Assembly: GCA_026392465.1 (NCBI GenBank) | Contig: JAPLCA010000015.1 | Coordinates: 62,001 to 126,000, forward strand | DNA length: 64,000 bases | DNA from: Propionibacteriales bacterium | GTDB taxonomy: Bacteria > Actinomycetota > Actinomycetes > Propionibacteriales > Nocardioidaceae | Reading direction: 5' to 3' | In this document: in pieces, positions 1 through 64,000 of the stretch | Position numbering within the stretch: the stretch's first letter is position 1 | Layout: each line of letters begins with the position of its first letter | Notes under the pieces: generated by a model | The model's database searches: none | Told to the model about the DNA's origin: nothing | The model's input: the letters and a program-made list of their open reading frames with translations, nothing else | Translations under genes and position numbers: made by a program

Positions 1-653
1 GTCTCGTAGACCTCCCAGTGCGCCTCCGGGTCGGCGTACACGCGACGGAACACCTCCACGACCTCCGTGTGCGGCACGTACGGCTGCGCCAGGTCGCGGT
101 CGAGGACCTCGCGGGGCACGGCGTGGCCGTGGCGGGAGAGGTACGCCAGGAACGCGTCGTACAGGCTCGGGGCGGCGAGGTCGGCCGCGAGCCGGTCGCG
201 CGTGGCGGGCTCGTGGTCGAAGACCCTCACCATCGCCGGGTTCTTGTTGCCCAGGAGGAACTCGACCGTGCGGTACTGCGCCGACTGGAAGCCCGACGCC
301 TTCCCGAGCGCGTCGCGGAACTGCAGGTACTCGACCGGCGTCAGCGTCTCCAGCACGCCCCACTGCTCGAACATCTGCCGCTGCACCGCCTTGACCCGCG
401 CGAGGCGCTTGAGCGCCGGCGCGAGCTGGTCGGCGTCGACCAGCGCGATCGCCGAGCGCAGCTCGTGCACGAGCTGCTTGAGCCACAGCTCGGTCACCTG
501 GTGCTGGACGACGAACAGCATCTCGTCGTGGTGGTCGGTGACCGGCTGCTGCGCCGAGAGCAGGAGGTCGAGCCGCAGGTAGGAGCCGTACGTGGACTCG
601 CCGGCCAGGTCGGTGGCGACCCCGTCCTCGACGGGGCGGTGGGTGGGCCTCAT
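1..653 (-). CDS. kynA: Tryptophan 2,3-dioxygenase, 3' end outside window
   Basis: Haem enzyme that opens the indole ring of L-tryptophan to N-formylkynurenine, the first step of the kynurenine pathway. I read it from the reverse complement: the ATG is at 653 and 217 codons are open to the window edge, so the C-terminal part with the proximal haem histidine is missing. Family signatures are YGSYLRLDLLL near residue 22 and HQVTELWLK near residue 53, the latter containing the distal active-site His and substrate-pocket residues of TDO, followed by a region rich in Arg and Asp typical of TDO. It lies 29 bp after pxpC on the same strand and may be cotranscribed with the 5-oxoprolinase genes. No kynureninase or other kynurenine gene is visible. 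Confidence 0.9.
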   Translation of the reverse strand, partial: MRPTHRPVEDGVATDLAGESTYGSYLRLDLLLSAQQPVTDHHDEMLFVVQHQVTELWLKQLVHELRSAIALVDADQLAPALKRLARVKAVQRQMFEQWGVLETLTPVEYLQFRDALGKASGFQSAQYRTVEFLLGNKNPAMVRVFDHEPATRDRLAADLAAPSLYDAFLAYLSRHGHAVPREVLDRDLAQPYVPHTEVVEVFRRVYADPEAHWEVYE

Positions 654-682
654 GCTCCGATCGTGCCCCAGGGGTGGATCGG

Positions 683-1543
683 TCAGTGCAGGACGTGCCG
701 CCGGAAGCGCACCGTCTCGCCGGGACGCACCTGCGCGAGCCGGTCGACGCCCGCCGCGGTGACCACGCCGACCACCGGGTAGCCGCCGGTCACGGGGTGG
801 TCGGGTCCGAGGACCACCGGCAGCCCCGCCGACGTCACCTGCACGCTGCCCCGCACCACCGGCTCGCTCGCCAGCTCCCCGTCGACGGCCCGGGGGAGCG
901 CCGGGCCGTCGAGCCGCACCCCGATCCGGTCGGAGCGGTCCGACACGGTCCAGCCGGTGCCGAGGAGGGTGGCGACGGCTCCGGGGGTGAACCAGTCGTC
1001 GCGCGGCCCGAGGACCACGTCGACGGTCGTGATGCCCGGGGTGAGCAGGTGCGGGACGGGTGGGCCCGTCGGCGGCTCGCCGGACGGGCCCGTGGGCAGG
1101 ACGTCCCCGTCGCCGAGCGTCGGTGGGCCGAGCCGGGCGAGGACGTCGGCGCTGCGCGAACCCAGCGTCGGCGGGACGGCGAGACCGCCGGCGACCGCCA
1201 CGTAGCCGCGCAGGCCCGCGGCGAAGGGTCCGACGCGCAGCACCTGGCCGACGCGCAGGCGCAGCGGTCGGCCGTGGTCGACGGGAGTGGCGTCGACGTG
1301 CAGCGGCCCGACGGCGCCGGTGACCGCCACGACGTGCGCTGCGTCCGCGCGGACCTCGAGGCCGCCGCCGAGCACCTCCAGCACGGCCGTGGGACGGTCG
1401 CCGTCGCCCACGAGGACGCGGGCCTGGCGCAGGGATCGCCGGTCGAACGCACCGGACGGCCCGACGCCCTGCGCCGCGAGCCCGGGCCGGCCGTCGTCCT
1501 GCAGCAGCGTGAGGGGTCCCGCCGACAGCACCGTGAGGCTCAC
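683..1543 (-). CDS. pxpC: 5-oxoprolinase subunit C (biotin-dependent carboxyltransferase family)
   Basis: Subunit of the prokaryotic ATP-dependent 5-oxoprolinase PxpABC, which opens pyroglutamate to glutamate. It belongs to the KipA / allophanate hydrolase subunit 2 family. The 286-aa protein begins with the family pattern LLQDDGRPG, followed by GVGPSGAFDRRSLRQA, and ends with a short beta-rich tail (RPGETVRFR). Length matches the family. It uses a GTG start whose bases overlap the pxpB stop (GTGA), so the two subunits are translationally coupled, as expected for PxpB/PxpC partners. Family membership is clear. The substrate is inferred from the complete pxpA-pxpB-pxpC set. Confidence 0.88.
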   Translation of the reverse strand: MSLTVLSAGPLTLLQDDGRPGLAAQGVGPSGAFDRRSLRQARVLVGDGDRPTAVLEVLGGGLEVRADAAHVVAVTGAVGPLHVDATPVDHGRPLRLRVGQVLRVGPFAAGLRGYVAVAGGLAVPPTLGSRSADVLARLGPPTLGDGDVLPTGPSGEPPTGPPVPHLLTPGITTVDVVLGPRDDWFTPGAVATLLGTGWTVSDRSDRIGVRLDGPALPRAVDGELASEPVVRGSVQVTSAGLPVVLGPDHPVTGGYPVVGVVTAAGVDRLAQVRPGETVRFRRHVLH

Positions 1544-2205
1544 GACCCCTCCCCGCCCCGCTGACCGTGACGATGTGGCCCCGGATCGGCGTCGTCGGGG
1601 GCCAGAACGTCACGGTCAGCGACGGTGAAGCGCACGGTGTCGCCCGGCGCGAGGAGGGCGGCGGGCGTGCGGTCGAGGTCGAAGAGCGCCACGTCGGTGG
1701 TGCCGAGCAGCTGCCAGCCACCCGGCGACGCACGGGGGTAGATGCCGCTGAACTCGCCGGCGAGACCGACCGCGCCCGCCGGGACCGTCGGGCGGGGCGT
1801 CGCGCGGCGCGGCACGACGAGCCGGGGGTCGCCGCCCACCAGGTAGGCGAAGCCGGGGGCGAACCCGCCGAACGCGACCGTCCACGACGTGCCCGTGTGT
1901 GCGGCCACCACGGCGTCCTCGCCCAGACCGGTGTGCCGGGCGACCTCGGCGAGGTCGGGGCCGTCGTAGCGGACCGGCACCACGTGCTCCCGCGCGTCGC
2001 GCGGGGCGACGTCGTCCGACGGCGGGGTGCTCCGGGCGAGGGCGCGCAGGGTCGCGGGGTGGCCGCGCAGCAGCACGGTGCGCGCACCGAGCACGGCCTC
2101 GGTCACGTCCGGGTGGCCGACGAGCGACGCGTGGCGTCGGCGGGCGTCGTCGAGGTCGGCGCAGTCGAGCAGGACGGCGTCCTCGCCGCACGCCAGGACC
2201 CTCAT
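1540..2205 (-). CDS. pxpB: 5-oxoprolinase subunit B (KipI / allophanate hydrolase subunit 1 family)
   Basis: Second component of the 5-oxoprolinase complex, partner of PxpC. The 221-aa protein carries the family signatures VPVRYDGPDLAEVARHTG, FGGFAPGFAYLVG and PRRATPRPTVPAGAVGLAG, and ends in the usual region around GDTVRF. It is longer at the C-terminus than many homologues, adding a low-complexity tail rich in Asp, Gly and His that overlaps pxpC. The ATG at 2205 lies 24 bp after the pxpA stop. PxpB and PxpC together resemble a urea-amidolyase-type carboxyltransferase. Here the adjacent pxpA points to 5-oxoproline rather than allophanate. Confidence 0.88.
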   Translation of the reverse strand: MRVLACGEDAVLLDCADLDDARRRHASLVGHPDVTEAVLGARTVLLRGHPATLRALARSTPPSDDVAPRDAREHVVPVRYDGPDLAEVARHTGLGEDAVVAAHTGTSWTVAFGGFAPGFAYLVGGDPRLVVPRRATPRPTVPAGAVGLAGEFSGIYPRASPGGWQLLGTTDVALFDLDRTPAALLAPGDTVRFTVADRDVLAPDDADPGPHRHGQRGGEGS

Positions 2206-2229
2206 GTCAGCACCACCGCTCCGGGGCCC

Positions 2230-2919
2230 TCATGCGAAGGGAGCGACCTCGTGACCGGCCTCGACGAGAGCGGCGCGCACGACGCGCGCGAGGTCGAGGG
2301 CGCCGGGGGAGTCGCCGTGGACGCAGAGCGAGTCGACCTGCGGGGCGAGGCGCAGTGCCTGGCCGGCGACCGCAGCGGCGCCGCCGAGCACGGCACCCGG
2401 CTCGGAGCGAGGCACCAGCAGGCCTTCGGGCGTGTAGGCGCGGTCGGCGAAGCCCTCGGTGACGACCTGCAGCCCGTCGGCCGCGGCCAGACGCAGGCTG
2501 GCGGCGCCGGGCAGCCCGAGCAGCGGGAGGCCGTACGGTGCGACGGCGTCGACGACTGCCGCCGCCTGCCGCTCATCGTGCACGACGGTGTTGTAGAGCG
2601 CGCCGTGCGGCTTCACGTAGGCGACGCGCGTGCCGACCGCGTCCGCGACCTCGGCGAGCAGGTCGAGCTGCTCGCGCAGGGTCGCGACGAGCTCGTCGTC
2701 GGTCGGGTCCTGCGGTCGTCGGCCGAACCCCTCGCGGTCGGGGTAGCCGACCTGCGCACCCACGACCACGCCCCGCTCGACGGCGCGCTCGCACGCGTCG
2801 AGCATGAGCTCCTCGCCCCCCGCGTACGCCCCGCAGCACACGTTCGCGCTCGTGACCACGTCGAGCAGGGCGAGGTCGTCCGGCGACTCGGCGACGTCGG
2901 CGTTCAGGTCGATGCGCAC
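2230..2919 (-). CDS. pxpA: 5-oxoprolinase subunit A (LamB/YcsF family), divergent motif
   Basis: Hydrolase component of the PxpABC 5-oxoprolinase, LamB/YcsF family, 229 aa. Conserved blocks are IDLNADVAE (residues 3-11), SANVCCGAYAGG (near 26), YVKPHGALYN, FADRAY, LVPRSEPGAV and CVHGDSPGAL. In the E. coli type the second block reads CGFHAGD. Here His is Tyr and Asp is Gly, and the later HPSFPD block is QVGYPD, so two family histidines are absent while those in KPHG and HGD remain. The GTG start at 2919 follows a TAGGGT -10 box by 6 nt, suggesting a leaderless message and making pxpA the first gene of pxpA-pxpB-pxpC-kynA. Confidence 0.85.
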   Translation of the reverse strand: MRIDLNADVAESPDDLALLDVVTSANVCCGAYAGGEELMLDACERAVERGVVVGAQVGYPDREGFGRRPQDPTDDELVATLREQLDLLAEVADAVGTRVAYVKPHGALYNTVVHDERQAAAVVDAVAPYGLPLLGLPGAASLRLAAADGLQVVTEGFADRAYTPEGLLVPRSEPGAVLGGAAAVAGQALRLAPQVDSLCVHGDSPGALDLARVVRAALVEAGHEVAPFA

Positions 2920-2939
2920 GCCCCCACCCTAGGCCCGCT

Positions 2940-3183
2940 CACCCTTTGGGTTGGGCCCCACTCGAAGTCTGACCGCCCAACCCAGTGTTGGGGTGAGACG
3001 AATCCTTTGGGTGGGGGTGTCGGCGTATCGAAGGGGCGACGATCCGGGCACGGGCACGGGCACGGGCACGGGCACGGGCCCGACGCCCGACGCGTGGTTC
3101 CGCCATCGCCCCTCCCCGACGGGTGCATCCCAACCCAGCGCTGGAGTGGGGAGTCACCCTTGGGGTGGGGCCCAACCCCAAGG
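2940..3183. repeat. Intergenic inverted-repeat element with (GGGCAC)5 core
   Basis: No gene fits between pxpA and the methyltransferase. The stretch is built of two related copies of an approximately 55-bp palindromic unit in opposite orientation: 2943-3000 and the reverse complement of about 3126-3183. They share the block GGGTTGGGCCCCAC and a downstream CAGNNNTGGG. The right copy ends in a near-perfect 26-bp palindrome (3158-3183, arms CCTTGGGG / CCCCAAGG). Between them lies a microsatellite of five perfect GGGCAC hexamers at 3046-3075. It may act as a terminator between the two convergently arranged transcript ends or may be a REP-like mobile repeat. Function is unknown. Confidence 0.7.
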
Positions 3184-3191
3184 ACCAGGTG

Positions 3192-4361
3192 TCAGCGGGG
3201 GAGGGGGTCGACCAGGAGGGCGACGGCCTTGTCGTCCACGCGCGTCAGCACGACCGTGGCGCGCTGCGACCCCTTCAGGCGCAGCCGGCGCACGAGCACC
3301 TCGGGGACGACGTCGACCCCGCGCTTCTTCACCGTCAGCGTGCCGACGTCGCGCGCGACCAGCGCCGCCTTCAGCTGCTTCTCGCGGAACGGCAGCTCCG
3401 CCACGACGCGGAAGGAACGGGCCAGCGGGTGGCGCACCTCCACGTCGGTCGTCACCCACGCGATCCGCGGGTCGACCAGCTGGCCGTCGATCTCGTCCGC
3501 CAGCGCCCCCACCAGGCCGGAGCGGATGACGGCGTCGTCGGGCTCGTGCAGCCAGCCGCCGAGCTCGCCCACGTCGCCGGCCGCCCCGTCGCCGCTGAGC
3601 TCGTGCGGACCCGGCAGCGCCGTCGCCCGACGCGGCACGCGGTCCGGCAGGTCGAGGCCCGCCCCCCACAGGCACGCCTCGACGAGGTCGCCGCCGTCGC
3701 TCACCCACTGCGCCTCCACGCCGTCGGGCACCAGGTCGTGCGGGATGCCCGGCATCGTCTTCACGACGGCCCGGCCCGCCAGGTGCGCCTCGACCACCGA
3801 CCACGGCGGACTCATCGCCTCCGGGTCGAACACCCGCCCCCGGTCGTCGCGGCGGGCGGGGTCGAGGAACACCACCTCGTCCGGCGTCGGCTCGACGTCG
3901 GCCGCGTCGGCGCACACCACCTCCCCCTCGAGACCGAGCGCGCGCAGGTTGGCCGACGCGATCGCCGCACGCACCGGGTCGCGCTCGACGCCGCGCACCC
4001 GCAGCCCGGCGCGGGCGAACGCCACGAGGTCGGACCCGATGCCGCAGCCCAGGTCGAGCACCGCCGTCGCGCCCGACGCCGCGAGCCGCTCGGCCCGCAG
4101 CGACGCGACCGCACCACGTGTGGCCTGCTGCAACGCGTCGTGCGTGAAGTACATGCCCGCCGCGTCGTCGCCCAGCTTGCCGCGCGCCAGCCCCCGCAGG
4201 TGGTTCTGCGTCACCGCCGCCGCCACCAGCTGCGCGTCGTGGACCTTGCGCAGACGCGTGCCCAGCGCCAGGTCCGACTCCCGACCCGCGCGGTCGTGCA
4301 CCTCGGCCACCAGCGCCCGACCCTCGTCGGTCTGCAACCGCTCGAACGTCGCCAGGTCCAC
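3192..4361 (-). CDS. Class I SAM-dependent methyltransferase with THUMP-like domain
   Basis: Predicted methyltransferase of 389 aa with a C-terminal THUMP-like region, a family widespread in Actinobacteria whose substrate (probably RNA) is not established. The N-terminal third is helical. SAM motif I is VLDLGCGIGSD near residue 101, followed by the acidic GVERDP (motif II) and the catalytic-loop-like VVFLDPARR near residue 161. The C-terminal 120 residues, with REKQLKAALVARDVG and TVKKRGVDVVPE, match the THUMP-like part. The GTG start at 4361 is 6 nt after a CACGAT sequence. It diverges from groES, with the shared upstream region containing CIRCE. Confidence 0.82.
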   Translation of the reverse strand: MDLATFERLQTDEGRALVAEVHDRAGRESDLALGTRLRKVHDAQLVAAAVTQNHLRGLARGKLGDDAAGMYFTHDALQQATRGAVASLRAERLAASGATAVLDLGCGIGSDLVAFARAGLRVRGVERDPVRAAIASANLRALGLEGEVVCADAADVEPTPDEVVFLDPARRDDRGRVFDPEAMSPPWSVVEAHLAGRAVVKTMPGIPHDLVPDGVEAQWVSDGGDLVEACLWGAGLDLPDRVPRRATALPGPHELSGDGAAGDVGELGGWLHEPDDAVIRSGLVGALADEIDGQLVDPRIAWVTTDVEVRHPLARSFRVVAELPFREKQLKAALVARDVGTLTVKKRGVDVVPEVLVRRLRLKGSQRATVVLTRVDDKAVALLVDPLPR

Positions 4362-4464
4362 GACGCCATCGTGGCAGGTGGTGCCCTCCGCCGCCCGAGG
4401 CGCGGCACCCCCGCGGGGACCCGCGACCGCCCACGGCAGCTTGTCCGCCGAGGGAGAACACCCC

Positions 4465-4494
4465 TTAGCACTCGGGAGGGGTGAGTGCTAGATT
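4465..4494 (+). promoter_or_regulatory. CIRCE operator (HrcA) overlapping groES promoter
   Basis: TTAGCACTC-N9-GAGTGCTAG at 4465-4491 differs from the CIRCE consensus only at the last base. TAGATT at 4489-4494 overlaps its right half and is a good -10, so HrcA bound here would block groESL transcription. This is the standard actinobacterial heat-shock arrangement. The hrcA gene is not in the window. Confidence 0.92.
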
Positions 4495-4608
4495 CTGAAC
4501 TGGCACTCGAACCATGAGACTGCCAACCCGTGCACGGCCCCCGCGACGGCGTGCACACCCATCACGTTCATCCGTCACTCACCACATCGTTGAAGGGGAG
4601 GTCGACCA

Positions 4609-4902
4609 GTGTCGGTCACCATCAAGCCGCTCGAGGATCGTCTCGTCATCAAGGCCGTCGAGGCCGAGCAGACCACCGCGTCCGGACTCGTCATCCCGGA
4701 CACCGCCAAGGAGAAGCCCCAGGAGGGCGAGGTCGTCGCCGTCGGCCCCGGCCGCATCGACGACTCCGGCAACCGCGTCCCGCTCGACGTCAACGTCGGC
4801 GACAAGGTCATCTTCAGCAAGTACGGCGGAACCGAGGTCAAGTACTCGGGCGAGGAGTTCCTCATCCTCTCCGCCCGCGATGTCCTCGCCGTCGTCTCCT
4901 GA
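4609..4902 (+). CDS. groES: Co-chaperonin GroES
   Basis: Ten-kilodalton lid of the GroEL chaperonin, 97 aa. It starts [14 protein letters not shown], has the mobile-loop region around [17 protein letters not shown] (residues 22-38) that docks onto GroEL, and ends in the conserved [12 protein letters not shown] and [14 protein letters not shown] blocks. The GTG start at 4609 is supported by GGGGAGG about 7 nt upstream, so unlike many neighbours this gene has a real 5' leader of about 110 nt downstream of CIRCE. groEL follows after 173 bp. Expression should rise on heat or unfolded-protein stress through HrcA release. Confidence 0.97.
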
Positions 4903-5005
4903 CGCACCTGGGCTCCCGACCGGCGGCGTTGCTGCTCGCTCGGCGACCAAGAACGGGTCGCCGTCGCTCGCGCGCCTTGCCGGTCGGGTCCCATGCGCGT
5001 CAGGA
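4898..5005 (+). promoter_or_regulatory. Long stem-loop in the groES-groEL spacer
   Basis: The 173-bp spacer can fold into a long imperfect hairpin. The outer arms are about 4898-4924 and 4979-5005 (27 bp, few mismatches, starting TCCTGACGC / GCGTCAGGA). An inner stem is CGGCGACC / GGTCGCCG at 4941-4948 and 4955-4963. The outer stem begins at the groES stop codon. It could be a processing site or partial attenuator that sets the GroES:GroEL ratio. No U-tract follows, so it is not a simple terminator. Confidence 0.6.
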
Positions 5006-5063
5006 CCGTGCTGACGCGCCACCTCCGGCTCTCGCCGGACACCACCATTCAGTCGTTTCGTAG

Positions 5064-6680
<1,617 letters not shown>

Positions 6681-6698
6681 GTCAGCCGCACCACGACC

Positions 6699-6732
6699 GA
6701 GGCCCGTCGTCCCACCCGGGACGGCGGGCCTC
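6699..6732 (+). terminator. Terminator hairpin after groEL
   Basis: GAGGCCCGTCGTCCC pairs with GGGACGGCGGGCCTC around a short loop, with a single bulge, 19 bp after the groEL stop. It is GC-rich without a clear U-run, as is usual in this GC range. Confidence 0.75.
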
Positions 6733-6790
6733 GTCGCGTCGGGGGCGACGGAGGGTTGACGGGCCGACCTCCCCGCACGACGCTGGGTCC

Positions 6791-7183
6791 GTGCCCACCC
6801 TCGCCGACGTCGAGCGCCTGTGCACCGCCCTGCCGTCGGTGACCGAGGGCACCACCTTCCGCAACCGTGCGTGGTTCGTCGAGAAGGCGGTCTTCTGCTG
6901 GGTCCGCCCCTTCACGCAGGCCGACCTGCGCCGGTTCGGCGACGCGCGCGTGCCCCATGGCGAGATCGTCGGCCTGCGCACCGAGGACCTCGCCGAGCGC
7001 GACGCGATCCTCGGCGAGGGCACGCCGGGCCTGTTCACCATCGAGCACCTGGCGAACCACCCCGGATACCTCGTCGAGCTCGAGGCCGTCGACCCGTCGC
7101 GGCTGGCCGAGGCCGTCGAGGACGCCTGGCTCGCCCGCGCCTCCGCGCCGCTCGCCCGCACCTACCTCGACGCCCGGTCCTGA
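6791..7183 (+). CDS. MmcQ/YjbR family protein
   Basis: Small 130-aa protein of the MmcQ/YjbR family (CyaY-like fold, sometimes annotated DNA-binding, role unknown). Typical features are the early LPSVTEGTTFRNRAWFVEKAVFCW, the central LRTEDLAERDAIL and the C-terminal HPGYLVELEAVD with a helix ending EDAWLARA, which fit the family order. It starts with GTG at 6791, 58 bp after the groEL terminator, and is followed by a 165-bp promoter region, so it appears to be monocistronic. No functional inference beyond the family is justified. Confidence 0.8.
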   Translation: MPTLADVERLCTALPSVTEGTTFRNRAWFVEKAVFCWVRPFTQADLRRFGDARVPHGEIVGLRTEDLAERDAILGEGTPGLFTIEHLANHPGYLVELEAVDPSRLAEAVEDAWLARASAPLARTYLDARS

Positions 7184-7274
7184 CGCGGCCCGCGGACTCC
7201 CAGGACGACCGGGGAACCGCGGACGAGACGAGCGAACGAACGGACGGTGACGTGGGTCTCTTGCGCTTCCGACA

Positions 7275-7319
7275 CCACGGGCATACCGTGGGTACGGATG
7301 CGACACTCCCGATGTCACA
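7275..7319 (+). promoter_or_regulatory. Two inverted repeats upstream of diiron oxygenase operon
   Basis: CCACGG-N5-CCGTGG at 7275-7291 is a perfect dyad. TGCGACA-N7-TGTCACA at 7299-7319 is a second one, 29 bp before the start codon. The second has the same half-sites, in reverse orientation, as a site at 23706-23726, and closely resembles 34969-34989. Both are candidate operators, probably of a TetR- or MarR-type regulator not present here. Confidence 0.6.
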
Positions 7320-7348
7320 TCATCGCTGTCGAGTCGAGGAGTCCCACC

Positions 7349-8278
7349 ATGACGATCACCGCACCCAGCCCGGAGCACGACGCCGCAGCCTTCCGCGCCG
7401 AGGTCGAGCGCGACGGTGTGCTGGAGCGTCTGCTGTCCTCGTCGGCCCAGCTCTCGTACGACCCCGAGAAGGAGGTCGACTGGGACGCGCCGCTCGACCC
7501 GCTGCACGACGGCGTCAACCCGGAGTGGTGCACCCTCTACGGCACCGAGATCTGGGAGCGGATGAGCCCCGAGCAGCGCGCGACCCTGACGCGTCACGAG
7601 GCCGCCAGCGTCGCCAGCATCGGCATCTGGTTCGAGATGCTGCTCCAGCAGATGCTCCTCGTCGACATCTACGACAAGGACTACGCGAGCAGCGAGTTCC
7701 AGTTCGCGCTCACCGAGATCGCCGACGAGTGCCGTCACTCGATCATGTTCGCCAAGGGCGCCCAGCTGATCGCCGGTCGCTCGTACCTGCCGGCCAAGCC
7801 GCTGCACCAGGCCGCCAAGCTGCTCAAGCTCACCGCCCGCAACGAGGTCGCGTACACGTCGATCCTCGTCGCCGAGGAGGTGCTCGACGTCATGCAGCGC
7901 GACTGGATGCGCGGTGCGTCCGTCGCCCCGCAGGTCAAGACGATCTGCAAGATCCACGTGGTCGAGGAGTCGCGCCACATGAAGTTCGCGCGCCACGAGA
8001 CCATCGAGGCGATGCGCGGCATCTCCGAGTTCCGGCGCAAGGCGAGCGCCCTGCAGATCGCCAGCGTCGGCTACTTCATCGTCAAGAGCCTGGTGCAGCC
8101 CGACGTCTACGCCGAGGCCGGTCTCGACGTGAAGGAGGCCGTCGAGGCGGCCAAGAACAACGAACACCACCACGCCCTCATGCGCCTGTCGTGCGTCCAC
8201 CTCATGGACTTCCTGTCCGAGGCGGGCCTGCTGACGCCTGCGGCCAAGCGGCTGTACCGCCGCGTCCACATGCTCTGA
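7349..8278 (+). CDS. AurF-like diiron oxygenase
   Basis: Predicted non-haem diiron oxygenase of the AurF (p-aminobenzoate N-oxygenase) family, 309 aa. Carboxylate/His ligands of a ferritin-like four-helix bundle are seen in ADECRHSIMF near residue 129 and VEESRHMKFA near residue 207, both matching E-x-x-(R)H, with other Glu in NEVAYTSILVAEEV. The start chosen is ATG 7349 after GAGGAG; an upstream in-frame extension would be low-complexity and lacks the family start. Seven bases after the stop begins a ferredoxin/NADPH reductase fusion, a plausible electron donor. The substrate is unknown: AurF itself oxidises aryl amines, but homologues with this context are not characterised. Confidence 0.85.
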   Translation: MTITAPSPEHDAAAFRAEVERDGVLERLLSSSAQLSYDPEKEVDWDAPLDPLHDGVNPEWCTLYGTEIWERMSPEQRATLTRHEAASVASIGIWFEMLLQQMLLVDIYDKDYASSEFQFALTEIADECRHSIMFAKGAQLIAGRSYLPAKPLHQAAKLLKLTARNEVAYTSILVAEEVLDVMQRDWMRGASVAPQVKTICKIHVVEESRHMKFARHETIEAMRGISEFRRKASALQIASVGYFIVKSLVQPDVYAEAGLDVKEAVEAAKNNEHHHALMRLSCVHLMDFLSEAGLLTPAAKRLYRRVHML

Positions 8279-8285
8279 TCCGCCC

Positions 8286-9899
8286 ATGCCCTTCGCGATC
8301 ACCCAGAGCTGCTGCTCCGACGCCTCGTGCGTCGAGGTGTGCCCGGTCGACTGCATCCACCCGACGCCCGGCGAGCCCGACTTCGGCCACACCGACATCC
8401 TCTACGTCGACGCGCGCGCCTGCATCGACTGCGGTGCGTGCGCCGACGCCTGTCCTGCCTCGGCGATCAAGCCGATCGAGATCCTCCGCGGTGGCGAGGA
8501 GGTGTTCGTCGAGCTGAACGCCGCGTACTACGCCGAGCGTCCCGACCGGGCCGTCGCGAAGGAGCAGACGCACGCGCGGGTGCGTCCTGGCGTGCCCACG
8601 GGCCTGCGCGTGGCCGTCGTCGGCACGGGCCCGGCGGCCACCTACGCCGCGCGTGAGATCCTCGCCGCGACCGACGCGGACATCTCCTTCGTCGACCGCC
8701 TGCCGGTCCCCGGCGGCCTGCTGCGCGCGGGCGTCGCACCCGACCACGGCGAGACCAAGCGGGTCGGCGACACGTTCTCCTGGACGTACGAGCACCCCCG
8801 CACGTCGCTGTTCATGAACGTGGAGGTCGGGCGTCACGTCAGCCACGCCGAGCTGCTCGAGCACCACGACGCGGTCGTCTACGGCATCGGCGCGCCCGAG
8901 GACCGTCGGCTCGGCATCGAGGGCGAGGACCTCGACGGCGTCCACGGGTCGACCGAGACCGTCTCCTGGTACAACGGCGACCCGGAGGTCCCCGGCGACG
9001 CGATCCGCGTCGACGGGTCCCGCGTGTTCGTCGTCGGCAACGGCAACGTCGCACTCGACGTCGCCCGCATCCTGCTGAGCGACCCGGACCGGCTCGCCGG
9101 CACCGAGATCGCCGACCACGCCCTCGAGGCGATCCGCCGGGGCGACGTGCGCGAGGTCGTGCTCCTCGGTCGTCGTGGGCCGGAGGAGGCGGCCTTCACG
9201 CGACCCGAGCTGCTCACCCTCCCCGACGGCATCGAGCTCGTGGTCGAGGAGGACGCCGCCACGGCTGCCACGCTCGACGCCGCAGCACCCGGTTCCAAGG
9301 CGGCGCTGCTCGCCCACCGTCGCCGGGTGCGCAGCGACTGGTCGAGCGACCCCGAGCCCGGACGTCGGCTCGTGCTCGCCTTCGGTCGACGCGTCGTCGC
9401 GGCGCACGGCGACGGGACCCTCGCCTCGGTCACGGTCGCTGGACCCGACGGCGACGTCGAGGCACCCACCCGTCTGCTCGTCAGCTCCATCGGTCGACGT
9501 GGGCGCGCGGTGCCGGGCCTGCCGTTCGACGCCGACCGCGGCATCATCCCGAACGCGGACGGTCGCGTCGTCGACCCGGCGACGGGTGATGCCGTCCGCG
9601 GGGCCTACGTCGTCGGCTGGGCCAAGCGTGGGTCGACGGGCGGCATCGGCGCGAACCGCATCTGTGCCGGGGAGACGGTCACGACCCTGCTCGCCGACGC
9701 CGCGGAGGGTCGGCTCGCGAGCCCTGCGCGGTCGGGTCGTGCCTTCGCGCGTCTGCTGCGCAAGCGCCAGCCCGACCTCGTGCAGGCGCCCGGGGTGCGC
9801 GCCATCGAGCGTCACGAGGTCGACGCCGGCCGTGCGTCCGGGCGCCCGAGGGTCAAGCTGGTGACGGTCGAGGAGCTCCTGGCCGCGGGACGTCGCTGA
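8286..9899 (+). CDS. fprB: Ferredoxin - ferredoxin/adrenodoxin-NADP reductase fusion (FprB type)
   Basis: A 537-aa redox protein. Residues 1-65 form a bacterial 7Fe/8Fe ferredoxin with cysteine clusters CSDASCVEVCPVDC and CIDCGACADACP. Residues 95 onward form an adrenodoxin-reductase-like FAD/NADPH domain with VAVVGTGPAATYAA, LPVPGGLLRAGVAPDH, VVGNGNVALDVARIL and GWAKRGSTGGIGANR. This is the FprB architecture of mycobacteria. It would pass electrons from NADPH to its own or a partner iron-sulfur centre, most simply to the adjacent AurF-like oxygenase (7-bp spacing). Its last 47 bp overlap the convergent SRPBCC gene. Confidence 0.9.
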   Translation: MPFAITQSCCSDASCVEVCPVDCIHPTPGEPDFGHTDILYVDARACIDCGACADACPASAIKPIEILRGGEEVFVELNAAYYAERPDRAVAKEQTHARVRPGVPTGLRVAVVGTGPAATYAAREILAATDADISFVDRLPVPGGLLRAGVAPDHGETKRVGDTFSWTYEHPRTSLFMNVEVGRHVSHAELLEHHDAVVYGIGAPEDRRLGIEGEDLDGVHGSTETVSWYNGDPEVPGDAIRVDGSRVFVVGNGNVALDVARILLSDPDRLAGTEIADHALEAIRRGDVREVVLLGRRGPEEAAFTRPELLTLPDGIELVVEEDAATAATLDAAAPGSKAALLAHRRRVRSDWSSDPEPGRRLVLAFGRRVVAAHGDGTLASVTVAGPDGDVEAPTRLLVSSIGRRGRAVPGLPFDADRGIIPNADGRVVDPATGDAVRGAYVVGWAKRGSTGGIGANRICAGETVTTLLADAAEGRLASPARSGRAFARLLRKRQPDLVQAPGVRAIERHEVDAGRASGRPRVKLVTVEELLAAGRR

Positions 9900-10356
9900 G
9901 TCGGCCGACGGCCGTCTCGAGGCGGTCGAGGGTCTTCTCGAGCGCCGACGTGGGGACGGCGGGGAAGCCGCCGACCCTCCGGTGGATCGCGGGGTCGTCG
10001 ACGTCGGACCAGTCGTAGGTGAGCGACACCAGGGTCCCCCCGGCCGTCGCGGAGACGTCCCACCTCCACTCCCAGCCCGGTGGGACGCCGTCGACCGGAC
10101 CGGTGCGCCACGCCACCTCGGCGTCGTGCCGGAAGCGGGTGACGACGTTGTCCGTGCGGTAGTCGCCGGCGCGCGGGTGGTGCACGTGCATGCGGAACAC
10201 CTGGCCGACGGCGGTGACCGGCACGGCTCCGTCGTCGGCGCGCACCATGTCCGACCCGTCGATCTCCGCGTGACGCCGCGGGTCGGCGAGCAGGGCGAAC
10301 ACGACCGAGGGCGTGGCGACGATCTCGCGCGAGACGACGACGCTGGTGCGGTCCAC
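9853..10356 (-). CDS. SRPBCC family protein
   Basis: A 167-aa START/polyketide-cyclase-like protein with the common SRPBCC pattern: opening strand SREIVATPSVVFALLADPRRH, a middle VFRMHVHH, and an antiparallel sheet ending GTLVSLTYDWSD, then a C-terminal helix (LEKTLDRLETAV) that closes the hydrophobic pocket. Such proteins bind lipids or small hydrophobic ligands. The actual ligand cannot be told. GTG start at 10356, 6 nt after CACCAT. Its 3' end runs 47 bp into the end of the convergent reductase gene, so the two transcripts must overlap. A second SRPBCC gene lies at 48058-48510. Confidence 0.82.
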   Translation of the reverse strand: MDRTSVVVSREIVATPSVVFALLADPRRHAEIDGSDMVRADDGAVPVTAVGQVFRMHVHHPRAGDYRTDNVVTRFRHDAEVAWRTGPVDGVPPGWEWRWDVSATAGGTLVSLTYDWSDVDDPAIHRRVGGFPAVPTSALEKTLDRLETAVGRLSDVPRPGAPRPSPA

Positions 10357-10462
10357 GTCCTCATGGTGCGCGCCGCGGCCACCGCTGTCGAGCGTCGAGG
10401 CCTGACGGGGTGGTCCACCTCACGCGGGAGACCGGACCATCCCCTGCCGAGGTAAGGCTGGC

Positions 10463-10481
10463 CTAGGTTAGGCTCCCCTGC
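10463..10481 (+). promoter_or_regulatory. DtxR/IdeR-like iron box overlapping a leaderless promoter
   Basis: CTAGGTTAGGCTCCCCTGC matches 14 of 19 positions of the DtxR/IdeR consensus, with the left half (TAGGTTAGGCT) intact. TAGGCT at 10469-10474 also serves as a -10, 7 nt before the ATG at 10482, so an iron-loaded repressor would cover the -10 and the transcription start. It predicts iron-repressed expression of the four-gene operon. Confidence 0.75.
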
Positions 10482-11480
10482 ATGACCCGACGTACGTTCA
10501 CGCCCCGACGCCTCGCCGCAGCGGTCGCCGTGGCCCTCGCCCTCCCCCTCGCCGCCTGCGGCTCGTCCTCCGACGACGCCTCGTCCGACCAGGCCTGGAC
10601 CTACACCGACGACCTCGGCACCAAGCTCGAGCTCGACAAGGCGCCCCAGCGGATCGTCGCGCAGTCCTCGGTCGCGGCGGCGCTCACCGACCTCGGCCTC
10701 GGCGACAAGATCGTGGGCGTCTTCGGTCCGGTGAAGAACGCCGACGGCGACGTCGACAGCCAGGCTGCCGGCCTCGACGTCGACGCGGTCGAGGACGTGA
10801 CCGGCGACGGCGAGTACGGCGACATCGACCTCGAGAAGATGGCCGGTCTCAAGCCCGACCTGGTCGTGACCAGCTCCTACGTCGAGCCCGACCTCTGGTA
10901 CATCAACAAGGACGCGCAGACGAAGCTCGAGAAGCAGTACCAGACGCTCGTCATCAGCTTCGACGGCAAGACCCTGCCGCAGATCATCGAGTCGACCGAG
11001 AAGGCCGCGAAGGCGCTCGGCGCGTCCGACGACGCCGGCGACAAGGGCCAGGAGGCGTTCGACGCCGCCAAGCAGCGGCTGACCGACGTCGCCGAGGGTG
11101 CGAAGCCCTCCATCCTCGCCGTGTCCTACTCGCCGGACCTGTTCTACGTCTCCAACCCCGATGTCAGCCCCGACCTGAAGTACTACCGCGACGAGATCGG
11201 CCTCGACATCATCACGCCGAAGAACCCCGACGAGGGCGGCTACTTCGAGTCGCTCAGCTGGGAGAAGGCCGACACCTACGACGCGGACGTCGCCTACTGG
11301 GACGACCGCATCGGCAGCGCCGGTCTCGCCGCGCTGAAGAAGGAGCCGGTCTGGGGCAAGACCACGGCCGCCAAGAACGACGCCTACATCCCGTGGACGT
11401 CCGTGGCGCCGCCGTCGGCCCAGGCCTACGCCGACATCTTCGACCGGTTCGCGGACGGCCTCGAGAAGTACACGCGATGA
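10482..11480 (+). CDS. Iron-siderophore-type ABC substrate-binding lipoprotein 1
   Basis: First of three tandem paralogues, 332 aa. A signal peptide with twin Arg and lipobox LAAC (residues 24-27) marks it as a lipoprotein, anchored outside the membrane. The mature part is a class III periplasmic-binding protein (TroA/FhuD-like): it opens AWTYTDDLGTKLELDKAPQR, has APQRIVAQSSVAAALTDLGL where ligand-binding proteins have their first beta-alpha unit, and the long linking helix SWEKADTYDADVAYW. The family usually binds Fe(III)-siderophores or haem. The iron box upstream and the flavoprotein downstream support siderophore uptake. Its stop overlaps the next start (ATGA). Confidence 0.85.
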   Translation: MTRRTFTPRRLAAAVAVALALPLAACGSSSDDASSDQAWTYTDDLGTKLELDKAPQRIVAQSSVAAALTDLGLGDKIVGVFGPVKNADGDVDSQAAGLDVDAVEDVTGDGEYGDIDLEKMAGLKPDLVVTSSYVEPDLWYINKDAQTKLEKQYQTLVISFDGKTLPQIIESTEKAAKALGASDDAGDKGQEAFDAAKQRLTDVAEGAKPSILAVSYSPDLFYVSNPDVSPDLKYYRDEIGLDIITPKNPDEGGYFESLSWEKADTYDADVAYWDDRIGSAGLAALKKEPVWGKTTAAKNDAYIPWTSVAPPSAQAYADIFDRFADGLEKYTR

Positions 11481-12466
11481 GGCGCCCGCTGCAGGCCGTC
11501 CTGGTGGCGGTCGTGATGCTGCTCGGGGCGGCCTGTGGCTCGTCCTCCGACGACTCCGGCGCCGACGGCGCCTGGACGTACACCGACGACCTCGGCACCA
11601 CGCTCGAGCTCGACGAGGCACCGCAGCGCATCGTCGCGCAGTCGTCCGTGGCCGCGGCCCTGACCGACCTCGGGCTCGGCGACCGGGTCGTGGGCGTCTT
11701 CGGACCGCTCAAGAACCCCGACGGCGACGCGGACCTGCAGGCCGTCGGGCTGGACGTCGACGACGTCGTGGACGTCACGGGCAAGGGCGAGTACGGCGAC
11801 CTCGACCTCGAGAAGCTCGCGGAGCTGAGGCCCGACGTCGTCCTCACCAGCACCTACGTCGAGCCGACGCTCTGGTACGTGAACGAGGCGACGCAGAAGA
11901 AGCTCGAGGGCACCTACCCGATCGGCGTCATCTCCTACGAGGGGAAGACGCAGGAGCAGATCTTCGACAGCGCCGAGAAGCTGGCCCTCGCGCTCGGTGC
12001 CGACGAGGCCGACTTCGCCGAGGGGCGCCGTGCCTTCGAGCAGGCGTCGACACGGCTGAAGGCCGCCGACGCCGCGCTCGGTCACCCGACGTACGAGGCC
12101 GTCTCGCTCACGCCCGAGCTGTTCTACGTGTCCAACCCCGACGCCAACCCCGACCTGCAGTACTACCGGGACGAGCTCGGCCTCGACATCGTCACGCCGA
12201 AGAAGCCCGACCTCGACGAGGGCGGCTACTGGCAGTCCCTGAGCTGGGAGAAGGCCGACCTGTACGACGCGGACTACGCCCTCTGGGACGCCCGTGGCGG
12301 CTCGGCGACGCTGGAGAAGCTCCGCAGCGAGCCGGTGTGGGGCAAGACGACGGCCGCGAGGAACGACGCGTACGTGCCGTGGAACTCCGTCGGCCCGCCG
12401 AGCCCGCAGGGTCGCGCGGCCATCATGGACCTCTTCTCGGCCGAGCTGGAGAAGAAGGCGTCGTGA
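11477..12466 (+). CDS. Iron-siderophore-type ABC substrate-binding lipoprotein 2
   Basis: Second paralogue, 329 aa, start ATG 11477 overlapping the previous stop. Lipobox GAAC. Very close to copy 1 along its length: TYTDDLGTTLELDEAPQR, DVVDVTGKGEYGDLDLEKL, YVEPTLWYVNEATQKKLEG, LFYVSNPDANPDLQYYRDE and PVWGKTTAARNDAYVPWNS all have counterparts. It therefore probably arose by a recent tandem duplication. It differs by a 2-residue insertion (KKPDLDEGG). Whether it binds the same or a different xenosiderophore is unknown. No permease or ATPase gene lies in this operon, so it must share a transporter encoded elsewhere. Confidence 0.85.
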   Translation: MRRPLQAVLVAVVMLLGAACGSSSDDSGADGAWTYTDDLGTTLELDEAPQRIVAQSSVAAALTDLGLGDRVVGVFGPLKNPDGDADLQAVGLDVDDVVDVTGKGEYGDLDLEKLAELRPDVVLTSTYVEPTLWYVNEATQKKLEGTYPIGVISYEGKTQEQIFDSAEKLALALGADEADFAEGRRAFEQASTRLKAADAALGHPTYEAVSLTPELFYVSNPDANPDLQYYRDELGLDIVTPKKPDLDEGGYWQSLSWEKADLYDADYALWDARGGSATLEKLRSEPVWGKTTAARNDAYVPWNSVGPPSPQGRAAIMDLFSAELEKKAS

Positions 12467-13452
12467 GGGCACGGTCGCGCGCCGTGCTGCCCGCGGCCGT
12501 GCTGCTGGCGGTCGCCGGGTGCGGTGCCGGCTCCGGCGACGACTCCGCTGACGCCTGGACCTTCACGGACGACCTCGGCACGCGGATCTCGCTCGACGCG
12601 GCCCCGCAGCGGATCGCGGCCAGCAAGGACGTCGCCGCGGCCCTCGCCGACATGGGGCTCGGGGACCGGGTGGTGGCCGTGTTCGGCAAGCCCGACAACC
12701 CGGACCCCGACCTCGGCCTGCAGTCGCCCGACCTCGACCTCTCGACGGTCGACGACGTGACGGGCGCGGCGGAGTCCGGGACCCTGGACGTCGAGGCACT
12801 GGCGGCCACCCGCCCCGACCTGGTGGTGACGACCCACTACGTCGGCGACGCGCTCTCGTTCATCGATCCCGACACCCGGGCACGGGTCGAGAAGGCCTAC
12901 CCGGTGGCTGCCGTGACGTACGACGGCGAGACGGTCGACGGGATCATCGACAACGCCGAGCGGCTCGCGACGGCACTCGGGGCCGACCCGGCGACCTTCG
13001 AGGACGACCACGCCGCGCTCGCCGCGGCGGGGGACCGGCTGCGGGTCGCGGCCCGGGCGGCGGGCGACCCGACCCTGGTCGCGACGTCGACCACGCCCGA
13101 CCTCCTGTACGTCGCGAACCCCTCGGCCTACGGCGACCTGCGCTACCTGCGCGAGGAGGTCGGCCTCGACGTCGTGGAGCCCGACGAGCGCGACCTCGAC
13201 GAGGGCGTCTACTGGGACGCCGTGAGCTGGGAGAACGCCGACACCTACGACGTCGACGTCGCGATGTGGGACACCCGCGAGGGCCGACAGCACCTGGAGA
13301 GGCTGCAGGACCAGCCGATCTGGGCCCGGACCACCGCAGCGCGCGACGACGCCTACCTGCCCTGGCGGTTCGAGGTCGCGCCGAGCGCGCGCGGCTACGC
13401 CGACGTGCTCGACGCCTACGCGGACGACCTGCGCACCCTCGGGAAGGGCTGA
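12463..13452 (+). CDS. Iron-siderophore-type ABC substrate-binding lipoprotein 3 (divergent copy)
   Basis: Third paralogue, 329 aa, GTG start overlapping the previous stop (GTGA). Lipobox VAGC. It keeps the layout of copies 1 and 2 (AWTFTDDLGTRISLDAAPQR, MGLGDRVVAVFGKPDNP, DLRYLREEVGLDVV, SWENADTYDVDVAMW, PIWARTTAARDDAYLPW) but is clearly more diverged, for example IAASKDVAAALADMGLG replaces the VAQSSVAAALTDLGLG strand-helix near the ligand cleft. This suggests a different ligand. It is followed after 3 bp by the siderophore-interacting flavoprotein. Confidence 0.84.
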   Translation: MRARSRAVLPAAVLLAVAGCGAGSGDDSADAWTFTDDLGTRISLDAAPQRIAASKDVAAALADMGLGDRVVAVFGKPDNPDPDLGLQSPDLDLSTVDDVTGAAESGTLDVEALAATRPDLVVTTHYVGDALSFIDPDTRARVEKAYPVAAVTYDGETVDGIIDNAERLATALGADPATFEDDHAALAAAGDRLRVAARAAGDPTLVATSTTPDLLYVANPSAYGDLRYLREEVGLDVVEPDERDLDEGVYWDAVSWENADTYDVDVAMWDTREGRQHLERLQDQPIWARTTAARDDAYLPWRFEVAPSARGYADVLDAYADDLRTLGKG

Positions 13453-13455
13453 GCC

Positions 13456-14184
13456 GTGGCCCGCACCCCCACGCTGCTCGCCAGCTACGTCGAGTCGCAG
13501 GCCCACGACGCCGTGGTCCGCGCCAACGACCTGCTCTCACCCGGGCTGCGTCGTCTCGTCCTGGCCAGCACCGACTTCCACGGCGCGACGATCGAGCCGT
13601 GCGACGTCACGGCGTTCCGGGTCGCCCGCAACGCGTTCCGGCACTACACGCCCGCCCGAGTCGTCGGCGACGCGCTCACGATCGTCGTGCAGCGTCACGA
13701 CCACCCGGGCCCCACGCCCGGGCACGACCTGGTGGAGGGGTGGGTGCCGGGCGACCCCGTCAAGGTGTGCCGCTGGGCGTCGGCGCGGGCGTTCACCTGG
13801 GCGCTCAGCGGCGACCGGCCCGTCGTGCTGCTCGGCGACGCGACCGTCATCAGCCTCGCGCTGTGCATGGCCGACCGCGCGGCGAACGAGGGCCGCGAGC
13901 TGCTGACCGTGCTGGAGGTGCCCGAGCCCGACGTCGCCGCGACCCAGGCGCTCCTGCCCGACGCCACCGTGCTGCCCGCCCTCGAGGTGCCCGGTGCCGT
14001 CGTGGACGCCTGGCTGAGGGCGAACGTCGAGGCGCTGCGTGTGCTCGACGACCCGGTTGCCTACCTGGCGGGCAACGGGCCGGCGATCCAGCGCCAGCGC
14101 TCGCTCCTGCGTGACGTCGTCGGTCTCGACCGCAAGGCCGTCCGGACGCAGCCGTACTGGGCCGAGGGCAAGGTCGGCCTGTAG
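13456..14184 (+). CDS. Siderophore-interacting FAD-binding protein
   Basis: A 242-aa homologue of the ViuB/SIP family, flavoproteins that reduce Fe(III)-siderophores in the cytoplasm to release iron. It has an FAD-domain motif RNAFRHYTPARVVGD (family R-x-Y-T-x-R) near residue 55, GPTPGHDLVEGWVPGD near 85, and GDRPVVLLGDATVISLALCMAD at the start of the SIP C-domain; the end, RTQPYWAEGKVGL, is the typical YWxxG segment. GTG start 3 bp after copy 3 of the binding proteins. It supplies the reductive release step for iron imported through the three lipoproteins. Confidence 0.87.
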   Translation: MARTPTLLASYVESQAHDAVVRANDLLSPGLRRLVLASTDFHGATIEPCDVTAFRVARNAFRHYTPARVVGDALTIVVQRHDHPGPTPGHDLVEGWVPGDPVKVCRWASARAFTWALSGDRPVVLLGDATVISLALCMADRAANEGRELLTVLEVPEPDVAATQALLPDATVLPALEVPGAVVDAWLRANVEALRVLDDPVAYLAGNGPAIQRQRSLLRDVVGLDRKAVRTQPYWAEGKVGL

Positions 14185-14190
14185 CCGTCG

Positions 14191-14251
14191 GCGTTTTGTG
14201 GAGTTGGCGACGGTTCCGCGCCGGGAAACCGTCACCAGGTCCACAAGACGC
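14191..14251 (+). terminator. Hairpin terminator after the siderophore operon
   Basis: Outer arms GCGTTTTGTGGA / TCCACAAGACGC (one mismatch) with an inner stem GACGGTTCC / GGGAAACCGTC. It starts 6 bp after the stop and separates the operon from guaB. Confidence 0.6.
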
Positions 14252-14326
14252 AGAGCGCTCGAACTCGGGCGACGTCACGCGTCGGACGTCACCCTCCACA
14301 CGGTCGGGACCCCTGGCGGACGGTCG

Positions 14327-15847
<1,521 letters not shown>

Positions 15848-15888
15848 CCGCGGCGGCTCGTCGGCGACGGGTCCGCAGGAGCCCGGGT

Positions 15889-16173
15889 CTACTCCGGGCG
15901 GTCGAAGACGTGGCGGGCGAGGGCCTGCACGTCGCGGTCGAGGTGGTCGAGCCGCTCGTCGACGCGGCGGAACTCCGTGCGCATCTCGGTGCGGAGGCCG
16001 TCGATCTCGGCGCGGACGGTGCCGATCTCACCGCGCAGCTCGTGCCGTACCGCCGTCAGCCCCGCCTGCAGCGTGCGGTGGAAGGAGGTCATGACGACAC
16101 CGAGCACGGCGACCGTCGTGGTCAGGAACCCGATGATCAGCGTCCAGCTCTGCGCGTCGGTCATGGTCGGCAC
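15889..16173 (-). CDS. Small membrane protein with coiled coil
   Basis: A 94-aa protein not assigned to a named family. One N-terminal membrane segment (about residues 9-28, LIIGFLTTTVAVLGVVM) is followed by a charged helix with heptad spacing (AVRHELRGEIGTVRAEIDGLRTEMRTEFRRVDERLDHLD, given here only in outline around residues 40-80) that should form a coiled coil. It is thus a single-pass protein with a cytoplasmic or outer rod. It lies convergently to guaB with 41 bp between stops. The length of the periodic amphipathic helix and its codon-position GC bias argue that it is real. Function unknown. Confidence 0.6.
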   Translation of the reverse strand: MPTMTDAQSWTLIIGFLTTTVAVLGVVMTSFHRTLQAGLTAVRHELRGEIGTVRAEIDGLRTEMRTEFRRVDERLDHLDRDVQALARHVFDRPE

Positions 16174-16286
16174 CCCTCCATCGTCGGCGACCTCAGCGAT
16201 CCTGCCAAGGGCCGCCGACGTCGGTCCAGGCGTGCGTCCACAGCCGGGCAGGGCGAGGCGGTCGCCGACGGCACTAGGGTGGACCC

Positions 16287-17393
16287 ATGCCTGAGCTCGA
16301 CATCGGTGCCGCCAAGCGCGGTCGGCGCGCGTACTCCTTCGACGACATCGCGATCGTGCCCAGCCGGCGCACGCGCGACCCCGAGGAGGTCTCCACCGCC
16401 TGGCAGATCGACGCCTACCGCTTCGACCTGCCCGTCATCGCCGCCCCGATGGACAGCGTGATGAGCCCGGAGACGGTCATCGCCCTCGGTCGCCACGGTG
16501 GCCTCGGCGTCCTCGACCTCGAGGGACTCTGGACCCGCTACGAGGACCCGACGCCGCTGCTCGCGGAGATTGCCTCGCTCGACGCCGTCGCCGCCACCGC
16601 GCGCCTCCAGGACATCTACGCCGAGCCGATCAAGCCGGCGCTCATCAAGGACCGGCTCGCCGAGATCCGCGAGGCCGGGGTCACGGTGGCCGCCGCGCTC
16701 TCGCCGCAGCGCACCAAGCAGTTCGCCGACGTCGTGGTCGACGCGGGCGTCGACCTGTTCGTCATCCGCGGCACCACCGTCTCGGCCGAGCACGTGTCGA
16801 GCCAGACGGAGCCGTTGAACCTCAAGCAGTTCATCTACGAGCTCGACGTCCCGGTCGTCGTCGGCGGCTGCGCCACCTACCAGGCCGCCCTGCACCTCAT
16901 GCGCACCGGCGCCGCGGGCGTGCTGGTCGGCTTCGGCGGCGGCGCGGCGCACACCACCCGCTCCGTGCTGGGTCTGGCGGTCCCCATGGCGTCGGCCGTG
17001 GCCGACGTGGCCGCCGCCCGTCGGGACTACCTCGACGAGTCCGGCGGACGCTACGTCCACGTCATCGCCGACGGCTCGATCGGGCGCAGCGGCGACATCG
17101 CCAAGGCGATCGCGTGCGGCGCCGACGCCGTCATGATCGGCTCGCCGTTCGCGCGGGCCACGGAGGCGCCCGGTCGCGGCTTCCACTGGGGCGCCGAGGC
17201 CTGGCACCACGAGCTGCCGCGCGGCAAGCGGGTCGAGATCGGCACGGTCGGGTCGCTGGAGTCGGTGCTGTTCGGTCCGTCGTCCGTTCCCGACGGCACG
17301 ATGAACCTCATCGGCGCGCTGCGTCGTGCGATGGCCACCACCGGATACACCGAGCTCAAGGAGTTCCAGCGGGTCGAGGTCGTCGTCGCCTGA
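16287..17393 (+). CDS. guaB3: GuaB3 family IMP dehydrogenase-related protein
   Basis: Actinobacterial IMPDH paralogue of 368 aa without CBS domains. It keeps the barrel start SFDDIAIVPSRRTRDPEEV, the substrate strands VVGGCATYQAALHLM and the phosphate-binding HVIADGSIGRSGDIAKAIACGADAVMIGSP. At the loop that holds the catalytic Cys in GuaB (SICTTR), this protein reads AAHTTR: Cys is replaced by His, so ordinary IMPDH chemistry is not expected. In the literature GuaB3-type proteins are often called IMPDH-like, and a GMP-reductase-like activity has been proposed for some. Leaderless start: TAGGGT at 16275-16280, then 6 nt to ATG. Confidence 0.9.
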   Translation: MPELDIGAAKRGRRAYSFDDIAIVPSRRTRDPEEVSTAWQIDAYRFDLPVIAAPMDSVMSPETVIALGRHGGLGVLDLEGLWTRYEDPTPLLAEIASLDAVAATARLQDIYAEPIKPALIKDRLAEIREAGVTVAAALSPQRTKQFADVVVDAGVDLFVIRGTTVSAEHVSSQTEPLNLKQFIYELDVPVVVGGCATYQAALHLMRTGAAGVLVGFGGGAAHTTRSVLGLAVPMASAVADVAAARRDYLDESGGRYVHVIADGSIGRSGDIAKAIACGADAVMIGSPFARATEAPGRGFHWGAEAWHHELPRGKRVEIGTVGSLESVLFGPSSVPDGTMNLIGALRRAMATTGYTELKEFQRVEVVVA

Positions 17394-17815
17394 TGACCGC
17401 TCCGCCGCCCGACCCGAGCCACGGCCGGCCGGGCACCACGGAGCCGACCGAGCGCCCGCCCATGACGTCGGGCCGGTTCGTGGACATCGTCGTATCGGTG
17501 CCGCTGTGGATCGGCCTCACCCTCGGCTCGCTGGTCCTCGGCGCGGTCTCGCCGTTGCTGATCATGGTCGGCGACGGCTGCGTCGGCGAGCCCGACGACC
17601 CGCTGGTCTGCGAGGCCGGGGGCTCGCTGCTGCTGTTCGGCGGCATCGGCCTGCTGTGGCTGCTGCTCCTCGCGGGCGTGCTGTTCAGCGCGTTCCGGAT
17701 GGTGCGGGCGGCCGGGGCGGGTCGGCCCCTGTGGCCGTGGCCGTTCGCCGGGGCGGGCATCGGCGCGCTCGGCGTGGTGCTGCTCGGCGTCGTCCTGGCC
17801 GTGGTCGTCAGCTGA
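17393..17815 (+). CDS. Small membrane protein coupled to guaB3
   Basis: A 140-aa protein starting at the ATG that shares a base with the guaB3 stop (TGATG), so it is translationally coupled to it. A Pro/Thr-rich N-terminus (PPPDPSHGRPGTTEPTERPP) is followed by three hydrophobic segments at about residues 30-57, 73-97 and 118-139. Two cysteines lie in the loop between the first two (GDGCVGEPDDPLVCEAGG) and could form an external disulfide. No named family is recognised. It ends one base before the stop of the convergent kinase gene. Confidence 0.65.
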   Translation: MTAPPPDPSHGRPGTTEPTERPPMTSGRFVDIVVSVPLWIGLTLGSLVLGAVSPLLIMVGDGCVGEPDDPLVCEAGGSLLLFGGIGLLWLLLLAGVLFSAFRMVRAAGAGRPLWPWPFAGAGIGALGVVLLGVVLAVVVS

Positions 17816-17816
17816 G

Positions 17817-20399
17817 CTACTCGGCCCGGAACGTCGGGCAGGTCGCGGCCGGCGGCGGCAGCGTCGCCAGGGCACGCTCGGCACGGTCCCGACCCAGGTT
17901 CCACGACCAGGGCGCCCGGTCGTCGACGTCGCTCGGGGAGGAGTCGTACGCGAGCACGCACGCGGCGACGTCGGGCTCGAGGCGGTCGACGACGGTGGGC
18001 ACCGCGTCCGGGCCGAGCTCCGCGAGGTAGTCCACGTCGAGGCGGCCGGTGGCCTCGTAGCGGTCGAGGTTGCGCTCCGCCACCAGGGCGGCCGGGTCGA
18101 CGGCGCCGAGCAGCAGCAGCGCCGAGGCACCGCTGAGCACCACGGCCCGCGGGAGCCAGGCGCCGGAGAGCCGCACCACGGCCGCCAGCGTCATGAGCAC
18201 GACCAGGCCCAGCCAGAGCTCGAAGCCGTCGACCGCGACGCGCAGCACCGTGTAGCCGTACGCCTCCTGGTACAGGTCCATCCGGTACATCGCCGAGGCG
18301 ACGACCGCGAGGGTGAGCAGGCAGAGCGCCCCGAGGGCGAGGCGCAGCAGCAGGCGGTCGCGCGGGTCGGTGCGCGGTGCCTTGCGCGCCGCGACGCCGA
18401 TGACGAGCAGCACGAGGACGGTCACCGCCGTGAGCTGGCCGAACCCCTGGTGCACGTACTCGGCGTACGTCAGCCCGGTGGTGCGCTCGAGGTAGTCGCG
18501 CCCGCCCCACATCGCCGCCGACTGGGCCAGGAGGAAGCCGACGAACAGGACCAGGACGGTGCCGAGCGGCACGAGCCACTCCCACCGGTGCTGCACAGGG
18601 CGGGCGGCGGGCAGGTCCTCGGCCAGCACCGGCGGCGGGTTGAGGGCCACGTAGCAGCCCGCGAGCGTCACCCCGGCGGCGAAGAACCACACGAAGCCGC
18701 GGGCCACGACGGAGTCCCACGCCAGGTCGGGCACCAGGCCGGAGGCCCACGAGCCGAACACGGCGTCGCCGGAGGCGAAGAGGCCGCCGAACAGCACGAG
18801 CCCACCGAGGGCCAGGGCTGCCGTGCGCAGGACGGGCCACAGGAGGCGGGAGCGGCTCGTCGCCGACAGCGTGCGGCCGAGCAGGGGCAGGCCACGCAGG
18901 GCGGCGGCCACCCAGGCGGTCGACGCCGCGGGGACGCCGAGCGCCGACCGTGCGCCGGTGACGGCGACCGCGAGCGTCGCCCCCGCCACGACGACCCCGA
19001 GCAGGCCGAGCCACTCGCTCGCCCGCAGCACGGTCATCAGGGACAGCCCGACGCCCACGGCCACACCCAGCACCGTCCACGGCTCGCGTCGCCGCGGCGA
19101 CTGCGCGAGCACGACGCCTGCGACGGCCAGGGCCACGAGCAGGAAGCCGACGCCCATCGGCTGGTCGACCAGCAGCACGGCGGCGAGGACGCCGACGAGG
19201 CAGGAGGCCAGCAGCGGACGCACCTGGGGCGACAGGTCACGCTCGGGCCAGAGCCGGGCCCACACCTCCTCGACCCGGCCGGCGGTGGGGGCCGCGGCCG
19301 GCGGGGGAGGCGTGGTGGTCGGGGTCGCGGCACCGCTGCCGCGGGACGGGGTGGGGTCGGTCATCGGGGTGCTCCTCGTCGGGGTCGATCGGGGGGTCGG
19401 TCGGGGGTGGAGGGGGAGGGTGGCGCGCAGGTGGGCGCCCCGCTCCGCAGCGAGGACGGCGAGGGTGCCGCCGTGCAGGTCGCACACCCAGCGGGCGATG
19501 GCGAGGCCGAGCCCGGTGCCGCCGCCGGAGTCCGGGCCGGTGCCGAAGCGTTCGAGCACGCGCTCGCGCAGGTCGTCGGGGATGCCGGGACCGTCGTCGG
19601 TCACGTCGAGCACCCAGCCGTCCGGCACGGACCAGGCGGACAGGCGGACGGTGCCGCCCGTGGGCGCGTGGCGGACCGCGTTGTCGACCAGGTTGGCCAC
19701 CAGCTGGGCGAGCCGACGCGGGTCGGCCTCGACCACCAGCGCAGCGGGGTCGACGAGCACGTCGACGTCGACCTCGCGGTCCGCGCCGGCCGCGTCGTCG
19801 ACGGCGGACCGCAGCAGGTCACCCACCTCGACCTCCTGGAGGCGCAGCGGAGCGACGCCGGCGTCGATGCGGGACAGGTCGAGCAGGTCGGCCACCAGGT
19901 CGCTGAGACGTTCGGCCTGGCGGAGGGCGGCCCCAAGGGTGGCGTCGTCGGGCCGGACGACGCCGTCGGCGAGGTTCTCCAGCAGCGCCCGTTGCGCGGT
20001 CAGCGGGGTGCGCAGCTCGTGCGCGACCGTCGCGACCAGCTCGCGCCGCTCCCGGTCGATCGCCTCCAGGTCCGAGGCCATCGCGTCGAAGGCTCGCGAC
20101 AGCCGTCCCACCTCGTCGTCGGTCGTCGCGCCGACGCGCACCGTGTAGTCGCCCGCCGCCATGCGTGCGGCGGCCCCGGTCATCGCGCGCAGCGGCGACG
20201 TCATGCCCCGCGCCAGCCACTGCGTCACCAGGACGGCGGACCCCACGGTGACGGGCAACGTCACCCACACCGGGAGCCCGGCGCGGTCGCCGACCTGCGC
20301 GAGCAGGGCGGCGACGACGACGCTCGCCCCGACGAGCAGGCCGAGCTTGGCCTTGATCGTGCCGAACGCGGCCAGGGGTCCGGCCCCCCGGGTGCTCAT
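17817..20399 (-). CDS. Sensor histidine kinase fused in frame to a DUF4173-type membrane protein
   Basis: 860 aa from ATG 20399, which overlaps the response-regulator stop (ATGA). Residues about 1-330 are a complete kinase: two membrane helices, HAMP, H-box VAHELRTPLTAQR, N-box LVDNAVRHAP, and G-boxes DDGPGIP and GTGLGLAI. A Pro/Thr-rich linker (about 330-390) leads to a polytopic C-terminal half with about ten hydrophobic segments and the DUF4173 signatures ERTTGLTYAEYVHQGFGQL and NLDRYEATGRLD. In related actinobacteria these are usually separate genes. Inside the linker an ATG at 19364 (MTDPTPS) is preceded by GACGAGGAG, a strong ribosome site, so the C-terminal protein may also be made alone. 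Confidence 0.85.
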   Translation of the reverse strand: MSTRGAGPLAAFGTIKAKLGLLVGASVVVAALLAQVGDRAGLPVWVTLPVTVGSAVLVTQWLARGMTSPLRAMTGAAARMAAGDYTVRVGATTDDEVGRLSRAFDAMASDLEAIDRERRELVATVAHELRTPLTAQRALLENLADGVVRPDDATLGAALRQAERLSDLVADLLDLSRIDAGVAPLRLQEVEVGDLLRSAVDDAAGADREVDVDVLVDPAALVVEADPRRLAQLVANLVDNAVRHAPTGGTVRLSAWSVPDGWVLDVTDDGPGIPDDLRERVLERFGTGPDSGGGTGLGLAIARWVCDLHGGTLAVLAAERGAHLRATLPLHPRPTPRSTPTRSTPMTDPTPSRGSGAATPTTTPPPPAAAPTAGRVEEVWARLWPERDLSPQVRPLLASCLVGVLAAVLLVDQPMGVGFLLVALAVAGVVLAQSPRRREPWTVLGVAVGVGLSLMTVLRASEWLGLLGVVVAGATLAVAVTGARSALGVPAASTAWVAAALRGLPLLGRTLSATSRSRLLWPVLRTAALALGGLVLFGGLFASGDAVFGSWASGLVPDLAWDSVVARGFVWFFAAGVTLAGCYVALNPPPVLAEDLPAARPVQHRWEWLVPLGTVLVLFVGFLLAQSAAMWGGRDYLERTTGLTYAEYVHQGFGQLTAVTVLVLLVIGVAARKAPRTDPRDRLLLRLALGALCLLTLAVVASAMYRMDLYQEAYGYTVLRVAVDGFELWLGLVVLMTLAAVVRLSGAWLPRAVVLSGASALLLLGAVDPAALVAERNLDRYEATGRLDVDYLAELGPDAVPTVVDRLEPDVAACVLAYDSSPSDVDDRAPWSWNLGRDRAERALATLPPPAATCPTFRAE

Positions 20400-21091
20400 C
20401 GAGCCTCCAGGGCGTAGCCGACGCCATGCACCGTCCGGAGCCGGTCGGCGCCGATCTTGGCGCGGAGCGTCTTGACGTGGCTGTCGAGCGTGCGCGTGCC
20501 CGACGCGTCGGACCAGCCCCACACGTCGCGCATCAGCGTCTCGCGGTCCACCACGGCGCCGGGCTCCGCCGCGAGGGCGGCGAGCAGGTCGAACTCGAGC
20601 GGCGTCAGGTGCACCTCGCCGCCGTCGACCGTGACCCGCCTGGCGGCGCCGTCGACCACGAGCGACCCGAGGGTGCGCGACGGGGAGGCGGTGGCGGCGA
20701 GCTCGGCCGCGCGGGCGACGCGACGCAGCAGCGCCTGCACCCGGGCCACCAGCTCGCGCTGGCGGAACGGCTTCGTCACGTAGTCGTCGGCGCCGACGTG
20801 CAGGCCGACGAGCACGTCGGTCTCGTCGTCGCGGGCGGTGAGCATCAGCACCGGGACCGGCCGCAGCGCCTGCACCCGCCGGCAGACCTCCAGCCCGTCG
20901 AAGCCGGGCAGCATCAGGTCGAGCACCACGAGGTCCGGCTCGTGGGCGACGAAGGCGTCGACCGCCCCCGGGCCGTCGTGCGCCTGCACCACGTCGTGCC
21001 CCTCGGCGCGCAGCCGGTCGGTCACCATCTGGTTGATGAGCGGCTCGTCCTCGACGACGAGGATCGTGCGGCGCGGGTCCTGGCGGGTCAT
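20396..21091 (-). CDS. OmpR/PhoB-family response regulator
   Basis: 231 aa. The receiver domain has the acidic pair in ILVVEDEPL, the phospho-acceptor Asp in DLVVLDLMLPGFDGL (near residue 58), the switch Thr in PVLMLTARDD and Lys in DYVTKPF. The C-terminal winged helix has VHLTPLEFDLLAALA and the recognition region GTRTLDSHVKTLRAKI. It is the partner of the downstream kinase (4-bp overlap). The stimulus is unknown; the linked DUF4173 membrane part suggests an envelope-related signal. It starts with ATG 21091, divergent from efeO. Confidence 0.93.
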   Translation of the reverse strand: MTRQDPRRTILVVEDEPLINQMVTDRLRAEGHDVVQAHDGPGAVDAFVAHEPDLVVLDLMLPGFDGLEVCRRVQALRPVPVLMLTARDDETDVLVGLHVGADDYVTKPFRQRELVARVQALLRRVARAAELAATASPSRTLGSLVVDGAARRVTVDGGEVHLTPLEFDLLAALAAEPGAVVDRETLMRDVWGWSDASGTRTLDSHVKTLRAKIGADRLRTVHGVGYALEAR

Positions 21092-21222
21092 GGTTCCGAC
21101 CCTAGGTTCGCCGTGGGGTGCGGTGTGCGAAGCGGATGTGCAGATCCTGTGAAGGTCCCGGCGGACCTGCGCTCGGCGTACGTCACACCCCGAACCGTTG
21201 CCGCGGGGAACCGTCTGCGGTC

Positions 21223-21245
21223 TAGCATGGTGAGGCTGCCCTCAC
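21223..21245 (+). promoter_or_regulatory. efeO promoter with a dyad at the transcription start
   Basis: TAGCAT at 21223-21228 is a possible -10. Immediately after it, GTGAGG-N4-CCTCAC at 21230-21245 is a perfect dyad covering the expected start site. It resembles a truncated DtxR/IdeR box (AGG...CCT) but lacks the TTA...TAA ends. It is a candidate operator for iron control. Confidence 0.5.
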
Positions 21246-21272
21246 CCGGGCGCCCTGCACCGAAGGACCCCC

Positions 21273-22406
21273 ATGCGCCGCACCCTCCTCGTCACCGGCC
21301 TCGCCGCCGCCTCCCTCTCCCTGCTCGCCGCCTGCGCCGAGAAGCCGTCGGAGGCCGACGGCACGGTCGCCGTGAAGGCCGCCGACTCCTCCTGCAAGGT
21401 CTCGGCGACCCAGCTCAAGGCCGGCCCGACCACGTTCGCCGTGACGAACGCCGGCTCCAAGGTCACCGAGTTCTACGTGTACGCCGAGGGCGACCGGATC
21501 ATGGGCGAGGTCGAGAACATCGGGCCGGGCCTGTCGCGCGACCTCGTCGTCGACCTGCCGAAGGGCGACTACCAGGGCGCGTGCAAGCCCGGCATGGTCG
21601 GCGACGGCATCCGCCAGGACCTCACCGTGTCCGGCAAGGCCGCCAAGGAGCTGTCGGACTCCGCCGAGCTCAAGGCCGCTGCCGCCAGCTACCAGCGCTA
21701 CGTGGAGAGCCAGACCGGTGCGCTCATCGACAAGACCACCGAGTTCGTCGACGCGGTCAAGGCCGGCGAGGTCGACGAGGCCAAGGCGCTCTTCCCGCGG
21801 GCCCGCACCTACTGGGAGCGCATCGAGCCCGTCGCGGAGATCTTCGGCGACCTCGACCCGATCACCGACGGCCGCGAGCCCGACGCCAAGGCGGAGGGAC
21901 GCGACTTCACGGGCTGGCACCGCATCGAGAAGCAGCTCTGGGTCGCGGGCAACACCGACGGCATGGACCCCTACGCCGACCAGCTGCTCGCCAACGTCAC
22001 GAAGGTGGTCCAGGAGAGCAAGGAGAAGCCCCTCACGGCCCTCCAGCTCGCCCAGGGCTCCAAAGGTCTGCTCGACGAGGTCGCGACCGGCAAGATCACG
22101 GGCGAGGAGGACGAGTTCAGCCACACCGACCTCTGGGACTTCAAGGCCAACATCGAGGGCTCGCAGGCCGCGATCGCCGCGCTCCGCCCCGTGCTCGAGA
22201 AGGCCGACCCCGACCTCGTGACCCTCATCGACCAGCGCTTCAAGGCGCTCGACACCGAGCTCGACCAGTACCAGGACGCCGACACCGGTGAGTGGGCCGG
22301 CTACGACACGCTCAGCAAGGAGCAGGTCAAGCGGCTCTCGGACTCCGTCGCGGCGCTCAGCGAGCCGATCAGCAAGGTGGCGGCCGTGGTCGCGGCCTCG
22401 GCGTGA
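21273..22406 (+). CDS. efeO: Iron uptake lipoprotein EfeO (cupredoxin + M75 imelysin)
   Basis: Extracytoplasmic iron-binding component of the EfeUOB system, 377 aa. The signal peptide ends in lipobox LAAC (residues 18-21). Residues 30-125 form a cupredoxin-like domain (TFAVTNAGSKVTEFYVYAEG), with Cys in SCKV and in GACKPGM. Residues 135-370 are the M75/imelysin domain with the metal-site HxxE in GWHRIEKQLW and conserved FPRARTYWERIEPVAE. It probably takes up Fe that EfeB oxidises. Its stop overlaps the efeB start (GTGA). No efeU permease is adjacent. Confidence 0.93.
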   Translation: MRRTLLVTGLAAASLSLLAACAEKPSEADGTVAVKAADSSCKVSATQLKAGPTTFAVTNAGSKVTEFYVYAEGDRIMGEVENIGPGLSRDLVVDLPKGDYQGACKPGMVGDGIRQDLTVSGKAAKELSDSAELKAAAASYQRYVESQTGALIDKTTEFVDAVKAGEVDEAKALFPRARTYWERIEPVAEIFGDLDPITDGREPDAKAEGRDFTGWHRIEKQLWVAGNTDGMDPYADQLLANVTKVVQESKEKPLTALQLAQGSKGLLDEVATGKITGEEDEFSHTDLWDFKANIEGSQAAIAALRPVLEKADPDLVTLIDQRFKALDTELDQYQDADTGEWAGYDTLSKEQVKRLSDSVAALSEPISKVAAVVAASA

Positions 22407-23668
22407 GCGAGCGCTCCCCGCTGTCGCGTCGCGCCCTGCTCGGCGCGGCCGGCGCCGGTGCGGTGGTCGCAGGCGTCGCCGGGGGCTACGCCGTCGGCGC
22501 GACCCGCGACGAGCCGGTGCGCGCCGACCCCGAGGCGGTCCCGGTCGCGTTCGAGGGACGGCACCAGGCGGGCATCCTCACGCCCGCGCAGGACCGGCTG
22601 CACTTCGTCGTGCTCGACGTGACGACGCAGAGCCGTGACGAGCTCGTCGGGCTGCTGAAGGAGTGGACGCAGGCGGCCCGCAAGCTCACCCAGGGCAACG
22701 AGGTGGGCGTCTACGGCGCCGTCGCCGGCGCACCTGAGGCCCCGCCGGAGGACACCGGTGAGGCGCTCGGCCTCCCGGCGTCGGGCCTGACGCTGACCAT
22801 CGGCTTCGGGCCGAGCCTGTTCGAGCGCGACGGTCGCGCCCGGTTCGGGCTCGGCGACGCGCGCCCCGCCGACCTCACCGACCTGCCGCTGTTCTCCGGC
22901 GACCGTCTCGACCCGTCCCTGACGGGCGGCGACGTCGCGATCCAGGCCTGCGCGAACGACCCCCAGGTGGCCGTGCACGCGATCCGCAACCTCGTCCGGA
23001 TCGCCTTCGGACGCGCGTCGGTGCGCTACTCCCAGCTCGGCTTCGGACGCACGTCGTCGACGTCGGCGGCGCAGGCCACGGCGCGCAACCTCTTCGGCTT
23101 CAAGGACGGCACGGCGAACGTGAAGTCCGAGGACCGCGACGTCGACGACGTCGTGTGGGTCCAGGAGGGCGACGGTCCCGACTGGATGGTCGGCGGCTCC
23201 TACCTGGTGGCGCGACGCATCGACATGCGCATCGAGACGTGGGACCGGGAGCCGCTCGCCGGCCAGGAGGCGATCGTCGGTCGGGCCAAGGGCTCGGGCG
23301 GTCCGCTGTCCGGCGGCGACGAGCACGCGGCCATCGACCTGACGAAGCGCGGCTCGGACGGCCAGCCGCTCATCCCCGTCACCTCGCACGTCGCCAAGGC
23401 CCACCCCGACAACAACGGCGGGGCCCGGATCCTGCGTCGCGGCTACAACTTCGTCAACGGCACCGACGGCCTCGGACAGCTCGCGGCCGGTCTCTTCTTC
23501 ATCAGCTACCAGCGCTCGCCCGACCAGTTCGTGCGGATCCAGCGCAACCTCGCCGGTCCGACCAACGACGCCCTCAACGAGTACCTGGTGCACCGCAGCT
23601 CCGGCCTGTTCGCCTGCCCGCCCGGCGTCGGGCCGCGCGGGTTCTGGGGCGAGACGCTGCTCGGCTGA
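22403..23668 (+). CDS. efeB: Dyp-type peroxidase / deferrochelatase EfeB
   Basis: Haem peroxidase of the DyP family, 421 aa. It begins with a Tat signal (LSRRALLGAAGAG) for folded export. Landmarks are the catalytic Asp in GFKDGTANVKSE (the DyP GxxDG motif, near residue 235), the proximal haem His in PVTSHVAKAHPDNN, and the distal Arg in ILRRGYNFV near residue 345, ending in ISYQRSPDQFVRIQRNL. EfeB oxidises ferrous iron or haem during uptake; a haem-deferrochelatase role has been argued for E. coli. GTG start overlapping efeO by four bases. Confidence 0.93.
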   Translation: MSERSPLSRRALLGAAGAGAVVAGVAGGYAVGATRDEPVRADPEAVPVAFEGRHQAGILTPAQDRLHFVVLDVTTQSRDELVGLLKEWTQAARKLTQGNEVGVYGAVAGAPEAPPEDTGEALGLPASGLTLTIGFGPSLFERDGRARFGLGDARPADLTDLPLFSGDRLDPSLTGGDVAIQACANDPQVAVHAIRNLVRIAFGRASVRYSQLGFGRTSSTSAAQATARNLFGFKDGTANVKSEDRDVDDVVWVQEGDGPDWMVGGSYLVARRIDMRIETWDREPLAGQEAIVGRAKGSGGPLSGGDEHAAIDLTKRGSDGQPLIPVTSHVAKAHPDNNGGARILRRGYNFVNGTDGLGQLAAGLFFISYQRSPDQFVRIQRNLAGPTNDALNEYLVHRSSGLFACPPGVGPRGFWGETLLG

Positions 23669-23705
23669 CCCGCTGACGCGGCGTCCGTCCGACATCGCCA
23701 CCGGA

Positions 23706-23748
23706 TGTGACACAAGCCCTGTCGCATTCGACATACCGGCGGTATCCT
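23706..23748 (+). promoter_or_regulatory. Promoter with two operators before the aldehyde dehydrogenase
   Basis: TGTGACA-N7-TGTCGCA at 23706-23726 repeats (reverse orientation) the half-sites of 7299-7319. ATACC-N3-GGTAT at 23733-23745 is a second perfect dyad that overlaps the likely -10 TATCCT at 23743-23748. GGAGAG then precedes the ATG at 23756. The layout suggests control by two regulators or by one with two sites. Confidence 0.6.
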
Positions 23749-23755
23749 GGAGAGC

Positions 23756-25306
23756 ATGTCACTCGCCGACGTGGTCCCCGCCTCCCGTGTCCAGAGCCTG
23801 ACGTCGCTGATCCGCAGCACCAGCGGCGAGACCCGCACGACCACCACCCCGCTCACGGGCGAGCCCGTCGCGGAGATCCCCGTGTCGTCGATCGACGACG
23901 TCGAGGCGGCGTTCGACGCCGCGCGCGCCGCCCAGCAGCGCTGGGCCCGGACCCCGTTGGAGGCGCGGTCCGCCGCGCTGCTGCGCCTGCACGACCTCGT
24001 CCTCGCGCACCAGGACGAGCTGCTCGACCTCATCCAGCTCGAGTCGGGCAAGGCGCGGGCGCACGCGTTCGACGAGGTCGCCCACCTCGCGCTGACCGCG
24101 CGGTTCTACGCGCGCCGCCTGAAGAGCCAGCTCAGCCCGACCCGACGCAACGGCGCCCTGCCCGGGCTGACCCGCGTCGAGGTGAACCAGGTGCCCAAGG
24201 GCGTCGTCGGCATCATCAGCCCCTGGAACTACCCGCTGACGATGGCCATCTCCGACGGTCTGCCCGCCGTCGCGGCCGGCAACGCCGTCGTGCACAAGCC
24301 CGACAGCCAGAGCCCGCTCATCGCGCTCGCCGGCGTCGAGCTCCTGCGCAGGGCCGGCATCCCCACCGACGTGTGGCAGGTCGTCAGCGGCGCGGGCTCG
24401 GTCGTCGGCTCGGCGATCATCGAGCGCGCCGACTACATCTGCTTCACCGGCTCCACCGCCACCGGCACCCTCGTCGCGAAGCAGGCGGCCGAGCGTCTCG
24501 TCAGCTGCTCGCTCGAGCTCGGCGGCAAGAACCCGATGATCCTGCTGCCCGGTGCCGACGTCGAGCGGGCCGCGGCCGGCGCGGTCACCGCCTGCTTCTC
24601 CTCCGCCGGTCAGCTGTGCGTGTCGATCGAGCGCGTCTACGTGCCCGAGGCGCTCTACGACGCCTTCCGCGACGCCTTCGTGCGTCGGGTGCAGGCCCTG
24701 AGCCTCGGCGCCTCCCTCGACTGGGACGCCGACATGGGCTCGCTCATCTCCCAGAGCCAGGTCGAGACCGTCGCCAAGCACGTGGACGACGCGGTCGCGA
24801 ACGGCGCGACCGTGCTCACGGGCGGTCGGGCCCGACCCGACCTCGGGCCGTACTTCTTCGAGCCGACCGTGCTCGAGGGCGTCACCGAGGCTGCCGCCTG
24901 CTTCGCCGAGGAGACGTTCGGCCCGCTCGTGTCGCTCTACCCGTACCGCACGGTCGACGAGGCCGTCGCGCTCGCGAACGCCGGCGAGTACGGCCTCAAC
25001 GCCAGCATCTTCGGCCCGGTCCGCGAGGCCCGCCGCATCGCTCCGGCCATCAAGGCCGGCACCGTCAACATCAACGAGGGCTTCGCCGCCACCTTCGGCA
25101 GCATCGACGCCCCCATGGGCGGCATGCGCACGTCGGGCGTCGGGCGTCGCCAGGGTGCCGAGGGCATCCTGCGCTACACCGAGCCGCAGGCCGTCGCGGT
25201 CCAGCGTGCCGTGCCGATGGGCGGGCCCGCGTTCGTCCCCGCGCGGCGCTACGCCCAGGCCCTCACCCTCGGGCTGAAGGTGCTGCGCCGCACGCCGCGC
25301 GCCTGA
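23756..25306 (+). CDS. gabD2: Aldehyde dehydrogenase, succinate-semialdehyde dehydrogenase (NADP+)-like
   Basis: NAD(P)-dependent aldehyde dehydrogenase of 516 aa. The Rossmann part has GIISPWNYPLTM near residue 160 and FTGSTATGTLVAKQAA near 230. Catalytic Glu is in CSLELGGKNPM (near residue 253) and the nucleophilic Cys in SSAGQLCVSIERVYVP (near 287). It has an EETFGPL motif near residue 383. It resembles the actinobacterial GabD2 group of succinate-semialdehyde dehydrogenases, though long-chain aldehydes are possible. The GMC oxidoreductase next to it (85 bp) could supply an aldehyde or ketone. Substrate assignment is inference. Confidence 0.82.
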   Translation: MSLADVVPASRVQSLTSLIRSTSGETRTTTTPLTGEPVAEIPVSSIDDVEAAFDAARAAQQRWARTPLEARSAALLRLHDLVLAHQDELLDLIQLESGKARAHAFDEVAHLALTARFYARRLKSQLSPTRRNGALPGLTRVEVNQVPKGVVGIISPWNYPLTMAISDGLPAVAAGNAVVHKPDSQSPLIALAGVELLRRAGIPTDVWQVVSGAGSVVGSAIIERADYICFTGSTATGTLVAKQAAERLVSCSLELGGKNPMILLPGADVERAAAGAVTACFSSAGQLCVSIERVYVPEALYDAFRDAFVRRVQALSLGASLDWDADMGSLISQSQVETVAKHVDDAVANGATVLTGGRARPDLGPYFFEPTVLEGVTEAAACFAEETFGPLVSLYPYRTVDEAVALANAGEYGLNASIFGPVREARRIAPAIKAGTVNINEGFAATFGSIDAPMGGMRTSGVGRRQGAEGILRYTEPQAVAVQRAVPMGGPAFVPARRYAQALTLGLKVLRRTPRA

Positions 25307-25391
25307 CGCCACCGCCCCCCGACGCCCCGCGCGTCTCCCACCCCGCAGCACACCGCAGCACCACCCCGCAGCAGCACCACGAGAGGTTCCC

Positions 25392-27083
25392 ATGGGTTTC
25401 GACCACGACGTCATCGTCATCGGCTCCGGATTCGGCGGGAGCGTGTCCGCCCTGCGGTTGACCGAGAAGGGCTACAAGGTCGCCGTCCTGGAGGCGGGCA
25501 AGCGCTTCCGCGACGAGGACTTCGCCAAGACGTCGTGGCGGCTGCGCAAGTTCCTGTGGCTGCCCCAGCTGGGCTGCTACGGCATCCAGCGCATCGACAA
25601 GCTCAAGGACGTGCTCATCCTGTCCGGCGCGGGCGTCGGCGGCGGGTCGCTCGTGTACGCCAACACGCTCTACGAGCCGCTCGACCCCTTCTACAAGGAT
25701 CCCGCCTGGGGCCACATCGCCGACTGGAAGAGCGAGCTGGCGCCCTACTACGACCAGGCCAAGCGGATGCTGGGCGTCGCGACCTACCCGTTCGAGACCC
25801 CGGCCGACCGGGTCATCAAGAAGGTCGCGCAGGACATGGGCGTGGAGGGCACGTTCCACCACACGCCGGTCGGCGTCCTGTTCGGCGACGAGCCGGGCCA
25901 GAAGATCGCCGACCCCTACTTCGGCGGCGCGGGCCCCGACCGCAACGCCTGCACGAACTGCGGCGAGTGCATGACCGGTTGCCGTCACAACGCGAAGAAC
26001 ACGCTCGTCAAGAACTACCTCTACCTCGCCGAGCAGAACGGGGCCGAGATCCACCCGCTGACGACCGCGGTGTCGGTGACGCCGCTGCCGGGAGGTGGCT
26101 ACGCGGTCGAGACCCGGCGCACGAACAAGCGCTTCCGCAAGCACCGCGTCATGACCGCCGAGCAGGTCATCTTCTCCGCCAGCACCATGGGCACGCAGAA
26201 GCTGCTGCACCGGATGAAGGACCAGGGCGTCCTGCCGAACGTCTCGGACCGGCTCGGGCTGCTGACCCGCACCAACTCCGAGGCGCTCCTCGGCTCCATC
26301 GCCGACGGCAAGGACGTCGACTACTCCGAGGGCGTGGCCATCACGTCGTCGTTCCACCCCGACGAGTTCACGCACATCGAGCCGTGCCGCTACGGGCGAG
26401 GCTCCAACGCGATGTCGCTGATGCAGACCGTCCTGACCGACGGCAGCCTCCCGAGGGCCCGGTGGAAGACGTGGCTCAAGGAGATGTGGCGGCAGAAGCG
26501 CAACATGTTCAAGCTCTACGACCTGCGGCACTGGTCCGAGCGCACGGTCATCGCGCTGGTCATGCAGACCCACGACAACTCGATCACGACCTACACCAAG
26601 CGCAACCTCCTCGGCAGGAAGGTGCTGACGTCGCGCCAGGGCCACGGTGCCCCGAACCCGGCCTTCATCGAGCCGGGCCACGTGGCCGTCCAGCGGATGG
26701 CCGAGCACATGGGCGGCACGCCCGGTGGCACGATCGGCGAGCCGTTCAACGTGCCGCTCACCGCCCATTTCATGGGCGGCGCATGCATCGGCGACTCCCC
26801 GGAGACCGGCGTGATCGACCCATACCACCGCCTGTACGGTCACGAGGGGCTGCACGTGGTCGACGGCTCGTCGATCAGCGCGAACCTCGGCGTCAACCCG
26901 TCGCTGACCATCACGGCCCAGGCCGAGCGCGCGATGGCCTACTGGCCGAACCGTGGCGAGGCCGACCCGCGCCCCGCGGTGGGTGAGGGCTTCCGCTCGC
27001 TCGAGCCGATCGCGCCGAAGAACCCCGTGGTCCCCGAGGACGCACCGGCCGCCCTGCGCCTGCCCATCGTCGGCGTCAGCTGA
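25392..27083 (+). CDS. choD: GMC-type FAD oxidoreductase, ChoD-like
   Basis: A 563-aa flavoprotein very similar to mycobacterial ChoD (annotated cholesterol oxidase). FAD-binding GSGFGGSVSALRLTEKGYKV lies at residues 11-30; LSGAGVGGGSLVYANTLYEP near 76; CTNCGECMTGCRHNAKNTL near 180 is a four-Cys cluster that could hold an iron-sulfur centre. The C-terminal GMC part has NSITTYTKRNLLGRK, VPLTAHFMGGACIGDSPE and NLGVNPSLTITAQAER. ATG after GAGAGGTTCCC. Although homologues are called cholesterol oxidases, sterol oxidation by ChoD is disputed; a role with another alcohol is possible. Forms an operon with the upstream dehydrogenase. Confidence 0.85.
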   Translation: MGFDHDVIVIGSGFGGSVSALRLTEKGYKVAVLEAGKRFRDEDFAKTSWRLRKFLWLPQLGCYGIQRIDKLKDVLILSGAGVGGGSLVYANTLYEPLDPFYKDPAWGHIADWKSELAPYYDQAKRMLGVATYPFETPADRVIKKVAQDMGVEGTFHHTPVGVLFGDEPGQKIADPYFGGAGPDRNACTNCGECMTGCRHNAKNTLVKNYLYLAEQNGAEIHPLTTAVSVTPLPGGGYAVETRRTNKRFRKHRVMTAEQVIFSASTMGTQKLLHRMKDQGVLPNVSDRLGLLTRTNSEALLGSIADGKDVDYSEGVAITSSFHPDEFTHIEPCRYGRGSNAMSLMQTVLTDGSLPRARWKTWLKEMWRQKRNMFKLYDLRHWSERTVIALVMQTHDNSITTYTKRNLLGRKVLTSRQGHGAPNPAFIEPGHVAVQRMAEHMGGTPGGTIGEPFNVPLTAHFMGGACIGDSPETGVIDPYHRLYGHEGLHVVDGSSISANLGVNPSLTITAQAERAMAYWPNRGEADPRPAVGEGFRSLEPIAPKNPVVPEDAPAALRLPIVGVS

Positions 27084-27097
27084 CCTGCTGCCTCGCC

Positions 27098-27229
27098 GCT
27101 GCTGGTTCCCATCAATTGATGGGAACCAGCAGCTCACCATGGTTCTCCCTCACTCACCATGGTCGTCCCGTGCTCACCGGCGGAATCATCCGCAGGGGAG
27201 TGAGGGATTCCCATGAAGTGATGGGAATC
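27098..27229. repeat. Palindrome cluster after the GMC oxidoreductase
   Basis: 27098-27133 is a perfect 36-bp palindrome centred on ATCAATTGAT, with the arm TTCCCATCA. 27206-27229 repeats the theme as GATTCCCAT-N6-ATGGGAATC. Between them CCCTCACTC (27147-27155) can pair with GAGTGAGGG (27198-27206). The same GATTCCCA half-site recurs at 37875-37998, so this is a dispersed palindromic repeat. The cluster lies between convergent genes and may also end both transcripts. Confidence 0.7.
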
Positions 27230-27247
27230 GGCCGACCGCGGAGAGGG

Positions 27248-28819
27248 TCAGGCGCTGGGGGTCTCCGCCCGGCGCGGGACGGCGGTCTCGGTCTCCTCGG
27301 ACCGACCGCGGAGCACCGTGCTGCCCTCGCGGCGCCAGTGGGCGGCCTCCTCGGGGTCGGCCGCGGTGACCGCCTGCAGGTCGGCCAGCACACCCCCCTC
27401 GACGTCCTTCGCCAGCTCGGTCAGCCGGGAGGCGGCGTTGACGGCGTCGCCGATCACCGTGAACTCGTAGCGGGTCTCGTCGCCGACGTAGCCCGCGACC
27501 GCCCGTCCCGTGGCCACGCCGATCCCGGCGCGCACGCCGACCAGCTCCGTCTCGAGCCGCTCCCCGATCCGTCGGGCGGCGGCGAGCGCCTGCCCCGCGT
27601 GGTCGTCGAGGTGACGCGGCGCGCCGAAGACGGCGAGCACGGCGTCGCCCATGAACTTGTTGACGAGGCCGCCGTGCGCGTCGACCTCCGCGATGATCAC
27701 GCCGAAGTAGTCGTTCAGCATGGCCACGACCTCGTCCGGCTCGCGCTCCTCCGCGTACGACGTGGAGCCCACGAGGTCGGTGAACAGCACCGACACCTCG
27801 CGTGTCTCGCCGCCCAGCCGCACGTCCTCCAGCGCGGCTTCCGCGACGTCGCGCCCGACGTGGCGACCGAACGCGTCGCGCAACCGCTCCCGCTCCAGCA
27901 GGCCCGTGGACATCTGGTTGAAGCCCGACTGCAGCATCCCCAGCTCCGAGCCGTCGAACACCTCGATCGTGGTGCCGAACTCGCCGCGCTCGACCCGACG
28001 CATCGCCTCGGTGACACCCGTCATCGGCTGGACGACGGCTCGGGAGGTGAGCCACATGACGAAGAAGCCGAAGAACAGCACGACCGAGCCGATGATCAGC
28101 GTCACGACCGCCAGCTCGCTCAGGGTCAGCTGGTCGGTGGTGAGCGCGAGGATGCCGACGACGACCAGGCCCACCACGGGCGCACCCGTGCCGAGCCACC
28201 AGAACATCAGGACGCGGGTCGCCGCACCGAGGCCGCGCGGCCGCTTCATGACGGCGCCGCGGAGGGCGCGGGCGGCGATCGGCCGCATCGCGAACTCGGC
28301 CAGCAGGTAGGCGATGGTCGTGACGACGATCGACGCGATGCCGACGGTGAGACCGGTCGACAGGGCACGTTCGGGCTGCACGACGACCGACAGCAGCGTG
28401 AACAGCACCGTCGCCAGCACCCAGAGCGCCGCCTGCATGACGGTCAGGGACCGGGCGGCGCGCAGGGCGCGGCGCCGCTCGCGCGGCGTCGGCTCGCGGT
28501 CCTCGAGGGCCCACCGCTGGGCCCGGACCGTCCGCCGCGTCCCCCACGTCGCGCCCACGAGCACGGCGAGGCCGACGTAGATCGGCACGGCGATCGCGAG
28601 GGCCACGCCCATGTCCCGCGTGGGGCGGGGGCTCGGGACCACGAAGACCGACAGGGCCACGACGATGCCGGCACCGATGAGGTTGGTGCTGACGAGGAAG
28701 AGGGTGAGCAGCAGCTGGATGCGGATGCGCAGCCGGCTGGTGTCCTGCTCGGCCGACCCGAGCAGCACCGAGCCGAACGCGCGGCGGGACCGGGCCGTAC
28801 GCGCGTCTCGAGAGGCCAC
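27248..28819 (-). CDS. Membrane-bound class III adenylate/guanylate cyclase with HAMP
   Basis: 523 aa. About six membrane helices (residues 32-60, 70-90, 125-150, 155-180, 210-235, 240-265) lead into a HAMP domain (VVQPMTGVTEAMRRVERGEFG) and a class III cyclase domain in the last 180 residues. That domain has SVLFTDLVGSTS (metal Asp), NKFMGDAVLAVFGAP (second metal Asp) and EFTVIGDAVNAASRL (transition-state Asn/Arg region). The product is cAMP or cGMP. The GTG start at 28819 is chosen because GGAAGG lies 7 nt upstream and the sequence before it is not family-like. A divergent cyclic-nucleotide-binding gene begins 139 bp away. Confidence 0.87.
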   Translation of the reverse strand: MASRDARTARSRRAFGSVLLGSAEQDTSRLRIRIQLLLTLFLVSTNLIGAGIVVALSVFVVPSPRPTRDMGVALAIAVPIYVGLAVLVGATWGTRRTVRAQRWALEDREPTPRERRRALRAARSLTVMQAALWVLATVLFTLLSVVVQPERALSTGLTVGIASIVVTTIAYLLAEFAMRPIAARALRGAVMKRPRGLGAATRVLMFWWLGTGAPVVGLVVVGILALTTDQLTLSELAVVTLIIGSVVLFFGFFVMWLTSRAVVQPMTGVTEAMRRVERGEFGTTIEVFDGSELGMLQSGFNQMSTGLLERERLRDAFGRHVGRDVAEAALEDVRLGGETREVSVLFTDLVGSTSYAEEREPDEVVAMLNDYFGVIIAEVDAHGGLVNKFMGDAVLAVFGAPRHLDDHAGQALAAARRIGERLETELVGVRAGIGVATGRAVAGYVGDETRYEFTVIGDAVNAASRLTELAKDVEGGVLADLQAVTAADPEEAAHWRREGSTVLRGRSEETETAVPRRAETPSA

Positions 28820-28958
28820 GTCATTGCCTTCCAGGGCTGGCGGAGGGGACGTCGGGCAGCGTACCGTCAGCATGCTGCGGGCGTGTCCTCCTTCGCTCCA
28901 GGTCGTTGGACCGGCTGCGGCGCCCCTCCACCCCGCGCCGTTCGACCGAGAGGAAGCC

Positions 28959-29357
28959 ATGGCACGCAAGGCAGACCGCGAGACCATCGACGCGCTGACC
29001 CGCGTCACCGACTTCGACGCCAAGACCATCGAGAAGCTCGCCGGTGTCGGTCGTCCCGTGAACATCCCCGAGCGCTGGGCCGTGATGATCGAGAACACCC
29101 CCGCGGACAAGGCGTACATCATCCTCGACGGCACCGTGGAGATCCGACGTCACCAGGAGTCGATCGCCGAGCTCGGCGCCGGTGACGTCATCGGCGAGAT
29201 GGCGCTCGTCAACGGCAAGCTGCGCAACGCGACCGTCGTGGCGAAGACGCCGGTCAAGGCGCTGCACCTCACCGACTCCGACGTGGCCGAGCTGCTCGAG
29301 CACGACCCGAACTTCGCCGAGAAGCTGCAGAAGAAGGCCACCGAGCGGCTCGACTGA
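28959..29357 (+). CDS. Stand-alone cyclic nucleotide-binding domain protein
   Basis: 132 aa consisting almost wholly of a CRP-type cNMP-binding domain: opening helices (TDFDAKTIEKLAGVG), the beta-roll with DKAYIILDGTVEIRR, and the phosphate-binding cassette GDVIGEMALVNGKLRNATVVA (residues 79-99), in which Gly, Glu and the cAMP-phosphate Arg are kept. It ends EKLQKKATERLD without a helix-turn-helix, so it does not bind DNA like CRP. It may regulate another protein by binding cAMP. ATG 28959 after GAGAGGAAG. Divergent from one cyclase and convergent to another, which strongly suggests a local cNMP signalling unit. Confidence 0.85.
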   Translation: MARKADRETIDALTRVTDFDAKTIEKLAGVGRPVNIPERWAVMIENTPADKAYIILDGTVEIRRHQESIAELGAGDVIGEMALVNGKLRNATVVAKTPVKALHLTDSDVAELLEHDPNFAEKLQKKATERLD

Positions 29358-29371
29358 CCGTCCTGCTCACG

Positions 29372-29404
29372 GCTGCCCGGCCCGGTTCCTCCTCGGAGGG
29401 GCCG
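29372..29404. terminator. Bidirectional hairpin between cNMP-binding gene and cyclase
   Basis: GCCCGGCCC pairs with GGGCCGGGC around TCCTCCTCGGAGG, which forms its own small stem. It lies between convergent stops 67 bp apart. Confidence 0.65.
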
Positions 29405-29423
29405 GGCCGACGCACGTCCGGGC

Positions 29424-30239
29424 TCAGACCTGCCAGTCCAGTGCGTGGACGACCTGGGTGCCCGGGATCCCCTTGAGGTCGACCTCGCGACTCTCGAGCA
29501 CGGGCACCTGCTCGCTGTCGGACTCGAGGGCCTCGAGGACGGCGTCGCTGACGAGCACCTCGCCACCGTCGGCCTGGGCGGCCACGCGTGCGGCGTAGGC
29601 GACGTTCCGCCCGAAGAGGTCGCCGTCGCGGTGCACCGCCGACCCCCGGTGCACCCCGATCCGCACGGCCACGCCCGCCAGGCGCGACCCCGGCCGGGCG
29701 CGGGTGATGCGACGCTGCACCTCGGCCGCCGCGTCGACGGCGGCGGTGGCCGACGGGAAGGCCACCATGAAGCCGTCGCCCTGGGACTTCACGACGTGCC
29801 CGCCGTGCCGGCCGACCGCACGGGTCACGACGGCGTCGTGCTTGGCGAGCAGCCGCACCCAGCCCCCGTCGCCCAGCTCGTGGTTGAGGGCGGTCGAGCC
29901 CTCGATGTCGGAGAACAGGATCGTGACGGTGCCGTCCGGCGTGGCCATGCGGGCGAGGTCGGGCCGCTCGACGTCGGCCCAGCGCGCGAGGTCGTCGATC
30001 GAGCTGCGCAGGGTGCCGCCGAAGCCCTTGTCCTTCAGGCTGATCGCCGTGCCCACCACGGTGCGCACGGCGTCCGCGGGTCGCGGCACCGCGAGCCGGG
30101 GACGGGGGCGCTCGGCCTGCAACGACCGCTTCAGCTGGGTGATGCGGCGCCGCGCTCCCAGGAGCAGGCCCCACGTGACCACCAGCAGCACGCCCAGCGT
30201 GGCGCTGGTGAGGGTGAGGGCGATCTCGAGGCCGGACAT
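29424..30239 (-). CDS. Membrane-anchored class III adenylate/guanylate cyclase
   Basis: 271 aa. A single N-terminal membrane helix (residues 5-29) and an Arg-rich linker are followed by a cyclase domain from about residue 103 to 265: [14 protein letters not shown] (first metal Asp), [16 protein letters not shown] (second Asp), [17 protein letters not shown] (Asn and Arg of the active site) and [11 protein letters not shown]. All key residues are present, so it should be active. ATG 30239 is 7 nt after TAGATT, a leaderless arrangement. It is the second cyclase around the small cNMP-binding protein. Confidence 0.85.
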
Positions 30240-30309
30240 CGGGACCAATCTACGGCGAGGTCGGGGGAGTGGTGGGGGCCGCGGCCGGCCGGTCGGGGTG
30301 CCGGAACGC

Positions 30310-30353
30310 ACAGGACCCGGCCTGGAGGGAGCTCACGGGCCGGGTCCTGTCAT
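30310..30353 (+). terminator. Strong hairpin in the guaA upstream region
   Basis: ACAGGACCCGGCC pairs with GGCCGGGTCCTGT across a 14-nt loop. It lies 130 bp before guaA and downstream of no plus-strand gene, so it may be an attenuator or may separate the divergent cyclase promoter from guaA. Confidence 0.6.
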
Positions 30354-30471
30354 GTGCCACGAGGAGCGGGCACGATGTGGATCTCGCGGGAGGGAGTGTA
30401 GCGAGATCCGTCCTGTTCAACGACGCTCCCCAGAGGGGGTTACGAGCCGTCTGAAGAAATTTCTCGACCGA

Positions 30472-30483
30472 TACGATGACGCC

Positions 30484-30484
<1 letters not shown>
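30472..30484 (+). promoter_or_regulatory. Leaderless promoter of guaA
   Basis: TACGAT at 30472-30477 is 6 nt before the GTG start. No Shine-Dalgarno is present. The 50 nt before it are less GC-rich than the surroundings. Confidence 0.55.
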
Positions 30485-32043
<1,559 letters not shown>

Positions 32044-32044
32044 T

Positions 32045-32113
32045 CCCCACGATTCGGTACGTCATCGCCCGTTCTCGTCACCAGAACGGGCGATGACGTA
32101 CCGAAACGTGGGG
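32045..32113. terminator. 31-bp stem-loop between guaA and nhaA
   Basis: Arms at about 32045-32075 and 32083-32113 pair over 31 bp with one mismatch (CCCCACG...GTTCT), leaving a loop of 7 nt. It lies between convergent stops and should stop transcription in both directions. Its length exceeds a normal terminator and its core GGTACGTCATCGCCCG looks like a repeat unit. Confidence 0.7.
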
Positions 32114-32124
32114 AGGGAGTGGGC

Positions 32125-33342
32125 TCAGGGGCGGTAGGCGCGGTTGCGGGAGCGCAGCACCACCACGGCCAACAGCGCCGACGTGAGGGAGCCGACGAGC
32201 ACGCCGACCTTCACGTGCTCGTCGGCCTCGCTGCCCGGCCCGAACGCAAGCTCGCCGACCAGCAGCGCCACCGTGAAGCCGATGCCGGCGAGCAGGCCGA
32301 CGCCGAGCAGGTCGGTCCAGGTCAGGTCGTCGTCGAGCTCGGCGCGCGTGAACCGCGCCATCAGCCAGGTCGAGGCGAGCACGCCGACCGGCTTGCCGAC
32401 CACCAACCCCGCGACGATACCCAGGGTCACCGGGTCGCGCAGGGCCTCCACGAACCCCGACGCCCCCTCGACGGCCACGCCGGCGGAGAAGAACGCGAAG
32501 ACGGGGACGGCGAACAGCGACGACACGGGGCGCACCCGGTGCTCGAGGTGCTCGGCCAGGCCCGGACCCTGCTGCCCGTCGCGGCGCAGCACCGGCACCG
32601 TGAACCCGAGCAGGACGCCGGCGACCGTCGCGTGCACGCCGGACTCGTGCACGCAGGCCCAGGCGACGGCCGCGAGCGGGAGGAGGAGCCACGGCGAGCG
32701 GATGCGGCGCTGGACGAGCAGCCCGAACAAGCCGATCGGGACGAGCGCGGCCAGCAGCCAGAGCACGTCGAGGTCGGCCGTGTAGAACAGCGCGATGATC
32801 GTGATGGCCAGCAGGTCGTCGACGATCGCCAGCGTGAGCAGGAAGAGTCGCAGCGCGGTCGGCAGGAACGAGCCGACGACCGCCAGCACCGCCACGGCGA
32901 AGGCGATGTCGGTCGCCGACGGGATCGCCCAGCCGATCAGGCGTCCCTCGGGGTGCAGCCCGTTGACCAGCAGGTAGATGCCGGCGGGGACGGCCATGCC
33001 GCCGACGGCCGCGACGATCGGCACCGCGGCGCGCGAGGGGTCGCGCAGGTCGCCGGCGACGAGCTCGCGCTTGAGCTCCAGGCCGACGACGAAGAAGAAG
33101 ACGGCGAGCAGACCGTCGGCCGCCCACGTGCCGAGCGAGAGGTCGAGGTGCAGCGCGGACGGTCCGACGACCGTGTCGCGCAGCTGCCCGTAGGCGTCGG
33201 TGGTGTTCGCGGCGACCAGGGCGAGGAGGGCCGCGACGACGAGCAGCGCGCCGCCGAACGTCTCGGCACGGACGAGCTCGCCGATGCGCTGGGTCTCGGA
33301 CCAGGAGCCGCGGGTCAGCAGGCGGCGACGGGGGGTGCTCAC
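32125..33342 (-). CDS. nhaA: Na+/H+ antiporter NhaA
   Basis: Exports Na+ in exchange for protons; 405 aa with about twelve membrane helices. Signatures are [18 protein letters not shown] near residue 85, [18 protein letters not shown] near 140 and the essential Asp pair in [12 protein letters not shown] near 170, matching Asp163-Asp164 of E. coli NhaA. A cytoplasmic tail of charged residues (SEADEH) precedes the last helix. The GTG start at 33342 is chosen over a longer reading because it has GGAGG upstream and leaves a family-like N-terminus ([12 protein letters not shown]). Convergent to guaA and divergent from the GGT gene. Confidence 0.93.
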
Positions 33343-33470
33343 AGGAGATCGTCCTCCAGGGGTCGGCGACAGGACGCCGACCAGACTTCCCGGCACACCG
33401 GAACCCACCCTACCGTCGAGTCCCTGCCGTCGAATCGCGCGGAGCCGGTCGGCGCGGCTAGCCTGCGAGG

Positions 33471-34973
33471 ATGCCCGACGTCGCGCTCGCCGCACCCAAC
33501 GAGGCCGCCGCCGACGCCGGCGCGGAGGTGGCGCGCGCGGGCGGCAACGCCGTCGACGCGGCGCTCGCCGCCGCCCTGGTGACGATGGTCAACGAGGTGG
33601 GCCTGGTCTCGCTCAGCTCGGGCGGCTTCGTCACCGTCCAGCCCCAGGACGGGTCGAGCCCCGTCACGGTCGACGGGTGGATGGACATGCCGGGCCGAGG
33701 GGCGCAGGCCGCCCGGGGGTCGGGCACGTGGGACGTGACCACCGAGTACGGCGGCGGGGTCACCGTCACGATCGGCGCCGGGTCGGTCGCGACCCACGGT
33801 GCGGTGGCGGCGTTCGAGGAGACGCACCGGCGCTGGGGGAGCGTGCCGTGGCGCGAGGTCGTGGCCCCGGCGGTCGACGTCGCTCGCGGCGGCTTCCGGC
33901 TGGGGTCGGCGTCGCGCTACTACCTCGACTACGTGCACGACGACATCTACGGCTGGGACCAGCAGAGCCGCGCGGCCGTGCACGACGTCGACGGCACGGT
34001 GACGCGCGGGCTGGTGGTGGTCGCCGACCTCGCCGCGTCGCTGGAGCTCATCGCCGAGGAGGGCGCCGCGGCGCTGCACACGGGCGAGCTCGGGCGCCTC
34101 ATCAGCGACGACGTGGTGGCACGGGGCGGTCTGCTGACGCGCGACGACCTCGCCGCGTACCGGCCGGTCGTCCGGCCGGCGCTGCGCGTCGAGCTCGGCG
34201 ACTGGACGCTCGGCACGAACCCGACGCCGGCGATCGGCGGGGTGTGCGTGGCGGCCATGCTGCGCCTGCTCGACGGCGTGCCGCGCGACGTCGCGGACGG
34301 CCGGTGGTCGGCCGCCGACGTCGACCGTCTGGTCGAGGTGCAGCGGGCGGTCCTGGGGCACCGGCTCGACGTGCTCGACCACAGCGACGACCTCGTCGCC
34401 GACGCGCTCGCCTACCTCGCGTCGGTCGACGACGCGGTGCGCTCGTCGGGCTCCACCGCCCACGTGTCCGCCACGGACGGCGACGGCGGCGCGTGCGCGG
34501 TGACCGTCTCCTCCGGCTACGGCTCGGGCATGGTGGCGCGCGGCACCGGCATCTGGCTCAACAACTGCCTCGGCGAGCAGGAGCTGAACCCCCGCGGGCT
34601 GCACGGCCTCCCGGCGGGTGCCCGGCTGCTGTCGAACATGGCGCCCACGGTGGCCCACCACCGCGACGGCGCGGCACTGGCGATCGGGTCCCCAGGAGCC
34701 GACCGCATCTCGACGGCCGTCGCGCAGGTCGTGGCCGGCTTCGTCCACGGCGGCCTGACCCTGCAGGGAGCCGTCGACCATCCCCGCGTGCACGTGCACC
34801 GGGCCGGCCGCCCCGACGAGGTGGTCAAGGTCGAGGACGCCTCGGACCTGACGATGTACTACGGCGGCGTCGCAGCGACCCTGCTGCGCCGCGACGCGAC
34901 GGGTGCGCTGCACCTCGAGGCTGCAGCGGACCCGCGACGTGACGGCGCGGTGCGTCTGGTGCGCAGCAGGTGA
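33471..34973 (+). CDS. Gamma-glutamyltransferase family protein, no signal peptide
   Basis: An Ntn-hydrolase of the GGT family, 500 aa, that would cleave gamma-glutamyl amides and mature by self-cleavage. Recognised parts are [25 protein letters not shown] near the start, [33 protein letters not shown] and the processing site [15 protein letters not shown] near residue 322, where Thr of the T-x-H motif is the new N-terminal nucleophile. [11 protein letters not shown] and [11 protein letters not shown] follow as usual. It lacks a signal peptide, so it should be cytoplasmic, unlike classical GGT. Leaderless start (TAGCCT, 6 nt, ATG). The substrate is uncertain. Confidence 0.85.
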
Positions 34974-34999
34974 CATCGTCGCTGTCACGGTCCTACGCT
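34969..34999 (+). promoter_or_regulatory. Promoter and operator of the decapeptide-repeat gene
   Basis: GGTGACA-N7-TGTCACG at 34969-34989 is an inverted repeat with the same spacing and nearly the same half-sites as 7299-7319 and 23706-23726. It begins inside the end of the GGT gene. TACGCT at 34994-34999 is the -10, and the ATG at 35006 follows after 6 nt. Confidence 0.55.
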
Positions 35000-35005
35000 G
35001 CGAGC

Positions 35006-35836
35006 ATGAACCTCGTCGGCCTCGCCACCCTGCCCCTGCGCGTGACGATCTCGGCCACCCGCACGACCCTGGCCCTGGGCCAGCTGGCGTCGCCGGACGG
35101 CCCGATCCTGCGCGAGGGCGGGTACGGCACGCGGATCGCGGTGCTGATCGGCGAGGACGGCCTGCTGGAGCAGCTGGGCCGGCTGCTCGCCGACGACCGC
35201 GGCATCGTCGCGCTCGGCAACCTGGTCGCCGACATCACGGCCGAGGACCGGCCGATCGGCAAGGCGCTGCAGCGTGACGGTCTCGTCGACCGGATGGCCT
35301 CGGAGGAGGGCCCCTTCGTGCGGCTGCTGGAGGCCGGCGGCCCGCTCGACCGCGCGCTGGCGGAGGACGGGCCGCTCTACCGCTTCCTCGCTCCGGGCGG
35401 GTCGCTCGATCGGCTGCTCGCACCCGACGGACCGCTGGAGCGGCTGACCGCGCCCGACGGCCCGATCGAGCGGATGCTCGCGCCCGGTGGCCCGCTCGAG
35501 CGGCTCCTGGAGAACGACGGCACGCTCGAGAACGTCCTGCGTCCCGGCGGCCTGCTGGAGCAGCTGCTGGAGGAGGACGGTGTCCTCGAGAACCTGCTGC
35601 GGCCCGGTGGGACCCTGGAGCAGCTGGTGGCGCTCGGGTCGACGATCGACGCGATCGTCCCGCGGCTGGAGGCGCTGGGCAACGCGATCCCGAGCCTCAA
35701 CCAGGCGGTGTCGGTGCTGAGCGGTGCCGTCGAGCCGCTCGGCACGCTCGCCCAGCGTCTGCCCGGCGGTCGCCGTCGGGTGCTGTCCTCCGGTCCGTCG
35801 GGGTCGACCCCCACGAACGAGCTGTACGGCGAGTGA
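35006..35836 (+). CDS. Decapeptide-repeat protein of unknown function
   Basis: 276 aa with no recognised enzyme domain. An N-terminal part (1-78, MNLVGLATLPLRVTISATR start) is followed by thirteen consecutive 10-residue repeats at residues 79-208 (35240-35629) with consensus x-x-D/G-G-x-L-D/E-R-L-L, for example APGGPLERLL, APDGPLERLT, RPGGLLEQLL. The repeats have no gaps. The tail (209-276) has a helical region and a Ser/Pro/Thr-rich end. No signal peptide or long membrane segment. The period of ten could form a solenoid or helical stack. It ends overlapping the next start (GTGA), so it is coupled to a META protein. Function unknown. Confidence 0.75.
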   Translation: MNLVGLATLPLRVTISATRTTLALGQLASPDGPILREGGYGTRIAVLIGEDGLLEQLGRLLADDRGIVALGNLVADITAEDRPIGKALQRDGLVDRMASEEGPFVRLLEAGGPLDRALAEDGPLYRFLAPGGSLDRLLAPDGPLERLTAPDGPIERMLAPGGPLERLLENDGTLENVLRPGGLLEQLLEEDGVLENLLRPGGTLEQLVALGSTIDAIVPRLEALGNAIPSLNQAVSVLSGAVEPLGTLAQRLPGGRRRVLSSGPSGSTPTNELYGE

Positions 35837-36162
35837 GCGCCCCCGCACGGTCCGACGTCGTCGGCCGCTGGCTCCCCGAGAACGGCCCCGACCGGGCCTT
35901 CGTCGAGCTGCGCGACAACGGCGACCTCGCCGGGCACGACGGGTGCAACCGCTTCGGCGGAGAGCACTGGTCGCTCGAGGGCGACGTCGTCACCACGTCG
36001 GGCACCCGCGTCTCGACCCTCATGGCCTGCGACGGCATCGACACCTGGCTGGGTCGGGCGGTGTCGTTCCGCTGGGACGACGGCACGCTGCGCGCGACCG
36101 GGCCCGACGGCGCCGAGCTCGGTCTGCTGCTCACCGACCCGGACGTCTCCGCCAGGGGGTGA
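35833..36162 (+). CDS. META domain protein (cytoplasmic)
   Basis: 109 aa forming a single META (HslJ-like) domain: VGRWLPEN, FVELRDNGDLAGHDGCNRFGGEHW, TLMACDGIDTWLGRAVSFRW. The GCN-x-F-x-G-x-W core and the MAC motif are diagnostic. No signal peptide, unlike the next gene. The GTG start overlaps the repeat-protein stop. META domains occur in heat-shock and envelope lipoproteins; their biochemical role is not settled. Confidence 0.85.
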   Translation: MSAPARSDVVGRWLPENGPDRAFVELRDNGDLAGHDGCNRFGGEHWSLEGDVVTTSGTRVSTLMACDGIDTWLGRAVSFRWDDGTLRATGPDGAELGLLLTDPDVSARG

Positions 36163-36166
36163 CCTC

Positions 36167-36613
36167 GTGCCTCGACGACGATGGTCGCGGTGCCTGGTGG
36201 GCATGACCGCGGTGAGTGCCGTGCTCGCCCTGGGCGGCTGCGAGGGCCGGTCGGCGGATCCTTCGCCCGCGTCGCCTTCGTCCTCGACGACGCCCGGTGA
36301 CGTCACCGCGGCCGACGTGACGGGGCTCTGGTCAGCCGGCCGCTCGGGCTCGCGGCTGCCGGTGGAGGTCGAGCTCGGCGCCGACGGCAGGGTGTCCGGC
36401 TCCGACGGGTGCAACTCCTTCAGCGGCCGGCGATGGTCGCTCGACGGTGACCGGGTGCAGCTGCGAGGCGCCCAGCTGACCTCGTTGGTCGCGTGCCCGA
36501 GCTACTCGACCTGGTTGGATCGAGCCGCCTCCTTCCGGCTGCGCGACGGTCGGTTGGTCGCCCTCGACCCTGCCGGAGAGAGGCTCGGGTCACTGCGCCG
36601 CGCGGGGGCCTGA
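36167..36613 (+). CDS. META domain lipoprotein
   Basis: 148 aa with a signal peptide and lipobox LGGC (residues 22-25), a Ser/Pro/Thr-rich spacer (residues 30-45) and a META domain: VTGLWSAG, VEVELGADGRVSGSDGCNSFSGRRW, TSLVACPSYSTWLDRAASFRL. It is the exported paralogue of the preceding protein, 4 bp away, with GTG start. The pair probably arose by duplication and diverged in cellular location: one inside, one on the outer face of the membrane. Cotranscribed with the decapeptide-repeat gene. Confidence 0.85.
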   Translation: MPRRRWSRCLVGMTAVSAVLALGGCEGRSADPSPASPSSSTTPGDVTAADVTGLWSAGRSGSRLPVEVELGADGRVSGSDGCNSFSGRRWSLDGDRVQLRGAQLTSLVACPSYSTWLDRAASFRLRDGRLVALDPAGERLGSLRRAGA

Positions 36614-36663
36614 CGGCCGGTCGTTCGGCTTGCCGACGTCGGGGTCCGTGCGAGGCTCGACGT

Positions 36664-37863
36664 ATGGACATCGTCATCATCGGAGGCGGTCTCGCGGCCG
36701 CGAAGGCTGCAGCGGCGCTGCGCGAGAACGGGCACGACGGCGGGCTGACGATCATCGGCGCCGAGGACCGGCTGCCCTACGAGCGTCCGCCGCTGTCGAA
36801 GGACGTGCTGCTCGGCGAGGGCACGCTCGACGACGCCGTCGTCCACCCGCAGGAGTGGTACGCCGAGCACGACGTGCGCCTCGTGAGCGGCACGGCGGCC
36901 GAGCGGCTCGACGTCGAGGGTCACCGGGTACACCTGGCGGACGGCCAGGTCGTGCCGTACGACAAGGCCGTCATCGCGACCGGTGCCCGTCCCGCCGTCC
37001 CCGACGCGATCGCGGGTGGCGCCGACGCCTTCTTCCTGCGCGACGCGGCCGACGTCGAGCGGCTGTCTGCGGCGTTCGCCGACGCGTCGTCCGTCGTCGT
37101 GGTGGGCGGCGGCTGGGTCGGGCTGGAGGTGGCGGCCGCGGCGCGTCACCACGACCTCGAGACCACGGTGGTGCTGCGCGGCGACGTGCCGCTGGAGAAG
37201 GTCATGGGCGAGCGGATCGGCGGCTACTTCGCCTCCCTGCACACGACGCACGGCGTGACCCTGCGGACGGGCGAGCGGGTCGACGCGGTGACCGCGCGCA
37301 CGGTGAGGCTCGGCGGTGGTGAGGTGCTGGAGGCCGACGTCGTCGTGCTCGCGGTGGGTGCGACGCCCAACGTCGAGCTCGCGCAGGAGGCGGGACTGCT
37401 CGTCGACGACGGCGTCGTCACCGACGAGCACTTCGCCACCAGCCACCCCGACGTCTACGCGATCGGCGACGTGTCGGCGACCCTCCACGTCGGTCGCGGC
37501 CACGCCGTGCGGGTCGAGCACTGGGACGACGCGGTGCGCCAGGGCGAGGCCGTCGCGGAGGTGCTGCTCGGCCAGGACGTCGTGTACGACTGGGAGCCGT
37601 ACTTCTTCACCGACCAGTACGACCTGGGCATGGAGTACGTCGGCCACGGGTCCGGCGACGACGACGTGGTGGTGCGCGGTGAGCTCGGCGACGGCAGCGG
37701 CGACGGCGAGTTCATCGTGTTCTGGCTGCACGACGGCGTCGTGTCCGCCGCCATGAACGTCAACATCTGGGACGTCCAGGACGACCTGCGGGCCCTGGTG
37801 GGCCGCGAGGTCGCCCCCGAGCGCCTCGCCGACCCCTCCGTCGAGCTCTCCGACCTCGCCTGA
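36664..37863 (+). CDS. FAD/NAD(P)-dependent ferredoxin-reductase-type oxidoreductase
   Basis: 399 aa. FAD motif IVIIGGGLAAAKAAAALRENG at the start, LPYERPPLSKDVLLGE (near residue 37) typical of rhodocoxin/putidaredoxin-reductase relatives, NAD motif VVVVGGGWVGLEVAAAARHH near residue 143, and the second FAD motif TSHPDVYAIGDVSATL near 260. The C-terminal domain (YFFTDQYDLGMEYVGHG) is the dimer/reductase-C type. It would pass electrons from NAD(P)H to a [2Fe-2S] ferredoxin serving a P450 or dioxygenase, none of which is adjacent. Starts ATG 36664, 50 bp after the META lipoprotein gene. Confidence 0.88.
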   Translation: MDIVIIGGGLAAAKAAAALRENGHDGGLTIIGAEDRLPYERPPLSKDVLLGEGTLDDAVVHPQEWYAEHDVRLVSGTAAERLDVEGHRVHLADGQVVPYDKAVIATGARPAVPDAIAGGADAFFLRDAADVERLSAAFADASSVVVVGGGWVGLEVAAAARHHDLETTVVLRGDVPLEKVMGERIGGYFASLHTTHGVTLRTGERVDAVTARTVRLGGGEVLEADVVVLAVGATPNVELAQEAGLLVDDGVVTDEHFATSHPDVYAIGDVSATLHVGRGHAVRVEHWDDAVRQGEAVAEVLLGQDVVYDWEPYFFTDQYDLGMEYVGHGSGDDDVVVRGELGDGSGDGEFIVFWLHDGVVSAAMNVNIWDVQDDLRALVGREVAPERLADPSVELSDLA

Positions 37864-37873
37864 CCTGCGTCCT

Positions 37874-37998
37874 GAGATTCCCAGGTCGACCTGGGAATCT
37901 CGCCCAGGCACGAGGAACTCAGCCAGGCACGGCTTGCTTTCCGTGCTCCGCTGAGAATTCCGTGCTGCGACGCAGATTCCCAGGTCAGCCTGGGAATC
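37874..37998. repeat. Pair of GATTCCCAGG palindromes
   Basis: 37874-37901 is a perfect 28-bp palindrome (GAGATTCCCAGGTC and its complement). 37975-37998 is GATTCCCAGG-TCAG-CCTGGGAATC. Between them GGCACGG (37926-37932) pairs with CCGTGCT (37941-37947) and GAACTCAGC with GCTGAGAATTC, so the whole block is one nested dyad. The half-site is shared with 27206-27229. It lies between convergent genes. Confidence 0.7.
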
Positions 37999-38009
37999 TC
38001 GCCCTCGGG

Positions 38010-38963
38010 TCAGACCTCGGCGACGTGCACGACGGCGTCGCCACTGTTGACCACTGGAGCCTCGGTGCGGCCGATGACGACGCCGGACCGCTCGGCGTGG
38101 ACGAGGCGGACCCGCTTGCCGAAGGAGTCGAACAGCCCGCCAAGGCGCTGGCCCTCGACGACGTGCTCGCCGAGCCCGACCTCCAGGTGCAGCATGCCGG
38201 TGCCGCGGGCCCGGACCCAGCTGCTCCTGAACGACGCCTGGCTCGGGGTCGGCGGATCCTCGTCGAGCGGGTCGGTCATGCCGAGCGCGGCGAGCACCCG
38301 ACGCACGCCCCGCACGCCGGCCTCGATCGCCCACGCGTCCATGCGCCACGCCTCGCCCGCCTCGTAGAGCAGCACCGTCGCACCGGCCTCGCGGGCCGCG
38401 GCGCGCAGCGACCCGTCGCGGATACGGGCGTGCAGCATGACGGGTGCGGCGAACGCCTCCGCGAGCTCGCGCGTGCGGGGATCCTCGAGGTCGGCGCGGA
38501 TCTGGGGGAGGTTCGTGCGTCGGTCCGACCCGGTGTGCAGGTCGATGCCGACCTCGCACTTCGCGACGACCTCGGTCATCATCAGGTGCGCGATGCGCGA
38601 CGCGAGCGACCCGCGTGCCGACCCCGGGAACGACCGGTTGAGGTCGCGACGGTCGGGCAGGTAGCGGTCGCCGGTCATGAACCCGAGCACGTTGACGATC
38701 GGCACGGCGATGAGCGTCCCGCGCATGGTCTTCGGGTCGAGCTCGGCGAGCACCTGACGGACGACCTCGACGCCGACCGCCTCGTCGCCGTGGATGGCGG
38801 CGTCGACCCACACGGTCGGCCCGTCCTCACGACCGTGCACGACGCGCACCGGCAGGTCGACGTCGGCGCCGGTCACGAGTCGGGTGATCGGCAGCGACAC
38901 CGACTTCACCTGCCCCGGGCGCACCCGGATGGGGCCGATCTCGAAGGAGGGGCGCACCATCAC
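38010..38963 (-). CDS. Succinylglutamate desuccinylase/aspartoacylase family metallo-acylase
   Basis: 317 aa, M14-like zinc enzyme. Zn ligands are His and Glu of DAAIHGDEAVGVEV (near residue 58) and the His of GIDLHTGSDRR (near residue 140); Arg of GDRYLPDRRDLNRSFPG binds substrate carboxylate in relatives. The last 90 residues form a beta-barrel-like region (GTGMLHLEVGLGEHVVEG) found in this subfamily. It starts with GTG 38963 or ATG 38960, overlapping the protease-family stop. Forms with the Zn-protease-like and RimK genes a module known from amidoligase gene neighbourhoods. It may remove acyl or amino-acyl groups added by RimK-type ligation; this is inference. Confidence 0.83.
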   Translation of the reverse strand: MMVRPSFEIGPIRVRPGQVKSVSLPITRLVTGADVDLPVRVVHGREDGPTVWVDAAIHGDEAVGVEVVRQVLAELDPKTMRGTLIAVPIVNVLGFMTGDRYLPDRRDLNRSFPGSARGSLASRIAHLMMTEVVAKCEVGIDLHTGSDRRTNLPQIRADLEDPRTRELAEAFAAPVMLHARIRDGSLRAAAREAGATVLLYEAGEAWRMDAWAIEAGVRGVRRVLAALGMTDPLDEDPPTPSQASFRSSWVRARGTGMLHLEVGLGEHVVEGQRLGGLFDSFGKRVRLVHAERSGVVIGRTEAPVVNSGDAVVHVAEV

Positions 38964-39511
38964 CGTCCCCGGTTCCGGCGCCGCACGCGCACGGGTGGGC
39001 GGCCGCCGAGGTAGGAGGCGCTGGAGTCGACCAGGAAGCCCTGGGCCAGCGCCTCACGTCCGACGAGCATCCGGAACCCCATCTCGTCGCGCCGCGACAG
39101 CGTCACCTCCGCAGGCACCACCCGACCGGCGAGGTGCAGGTCGATGAGCACGACGTAGCGCTCCTCGACGTGGCCGGACGACGACCGCACCTCACGCAGG
39201 TCGAGCACGTCGAGCTCGACCTGCGTCGGGTCCTCGTCGCTGCCCTGCCAGGGGTGGATGCTGAAGCGGACGCGTCGCCCGCCGTCGTCCTCCAGGTCGA
39301 ACGCGTGGAGGGACGAGGTGCGCGCACCGGTGTCGATCTTGGCCTTGACCCACGGCACGCCCAGGTCGGGCAGACGCACCCACTCGCGCCAGCCCACCAG
39401 CGTCGGCGACGGACGGTCGGCACCGGGCTCGCCAGGAGGAGCGGACTGCGGGTCGGAGGTGTAGGAAGGGGGTTGCGTCAACCGTCCGTCCTTCCAGCTC
39501 GGGGAGTCCAT
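38960..39511 (-). CDS. RimK-associated ATP-dependent zinc protease family protein
   Basis: About 183 aa, family of retropepsin-like proteins that accompany RimK ligases (often called RimB or putative ATP-dependent zinc protease). Signatures are GWREWVRLPDLGVPWVKAKIDTGARTSSLHAF (active-site D-T-G in KAKIDTGARTS) and EMGFRMLVGREALAQGFLVDSS. The D-T-G suggests an aspartic-protease fold, not a zinc site. Start is uncertain: ATG 39511 shares two bases with the divergent rimK ATG, while TTG 39481 has a better ribosome site (GGAAGG). Overlaps the acylase start. Confidence 0.82.
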   Translation of the reverse strand: MDSPSWKDGRLTQPPSYTSDPQSAPPGEPGADRPSPTLVGWREWVRLPDLGVPWVKAKIDTGARTSSLHAFDLEDDGGRRVRFSIHPWQGSDEDPTQVELDVLDLREVRSSSGHVEERYVVLIDLHLAGRVVPAEVTLSRRDEMGFRMLVGREALAQGFLVDSSASYLGGRPPVRVRRRNRGR

Positions 39512-40700
39512 GAAGCTCGCGATCCTGTCACGTGCGCCTCGGTCGTACAGTACGCAGCGCCTGCGCACCGCAGCGCTCGACCGTGGTCACACCGTCAAGG
39601 TGCTGAACACCCTGCGCTTCGCGATCGACCTCTCCGGCGACGAGCCGGACCTGCAGTACCGCGGCAAGCCGCTGTCGCACTACGATGCCGCGCTGCCGCG
39701 CATCGGCAACTCCATCACCTACTACGGCACCGCGGTGGTGCGGCAGCTGGAGCAGATGGACGTGTACACGCCGAACACGTCGTGGGGCATCCAGAACTCG
39801 CGCGACAAGCTGCGGGCGAGCCAGATCCTCTCGCGCCACGACATCGGCATGCCGGCCACGACGTTCGTGCGCGACCGGGCCGACGTGATCCCGGCGATCG
39901 AGCGGGTCGGTGGCGCTCCGGTCGTCATCAAGCTGCTCGAGGGGACGCAGGGGATCGGCGTCATCCTCGCTCCGGAGATCAAGGTCGCCGAGGCGATCAT
40001 CGAGACCCTGCAGAGCACCCGCCAGAACGTGCTGATCCAGCACTTCGTCGCGGAGAGCAAGGGTCGCGACATCCGCGCGCTCGTGGTCGGCGACCGCGTG
40101 GTCGCGGCCATGCGACGTGTGGCGAAGGGCGACGAGTTCCGCTCCAACGTGCACCGCGGCGGCTCCGTCGAGCCGGTCACGCTCGACGCCGAGTACGAGC
40201 GGGTGGCGGTGCGCGCGGCGCAGATCATGGGTCTGCGGGTCGCCGGAGTCGACATGCTGGAGGGCGACGAGGGCCCCCTCGTGATGGAGGTCAACTCCTC
40301 GCCCGGGCTGGAGGGCATCGAGGCGGCCACCAACCTCGACGTCGCCGGGGCGATCATCGACCACATCGACAACCAGGTCGCCTTCCCCGAGATCGACGTG
40401 CGCCAGCGGCTCACCGTCTCGACCGGGTACGGCGTGGCGGAGCTGCTCGTGCAGGCCGCGTCGGACCTGGTCGGCACGCCGCTCGGCGAGAGCGGCCTGC
40501 GCGACCGTGACATCTCCGTCCTCACGCTGCAGCGCGGCACCCAGGTGATCCCGAACCCGCGCCGCTCCCACGTGCTCGAGGCCGGCGACCGGCTGCTGTG
40601 CTTCGGCAAGCTGGAGGAGATGCGCTCGATGATCCCGAGCCGCCGCAAGCGGATCCGCAAGGTCAAGCGGCTGCCGAAGGACCCGATCCACGAGGGGTGA
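39510..40700 (+). CDS. rimK: RimK-family ATP-grasp ligase with C-terminal TrkA-C (RCK_C) domain
   Basis: 396 aa. Residues 1-300 are a RimK-type alpha-L-glutamate ligase: KLAILSRAPRSYSTQRL start, TPNTSWGIQNSRDKLRASQIL, ATP-grasp VVIKLLEGTQGIGVIL (near residue 140), DIRALVVGDRVVAAMRR and the Mg-binding VMEVNSSPGLEGIE (near 262). Residues about 305-380 add a TrkA-C-like domain (LTLQRGTQVIPNPRRSHVLEAGDRLLCFGKLEEM), a ligand-binding module normally found in K+ channel regulators. E. coli RimK lacks it. ATG 39510 after GGGGAG. The substrate (ribosomal protein, peptide or cofactor) is unknown. Confidence 0.88.
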   Translation: MKLAILSRAPRSYSTQRLRTAALDRGHTVKVLNTLRFAIDLSGDEPDLQYRGKPLSHYDAALPRIGNSITYYGTAVVRQLEQMDVYTPNTSWGIQNSRDKLRASQILSRHDIGMPATTFVRDRADVIPAIERVGGAPVVIKLLEGTQGIGVILAPEIKVAEAIIETLQSTRQNVLIQHFVAESKGRDIRALVVGDRVVAAMRRVAKGDEFRSNVHRGGSVEPVTLDAEYERVAVRAAQIMGLRVAGVDMLEGDEGPLVMEVNSSPGLEGIEAATNLDVAGAIIDHIDNQVAFPEIDVRQRLTVSTGYGVAELLVQAASDLVGTPLGESGLRDRDISVLTLQRGTQVIPNPRRSHVLEAGDRLLCFGKLEEMRSMIPSRRKRIRKVKRLPKDPIHEG

Positions 40701-40800
40701 CGGCTCCCACTACGTCGGCTCGCGCGGCCTGTCAAGGCCATCCACCTCAACTCTGATGAAGCCTGTCGCACTCCGGCGAGCCCCTCCATCGTGTGGGGAC

Positions 40801-40819
40801 CGGCACCTTCCAGGTGCCG
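40801..40819 (+). promoter_or_regulatory. Hairpin before a small membrane protein gene
   Basis: CGGCACC-N5-GGTGCCG, 15 bp before the SD GGAGGAG of the next gene. It could end rimK transcripts or lie in the leader of the small gene. Confidence 0.45.
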
Positions 40820-40833
40820 AGATCGGAGGAGAC

Positions 40834-41052
40834 GTGAGCGGGCGCCGGCAGGTCCTCGCCGTCCTGCTCGTCGTGGTGGTCCTGCTCCCGATCGGGCTCG
40901 TGGGCCTGGGCGGGAGCGTAGGCTACGGCGCGGTCGAGCTGGTCGTGTGGCTGGTCGTCGTGGTGGCGCTCGTCGTCGCCCTCCTCGCCTGGGGTCGAGG
41001 ACCACACGACGTACGAGGCACTCGGGGGCAGGACCCGAGGATGAAGGACTAG
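40834..41052 (+). CDS. Small two-helix membrane protein
   Basis: 72 aa from a GTG start at 40834 with a strong GGAGGAG ribosome site. Hydrophobic segments at about residues 7-26 (VLAVLLVVVVLLPIGLVGL) and 32-53 (VELVVWLVVVVALVVALLAW) are separated by a short Gly-rich turn, and the tail is charged (RGPHDVRGTRGQDPRMKD). Not assigned to a family. Reality is supported by the ribosome site and the hydrophobic pattern. Confidence 0.55.
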   Translation: MSGRRQVLAVLLVVVVLLPIGLVGLGGSVGYGAVELVVWLVVVVALVVALLAWGRGPHDVRGTRGQDPRMKD

Positions 41053-41193
41053 ACATGAGGAGAAGCGTCGAAGGACACCTGCTCGACCGCCAGGTCAGCG
41101 AGCCCTGAGCCGCCCTGCCGTGCCGAACGGTCCAGGCGGGCGCGGCGACCGGGCGGGGAAGATCCGGACGGTCCAGGACGTTGCACCGCTGAC

Positions 41194-42288
41194 GTGAGTG
41201 CTCTTCTCGAACCCGTCACCCTCCGCGGCGTCACCGCCCGCAACCGCGTCTGGCTGGCGCCGATGTGCCAGTACTCGTGCTTCGCGCGCGACGGCGTGCC
41301 CACCGACTGGCACCTGGCGCACCTCGTGGCCCGCGCGGCGGGCGGCTTCGGCCTGCTCGTCACCGAGGCGACCGCCGTGGTGCCTGAAGGCCGCATCAGC
41401 CCGGAGGACACCGGTCTGTGGGACGACGCCCAGCAGGAGGCGTGGACGCGTGTCGTCGCGGCCGTGCACGAGCAGGGGACGCCGATCGGGGTCCAGCTCG
41501 CCCACGCGGGACGCAAGGCCTCGACCTTCGCCCCGTTCGCCGACCCGCGCGCCGCCTCCACCGGCGAGGGCAGCGTGCCGGTCGAGGAGGGCGGCTGGGA
41601 GACGGTCGCGCCGTCGGCCGTCGCCTTCCCGGGCTACGCGACGCCCCGGGCGCTGTCGCTCGAGGAGGTCCGCGAGCTCCCGGCCCGCTTCGCCGACGCC
41701 GCGCGGCGGGCCGACGCCGCCGGGTTCGACCTGGTGGAGGTGCACGCGGCGCACGGCTACCTGCTGCACCAGTTCCTGTCGCCGCTGTCGAACCAGCGCG
41801 ACGACGAGTACGGCGGCTCCTTCGAGAACCGCACGCGGCTGGTCGTCGAGGTCGTCGACGCGGTCCGTGCGGTCTGGCCCGACGACAAGGCGCTCGTGGT
41901 CCGGTTCTCTGGAACCGACTGGCTCGAGGGCGGCTGGACGTCGGCCGAGACCGCGCGACTGTCGCGCGAGCTCGCCGACCACGGCGTGGACCTCGTCGAC
42001 GTGTCGAGCGGTGGCCTGCTCCCCGCCGACATCCAGGTCGGCCCCGGGTACCAGGTGCCGCTCGCGCGCGAGGTGCGGGACGGCTCCGGCCTGCCCGTCG
42101 GCGCGGTGGGCCTGATCACCGAGCCCCAGCAGGCGGAGGACGTGCTGGAGCGGGGCGACGCCGACGTCGTGCTGCTGGCCCGTGCCGCGCTGCGCGAGCC
42201 GGGTTGGCCCCAGCGCGCCGCCCACGAGCTCGGTGACCCGCCCGCCGGCCTGTACCCGCCGCAGTACGAGCGAGGCGTCTGGCGCTGA
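41194..42288 (+). CDS. Old yellow enzyme-like NADH:flavin oxidoreductase (YqjM type)
   Basis: FMN-dependent ene-reductase of 364 aa. Typical YqjM-group features are RNRVWLAPMCQYSC (Cys near residue 27, which modulates flavin), the substrate-binding GVQLAHAGRKAS (near residue 100), VEVHAAHGYLLHQFLSPLSNQRDDEYGGSFENRTRL (His-x-x-His pair of the active site in AAHGYLLHQF), and the phosphate-binding ADVVLLARAALREP. It reduces activated C=C bonds in enals or enones; the physiological substrate is unknown. GTG start at 41194 without an obvious ribosome site; 141 bp of spacer before it show nothing clear. Confidence 0.9.
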   Translation: MSALLEPVTLRGVTARNRVWLAPMCQYSCFARDGVPTDWHLAHLVARAAGGFGLLVTEATAVVPEGRISPEDTGLWDDAQQEAWTRVVAAVHEQGTPIGVQLAHAGRKASTFAPFADPRAASTGEGSVPVEEGGWETVAPSAVAFPGYATPRALSLEEVRELPARFADAARRADAAGFDLVEVHAAHGYLLHQFLSPLSNQRDDEYGGSFENRTRLVVEVVDAVRAVWPDDKALVVRFSGTDWLEGGWTSAETARLSRELADHGVDLVDVSSGGLLPADIQVGPGYQVPLAREVRDGSGLPVGAVGLITEPQQAEDVLERGDADVVLLARAALREPGWPQRAAHELGDPPAGLYPPQYERGVWR

Positions 42289-42315
42289 CCCCGTCGGAGC
42301 CGCCACCATGAGCGG

Positions 42316-42612
42316 GTGGACGACGCGACCTGGACCTTCGACGCCGAGCTCTGGCGCGACGGTGCCTGGCACTTCGTGACCGTGCCCGACGACGTCTCCG
42401 ACGAGGTCGAGGAGCGCTTCGGCCCGACAGCGGCCGGCTTCGGCTCCGTGCGGGTCGAGGTGAGGGTCGGTGCGACGACGTGGCGCACGTCGGTGTTCCC
42501 GTCGGCACAGCAGCGCGCCTACGTGCTGCCGGTCAAGAAGCCGGTGCGGGCCGCCGAGGGCCTGGACGAGGGTGGCAGCGCGTCCTTCACGCTGCGGGTG
42601 CTCGCGCACTAG
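42316..42612 (+). CDS. DUF1905 domain protein
   Basis: 98-aa protein matching the DUF1905 family: WTFDAELWRDGAWHFVTVPDDVSDEVEERFG at the start, WRTSVFPSAQQRAYVLPVKKPVRAAEGLDEGG later. The pattern FPS...YVLPVKKPVR is typical. Function unknown; the family forms a small beta-barrel. GTG start at 42316, 6 nt after CACCAT. Its TAG stop is part of the -10 of the following gene. Confidence 0.82.
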   Translation: MDDATWTFDAELWRDGAWHFVTVPDDVSDEVEERFGPTAAGFGSVRVEVRVGATTWRTSVFPSAQQRAYVLPVKKPVRAAEGLDEGGSASFTLRVLAH

Positions 42613-42621
42613 GGTGACGCC

Positions 42622-42975
42622 GTGGATCCCCGCGACGTCCGACGCTCGGCGGCGTGGGCCGCGTGCGCCGGCATCGCCGGCGCCGGCACGCTGGTGCTCG
42701 TGCTGGCGGCGCAGCTGCTGCTCATGAGCACGACGCCCGTCGGCGGCGGCCTCGACCTCCCGGCGTCGGCCGCGGACGCGATCTCGTCGTCCGTCCGTCA
42801 GAAGGGTCTGCTGCTGGCGGTGGTGAGTGTCGTGCTGGTCGTGGGCGGGGGCCTCGGTGCGCGCCGGCTCAAGCCGGACGGACCCTTCCGCGCCTGGTGG
42901 GGCCTCGCCGCGGTCGTCGTGGGTCTGCTGGGCGCGGTCGTCCTGCCACGTCTGGTCCTCGCACTGCCCGGCTGA
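42622..42975 (+). CDS. Small membrane protein
   Basis: 117 aa with three hydrophobic segments at about residues 12-36, 60-80 and 90-113 and a basic loop (RRLKPDGPFRAW) between the last two. GTG start at 42622, 6 nt after TAGGGT (42610-42615), where the first three bases of the -10 are the stop codon of the DUF1905 gene; it thus has its own leaderless promoter. No family is recognised. A short Ser-rich loop (SSSVRQK) precedes the second helix. Confidence 0.6.
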   Translation: MDPRDVRRSAAWAACAGIAGAGTLVLVLAAQLLLMSTTPVGGGLDLPASAADAISSSVRQKGLLLAVVSVVLVVGGGLGARRLKPDGPFRAWWGLAAVVVGLLGAVVLPRLVLALPG

Positions 42976-43034
42976 CCCGTCCCGGCCGCCGGGGCGCGTG
43001 TCTCCGCCTGGAGTCTCTCTGCCCTGCCTCGGGT

Positions 43035-43052
43035 GACGCAGGATCCTGCGTC
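43035..43052. repeat. 18-bp perfect palindrome
   Basis: GACGCAGGATCCTGCGTC, isolated in the 182-bp spacer between two small membrane-protein genes. It could be the core of a terminator or an operator. The rest of the spacer shows nothing I can name. Confidence 0.5.
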
Positions 43053-43157
43053 CCCCGCAGCGGGCCCGGTCCCTCACCCGCCGCGCGCGGGTGGTCGGGC
43101 GGCGCGAGGTCCTGGGACGGGTCCACCGGGCCGACGCGACGGTCTAGTCTCGTGCGC

Positions 43158-43529
43158 GTGGACGGGACCGACGTGGGGCGCAGCCTCGGCTGGGGCGTGG
43201 CGCTCGGTGGCGCGCTGGGGACGACGCTCACGCTCCTGTTCTCGGTGGGGGCCCGTTACCTCCTCGGCACGGAGGGGCTCGCGGTGCCCGGCGGGACCTC
43301 CGAGGTGACGATCACGGGGAGCGACCTCGCGCGCTACGTCCTCGTCACCGCGATCGCGAGCGCGGTGGTGCTCGTCGGCTGCCTGGTGGCCCTGTGGGTG
43401 CTGCGTCCGCGCAGCCTGCGCGGCTCCGCGATCGCCCTCGTCGTGGTCGGCGTGCTGATCGGTTTCGCGGCCCTGCCGTGGCTCGTCAACACGGCCGCGG
43501 CGCTCGCCCTCGGCGACGTCACGGCCTGA
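43158..43529 (+). CDS. Small membrane protein upstream of purL
   Basis: 123 aa with three hydrophobic segments (about residues 8-32, 58-82 and 93-115) and a positive loop RPRSLRGS between the last two. GTG 43158 is preferred over GTG 43152 because it sits 7 nt after TAGTCT (43145-43150). The gene ends 49 bp before purL, which has its own promoter. No family assignment. Confidence 0.58.
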   Translation: MDGTDVGRSLGWGVALGGALGTTLTLLFSVGARYLLGTEGLAVPGGTSEVTITGSDLARYVLVTAIASAVVLVGCLVALWVLRPRSLRGSAIALVVVGVLIGFAALPWLVNTAAALALGDVTA

Positions 43530-43566
43530 CGCGCCGACAGTCCACCGGCACGGACACGCCCGCCGA

Positions 43567-43579
43567 TAGGATTCTCAGG
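43567..43579 (+). promoter_or_regulatory. Leaderless promoter of purL
   Basis: TAGGAT at 43567-43572, then 6 nt, then the purL GTG. Same hexamer and spacing as guaB. No SD sequence. Confidence 0.55.
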
Positions 43580-45873
43580 TGACCGACGCCCCGCTGCCCG
43601 ACAGCCCGCGCCAGCTCGACACCGTCGCCCACGCGAAGGAGACGCCCGAGCGCGAGCTCCCGTGGGCCGAGCTGGGGCTCAAGCCCGACGAGTACGAGCG
43701 GATCGTCGAGATCCTCGGCCGTCGCCCCACCGGCGCGGAGCTCGCCATGTACTCGGTCATGTGGAGCGAGCACTGCTCCTACAAGTCCTCCAAGGTGCAC
43801 CTCAAGAAGTTCGGCGAGCTGCCGCAGGAGACGCCGCTCGGCAAGACGCTTGCCGGCATCGGCGAGAACGCCGGCGTCATCGACATCGGCCAGGGCTACG
43901 CCGTGACCTTCAAGGTCGAGTCGCACAACCACCCGTCCTACGTGGAGCCCTACCAGGGCGCCGCCACCGGCGTCGGCGGCATCGTCCGCGACATCCTCGC
44001 CATGGGCGCCCGCCCGGTCGCCGTCATGGACCCGCTGCGCTTCGGCCCCCTCGACGCCCCCGACACCTCCCGCGTGCTGCCCGGCATCGTGGCCGGCGTC
44101 GGCGGCTACGGCAACTGCCTCGGCCTGCCGAACATCGGCGGCGAGGTCGTCTTCGACGACACCTACCTCGGCAACCCGCTCGTCAACGCGCTGTGCGTCG
44201 GCGTCCTGCGCCACGAGGACCTCCACCTCGCGTTCGCGTCCGGCGTCGGCAACAAGGTGGTCCTCTACGGCGCCCGCACCGGCGGCGACGGCATCGGCGG
44301 CGTGTCGGTGCTCGCGTCCGAGACCTTCGACGCGGATGGTCCGGCGAAGCGACCCAGCGTCCAGGTCGGCGACCCGTTCATGGAGAAGCTGCTCATCGAG
44401 TGCACGCTCGAGCTGTTCGCGGCGAAGGTCGTCAACGGCATCCAGGACCTCGGCGGTGCCGGCCTGTCGTGCGCCACGAGCGAGCTGGCCAGTGCCGGCG
44501 ACGGCGGCATGCACGTCGAGCTCGACACGGTGCCGCTGCGCGACCCGTCGCTCTCGCCCGAGGAGATCCTCATGAGCGAGAGCCAGGAGCGCATGATGGC
44601 GGTCGTCGAGCCCGAGCACCTCGACGCGTTCATGGCCATCTGCGAGAAGTGGGACGTCGAGGCCGTCGTGGTCGGCGAGGTCACCGACGGCGACCACCTG
44701 GTCATCGACTGGCACGGCGAGACCATCGTCGACGTGCCGCCGCGGTCCGTCGCGCACGACGGACCGACCTACGAGCGCCCCTACGCGCGCCCGGAGTGGC
44801 AGGACGCGCTGCAGGCCGACACGGCCGAGCAGCTGCCGCGGCCCGGCACCGGCGAGGAGCTCGGCCGTCAGGTCGTGCAGGTGGTCACGAGCCCGAACCT
44901 CGCCGACAAGTCGTGGGTCACCGACCAGTACGACCGCTACGTGCAGGGCAACACGGTGCTCGCGCAGCCCGAGGACGCCGGCATGGTCCGCGTCGACGAG
45001 ACCACCCACCTGGGCGTGGCCGTCTCGACCGACTGCAACGGCCGCTTCGCCAAGCTCGACCCGTACGCGGGGGCGCAGCTCGCGCTCGCCGAGTCGTTCC
45101 GCAACGTCGCCGTGTCGGGTGCGCTGCCGCTGGCCGTCACCGACTGCCTCAACTTCGGCTCGCCGGAGGACCCGGCGGTCATGTGGCAGTTCGAGCAGGC
45201 GACCCACGGCCTGAAGGACGCCTGCGCCGAGCTCGGCATCCCCGTCACCGGCGGCAACGTCAGCTTCTACAACCAGACCGGCGAGACCGCGATCCTCCCG
45301 ACGCCCGTGGTCGGCGTGCTGGGCGTCATCGAGGACGTCCGCCAGCGCGTGCGCCAGGGGTTCACCCGCGACGGCGACCACCTGCTCGTGCTCGGCGACA
45401 CCCGCGAGGAGCTCTCGGGCGGCGCGTGGGCGCACACCGTGCACGGACACCTCGGCGGTCTGCCGCCGACGGTCGACCTCGCCGCGGAGCAGGCCCTGGC
45501 CGCCGTGGTGCGCGAGGCCGGGCGTCTCGGCCTGCTCACGTCGGCGCACGACCTGTCCGACGGCGGCCTGGCCATGGCCCTCGCCGAGGGCGCCTTCGCG
45601 CACGGTGTGGGCGTGCAGCTGCAGCTCGACGACGACCCGTTCGTCCAGCTGTTCAGCGAGTCCGCCGCGCGCGCCCTCCTGGCCGTGCCCGAGCACCACC
45701 ACGACGAGGTCGTCCAGATCGCGGAGGAGCACGGCGTCACGCTCACCTCGGTGGGTCGCACGGGCGGGTGCTCCTTCGAGGTGGCCGGCCAGTTCACCAT
45801 CGACGTCGACGACCTGCGCGACGCCTGGCGTCGGACGCTGCCCGCGGCGCTCGGCCCGATCCTGGAGGCCTGA
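43579..45873 (+). CDS. purL: Phosphoribosylformylglycinamidine synthase subunit PurL
   Basis: ATP-dependent synthetase subunit of the FGAM synthase complex, fourth step of purine synthesis. The 764-aa protein is of the small PurL type, so it needs separate PurQ (glutaminase) and PurS. Landmarks are [18 protein letters not shown] near residue 35, [16 protein letters not shown] near 57, the Mg-binding [19 protein letters not shown] near 117, [17 protein letters not shown], and [17 protein letters not shown] near 288. GTG start. purQ and purS are not next to it, unlike the purSQL order in many actinobacteria. An SCP-like gene follows after 5 bp. Confidence 0.97.
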
Positions 45874-45878
45874 GGCCG

Positions 45879-46268
45879 GTGGCGCGGCCCACGGTGGGGC
45901 TGACGCCCGAGGTGGTCGACGGCCTGCTCGCCCGGCTCGACGACGGCGACGCCTCGCGCGAGGTGCTCAAGCCTCTCGTGAAGCACTACCTCGGCGAGCT
46001 GGCGCGCAGGGCGCCGGGACGCAGCGTCGAGGTGCGCGTGCCGCCGTACGCGGCCGTGCAGTGCATCGAGGGCTCCACCCACACGCGAGGCACGCCCCCG
46101 GCCGTCGTCGAGATGGACGCGGCCACCTGGATCGCGCTCGCGCGGGGCCAGGTCGCGTGGGCGGAGGCCGCCGCCGACCGGACGCGTGTCCGGGCGTCCG
46201 GGCAGCGGTCCGACCTGTCGCCGCACCTCCCTCTCGACGCTCCCGCGGCGGCCGACCGGGACGTCTGA
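45879..46268 (+). CDS. Sterol carrier (SCP)-like family protein
   Basis: 129 aa, actinobacterial SCP-like family often found after purL. Features are the helical start (VVDGLLARLDDGDASREVLKPLVKHYLGEL), RSVEVRVPPYAAVQCIEG and PAVVEMDAATWIALARGQVAWAEAAA, where the DAATWIALARG helix is the typical SCP signature. It probably binds a hydrophobic ligand. The link to purine synthesis is not understood, but the 5-bp spacing implies cotranscription with purL. GTG start at 45879. Confidence 0.78.
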   Translation: MARPTVGLTPEVVDGLLARLDDGDASREVLKPLVKHYLGELARRAPGRSVEVRVPPYAAVQCIEGSTHTRGTPPAVVEMDAATWIALARGQVAWAEAAADRTRVRASGQRSDLSPHLPLDAPAAADRDV

Positions 46269-46283
46269 CGCCGACGTCCCGGC

Positions 46284-46396
46284 CGCCCCGACCGGGGCGT
46301 TGCGAACTTTCCCGACCGCGCGAGAACCTGTTCATTCTGTGTATGCTGTGGACCACAACGGTCCCGGCCCACACCCCTGGAGGGTCGGGGCCGTTG
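46284..46396. terminator. Two hairpins and a promoter-like TATGCT between convergent genes
   Basis: CGCCCCG-AC-CGGGGCG at 46284-46299, followed by a T-containing stretch, ends the purL unit. AACGGTCCCGGCCC (46357-46370) pairs imperfectly with GGGTCGGGGCCGTT (46383-46396) and fits a terminator for the minus-strand ligase. Between them, a locally AT-richer stretch contains TATGCT (46342-46347); a transcript from here would be little more than the second hairpin. Confidence 0.6.
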
Positions 46397-46421
46397 CTGC
46401 GTCCGGGGGCACGACCGGAGG

Positions 46422-47984
<1,563 letters not shown>

Positions 47985-48057
47985 GGGCGCTCCTCTGTGG
48001 CGTAGGTCACGCCAGCCTAGAGGGCGCCCGGTCACCCGGGGAAGAGCCGAACGCCGG

Positions 48058-48510
48058 TCAGGCCTGCTCGACCGCCTCGGCGAGGCGCTCGAGCGTCCGC
48101 TCCATGTTGCGCTTGGTGGCCCGCGGCAGGTTGCCGCGGCGCAGAAAGATCCTCTGCCGGTCGCGGCTGATGTCCCAGGTCTCGCGGACGATCGTGCTGG
48201 TGCCCTGGTCGACGAGCTCGTAGCGCCAGGTGCGTCCGCCGATGATCCCGAACAGGCCGGTGGTGCGCCAGGCGATGCGGCGGTTCGGCTCGAACTCCAC
48301 CACCTCGTTCCTGGTGGTGTAGGGCAGGCCCATCTTCATCGACATGCCGAACGTCGAGCCCATCGAGAGCGGCTCGCTCACGGCCTTGGTGCCCTGCACG
48401 GCACCCGATCCGTCGATCATCTGGTGCCGACCCGCGTCGGCGAGGATCGCGAAGATCCGATCGGCGGGCGCGGCGACGAGCCGCTCGGCGGTGACCTGGT
48501 CGGACGTCAT
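48058..48510 (-). CDS. SRPBCC family protein
   Basis: 150 aa. Typical start TAERLVAAPADRIFAILADAGRHQMIDG, then STFGMSMKMGLPYTTRNEVVEFEPNRRIAW and a closing helix NMERTLERLAEAVEQ. This form (polyketide cyclase/dehydrase type) is common next to acyl-CoA metabolism genes and binds hydrophobic ligands. ATG 48510, 6 nt after CACGAT. It lies upstream of the acyl-CoA ligase in the same direction and could be cotranscribed with it. Confidence 0.83.
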   Translation of the reverse strand: MTSDQVTAERLVAAPADRIFAILADAGRHQMIDGSGAVQGTKAVSEPLSMGSTFGMSMKMGLPYTTRNEVVEFEPNRRIAWRTTGLFGIIGGRTWRYELVDQGTSTIVRETWDISRDRQRIFLRRGNLPRATKRNMERTLERLAEAVEQA

Positions 48511-48563
48511 GTGTCCATCGTGGCCGAGGTGCCCGGGCGTCGCACGACGAGAGGTGCGGCAGG

Positions 48564-49247
48564 TCAGCCGAGCACGAACGCGAGCCAGAACCCGAGCGCG
48601 GTGGACAGCCCGATCCACCAGCCGCCGTCGCGGTAGGCCTCGGGCAGGAGCGTGTCGGCGAGGACGGCCAGGGTCGCACCGCCGGCGACGGCCTGGGCGA
48701 CGGCGATCGCCGCGGGGGAGACGACGTCGCCGCCGGCGTGCGCGGCGACCGTGACGAGGGTCAGCAGGACGCCGACGCCGGCCCACAGCAGCAGTCCGCG
48801 TCGCGGACCGAGCGCAGGATCCTGGCGCAGCGAGGCGGCGCTGGCGATCGCCTCGGGGGTGTTGCCGACGGCGATCGCGACCAGCAGCGCGAGCCCGCCC
48901 TCCTGCAGGGACACCCCGAGCGCGGTGTTCTCCGGCACCCCGTCGAGGAACGCACCCAGCAGCAGCCCGAGCCCGACCGCCGACGTGCCGAGCCGGGTGT
49001 CGAGCAGGTGGCTGAGCACGACGTACGTCGCCGCGCCACCGATCAGCCCGAGCCCCGCGAGCCCCGCCCCCACCTCCGTGAACGCCGGCCCGAACAGCTC
49101 CTCCGACGCCGCCGCGATCATCGTTCCCGCCCCGAACGCCATCAGCGCCGCGAGCACCGGCTTCGGGATCCGCCACCGCAGCCCCACGGCCGCGCCCCCC
49201 ACGAGCGGCACGGCCGTCGCGGCACCGTAGAGAGCAGCGGTGAGCAC
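48564..49247 (-). CDS. ZIP family metal transporter
   Basis: 227 aa with about eight membrane helices. The ZIP metal-site helices are seen as MAFGAGTMIAAASEELFGPA (residues 36-55) and LGAFLDGVPENTALGVSL (near residue 98), where the usual H-N-x-x-E is replaced by D-G-V-P-E-N, and AIAVGNTPEAIASAASL (near 123) where H-x-x-P-E is N-T-P-E. The two family histidines are therefore missing, so the metal or even the function may differ from zinc import. GTG start at 49247, 6 nt after TAGCGT (leaderless). Divergent from purF across the long element. Confidence 0.8.
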   Translation of the reverse strand: MLTAALYGAATAVPLVGGAAVGLRWRIPKPVLAALMAFGAGTMIAAASEELFGPAFTEVGAGLAGLGLIGGAATYVVLSHLLDTRLGTSAVGLGLLLGAFLDGVPENTALGVSLQEGGLALLVAIAVGNTPEAIASAASLRQDPALGPRRGLLLWAGVGVLLTLVTVAAHAGGDVVSPAAIAVAQAVAGGATLAVLADTLLPEAYRDGGWWIGLSTALGFWLAFVLG

Positions 49248-49289
49248 CTCCCCACGCTAGGCCCGTCGGCGCGGCGGCGCCTGTCGGCG

Positions 49290-50050
49290 AGTCTTGCCGC
49301 TGCGCCGCCTGCGGGTGTCGCGGTCGTGCTGGTGCGCGGGCTGCGGTGGTCCCGTCCTTGCTGGTGCGCTGCCGCAGGAGGTCTGCGCTTGCTGGTGCGC
49401 TGCCTCGGCTGGCGCTGGGGGTGGTCTCCGAAAGGTCCTCGACCGGCAGCGGGTCCGGGGGTGGCTTCGGGTCTCGGGGTCTAGCTGGGCCCGTGGGTGA
49501 CGCACGATTCTTCCTTTGCGCGTGATGGGGCCAAGGTTCTGCGTTCTCGTGTTCGGGCGGTGGATCTGCCACCTTCTGGGGGCTGTTCAGGTGGCAGATC
49601 CACCGCCGGTGGGGGCGAGCGCGGAAGGATTCTTCCTTCTCGTGGACCGTTCCACGAGAAGGAAGAATCCTTCGTCTCCCCAACGCAAACGGCACCCAAG
49701 ATTCTGCATTCACGAGAGTCAGGTCGAACGCTTCTGCGTTTGCTACGGGAACCCGTAGCAAACGCAGCATCCTTGGCCATTCCGCACGCGAACGCAGAAT
49801 CTTGCGTCCACCCACAGCGCGAGCCACAGCCCGAGACCCGAAGCCGGCCGCCGCCCATCTGCCCGGTCGAGGCCCTTTCGGAGACCAGACACAGCGAAGG
49901 CCGAGGCAGCGCACCAGCACGACGAGACCCCCTGCGGCAGCGCACCAGCAAGCACGGACCCCCGCAGGCCGCGCAGCAGCAAGCCGAGACCGACCTCAGG
50001 CAGCGCAGCAGCAGGACCAGACCCCCGCAGCCAGCGCACCCGCAGGACGC
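49290..50050. repeat. Large nested inverted-repeat element with 31-bp tandem repeats
   Basis: Fills most of the 878-bp gene-free gap between the ZIP gene and purF. The left part (49290-49550) and the reverse complement of the right part (about 49735-50050) are homologous along their length, e.g. GGTCTCCGAAAGG with CCTTTCGGAGACC. In the left arm GCTGGTGCGC recurs at 49328, 49360 and 49391; in the right arm its complement recurs at 49909, 49940, 49971, 50003 and 50034: a 31-32-bp tandem repeat. The centre holds three hairpins: 49557-49606 (18-bp perfect arms), 49625-49672 (22-bp perfect arms, 4-nt loop), 49734-49767 (16-bp perfect arms). No protein gene is credible here; reading frames in it are repeat shadows. 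Confidence 0.8.
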
Positions 50051-50113
50051 ACCCCCCGCCCACGTCACGCCCACGTCATGCCCAGGGCGGTCCCGGGGGC
50101 GGGATCGGGCCCC

Positions 50114-50126
50114 TACACTGGTGCAG
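50114..50126 (+). promoter_or_regulatory. Leaderless promoter of purF
   Basis: TACACT at 50114-50119, then 6 nt to the purF GTG. It lies just outside the right arm of the large inverted-repeat element. Confidence 0.55.
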
Positions 50127-51619
50127 TGGCACGCGGAGACGGTCGGCTGACGCACGACATCGATCCTCAGGACGTCGGACCCCAGGACGCCTGTGGCGTG
50201 TTCGGGGTGTGGGCTCCCGGTGAGGAGGTCGCGAAGCTCAGCTACTTCGGTCTCTACGCCCTGCAGCACCGGGGCCAGGAGTCGGCGGGCATCGCGGTGA
50301 GCAACGGCAAGCAGATCCTCGTCTACAAGGACATGGGGCTCGTGTCCCAGGTCTTCGACGAGTCGACGCTGGAGTCGCTGGTCGGCTCGGTCGCGATCGG
50401 TCACTCCCGCTACAGCACCACGGGCGCGAGCGTGTGGCAGAACGCGCAGCCGACGTTCCGGCCCACCGCGCAGGGCTCCGTCGCTCTCGCGCACAACGGC
50501 AACCTGACGAACACCGCCGACCTCGTCACGATGCTGCAGGAGCGGACGGCCGAGAACGGGCCCGGACGGCGCGGCAAGGGCGAGACCGCCACCACCGACA
50601 CGTCGGTCATGGCGAGCCTGCTGGCCGCCTACCCCGACCGGTCGGTCGAGGAGGCCGCGATCGAGGTGCTCCCGAAGCTGCGCGGCGCCTTCTCGCTCGT
50701 CTTCATGGACGAGCACACCCTCTACGCCGCGCGCGACCCGCAGGGCATCCGCCCGCTCGTGCTCGGCCGTCTGGAGCGAGGCTGGGTCGTCGCCAGCGAG
50801 ACCGCCGCGCTCGACATCGTCGGCGCCTCCTTCATCCGCGAGATCGAGCCCGGCGAGTTCATCGCCATCGACGAGAACGGGCTGCGCACCGAGCGGTTCT
50901 CGCCCGCCGAGCCCAAGGGCTGCATCTTCGAGTACGTCTACCTCGCCCGGCCCGACACCACGATCTCCGACCAGCGCGTCTTCACGGTGCGGGCGGAGAT
51001 CGGCCGACGTCTGGCGCGCGAGCACCCGGTCGACGCCGACCTGGTCATCCCCGTGCCGGAGTCGGGCACGCCGGCCGCCATCGGCTACGCCGAGGAGAGC
51101 GGCATCCCGTTCGGCCACGGCCTGGTCAAGAACTCCTACGTGGGCCGCACGTTCATCCAGCCCTCGCAGACCATCCGCCAGCTCGGCATCCGGCTCAAGC
51201 TCAACCCGCTGCGCGACGTCATCGCCGGCAAGCGGCTCGTCGTCGTCGACGACTCGATCGTGCGCGGCAACACGCAGCGCGCGCTGGTGCGGATGCTGCG
51301 CGAGTCGGGTGCGGCGGAGGTGCACGTGCGCATCTCGAGCCCCCCGGTCAAGTGGCCGTGCTTCTACGGCATCGACTTCGCGTCGCGTGCCGAGCTCATC
51401 GCCAACGGCATCAGCGTGGAGGAGATCTGCCGCTCGATCGACGCCGACTCCCTCGCCTACGTCGAGCTCGACGAGCTCGTCGAGGCCACGAACGTGCCCA
51501 AGGAGAAGCTCTGCCGCGCCTGCTTCGACGGCATCTACCCGGTCCCGCTGCCGGAGGACGACCTGATCGGCAAGCACCTGCTCGAGACCGACGCGAAGCC
51601 CCTGAAGGTGATCCAGTGA
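50126..51619 (+). CDS. purF: Amidophosphoribosyltransferase
   Basis: Commits PRPP and glutamine to purine synthesis as phosphoribosylamine. 497 aa with an Ntn-type glutaminase domain: the propeptide before DACGVFGVWAPGEE is removed so that Cys (residue 17) becomes the N-terminal nucleophile. HRGQESAG, GHSRYSTTGAS and AHNGNLTNTADL follow. The phosphoribosyltransferase domain has the PRPP loop RLVVVDDSIVRGNTQRAL near residue 370. Cysteines in GCIFEYVYLARPD, CRACFDGIYP and WPCFYGIDF are placed like those that hold the [4Fe-4S] cluster of the Bacillus type. Coupled to purM by GTGA. Confidence 0.97.
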   Translation: MARGDGRLTHDIDPQDVGPQDACGVFGVWAPGEEVAKLSYFGLYALQHRGQESAGIAVSNGKQILVYKDMGLVSQVFDESTLESLVGSVAIGHSRYSTTGASVWQNAQPTFRPTAQGSVALAHNGNLTNTADLVTMLQERTAENGPGRRGKGETATTDTSVMASLLAAYPDRSVEEAAIEVLPKLRGAFSLVFMDEHTLYAARDPQGIRPLVLGRLERGWVVASETAALDIVGASFIREIEPGEFIAIDENGLRTERFSPAEPKGCIFEYVYLARPDTTISDQRVFTVRAEIGRRLAREHPVDADLVIPVPESGTPAAIGYAEESGIPFGHGLVKNSYVGRTFIQPSQTIRQLGIRLKLNPLRDVIAGKRLVVVDDSIVRGNTQRALVRMLRESGAAEVHVRISSPPVKWPCFYGIDFASRAELIANGISVEEICRSIDADSLAYVELDELVEATNVPKEKLCRACFDGIYPVPLPEDDLIGKHLLETDAKPLKVIQ

Positions 51620-52689
51620 CCAGCACGCAGCAGCCGAGCGCGTACGCCGCCTCCGGCGTGTCCATCGAGGCCGGAGACCGCGCCGTCGAGCTGATGAAGG
51701 AGTGGGTCGACAAGGCTCGCCGTCCCGAGGTCGTCGGCGGCATCGGCGGCTTCGCCGGCCTGTTCGACGCCTCGGCGCTCAAGGACTACCGCCGGCCCCT
51801 GCTCGCCACGTCGGCCGACGGCGTGGGCACCAAGGTGCAGATCGCGCAGCGCATGGACGTGCACGACACGATCGGCTACGACCTGGTCGGGATGCTCGTC
51901 GACGACCTGGTGGTCTGCGGCGCGGAGCCGTTGTTCATGACCGACTACATCGCCTGCGGCAAGGTCGTCCCCGAACGGATCGCGGCGGTCGTCAAGGGCA
52001 TCGCCCAGGCGTGTGTCGAGGCCGGTACCGCGCTGCTGGGTGGCGAGACCGCCGAGCACCCCGGGCTGCTGCACCCCGACGAGTACGACGTGGCCGGCTC
52101 CACGACCGGCGTCGTCGAGGCCGACGCGCTGATCGGTGCCGAGCTCGTCCGCCCCGGCGACGTCGTCGTGGCCATGGCGTCCTCGGGGCTGCACTCCAAC
52201 GGCTACTCCCTCGCGCGCCACGTGTTCTTCGGCCAGGCGCAGTGGTCGCTCGACCGTCACGTGCCCGAGCTCGGTGCCACGCTCGGCGAGGCACTGCTCA
52301 CGCCCACCCGCCTGTACACGCTGCCCAGCCTCGACCTCGTCCGTCGCACCCGCACGCACGCGATGTCGCACGTCACGGGTGGCGGGTTGGCAGCCAACCT
52401 CGAGCGCGTCGTCCCCGACACCGTGTCCGTCCGGGTCGACCGCAGCACGTGGATGCGGCCTGCGGTCTTCGACCTGGTGTCCGACCTCGGCCAGGTCTCC
52501 CAGCGCGACCTCGAGGAGGCGCTGAACATCGGCGTCGGCATGGTGGCCCTCGTCGATCCCGACGACGCCGACGCGGCCGTGCGCCTGCTCGGCGAGCACG
52601 GGGTGCAGGCCTGGGTCGCGGGCGAGGTGGCCGACGCGGGCGTGCACGGTGCCGGCGGGTCGGTCACGCTGGACGGTCGACACGCCTGA
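51616..52689 (+). CDS. purM: Phosphoribosylformylglycinamidine cyclo-ligase
   Basis: AIR synthase, fifth step of purine synthesis; converts FGAM to AIR with ATP. 357 aa with YAASGVSIEAGDRAVELM near the start, GGFAGLFDASALKDYRRPLLATSADGVGTKVQIA, the phosphate-binding VDDLVVCGAEPLFMTDYIACG, LLGGETAEHPGLL and HVTGGGLAANLERVVPD. All are canonical PurM blocks. GTG start overlapping purF by four bases. The purF-purM pairing is the usual actinobacterial order. Confidence 0.97.
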   Translation: MTSTQQPSAYAASGVSIEAGDRAVELMKEWVDKARRPEVVGGIGGFAGLFDASALKDYRRPLLATSADGVGTKVQIAQRMDVHDTIGYDLVGMLVDDLVVCGAEPLFMTDYIACGKVVPERIAAVVKGIAQACVEAGTALLGGETAEHPGLLHPDEYDVAGSTTGVVEADALIGAELVRPGDVVVAMASSGLHSNGYSLARHVFFGQAQWSLDRHVPELGATLGEALLTPTRLYTLPSLDLVRRTRTHAMSHVTGGGLAANLERVVPDTVSVRVDRSTWMRPAVFDLVSDLGQVSQRDLEEALNIGVGMVALVDPDDADAAVRLLGEHGVQAWVAGEVADAGVHGAGGSVTLDGRHA

Positions 52690-52779
52690 CTCGTGGCCCC
52701 GCTGCCAGCGCGTTGGAGATTGTTCGGTAGGGTAGGCACCACGACATACTGACGATTTCTCTGCGAGGGGGTCGGACCC

Positions 52780-52956
52780 ATGGGGCGCGGCCGTGCAAAG
52801 GCAAAGCAGACCAAGGTCGCACGCGACCTGAAGTACCGGACCTTCGATCCGGACTTCGACGATCTGCAACAGGAACTCCACCAGGACTCGGGCGACCCGA
52901 TCCCGGACCAGTACGCCGATCTCGCGAGGAAGTACGGGGACGAAGCGGCCAGCTGA
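52780..52956 (+). CDS. DUF3073 small conserved actinobacterial protein
   Basis: 58-aa protein starting MGRGRAKAKQTKVARDLKY, then FDPDFDDLQQEL and DQYADLARKYGDEAAS. This Lys/Arg-rich start and acidic helix are the hallmarks of DUF3073, a family found only in Actinobacteria, commonly next to purM. ATG at 52780 with GAGGGGG about 10 nt upstream. A separate promoter may exist (TAGGGT at 52728-52733), giving a leader of about 40 nt. Third-position GC is lower than in neighbours, as usual for this highly expressed-looking gene. Function unknown. Confidence 0.88.
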   Translation: MGRGRAKAKQTKVARDLKYRTFDPDFDDLQQELHQDSGDPIPDQYADLARKYGDEAAS

Positions 52957-53081
52957 GGCCCTGTCCCCGGTCGTCCGTCAGGGCGGCTGTTCGCGTGCGT
53001 CCGCACCCGTGCGGACGTGGTCGACGTGACCGCGCGCCGTCGGACGTCCTGACGGCGGTCCGCTCGTGGTCGATGACGTGA

Positions 53082-53115
53082 CGAGCCGGTCCGGGCCTCG
53101 GTCCGGACCGGCTCG
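53082..53115. terminator. Bidirectional terminator hairpin
   Basis: CGAGCCGGTCCGG pairs perfectly with CCGGACCGGCTCG around an 8-nt loop, between the convergent DUF3073 and amino-acid dehydrogenase genes. A second smaller hairpin, GTCCGCAC-C-GTGCGGAC, lies at 52998-53015. The rest of the 212-bp spacer shows nothing else. Confidence 0.75.
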
Positions 53116-53168
53116 CACGTGACCGGAGGTCCTCGCGCGCCCTTCTGACGGCAGGAGCTCCTGAGGGC

Positions 53169-54245
53169 TCAGCGTGGCAGGTGGATGCGACCGAGGCCGC
53201 CGACCTCGCGCATGCGCTGCTCGGCCTGGCGGTCGGCCGCCTCCGCCGTGGTGACGTGGTCGCTCGCGGCCCGCTCCAGCACGGCGAGTGTCGTGTCGAA
53301 GATGCCGGTGGCGCGCGCCTTGGCCCGCTCGAAGCTGAACCCCTGCGGGTCGAGCTCGTCGGCCACCTGGATGACCCCACCGGCGTTGACGCAGTAGTCG
53401 GGGGCGTAGGTGATGCCGCGCTCGGCGAGCAGCTTCGCGGTGCCCTCGTGCGCGAGCTGGTTGTTCGCGCCACCGCAGACGACCCGGGCGCTCAGCACGT
53501 CGACGACGTCGTCGGTCAGCGCGCGACCGAGTGCGCAGGGGGCGTAGACGTCGAGCTGCTCCCGCACGAGCTCGTCGGTGGACCCGACGACGCGCACCTG
53601 CGGGAAGCGTGCGGTCAGCCGCCCGAGGGCCTCGGCGTCGACGTCGGTGACGACCACCTGGGCGTCCTCCTCGACGAGGTGCTCGACGAGGTGCTTGCCG
53701 ACCTTGCCCACCCCTGCGACGCCGACCGTGCGGCCGGCGAGGGAGGCGTCGCCCCACACGTGCTGGGCGCTGGCCCGCATGCCCTGGTAGACCCCGAACG
53801 CGGTCAGGACCGAGGAGTCGCCGGCGCCGCCGTGCTCGACGGTGCGACCGGTCACGTACGACGTCTCGCGCGCGATGACGTCCATGTCAGGGCTGAACGT
53901 GCCGACGTCGCAGGCCGTGAAGTAGCGGCCGTTCAGCGACTCGACCATGCGCCCGTAGGCCCGCAGGAGCGCCTCGGTCTTCTGGGTGCGGGGGTCGCCG
54001 ATGATCACGGCCTTGCCGCCGCCGAGGTCGAGACCCGCCAGCGCGTTCTTGTACGCCATGCCCTGGCTGAGGGCCAGGACGTCGGCGAGGGCGTCCGCCT
54101 CGCTCGCGTACGGGTGGAACCGCGTGCCGCCGAGACCGGGGCCGAGGGCCGTGGAGTGCAGGCCGATGATGGCGCGCAGTCCGGTCGCCTGGTCGTGGCA
54201 GAAGACGACCTGTTCGTGCGGGTGGCTGAAGACGGGGTCGGGCAT
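53169..54245 (-). CDS. vdh: Valine/leucine dehydrogenase (Glu/Leu/Phe/Val dehydrogenase family)
   Basis: NAD-dependent oxidative deamination of a branched-chain amino acid; 358 aa. Substrate/catalytic residues: [12 protein letters not shown] near residue 38, [19 protein letters not shown] near 66 with two catalytic lysines, [17 protein letters not shown] with the Asp near 115. The NAD Rossmann motif is [17 protein letters not shown] near 178. Length and sequence fit valine/leucine dehydrogenases of Streptomyces type. ATG 54245 with AAGGAG, a proper ribosome site. It would feed branched 2-oxo acids into fatty-acid primers or catabolism. Confidence 0.87.
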
Positions 54246-54391
54246 GGCTGCTCCTTGCAGAGGGCGTCGGTACGGGTGGCCGGCGCGCGGATGGTCGACC
54301 TCGGGGGTGGTGAGGTCTGCCGAGGATGCTACTCCCGCGGCCCGGCTGCGCGCAGGGTCCCGTGCGGTCCGACGACGGCTGATGGCGCGGA

Positions 54392-55210
54392 TCAATCCTC
54401 GCGGGTGCGTCGCGCGAGTCGGCGGTCCATGCGGCGGATGCCCGGCGTGACGACCTTGGTGAGCACCCCCGGGAGCACGGACATGCCGGCCTCGGTCACC
54501 GCCCCGCCGACGCTGGTGACCCGGGTGGGCCGGTGCACGGCCGCCCGGACGAGCCAGCCGCCGGCCTTCTCGGCGGTCATCATCGGCATCGCCGCGTAGA
54601 TCGAGGTCGCGCCGGACATCGGCGTCCGCACCATCGGGAAGTGCACCACCGTGGTGGTGACGCCGTCGTGGCCGTGCTCGGCGAGCAGGGACCGGGCGAA
54701 CGACTCGAGCGCCGCCTTGCTGCCGAGGTACGCCGAGAAGAGCGGGATCGGCAGCTGTGTCGACATCGTCGAGGAGAACACGACATGACCCCGGGAGCCG
54801 TCGACCCGCTCCTGGTCGAGGAGGCGGGGCAGCAGCGCGAGGGTCAGCCGCACGGCCGCGAGGTAGTTGACCGCCATCGTCCGCTCGTAGTCGTGCAGAC
54901 GGTCGACGGAGTCGCGGATCGGGCGCCGGATGGAGCGGGCGGCATTGTTGACGAGCACGTCGATCCGGGCGTGCTCGGCCAGCAGGGCGTCGACGACGGA
55001 CCGGACCTCGGCGTCGTCGGTGAGGTCGACCGGGTGGACGTGGGCCGTGCCGCCGGCCTCGCGGACGCGCTCGGCGACGACGGCGAGCTCGTCGGCGCGG
55101 CGGGCGAGCAGGCAGACCGTCCAGCCGCGGCGCCCCAGCTGCACCGCGGCCTCCGCGCCGATGCCGCTGGACGACCCGGTGAGGACCGCGACGCCCGGTC
55201 GCGTCGTCAT
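54392..55210 (-). CDS. SDR family oxidoreductase
   Basis: 272 aa. NAD(P) motif [19 protein letters not shown] (residues 11-29), [14 protein letters not shown], catalytic Ser in [10 protein letters not shown], and [10 protein letters not shown] with Tyr-x-x-x-Lys near residue 163. The C-terminus has [22 protein letters not shown], an amphipathic tail that could lie on the membrane, as in SDRs acting on lipids. ATG 55210 overlaps the TetR stop. The TetR-SDR pair likely works with the divergent hydroxylase in lipid or sterol-like metabolism. Confidence 0.87.
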
Positions 55211-55836
55211 CGGGGCGTACCGGCGGCGGCGTCGGTGAACAGCGCGGCGACGAGCCGCGTGACCCGCTCGACCATGTCGGCCGCGCTCTGCTCGGGGTGG
55301 GCGACCCACCAGTCCATGAGCGAGTCGACGATGCCGAGCCACGTGGCCGTCATGGCGGAGACGTCGAGGGCGTCCTGCACCCCGGCGAGAGCGAGCAGCT
55401 CGCTCACCCCCTCGTGCGCGAGGGCGTGGATGCGTTCGGTGTGGGCCGCGACGACGCTCGCGACCTCCGGCGACGTCGGCGCACTGCGGTCGTGGAGCAG
55501 GCGCCACACGTGACGTTGGTCCTCCAGGACGGCGAACATCCCCTCGAGGGTCCGCACACCGCGCTCGAGACCGACGACGTCACCACGTGCCACGCGCTCG
55601 ATCTCGTCGCCGAGCAGCTCGCCCGCCCGGTCGAGGCAGGCGGCGTAGAGCCCCTCCTTCGACCCGAAGTAGGCGTAGACGAGCGGCTTGGAGATGCCCG
55701 CGGCGCGCGCGACGTCGGCGACGTTGGTGCCCGCGAAGCCGTGGGTGCCGAAGGCGACCGAGGCGACGTCGAGGATCTGGCGCTCGCGCTCGGCGCGGGG
55801 GACCCCCTTGGTGCCGGCGTTGGGTCGAGCGGCCAT
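55207..55836 (-). CDS. TetR/AcrR family regulator
   Basis: 209 aa. N-terminal [54 protein letters not shown] (given as residues 13-63; recognition helix SKPLVYAYF). The C-terminal ligand domain is hydrophobic with [14 protein letters not shown]. Starts with ATG 55836, 7 nt after TAGAGT. It overlaps the SDR by four bases and diverges from the hydroxylase gene, with a dyad in the 80-bp shared region, so it probably represses itself and the hydroxylase until a lipid ligand is bound. Confidence 0.9.
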
Positions 55837-55883
55837 GACGCGGACTCTATCCGGGTCTGGCGCTCGGGTATGAACCGGTGGTA

Positions 55884-55897
55884 ACTTACCCGCAAGT
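55884..55897. promoter_or_regulatory. Candidate TetR operator
   Basis: ACTTAC-CC-GCAAGT, a dyad with five of six paired bases, lies between the divergent TetR and hydroxylase genes. It resembles the TTACCxGCAAGT-type sites found before acyl-CoA/lipid genes of actinobacteria. Confidence 0.55.
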
Positions 55898-55916
55898 CAT
55901 ATACCTGGGAGGCTCC

Positions 55917-56807
55917 GTGGAGGACCTGCTCGACCCGCTCAAGAACCCGGTCACCTATGCCGCCCCGTTCTTCGTGCTCGCGATCCTCGTGGAGCTGGCG
56001 GCACTGCGCTGGCTCGACCACGACGACAACGCGACCGGCTACGCCCTGAAGGACGCCCGCACCTCGATCTCGATGGGTGTGCTGTCGCTGGTGTTCCTCA
56101 CGGCGTTCAAGGTGCTGACGTTCTTCGGGTTCGTCGCCGTGTACGCCTACGTGGCGCCCTTCCACCTCCCGACGGACACCTGGTGGTACTGGGTGCTCGT
56201 CGTCCTCGGTGTCGACCTCGGCTACTACTGGCACCACCGGTTCAGCCACCGGGTGCGCATCGCGTGGGCGGGGCACCAGGCCCACCACTCGAGCGAGCTC
56301 ATGAACTTCGGCACCGCGCTGCGCCAGAAGTGGAACCCGTGGTTCGAGTTCTTCTTCTGGCTCCCGCTGCCACTGCTCGGCTTCGCGCCCTGGACGCTCT
56401 ACGTCGCCTTCGGCCTCAACCTCGTCTACCAGTTCTTCGTCCACACCGAGCTGGTCGGGAGGCTGCCGCGGCCCGTCGAGTACGTCATGAACACCCCGTC
56501 GCACCACCGCGTGCACCACGGCAGCGACCCCGAGTACCTCGACAAGAACTACGGCGGCATCCTCATCGTCTGGGACCGCCTGTTCGGGTCGTTCGCGCCG
56601 GAGCGGCACCGACCGCGGTACGGACTCACCAAGCAGGTCGACACCTACAACCTGCTGCGGCTGCAGTACGGCGACTACGTCGAGATCGTCCGCGACGTCC
56701 GCTCCACGCCACGGCTGCGCGACAAGCTCGGCTACCTGTTCGGACCGCCCGGGTGGACGCCTGCGGACCGGACCGCGCCGACCGACACGGTCCTGCCACG
56801 CCGGTGA
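55917..56807 (+). CDS. Sterol desaturase/fatty acid hydroxylase family protein
   Basis: Membrane diiron enzyme of 296 aa. Four hydrophobic stretches precede and surround the His boxes: WHHRFSHRVR (near residue 106), HQAHHSSELM (near 119), and HHRVHHGSDPEYLDKNYGG (near 201), the full set of the fatty acid hydroxylase superfamily. It would hydroxylate or desaturate a lipid using O2 and reducing equivalents. GTG 55917 is chosen because GGGAGG lies 6 nt before it and the operator lies upstream; a longer in-frame reading would overlap the operator. Divergent from TetR. Confidence 0.87.
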   Translation: MEDLLDPLKNPVTYAAPFFVLAILVELAALRWLDHDDNATGYALKDARTSISMGVLSLVFLTAFKVLTFFGFVAVYAYVAPFHLPTDTWWYWVLVVLGVDLGYYWHHRFSHRVRIAWAGHQAHHSSELMNFGTALRQKWNPWFEFFFWLPLPLLGFAPWTLYVAFGLNLVYQFFVHTELVGRLPRPVEYVMNTPSHHRVHHGSDPEYLDKNYGGILIVWDRLFGSFAPERHRPRYGLTKQVDTYNLLRLQYGDYVEIVRDVRSTPRLRDKLGYLFGPPGWTPADRTAPTDTVLPRR

Positions 56808-56819
56808 CGCCGGTGCGGG

Positions 56820-57593
56820 TCAGAGCGTGCGCGAGGTCCCGCCGTCGACGGGGAGCATGACCCCGGTGAGGTAGCCGGCGGCGGGGGAGAGCAGGAACGC
56901 GGCCGCGCGTCCGAACTCCTCGGGTCGGCCGTAGCGCCGCAGGGGGATGCCGGCGGCGGCGCGCTCGCGTGACCCGTCGGGGTCGCCCGACAGGGCGTCG
57001 AGCTCGCGCACGCGCTCGGTGTCGACGCGTCCCGGCAGCAGGGCGTTGACCCGCACGTCGCGGGGCCCGAGCTCGTCGGCGAGGTCCTTCGCCGCCATCG
57101 CGAGCCCGGGTCGCAGGCCGTTGGAGATCCCGAGGCCCGTGACGGGTGCCTTCGCCGACGTCGAGAGCACGAGCGCGATCGACCCGCCCTGGCCCGGCTC
57201 GATCGCCTCGGCGACTGTCGTGGCGACTCGCAGACCGCCGAGGAAGACGCTCTCGAACGCACTGCGCCACTCCTCGTCGCTACGCCCGAGGACGGTGCCC
57301 GGGGGCGGGCCGCCGACGCTGACGAGGGCTCCGTGCACCGCACCGAACCGCTCCTGCGCGAGCGCGACGAGCGCGCCCGCGGTGGCGGGGTCGGCGTTGT
57401 CGGCCGCGAGGCCTGCGACCCCACCGGCCCCGAGGTCGCCGAGCTCCGCGACGGCGGCGTCGACGGACTCCTGCGAGCGCGACGACAGGACGACGTTCGC
57501 CCCCTCCGCGACCAGCACCTCCGCGCTCGCGCGGCCGAGGCCGCGGGAGCCTCCGGTGACGACGTACGTCCTGCCTGCCAGTCCGAGGTCCAT
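56820..57593 (-). CDS. SDR family oxidoreductase lacking the catalytic tyrosine
   Basis: 257 aa. Rossmann motif VTGGSRGLGRASAEVLVAEG, SSRSQESVD, DNADPAT, and Ser in LVLSTSAKAPVTGLGISNGLRPGLAMAAKDLADELG. In classical SDRs the Tyr-x-x-x-Lys motif would fall at GISNGLRPG; there is no Tyr there. This SNxLR subfamily is common in actinobacteria and its chemistry is not well known. The C-terminus GVMLPVDGGTSRTL is typical. ATG 57593 is 6 nt after TAGGCT (leaderless). Convergent with the hydroxylase gene by 12 bp. Confidence 0.83.
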   Translation of the reverse strand: MDLGLAGRTYVVTGGSRGLGRASAEVLVAEGANVVLSSRSQESVDAAVAELGDLGAGGVAGLAADNADPATAGALVALAQERFGAVHGALVSVGGPPPGTVLGRSDEEWRSAFESVFLGGLRVATTVAEAIEPGQGGSIALVLSTSAKAPVTGLGISNGLRPGLAMAAKDLADELGPRDVRVNALLPGRVDTERVRELDALSGDPDGSRERAAAGIPLRRYGRPEEFGRAAAFLLSPAAGYLTGVMLPVDGGTSRTL

Positions 57594-57653
57594 GCCGCCA
57601 GCCTACGGGGACCAGGCCGCGGTCCGCCGGGAGCGGGCTCCTAGCCTGGAGCG

Positions 57654-58442
57654 ATGACCTACCGCACCTACGTCGCACTCGGGGACTCGTTCACGGAGGG
57701 CGTCGGCGACCACGACCCGACGCTGCCGAACGGGGTGCGGGGCTGGGCCGACCGGGTCGCCGAGGTGCTCGCCGCGCGGGCCGAGGAGGTCGACGCGCCG
57801 TTCGCGTACGCCAACCTGGCGATCCGCGGTCGCAAGCTCGGCGCGGTGCTCGACGAGCAGCTCGAGCCGGCGCTCGCGGCGCGACCGGACCTCGTCACGC
57901 TCTACGCCGGCGGCAACGACATCATGCGGCCGAGGGTCGACGTCGACGCGCTCGTGGCGCGCTACGACGACGCCGTCGGCAGGCTCGCCGGCACCGGTGC
58001 CACGGTCGTGCTGTTCACCGCGTTCGACCCGGCCGGGTTCCCCATCTTCGCGGCCGGTCGTGGCCGGTTCGCGATCTACAACGAGCTCGTCCGCGAGGTG
58101 GCCGAGCGGCACGGTACGCGCGTGGTCGACTTCTGGCGCATGCGCGAGTACCGCGAGCCGCGGATGTGGGACGTCGACCGGCTGCACATGTCGTCGGCGG
58201 GCCACCAGCGCATGGCGATCGCGGTGCTCGACGTGCTCGGCGTCGCGCACGACCTCGAGCCGCTCGCGCTCGGCGAGGCGCTCGCCCGCACCCCGCGCGA
58301 GCTGCGCGCGGAGAACCTGGCCTGGGCCCGCACCCACGCAGCGCCCTGGATCAAGCGCCGGCTCACCGGCACCTCCTCGGGCGACAGGCTCTCCCCGCGC
58401 TACCCGCACCCGGCGCGTTTCGGGGCGTCGTCGCCCGACTGA
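57654..58442 (+). CDS. SGNH/GDSL hydrolase
   Basis: 262-aa esterase/lipase-like protein. Block I ALGDSFTEGVGD (nucleophile Ser, residue 12), block III LYAGGNDIMRPR (Gly and Asn of the oxyanion hole), and block V VDRLHMSSAGHQRMA (Asp and His). Complete catalytic set. No signal peptide, so cytoplasmic. The tail is basic (IKRRLTGTSSGDRLSPRY). ATG 57654 is 6 nt after TAGCCT; same promoter form as the next gene. Substrate unknown. Confidence 0.88.
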   Translation: MTYRTYVALGDSFTEGVGDHDPTLPNGVRGWADRVAEVLAARAEEVDAPFAYANLAIRGRKLGAVLDEQLEPALAARPDLVTLYAGGNDIMRPRVDVDALVARYDDAVGRLAGTGATVVLFTAFDPAGFPIFAAGRGRFAIYNELVREVAERHGTRVVDFWRMREYREPRMWDVDRLHMSSAGHQRMAIAVLDVLGVAHDLEPLALGEALARTPRELRAENLAWARTHAAPWIKRRLTGTSSGDRLSPRYPHPARFGASSPD

Positions 58443-58499
58443 CGCCGAGCATCGGGCGACGGCGTTCCGCATCGGGGCGACGGTCCCTAGCCTGGGGCG

Positions 58500-59186
58500 A
58501 TGGGGACGCGAGGTCGGGACGGGGACGGCGGGCTGCTCGCGGGACTCGTGCCTGCCGGGGTGGTGGCACGCGAGCTCGTGGCGGACCTGCGCCGCGACGG
58601 TGACGACTCAGGCCTCAGCGCCGAGGAGGCTGCGGTCGTCGCTGCCGCCGTACCGCGTCGGCGACACCAGTTCGCCGCGGGTCGGCGGCTCGCCCGCGAG
58701 GCCCTCGTCGACCTCGGGCGTGCGCCCGTGCCGATCCTCCCGGGCCCGCGTGGGGCGCCCACGTGGCCCGTCGGCATCGTGGGGTCGGTGACGCACTGCG
58801 ACGGCTACGTCGCCGCCGCGCTGGGGGAGGCGTCGCGGTGGCGCGCCCTGGGGATCGACGCGGAGCCGGCCGCCCCGCTTCCGCCGAACGTGCTGGAGCG
58901 GATCGCCAGCGCCACGGAGCGCACCTGGCTGGGCGAACGGTCGACCGCCCGGCCCGAGGTCGCCTGGGACCGCCTGCTGTTCTGCGTCAAGGAGGCGGTC
59001 TTCAAGGCCTGGTTCCCCGTGCACGGCACCTCGCCCGGCTTCCGCGGCGCCGAGGTGCGCCTGGACGACGGGGACGGCTTCGTCGCGATCGTGACGGATC
59101 GGTCGAGGGCGTCCGGCGACCAGGTGGAGGTCGCAGGCCGCTGGGTCCAGGGGCGCGGTCTCCTGGTGTGCGCCGCCTGGTCCTGA
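58500..59186 (+). CDS. 4'-phosphopantetheinyl transferase (EntD/Sfp-like)
   Basis: 228 aa. Transfers phosphopantetheine from CoA to carrier proteins of NRPS, PKS or fatty-acid synthases. Motifs: RRHQFAAGRRLAREAL near residue 53, GSVTHCDGYVAAALG near 95 with the CoA-binding His, GIDAEPAAPLP near 117 with the Mg-binding Asp/Glu, and FCVKEAVFKAW near 161 with the W/F-x-x-K-E-A signature. This is the EntD-like branch. ATG 58500, 6 nt after TAGCCT. Its position before an exporter and tailoring enzymes fits a specialised-metabolite locus. Confidence 0.9.
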   Translation: MGTRGRDGDGGLLAGLVPAGVVARELVADLRRDGDDSGLSAEEAAVVAAAVPRRRHQFAAGRRLAREALVDLGRAPVPILPGPRGAPTWPVGIVGSVTHCDGYVAAALGEASRWRALGIDAEPAAPLPPNVLERIASATERTWLGERSTARPEVAWDRLLFCVKEAVFKAWFPVHGTSPGFRGAEVRLDDGDGFVAIVTDRSRASGDQVEVAGRWVQGRGLLVCAAWS

Positions 59187-59236
59187 CCGACGCCGGGCCG
59201 CGGCCCGTGCGCCCGGTGGGCGGGTCGAGGCACGGG

Positions 59237-59286
59237 GTGTACACCTGGTCACTTTTCGCTATGCTGAGAAAGCACCGCTTGTACAC
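59237..59286 (+). promoter_or_regulatory. MFS promoter flanked by two GTGTACAC-type sites
   Basis: GTGTACAC at 59237-59244 and TTGTACAC at 59279-59286, 42 bp apart (four helical turns), flank a TATGCT -10 at 59260-59265. This looks like a repressor operator pair around the exporter promoter. Confidence 0.55.
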
Positions 59287-59329
59287 TTCCACGGGACCAC
59301 GGCGCCAACGCCGACGACAGGGGACAGCC

Positions 59330-60826
59330 ATGACCACGGAGAACACCGTCACCACCGCCACCGACAGTCCGGGGGTCACGAGGCCGGGCCTGGCCCTGGC
59401 CGTGATCGCCGGCGCGCAGTTCATGGTCGTGCTGGACGGCACGATCATGAACATCGCGCTCTCCAGCATCCAGCAGGCGTTCGACATGAGCGGCGTGCTG
59501 CTCGCGTGGGTCGTGAACGCGTACGCGCTCGCCTTCGGCGGGTTCCTGCTGCTGGGCGGCCGGCTCGGCGACGTGCTCGGGCGCGTCGCCATCTTCCGGG
59601 TCGGCCTGGTGCTCTTCGCCGGTGCCTCGCTGCTCGGCGGTCTGGCCTGGTCGCAGGAGGTCCTCATCGGCGCCCGCGTCCTGCAGGGGATGGGTGCGGC
59701 CATCGTGGCCCCCGCCGCCCTTGCGCTCATCGCCACGTCGTTCGAGGGACAGGCCCGGGGCCGGGCGATGGGGCTGTACGGGGCGATGGCCGGGCTCGGC
59801 TCCACCGCGGGCCTGCTGTTCGGTGGCGTGCTCACGTCCTACGCGAGCTGGCGCTGGGTGCTCCTCGTGAACATCCCGATCGCCGTCGCCCTGTTCCTCG
59901 GCGCCCGGTACCTGCGGTCGGGGGAGCGCCATCGCTCCGAGCTCAACGTCCCGAGCGCGGTCCTCGGCACACTCGGTGTCACCTCGCTCGTCTACGCGAT
60001 CACCCGCAGCGGCGAGCACGGCTGGGGCGACCCGGCGTCGATCGCGCTCTACGCAGCGGCTGCGGTCTTCATCGGCATCTTCGTGGTCGCGCAGGACCGC
60101 GTCGCCCACCCGCTGCTCCCGCTCGCGATCCTGCGCGACCGGACCCGCGCAGGCGCCAACGTCGCGATGCTGCTGCTCGGTACCGGGATGTTCGCGACCT
60201 ACTACTTCTTCACGCTCTACATGCAGCAGGTGCTGGGGTACTCCGCGATCGAGTCGGCGCTGGCCTACCTGCCCTGGGCGACGGCCATCTTCATCGGCTC
60301 CGGGGTGCTGGCGCCGCGGCTCCTGCCAAGGCTCGCGCCAGCCGCCATCGCCGGCGGCGGCCTGGTCCTCACCGCGCTCGGCATGCTCTGGCTGAGCTTC
60401 CTCGACGTCGACTCCGGCTACGCGACGGCGATCGTGGCGCCCATGGTCGTGACGGCACTCGGCCTGGGATCGACCTTCGTCCCGCTCACGATCTCGGCCA
60501 TGTCCCGCGTCGACGGCCCCGACTCGGGTGCTGCGGCCGCGGTCATGAACACCGCGCAGCAGGTGGGTGGGGCCATCGGTCTCGCGACGCTCGTGGTCCT
60601 GGCCACCCAGGTCAGCACCGGGCAGCTGCCGTCCGCGGCCCAGGAGCTGCTGCGGGCCGAGTCCACGGGCGACGCGTCGTTGCTCGCCTCCGCCCGCGCA
60701 GCCCTCTCGGAGGGATTCACCACGGCGTTCCTCGCCGTCGCGGCGATCTACGTGCTCGCGGCGGTCGTGGTCGCGCTGACCGTGCGCCGCGACGCCGCGG
60801 TCGAGGCCCAGGGCCCGACGGCGTGA
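59330..60826 (+). CDS. DHA2-family MFS drug exporter (EmrB/QacA type)
   Basis: 498-aa proton-driven exporter with 14 membrane helices. Motif D1 LDGTIMNIALSSIQQAF near residue 39, motif A GGRLGDVLGRVAIFRVG near 80, motif B RVLQGMGAAIVAPAALALI near 120 and motif C GLYGAMAGLGSTAGLLFGGVL near 148. Closest by motif to EmrB/QacA and to antibiotic self-resistance pumps. ATG 59330 after AGGGGACAG. Coupled to the O-methyltransferase gene (GTGA overlap), so it may export the methylated product. Confidence 0.92.
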   Translation: MTTENTVTTATDSPGVTRPGLALAVIAGAQFMVVLDGTIMNIALSSIQQAFDMSGVLLAWVVNAYALAFGGFLLLGGRLGDVLGRVAIFRVGLVLFAGASLLGGLAWSQEVLIGARVLQGMGAAIVAPAALALIATSFEGQARGRAMGLYGAMAGLGSTAGLLFGGVLTSYASWRWVLLVNIPIAVALFLGARYLRSGERHRSELNVPSAVLGTLGVTSLVYAITRSGEHGWGDPASIALYAAAAVFIGIFVVAQDRVAHPLLPLAILRDRTRAGANVAMLLLGTGMFATYYFFTLYMQQVLGYSAIESALAYLPWATAIFIGSGVLAPRLLPRLAPAAIAGGGLVLTALGMLWLSFLDVDSGYATAIVAPMVVTALGLGSTFVPLTISAMSRVDGPDSGAAAAVMNTAQQVGGAIGLATLVVLATQVSTGQLPSAAQELLRAESTGDASLLASARAALSEGFTTAFLAVAAIYVLAAVVVALTVRRDAAVEAQGPTA

Positions 60827-61833
60827 GTGCGGGGGCGAGGAGCGCTGACGTGCGCTCGATCATCGCCGGCGCCTGGAAGTTCGAGGTGCTCGCGGCAGCG
60901 GTCGACGTCGGCCTCTTCAAGGCCGTGGCTCGGCGGGAGGGCGGTGTCGCCTCGGTCGAGCAGCTCGCGGCGACCCTGGACCTGGACCAGCCCACGCTGG
61001 AGGACGTGGTGAGCGTGCTCGTCGACCTCGGTCTCCTGGTGGCCACGGAGGCCGGGTTGACGTGTGGTGACCAGGCGCGGAGGCTCCTCGTGGACTCGTC
61101 CTCGCCGGAGTACCTCGGCGACTACGTCGCCTTCTGCCATCGAAGCTTCAACCCGAGCTGGCGCGACCTCGCAGCCGTGCTGCGGCACGGGACGCCGCGC
61201 ACGGCGGAGGTCGAGAGCCCCTACGACAGCCTCTACCGGAGCGAGGACCTCGCGGCCGCGTTCCTCGGCGGCATGGAGTCGGCGACCGGGCAGCTCGTCG
61301 AGCACCTGGTGCGGGAGGTCGACTGGAACCGCTACGAGCGCGTGGTCGACGTGGGCGGTGCCACCGGGGACGTGCTGTGGGGCATCACGAGGCGCCACCC
61401 GCACGTCGACGCCGTCGTCTTCGACCTCCCCGCGGTCGAGCCCCACTTCCAACGCCGTGCCGACGGTGCGACGGACGTGGGGTTCGTGTCGGGGGACGTG
61501 TTCGTGGACCCCCTGCCCCCCGCCGACGCGATGGTCGTCGGGCACGTGCTGCACAACTGGGACGCGGAGGCGTCGCGGCAGATCCTCGACGCGGTCCGGG
61601 TGGCACTCACCCCGGGCGGGACCGTGTACGTGTACGACCAGATGACCACCGGCAGCGGTACGCGCAGAAGACCACTCTCGAGTCTCGGCATGCGGGTCTG
61701 GACCGCCGGCGGAGCGGAGTACTCGGTCGAGCAGTGCCTCGGCTGGCTCGAGGAGGCAGGATTCGTCGACCTCGCCTGGCAGGAGGTCGACCCGACCGGT
61801 GACGTCCTCGTGAGCGCGACCAAGCCGCGCTGA
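60823..61833 (+). CDS. O-methyltransferase, acetylserotonin/hydroxyindole OMT-like
   Basis: SAM-dependent methyltransferase of 336 aa with the two-domain layout of aromatic-polyketide OMTs (TcmN, DmpM type): an N-terminal winged-helix dimerisation part (FEVLAAAVDVGLFKAVA, LEDVVSVLVDLGLL) and a C-terminal Rossmann fold with motif I VVDVGGATGDVLW near residue 171, DLPAVEP, SGDVFVDPLPPADAMVVGHVLHNWDAE and the LHNW catalytic region. Substrate is probably a phenolic hydroxyl. GTG start coupled to the exporter. Confidence 0.9.
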   Translation: MSAGARSADVRSIIAGAWKFEVLAAAVDVGLFKAVARREGGVASVEQLAATLDLDQPTLEDVVSVLVDLGLLVATEAGLTCGDQARRLLVDSSSPEYLGDYVAFCHRSFNPSWRDLAAVLRHGTPRTAEVESPYDSLYRSEDLAAAFLGGMESATGQLVEHLVREVDWNRYERVVDVGGATGDVLWGITRRHPHVDAVVFDLPAVEPHFQRRADGATDVGFVSGDVFVDPLPPADAMVVGHVLHNWDAEASRQILDAVRVALTPGGTVYVYDQMTTGSGTRRRPLSSLGMRVWTAGGAEYSVEQCLGWLEEAGFVDLAWQEVDPTGDVLVSATKPR

Positions 61834-61863
61834 CCCAGACGCCACAGCAGGGGCGCTGCGCGC

Positions 61864-62496
61864 TCACGCCCGGGCGAGGCCGACGGTGCGCCCCGTCCAG
61901 TCCGGCTGCTCGACGGCGTCGAGCAGGGCGACGGCCAGGGCGACCCGGTCGAGCGACCGGCCGCCGAGCACCGCGCCCGTCGGGTCGGCACGGTAGGCGC
62001 GACCACCGCCGTCGAGCAGCCGCGGTGGGCGCAGCACCACGTGCTCGACACCGGAGTCCGAGACGGCCTGCTCCATCCGCAGGAGCTCCGCGTACGCACG
62101 GGCGAACACTCGTTGCACCAGGGGGTGCCCCACCCGTCGGTAGGCCTGGTTCTCACCGAGGTGGGGAGCGCCGACGGGCGCGGCGCTCGTCAGGACGACA
62201 CGAGCGCCGACCCCGGCCGCAGCGTCGGCGAGCACGCCGACCGGTCGGGCCAGCTCGTGCGGGCGGGTCGTGCGGCGAGGCCCCAGGGCCGACAGCACCA
62301 CGGTGGAGGCGCGCACGGCCTCCACCACCTCGGGCGCGGCCAGGTGCGGCGCCACGACGGACGTCACGCCCGGGGTGCGCCCACGCTGGGCGGCGTCCCC
62401 ACGGACGACCACGAGGAGGGACAGACCCCTCTCCTGCGCCTCCTGGACGACGAGGCGGCCCGTCCTCCCACTGCCACCGAGCAGGCAGATCGTCAT
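61864..62496 (-). CDS. NAD(P)-binding protein, NmrA/SDR-atypical family
   Basis: 210 aa. Rossmann start TICLLGGSGRTGRLVVQEAQERG and TSAAPVGAP, VEHVVLRPPRLLDGGG as in NAD(P)H-binding NmrA-like reductases; no Tyr-x-x-x-Lys pair is obvious, so it could be a reductase of another kind or a redox sensor. ATG 62496 with GGAGAA. Convergent to the methyltransferase and divergent from the FAD monooxygenase, with repeated heptamers between. Confidence 0.8.
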   Translation of the reverse strand: MTICLLGGSGRTGRLVVQEAQERGLSLLVVVRGDAAQRGRTPGVTSVVAPHLAAPEVVEAVRASTVVLSALGPRRTTRPHELARPVGVLADAAAGVGARVVLTSAAPVGAPHLGENQAYRRVGHPLVQRVFARAYAELLRMEQAVSDSGVEHVVLRPPRLLDGGGRAYRADPTGAVLGGRSLDRVALAVALLDAVEQPDWTGRTVGLARA

Positions 62497-62567
62497 CACG
62501 TTCTCCGTCCGTCGTCGCGGGTCTGCGAGCGAGACCCTAGGGCCCGCCGAGCGCGCCGAGGGACCTG

Positions 62568-62626
62568 TACCGCGCATCTACCGCGACCCTTGCGGCCGCC
62601 CCGTGACGTACTGCGGACGTACCGCG
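62568..62626. promoter_or_regulatory. Four TACYGCG direct repeats in a divergent promoter region
   Basis: TACCGCG at 62568, 62579 and 62620, and TACTGCG at 62609. The two pairs each have 11-bp spacing and are 41 bp apart. Direct heptamers at 11-bp spacing are the known mode of SARP-family activators of antibiotic genes. No matching -10 is clear. Confidence 0.5.
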
Positions 62627-62709
62627 CGACGGCGTCGTCACGGCGGCGCCGGCGCGACCAGGCTGAGGGAGTACCCCCACCACCGCCCAGCCATCGGAAG
62701 GTGCCCTTC

Positions 62710-64000
62710 ATGTCCTCGACTCACACGACCGACGTCCTGATCGTCGGCGCCGGGCCCTGTGGACTCATGCTCGCCTGCGAGCTGGCCCTGGCGGGCGTGG
62801 AACCGATCGTCGTGGACCGGTTGACCGCACCCACCGGGCAGTCCCGCGCCCTGGGGTTCACCGTCGGCACGATCGAGATCCTGGCGATGCGCGGGATCCT
62901 CGACCGCTTCGACGGCCTGGTCCAGCAGGACGCCGTCCACTTCGCCGGCCTCCCGATCTCCGCCGAGCACCTGGGCAGCCTGCACCGCCCCGCCAACCAG
63001 TACCCGCAGTCCAGGACCGAGGCCGTGCTCGCCGCCCGCGCCACCGAGCTCGGGGTCTCGGTCCGTCGCGGGTGGGAGCTCGTCGGGCTCGAGCAGTCCG
63101 ACGAGCTCGTGACCACCCGGCTGGTGTCGGACAGCGGCGAGGAGATCGAGCTGGCCGCCCGGTACGTCGTGGCCAGCGACGGCGGCTCGAGCCGGATCCG
63201 GGGCCTCGTCGGGGCGGCGCAGACGATCACCGAGCCGAGCGTCCAGATGCTCCTCGCCGACGTGCGCGGGTGCGGCCTGCCGAACGAGCCGTTCGGGGTC
63301 AAGAAGCCTCGCGGCATGGTCATGTCCGCGCCCCTGGGCGACGGGACCGAGCGCCTCATCGTGTGCGAGTACGGTGCTGGGCTCCTCCCGCAAGGAGTAC
63401 CGGTCACGATGCAGCACGTCAGCGACGCCTACGAGCGGGTCACCGGTCGCAGTCTCGCCGGGGGACGCTCGGTCTGGGCGAGCTCGTTCACCGACGCGGG
63501 AGCTCTCGCCGACCGATACCTGCACGGCCGGGTCGTCCTGCTGGGCGACAGCGCCCACACCCACCTGCCAGCGGGCGGGCAGGGGATGAACGTCGGCATC
63601 CAGGACGCCGTGAACCTCGGCTTCAAGCTCGCTGCCGTCGTCCAGGGTCGAGCCGGTCCCGAGCTGCTGCAGAGCTACGAGGACGAGCGGCGACCGGTCG
63701 GCGTCGCCCTGCTGGAGAACACGGCGGCCCAGGGCCAGCTGTTCCTGCGCGGCCCGGAGGTCGACCCGCTGCGCAGCGTCCTGCGCGACCTGATCCGGCT
63801 GCCCGACGCCGCGAGGAGGCTCGGCCGGTCGGTCAGCGGACTCGATATCCGGTACGCGTGCGGTCCGTCGGACGCGCCCGACCTGGTCGGGACCCGCCTG
63901 GACCTCGGTGCGATCGCCGACGAGGACCGTGCCCGCGCGACAGAGCCCCTGACGCGGGCCCGCGCGGCGCTGCTCGTCGTCGGCGACGGGACCGTGCCCG
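62710..64000 (+). CDS. FAD-dependent aromatic-ring monooxygenase, 3' end outside window
   Basis: Read directly from 62710: 430 codons are open to the window edge. FAD motif DVLIVGAGPCGLMLACELALAG near residue 8, DRLTAPTGQSRALGFTVGT with substrate-side Arg, ARYVVASDGGSSRIRG (the DG motif that binds NADPH and FAD) near residue 154, and GRVVLLGDSAHTHLPAGGQGMNVGIQDAVNL (GD motif) near residue 275. This is the PheA/TfdB group, including polyketide hydroxylases such as RdmE and PgaE. ATG after GGAAGG. In a cluster with OMT, exporter and PPTase. Confidence 0.87.
   Translation, partial: MSSTHTTDVLIVGAGPCGLMLACELALAGVEPIVVDRLTAPTGQSRALGFTVGTIEILAMRGILDRFDGLVQQDAVHFAGLPISAEHLGSLHRPANQYPQSRTEAVLAARATELGVSVRRGWELVGLEQSDELVTTRLVSDSGEEIELAARYVVASDGGSSRIRGLVGAAQTITEPSVQMLLADVRGCGLPNEPFGVKKPRGMVMSAPLGDGTERLIVCEYGAGLLPQGVPVTMQHVSDAYERVTGRSLAGGRSVWASSFTDAGALADRYLHGRVVLLGDSAHTHLPAGGQGMNVGIQDAVNLGFKLAAVVQGRAGPELLQSYEDERRPVGVALLENTAAQGQLFLRGPEVDPLRSVLRDLIRLPDAARRLGRSVSGLDIRYACGPSDAPDLVGTRLDLGAIADEDRARATEPLTRARAALLVVGDGTVP

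Follow-up and report, generated by a model that had tools for sequence, protein, structure and literature searches.

Bacterial extragenic repeats of the REP, REPIN and BIME types are described as many-copy, inverted pairs of short imperfect palindromes (PMC3116915, PMC3733652), with a GTAG or CGTC tag adjoining the palindrome in REPs and REPINs (PMC3733652). Eukaryotic foldback elements such as Tetris of Drosophila virilis have, according to PMC4079207, long inverted arms, a variable number of tandem repeats and a non-coding middle, and they occur at filled and empty sites. For repeated prokaryotic genes such as rRNA operons, paralogs that are more alike than orthologs have been ascribed to gene conversion (PMC6002687, PMC8022953). 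Template switching between the arms of an inverted repeat, reported from yeast within one locus, makes the arms alike and inverts spacers without selection (PMC8604942). The usual accounts of bacterial repeat families are transposition or simple descent.

The family described here departs from both, in that its sites are inherited and its sequence is apparently pooled. It came to light as a nested palindrome in a 64,000-nt stretch of contig JAPLCA010000015.1 (positions 62,001 to 126,000), hereafter the window. In architecture it appears closest to foldback elements, and in kind to BIME/REPIN-like repeats. Like the former, it has long inverted arms, tandem repeats in variable number, a non-coding middle, and sites filled in one species and empty in another. 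However, its repeat unit is 31/32 bp instead of the ~220 bp of Tetris, its palindromes are bacterial and much smaller, no clear target-site duplication was seen by eye at four sites, no related transposase has come to light, and copies appear to recombine. Like REPs, REPINs and BIMEs, it is extragenic, many-copy and inverted, but its palindromes are far longer and nested, with arms of tandem repeats, no RAYT match in the genus, and sequence shuffled between copies. It differs from rRNA-type concerted evolution in being non-coding and dispersed, with ~50 copies in which the association between variants is gone within ~100 bp, and from template switching in yeast in that exchange is mainly between loci. 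Among the literature matches listed, a set mostly outside subscription papers and preprints, we found no earlier description of this palindrome family.

The element lies between two divergent genes, from ~49291 to ~50056 of the window, and nearly fills the gap. Inverted 31/32-bp arrays lie outermost; inward of them come a conserved 20-bp arm motif on either side, then the inner arms, and finally three central hairpins (Table 1). Its main inverted arms (49352-49446 and 49863-49957) are 95 nt long and 86% complementary, and there are further arm pairs. The best inverted-repeat score in an 871-bp piece was 62.5; 200 dinucleotide shuffles averaged 10.5 and never exceeded 16. Folded as single-stranded DNA, the element reached -325.7 kcal/mol, against -182.9 (sd 7.1) for 20 shuffles (z -20). 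A sequence-only reading of the window had placed a dyad at 49290-50050 with outer halves that are diverged reverse complements of each other, and both descriptions hold. It had counted three repeat units on the left and five on the right; left units start at 49327, 49359 and 49390, spaced 31-32 bp, with a degenerate one at 49295, and the right array comprises 4.9 copies of 31 bp (49904-50056). The three perfect central stems are also there, slightly longer than the 18, 22 and 16 bp first given, at 19, 23 and 16 bp. A protein gene can be set aside, as that reading had it: open reading frames cross the element, yet the trained gene finder calls none over any of the 66 copies described below. Elsewhere in the window, the second-best inverted repeat scored 30 (31601-32871), and a 30/60-bp tandem array occupies 35309-35630, with 7.4 copies of 30 bp in 35309-35530.

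Table 1. Features of the window element and its flanks, and insertions in copies of the family in genome G005.
Feature	Position	Strand	Description
Left outer arm	49291-49412		31-32-bp repeat array, type A, inverted relative to right arm
Arm motif F, TCTCCGAAAGGTCCTCGACC	49425-49444	+	One of the family's best-conserved parts
Left inner arm	49445-49499		75% complementary to 49809-49863
Hairpin A	49556-49607		19-bp stem 49556-49574/49589-49607, 14-nt loop
Hairpin B	49624-49673		23-bp perfect stem 49624-49646/49651-49673, 4-nt loop
Hairpin C	49734-49767		16-bp perfect stem 49734-49749/49752-49767, 2 nt between
Right inner arm	49809-49863		Pairs with left inner arm
Arm motif R	49865-49884	-	Motif F on the opposite strand
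Right outer arm	49885-50056		Type A array of about five 31-bp units, beginning at 49904
Putative ZIP-like flanking gene	48564-49247	-	Named by eye and in the sequence-only reading; start codon adjoins element
Putative purF flanking gene	50126-51619	+	Named by eye and in the sequence-only reading; start read as GTG at 50126
IS30-type transposase genes (named by eye), G005	L079 ~9525-10553; L108 ~9055-10083; L113 ~9694-10722		

The window element is one of a large dispersed family with ~50-60 copies per genome. The genome of the window (G000) is an Aeromicrobium, assembled as a 39-contig draft. It contains 105 matches to the arm motif TCTCCGAAAGGNCCTCGACC at up to 3 mismatches and none to the same pattern read backwards, and the matches often form inward-facing pairs ~400-460 bp apart. 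When the element was compared with its own genome by blastn, many places were hit, the best 39 besides itself being 77-88% identical. At up to 2 mismatches there were 98 motif matches in G000, 94 in G005, 79 in G019 and 81 in G029, as against three at most (0-3) in any other of the remaining 45 genus genomes, so that homologues at high copy number are present in 4 of 49 (the carriers). Among 293 sampled genomes of the order, searched at 1 mismatch, many matches occurred only in the same four, and one further genome had a single match. An exact 22-base search of a genome collection, which misses variants and may skip the record of the window itself, returned only Aeromicrobium sp. CnD17-E (13 stretches). 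Blastn against 50,697 phage and 72,556 plasmid records gave no match, and we rejected a phage or plasmid origin.

We counted a copy as full when its two arm motifs were 200-600 bp apart and it lay more than 1,500 bp from the end of a stretch. This left 34 copies in G000 and 32 in G005, out of ~60 and ~50 places. Their outer arrays come in two types of 31/32-bp unit, each found in both arms. In G000, 17 of the 78 contig ends have an arm motif no more than 450 bp away, which suggests that draft assemblies of this lineage may break at palindrome copies. G005 and G019 are single contigs. Among the matches listed for G005 there is no family copy in C1:6400-534000, with ~50 elsewhere on the chromosome, a possible positional bias.

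All 34 full copies in G000 stand at sites that are also occupied in G005. For 28 the site was identified through both flanks and for one through a single flank; the last five were found after 13 further stretches had been added. A recheck found one or more arm motifs between the flanks at 32 sites and beside a single flank at 1; it mispaired one site (G005 2181742 / C22:357528) with a secondary match, and the flanks there enclose a full G005 copy. Seven G005 counterparts show only one arm motif. These 34 copies have been fixed in place and inherited vertically since G000 and G005 split.

Empty sites exist as well. At the purF locus, eight non-carriers in which both flanking genes were matched have 50-96 bp between the matched parts (G011, 50; G069 and G016, 53; G064, 60; G004, 87; G025, 94; G033, 95; G031, 96); the remaining non-carriers matched on the purF side only, or not at all. 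Among the other carriers, G005 and G029 hold the element at this locus, and G019 has a 226-bp gap with an arm fragment. Four sites filled in G019 are empty in G000, one of these gaps being a few bases between convergent stop codons. Inspection by eye of these four sites, where the element ends lie in variable arrays, revealed no clear target-site duplication. The earlier suggestion of a non-autonomous mobile element is plausible for the past, with filled and empty sites in evidence, but turnover of sites between G000 and G005 was not seen.

Across 20 orthologous G000/G005 pairs, identity in the flanks was 0.92-0.93 up to 200 bp from the arm motif, then 0.845 at 100-200 bp and 0.79 in the 100 bp nearest the motif; the core itself was 0.80 identical. 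(The window copy is not among the 20, its G005 counterpart having one recognisable motif, and the pair G005 2181742 / C22:357528 was assigned by hand from flank coordinates.) By multiple alignment, core identity was 0.769 between orthologs, 0.758 for any between-species pair, 0.857 within G000 and 0.754 within G005. The true ortholog had a median rank of 12.5 among the 32 G005 copies and came first in only 1 of 20 cases. Paralogs are thus closer than orthologs in G000 but not in G005. Since G005 copies are no more alike than between-species pairs, the case for exchange in that genome is made by mosaicism and clustering.

A tree of 98 cores from the four species had 17 changes of species label, compared with 50.6 after shuffling. 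Cores of G000 and G019 clustered strongly and those of G005 less so. G029 cores were mixed among those of G005 (10 changes; 11 of 500 shuffles as low) and formed no separate group. In G029/G005 pairs, with flanks ~93-98% identical, the ortholog came first in 3 of 10, a rough count, since the partner was taken to be whichever copy lay closest within 4 kb and the same one fell to two G029 loci. This fits place-specific similarity that fades with time.

Linkage between parts of the core was examined in G000, G005 and G019, using copies with more than 380 aligned letters (33 of 34, 22 of 32 and 17 of 19, respectively; 15 of the last 17 in the block and r-squared tests). Pairwise distances computed from odd and even columns correlated at 0.74 in G000 and 0.87 in G005, and those from left and right halves at 0.06 and 0.49. 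Neighbouring blocks in G000 correlated at 0.62-0.74, and the correlation dropped as blocks grew in all three genomes, more weakly in G005 and G019. We put down the G019 halves value of 0.95 to outlying copies; without two copies, its thirds correlated at 0.09-0.30. The r-squared between variant columns exceeded the permuted value at 1-10 bp (0 of 1000 permutations as high in each genome) and at 11-60 bp (0, 0 and 2 of 1000), with no excess at 61-150 bp. Draft-assembly chimeras do not account for the decay in G005 and G019, each a single contig; mosaicism in G000 could be partly inflated by them. The window copy itself is perfectly identical to the copy at C2:87440 over a 110-bp tract, to either side of which the two differ.

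The copies are therefore mosaics that cluster by species. Because orthologs hardly beat random pairs and linkage fades within ~100 bp, the fixed copies apparently exchange short tracts. From these traces we infer that ectopic gene conversion or template switching is the process behind the mosaics. Exchange between the arms of one copy was not seen within the core: inner arms of G000 were 0.745 identical within a copy and 0.777 between copies, with cores unoriented in this test. Outer arms were slightly closer within a copy in G000 (0.728 vs 0.682) and no closer in G005. The type of the left and right outer arrays agreed in 27 of 31 G000 copies (15.1 expected; 0 of 2000 permutations) and in 20 of 30 G005 copies (18.2 expected). 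One of the 20 orthologous pairs had a flipped core, as template switching might produce. Of the two explanations first offered for substitutions with retained symmetry, recurrent conversion is supported, mainly between dispersed copies, in preference to point-by-point selection.

The reading we prefer, with a probability of roughly 0.6, is that these are compound palindromes of an Aeromicrobium lineage, tolerated and mostly selfish DNA that spread non-autonomously in the past and now exchanges short tracts among fixed sites. The element would have entered many gene ends in the past, probably non-autonomously, with a mobiliser since gone or not recognised. Copies would then have stayed put, passing vertically since G000 and G005 parted, and exchanged tracts of tens to somewhat more than 100 bp, presumably by ectopic gene conversion or template switching. 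Such exchange would explain why G000 and G019 each have a distinct family version, with one version common to the close pair G005/G029. A likely driver would be long hairpin-forming DNA exposed at replication in cells lacking SbcCD, of which SbcD was the part searched for. The elements would persist at gene 3' ends, with a candidate side role as two-way transcription terminators or insulators. Around fifty dispersed non-coding loci that pool sequence at a scale of tens of bases would make ectopic conversion measurable from genomes alone. They would also offer a test case for long palindromes surviving without SbcCD and for a repeat family changing in concert without moving.

A more far-reaching version is possible, and we hold it only tentatively. 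It treats the copies as a freely recombining population within one genome, in which hairpin DNA drives its own ectopic short-tract conversion in the absence of SbcCD, variants spread over fixed sites with no need of a transposase, a reverse transcriptase or renewed insertion, and the copies may serve as chromosome-wide structural sites. The SbcCD nuclease acts on DNA hairpins. SbcD (TIGR00619) was not found in the four carriers; it exceeded the cut-off in 17 of the 45 other genus genomes, and 21 of 45 had any match. SbcCD cutting is thus unlikely to start conversion, and we dropped it as the driver. Most non-carriers lack SbcD as well, which makes its absence permissive at best, a condition under which long palindromes may persist, and with four related carriers there was no significant association with carriage. 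No reverse transcriptase (RVT_1) was found in the four carriers, as against 5 of the other 45 genomes, and a retro-mechanism was rejected.

The inherited sites could also reflect a burst of transposition that spread a single master copy not long before the two species separated, followed by independent divergence with no conversion. Such a star-like burst predicts both the 34 shared sites and orthologs hardly closer than non-orthologs. However, copies from different species differ by 24%, more than the ~19% to which the two within-species values average, and copies cluster by species. Nor would a star tree yield neighbouring blocks in G000 that agree while its halves do not, or the decay of linkage in two single-contig genomes. 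We consider this account unlikely.

To a similar degree, we doubt that the family is a functional chromosome or transcription element under selection (a nucleoid-protein array, a gyrase site or a two-way terminator), with conversion as a by-product. The placement of copies speaks for it. According to a codon-usage gene finder trained on these data, none of the 66 full copies lies inside a gene, and the intergenic spans are ~510-1170 bp. Convergent gene pairs flank 15 of 34 copies in G000, an excess, and divergent pairs flank 3 of 34, the window copy being one of these rarer cases; of all 671 gene pairs in those stretches, 111 are convergent and 108 divergent. The 31/32-bp spacing is close to three turns of the DNA helix, sites are retained in two species, and some stems show more pair-restoring changes than expected (see below). 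Against selection for function, 45 of 49 genus genomes lack a high-copy family, several sites are empty in another carrier, and the core faces either way relative to neighbouring genes, with no bias by eye. In G000, moreover, 11-14% of stem cells are mismatched. The nucleoid- or replication-related role suggested by the sequence-only reading is a candidate role.

Base changes that restore pairing bear on this rival and on a structured RNA. In G000, arms and hairpins had about as many restoring double changes as their shuffles (22 vs 21.8; 20 vs 19.1), and so did the arms of G005 and G029. Such changes exceeded every shuffle in the G005 hairpins (92 vs 48.5, shuffle maximum 63) and the G019 arms (14 vs 6.7, maximum 13), so that some process preserving structure may be at work, and were within the shuffled range in the hairpins of G019 (24 vs 15.6, maximum 27) and G029 (18 vs 13.7, maximum 20). 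G-T and A-C mismatches were about equally frequent in G000 and G005 (55/62, 79/71, 115/116 and 103/131). In the arms of G019 and G029, A-C was twice as frequent as G-T (50/25 and 43/22), and an A-C on one strand equals a G-U on the other. Different copies carry stems of similar form and unlike sequence. The pattern fits any of three causes: weak selection on hairpins, hairpin-templated correction, or an opposite-strand RNA in two carriers.

Mobilisation of REPIN/BIME-type elements by a RAYT transposase is very unlikely. Its attraction is that copies are intergenic and that hairpin A alone resembles a REPIN, in which a short imperfect palindrome is present twice, in inverted orientation. Similar palindromes lacking the arms are found in other Aeromicrobium genomes, alone or a few together: G011 has them at 8 places, and they also occur in G002, G004 and G027. 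At one locus where G000 and G005 hold the full element, G004 has a duplicated 141-bp block containing them. However, no RAYT (Y1_Tnp) match was found in any of the 49 genus genomes, with a control positive in 5 of 14, and the elements are far longer than REPINs, with arms of tandem repeats. An inverted-repeat scan of 398 kb of G011, in 20 stretches of which 8 surrounded hairpin hits, gave one weak inverted repeat and no compound element; applied to control stretches, the same scan recovers the element in 9 of 9.

A structured non-coding RNA family, which the sequence-only reading had offered as one possibility, is scarcely credible: the very stable fold, the excess double changes in G005 hairpins and G019 arms and the A-C surplus in G019 and G029 arms speak for it, but the window has no Rfam match at gathering score, covariation is unsupported in the element's own genome, where double changes equal shuffles, G-T and A-C are balanced there and in G005, and copies lie in either orientation relative to genes.

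The search for an autonomous copy led to three G005 copies with a 1.5-kb distance between arms. In each, the extra length is an IS30-type insertion with the same transposase gene, of 342 aa and named by eye (Table 1), and we rejected these as autonomous copies. By eye, all three insertions sit in the hairpin region, two near hairpin C and one near hairpin B, which suggests that the IS30-type element may prefer palindrome copies as a target.

A second palindromic family was also observed, in which GGTCTCGATACG and CTACTCGACC enclose a variable self-complementary stem (for example G000:C21:65450-66119, at L073 ~14530-15300). It is often arrayed, with a period of ~155-175 bp. The two flanking sequences had 41 and 41 matches in G000 and 127 and 129 in G005, and they occur in 11 of 77 genomes of the order (3 of 12 genera). 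The stem sequence differs among copies yet remains largely palindromic.
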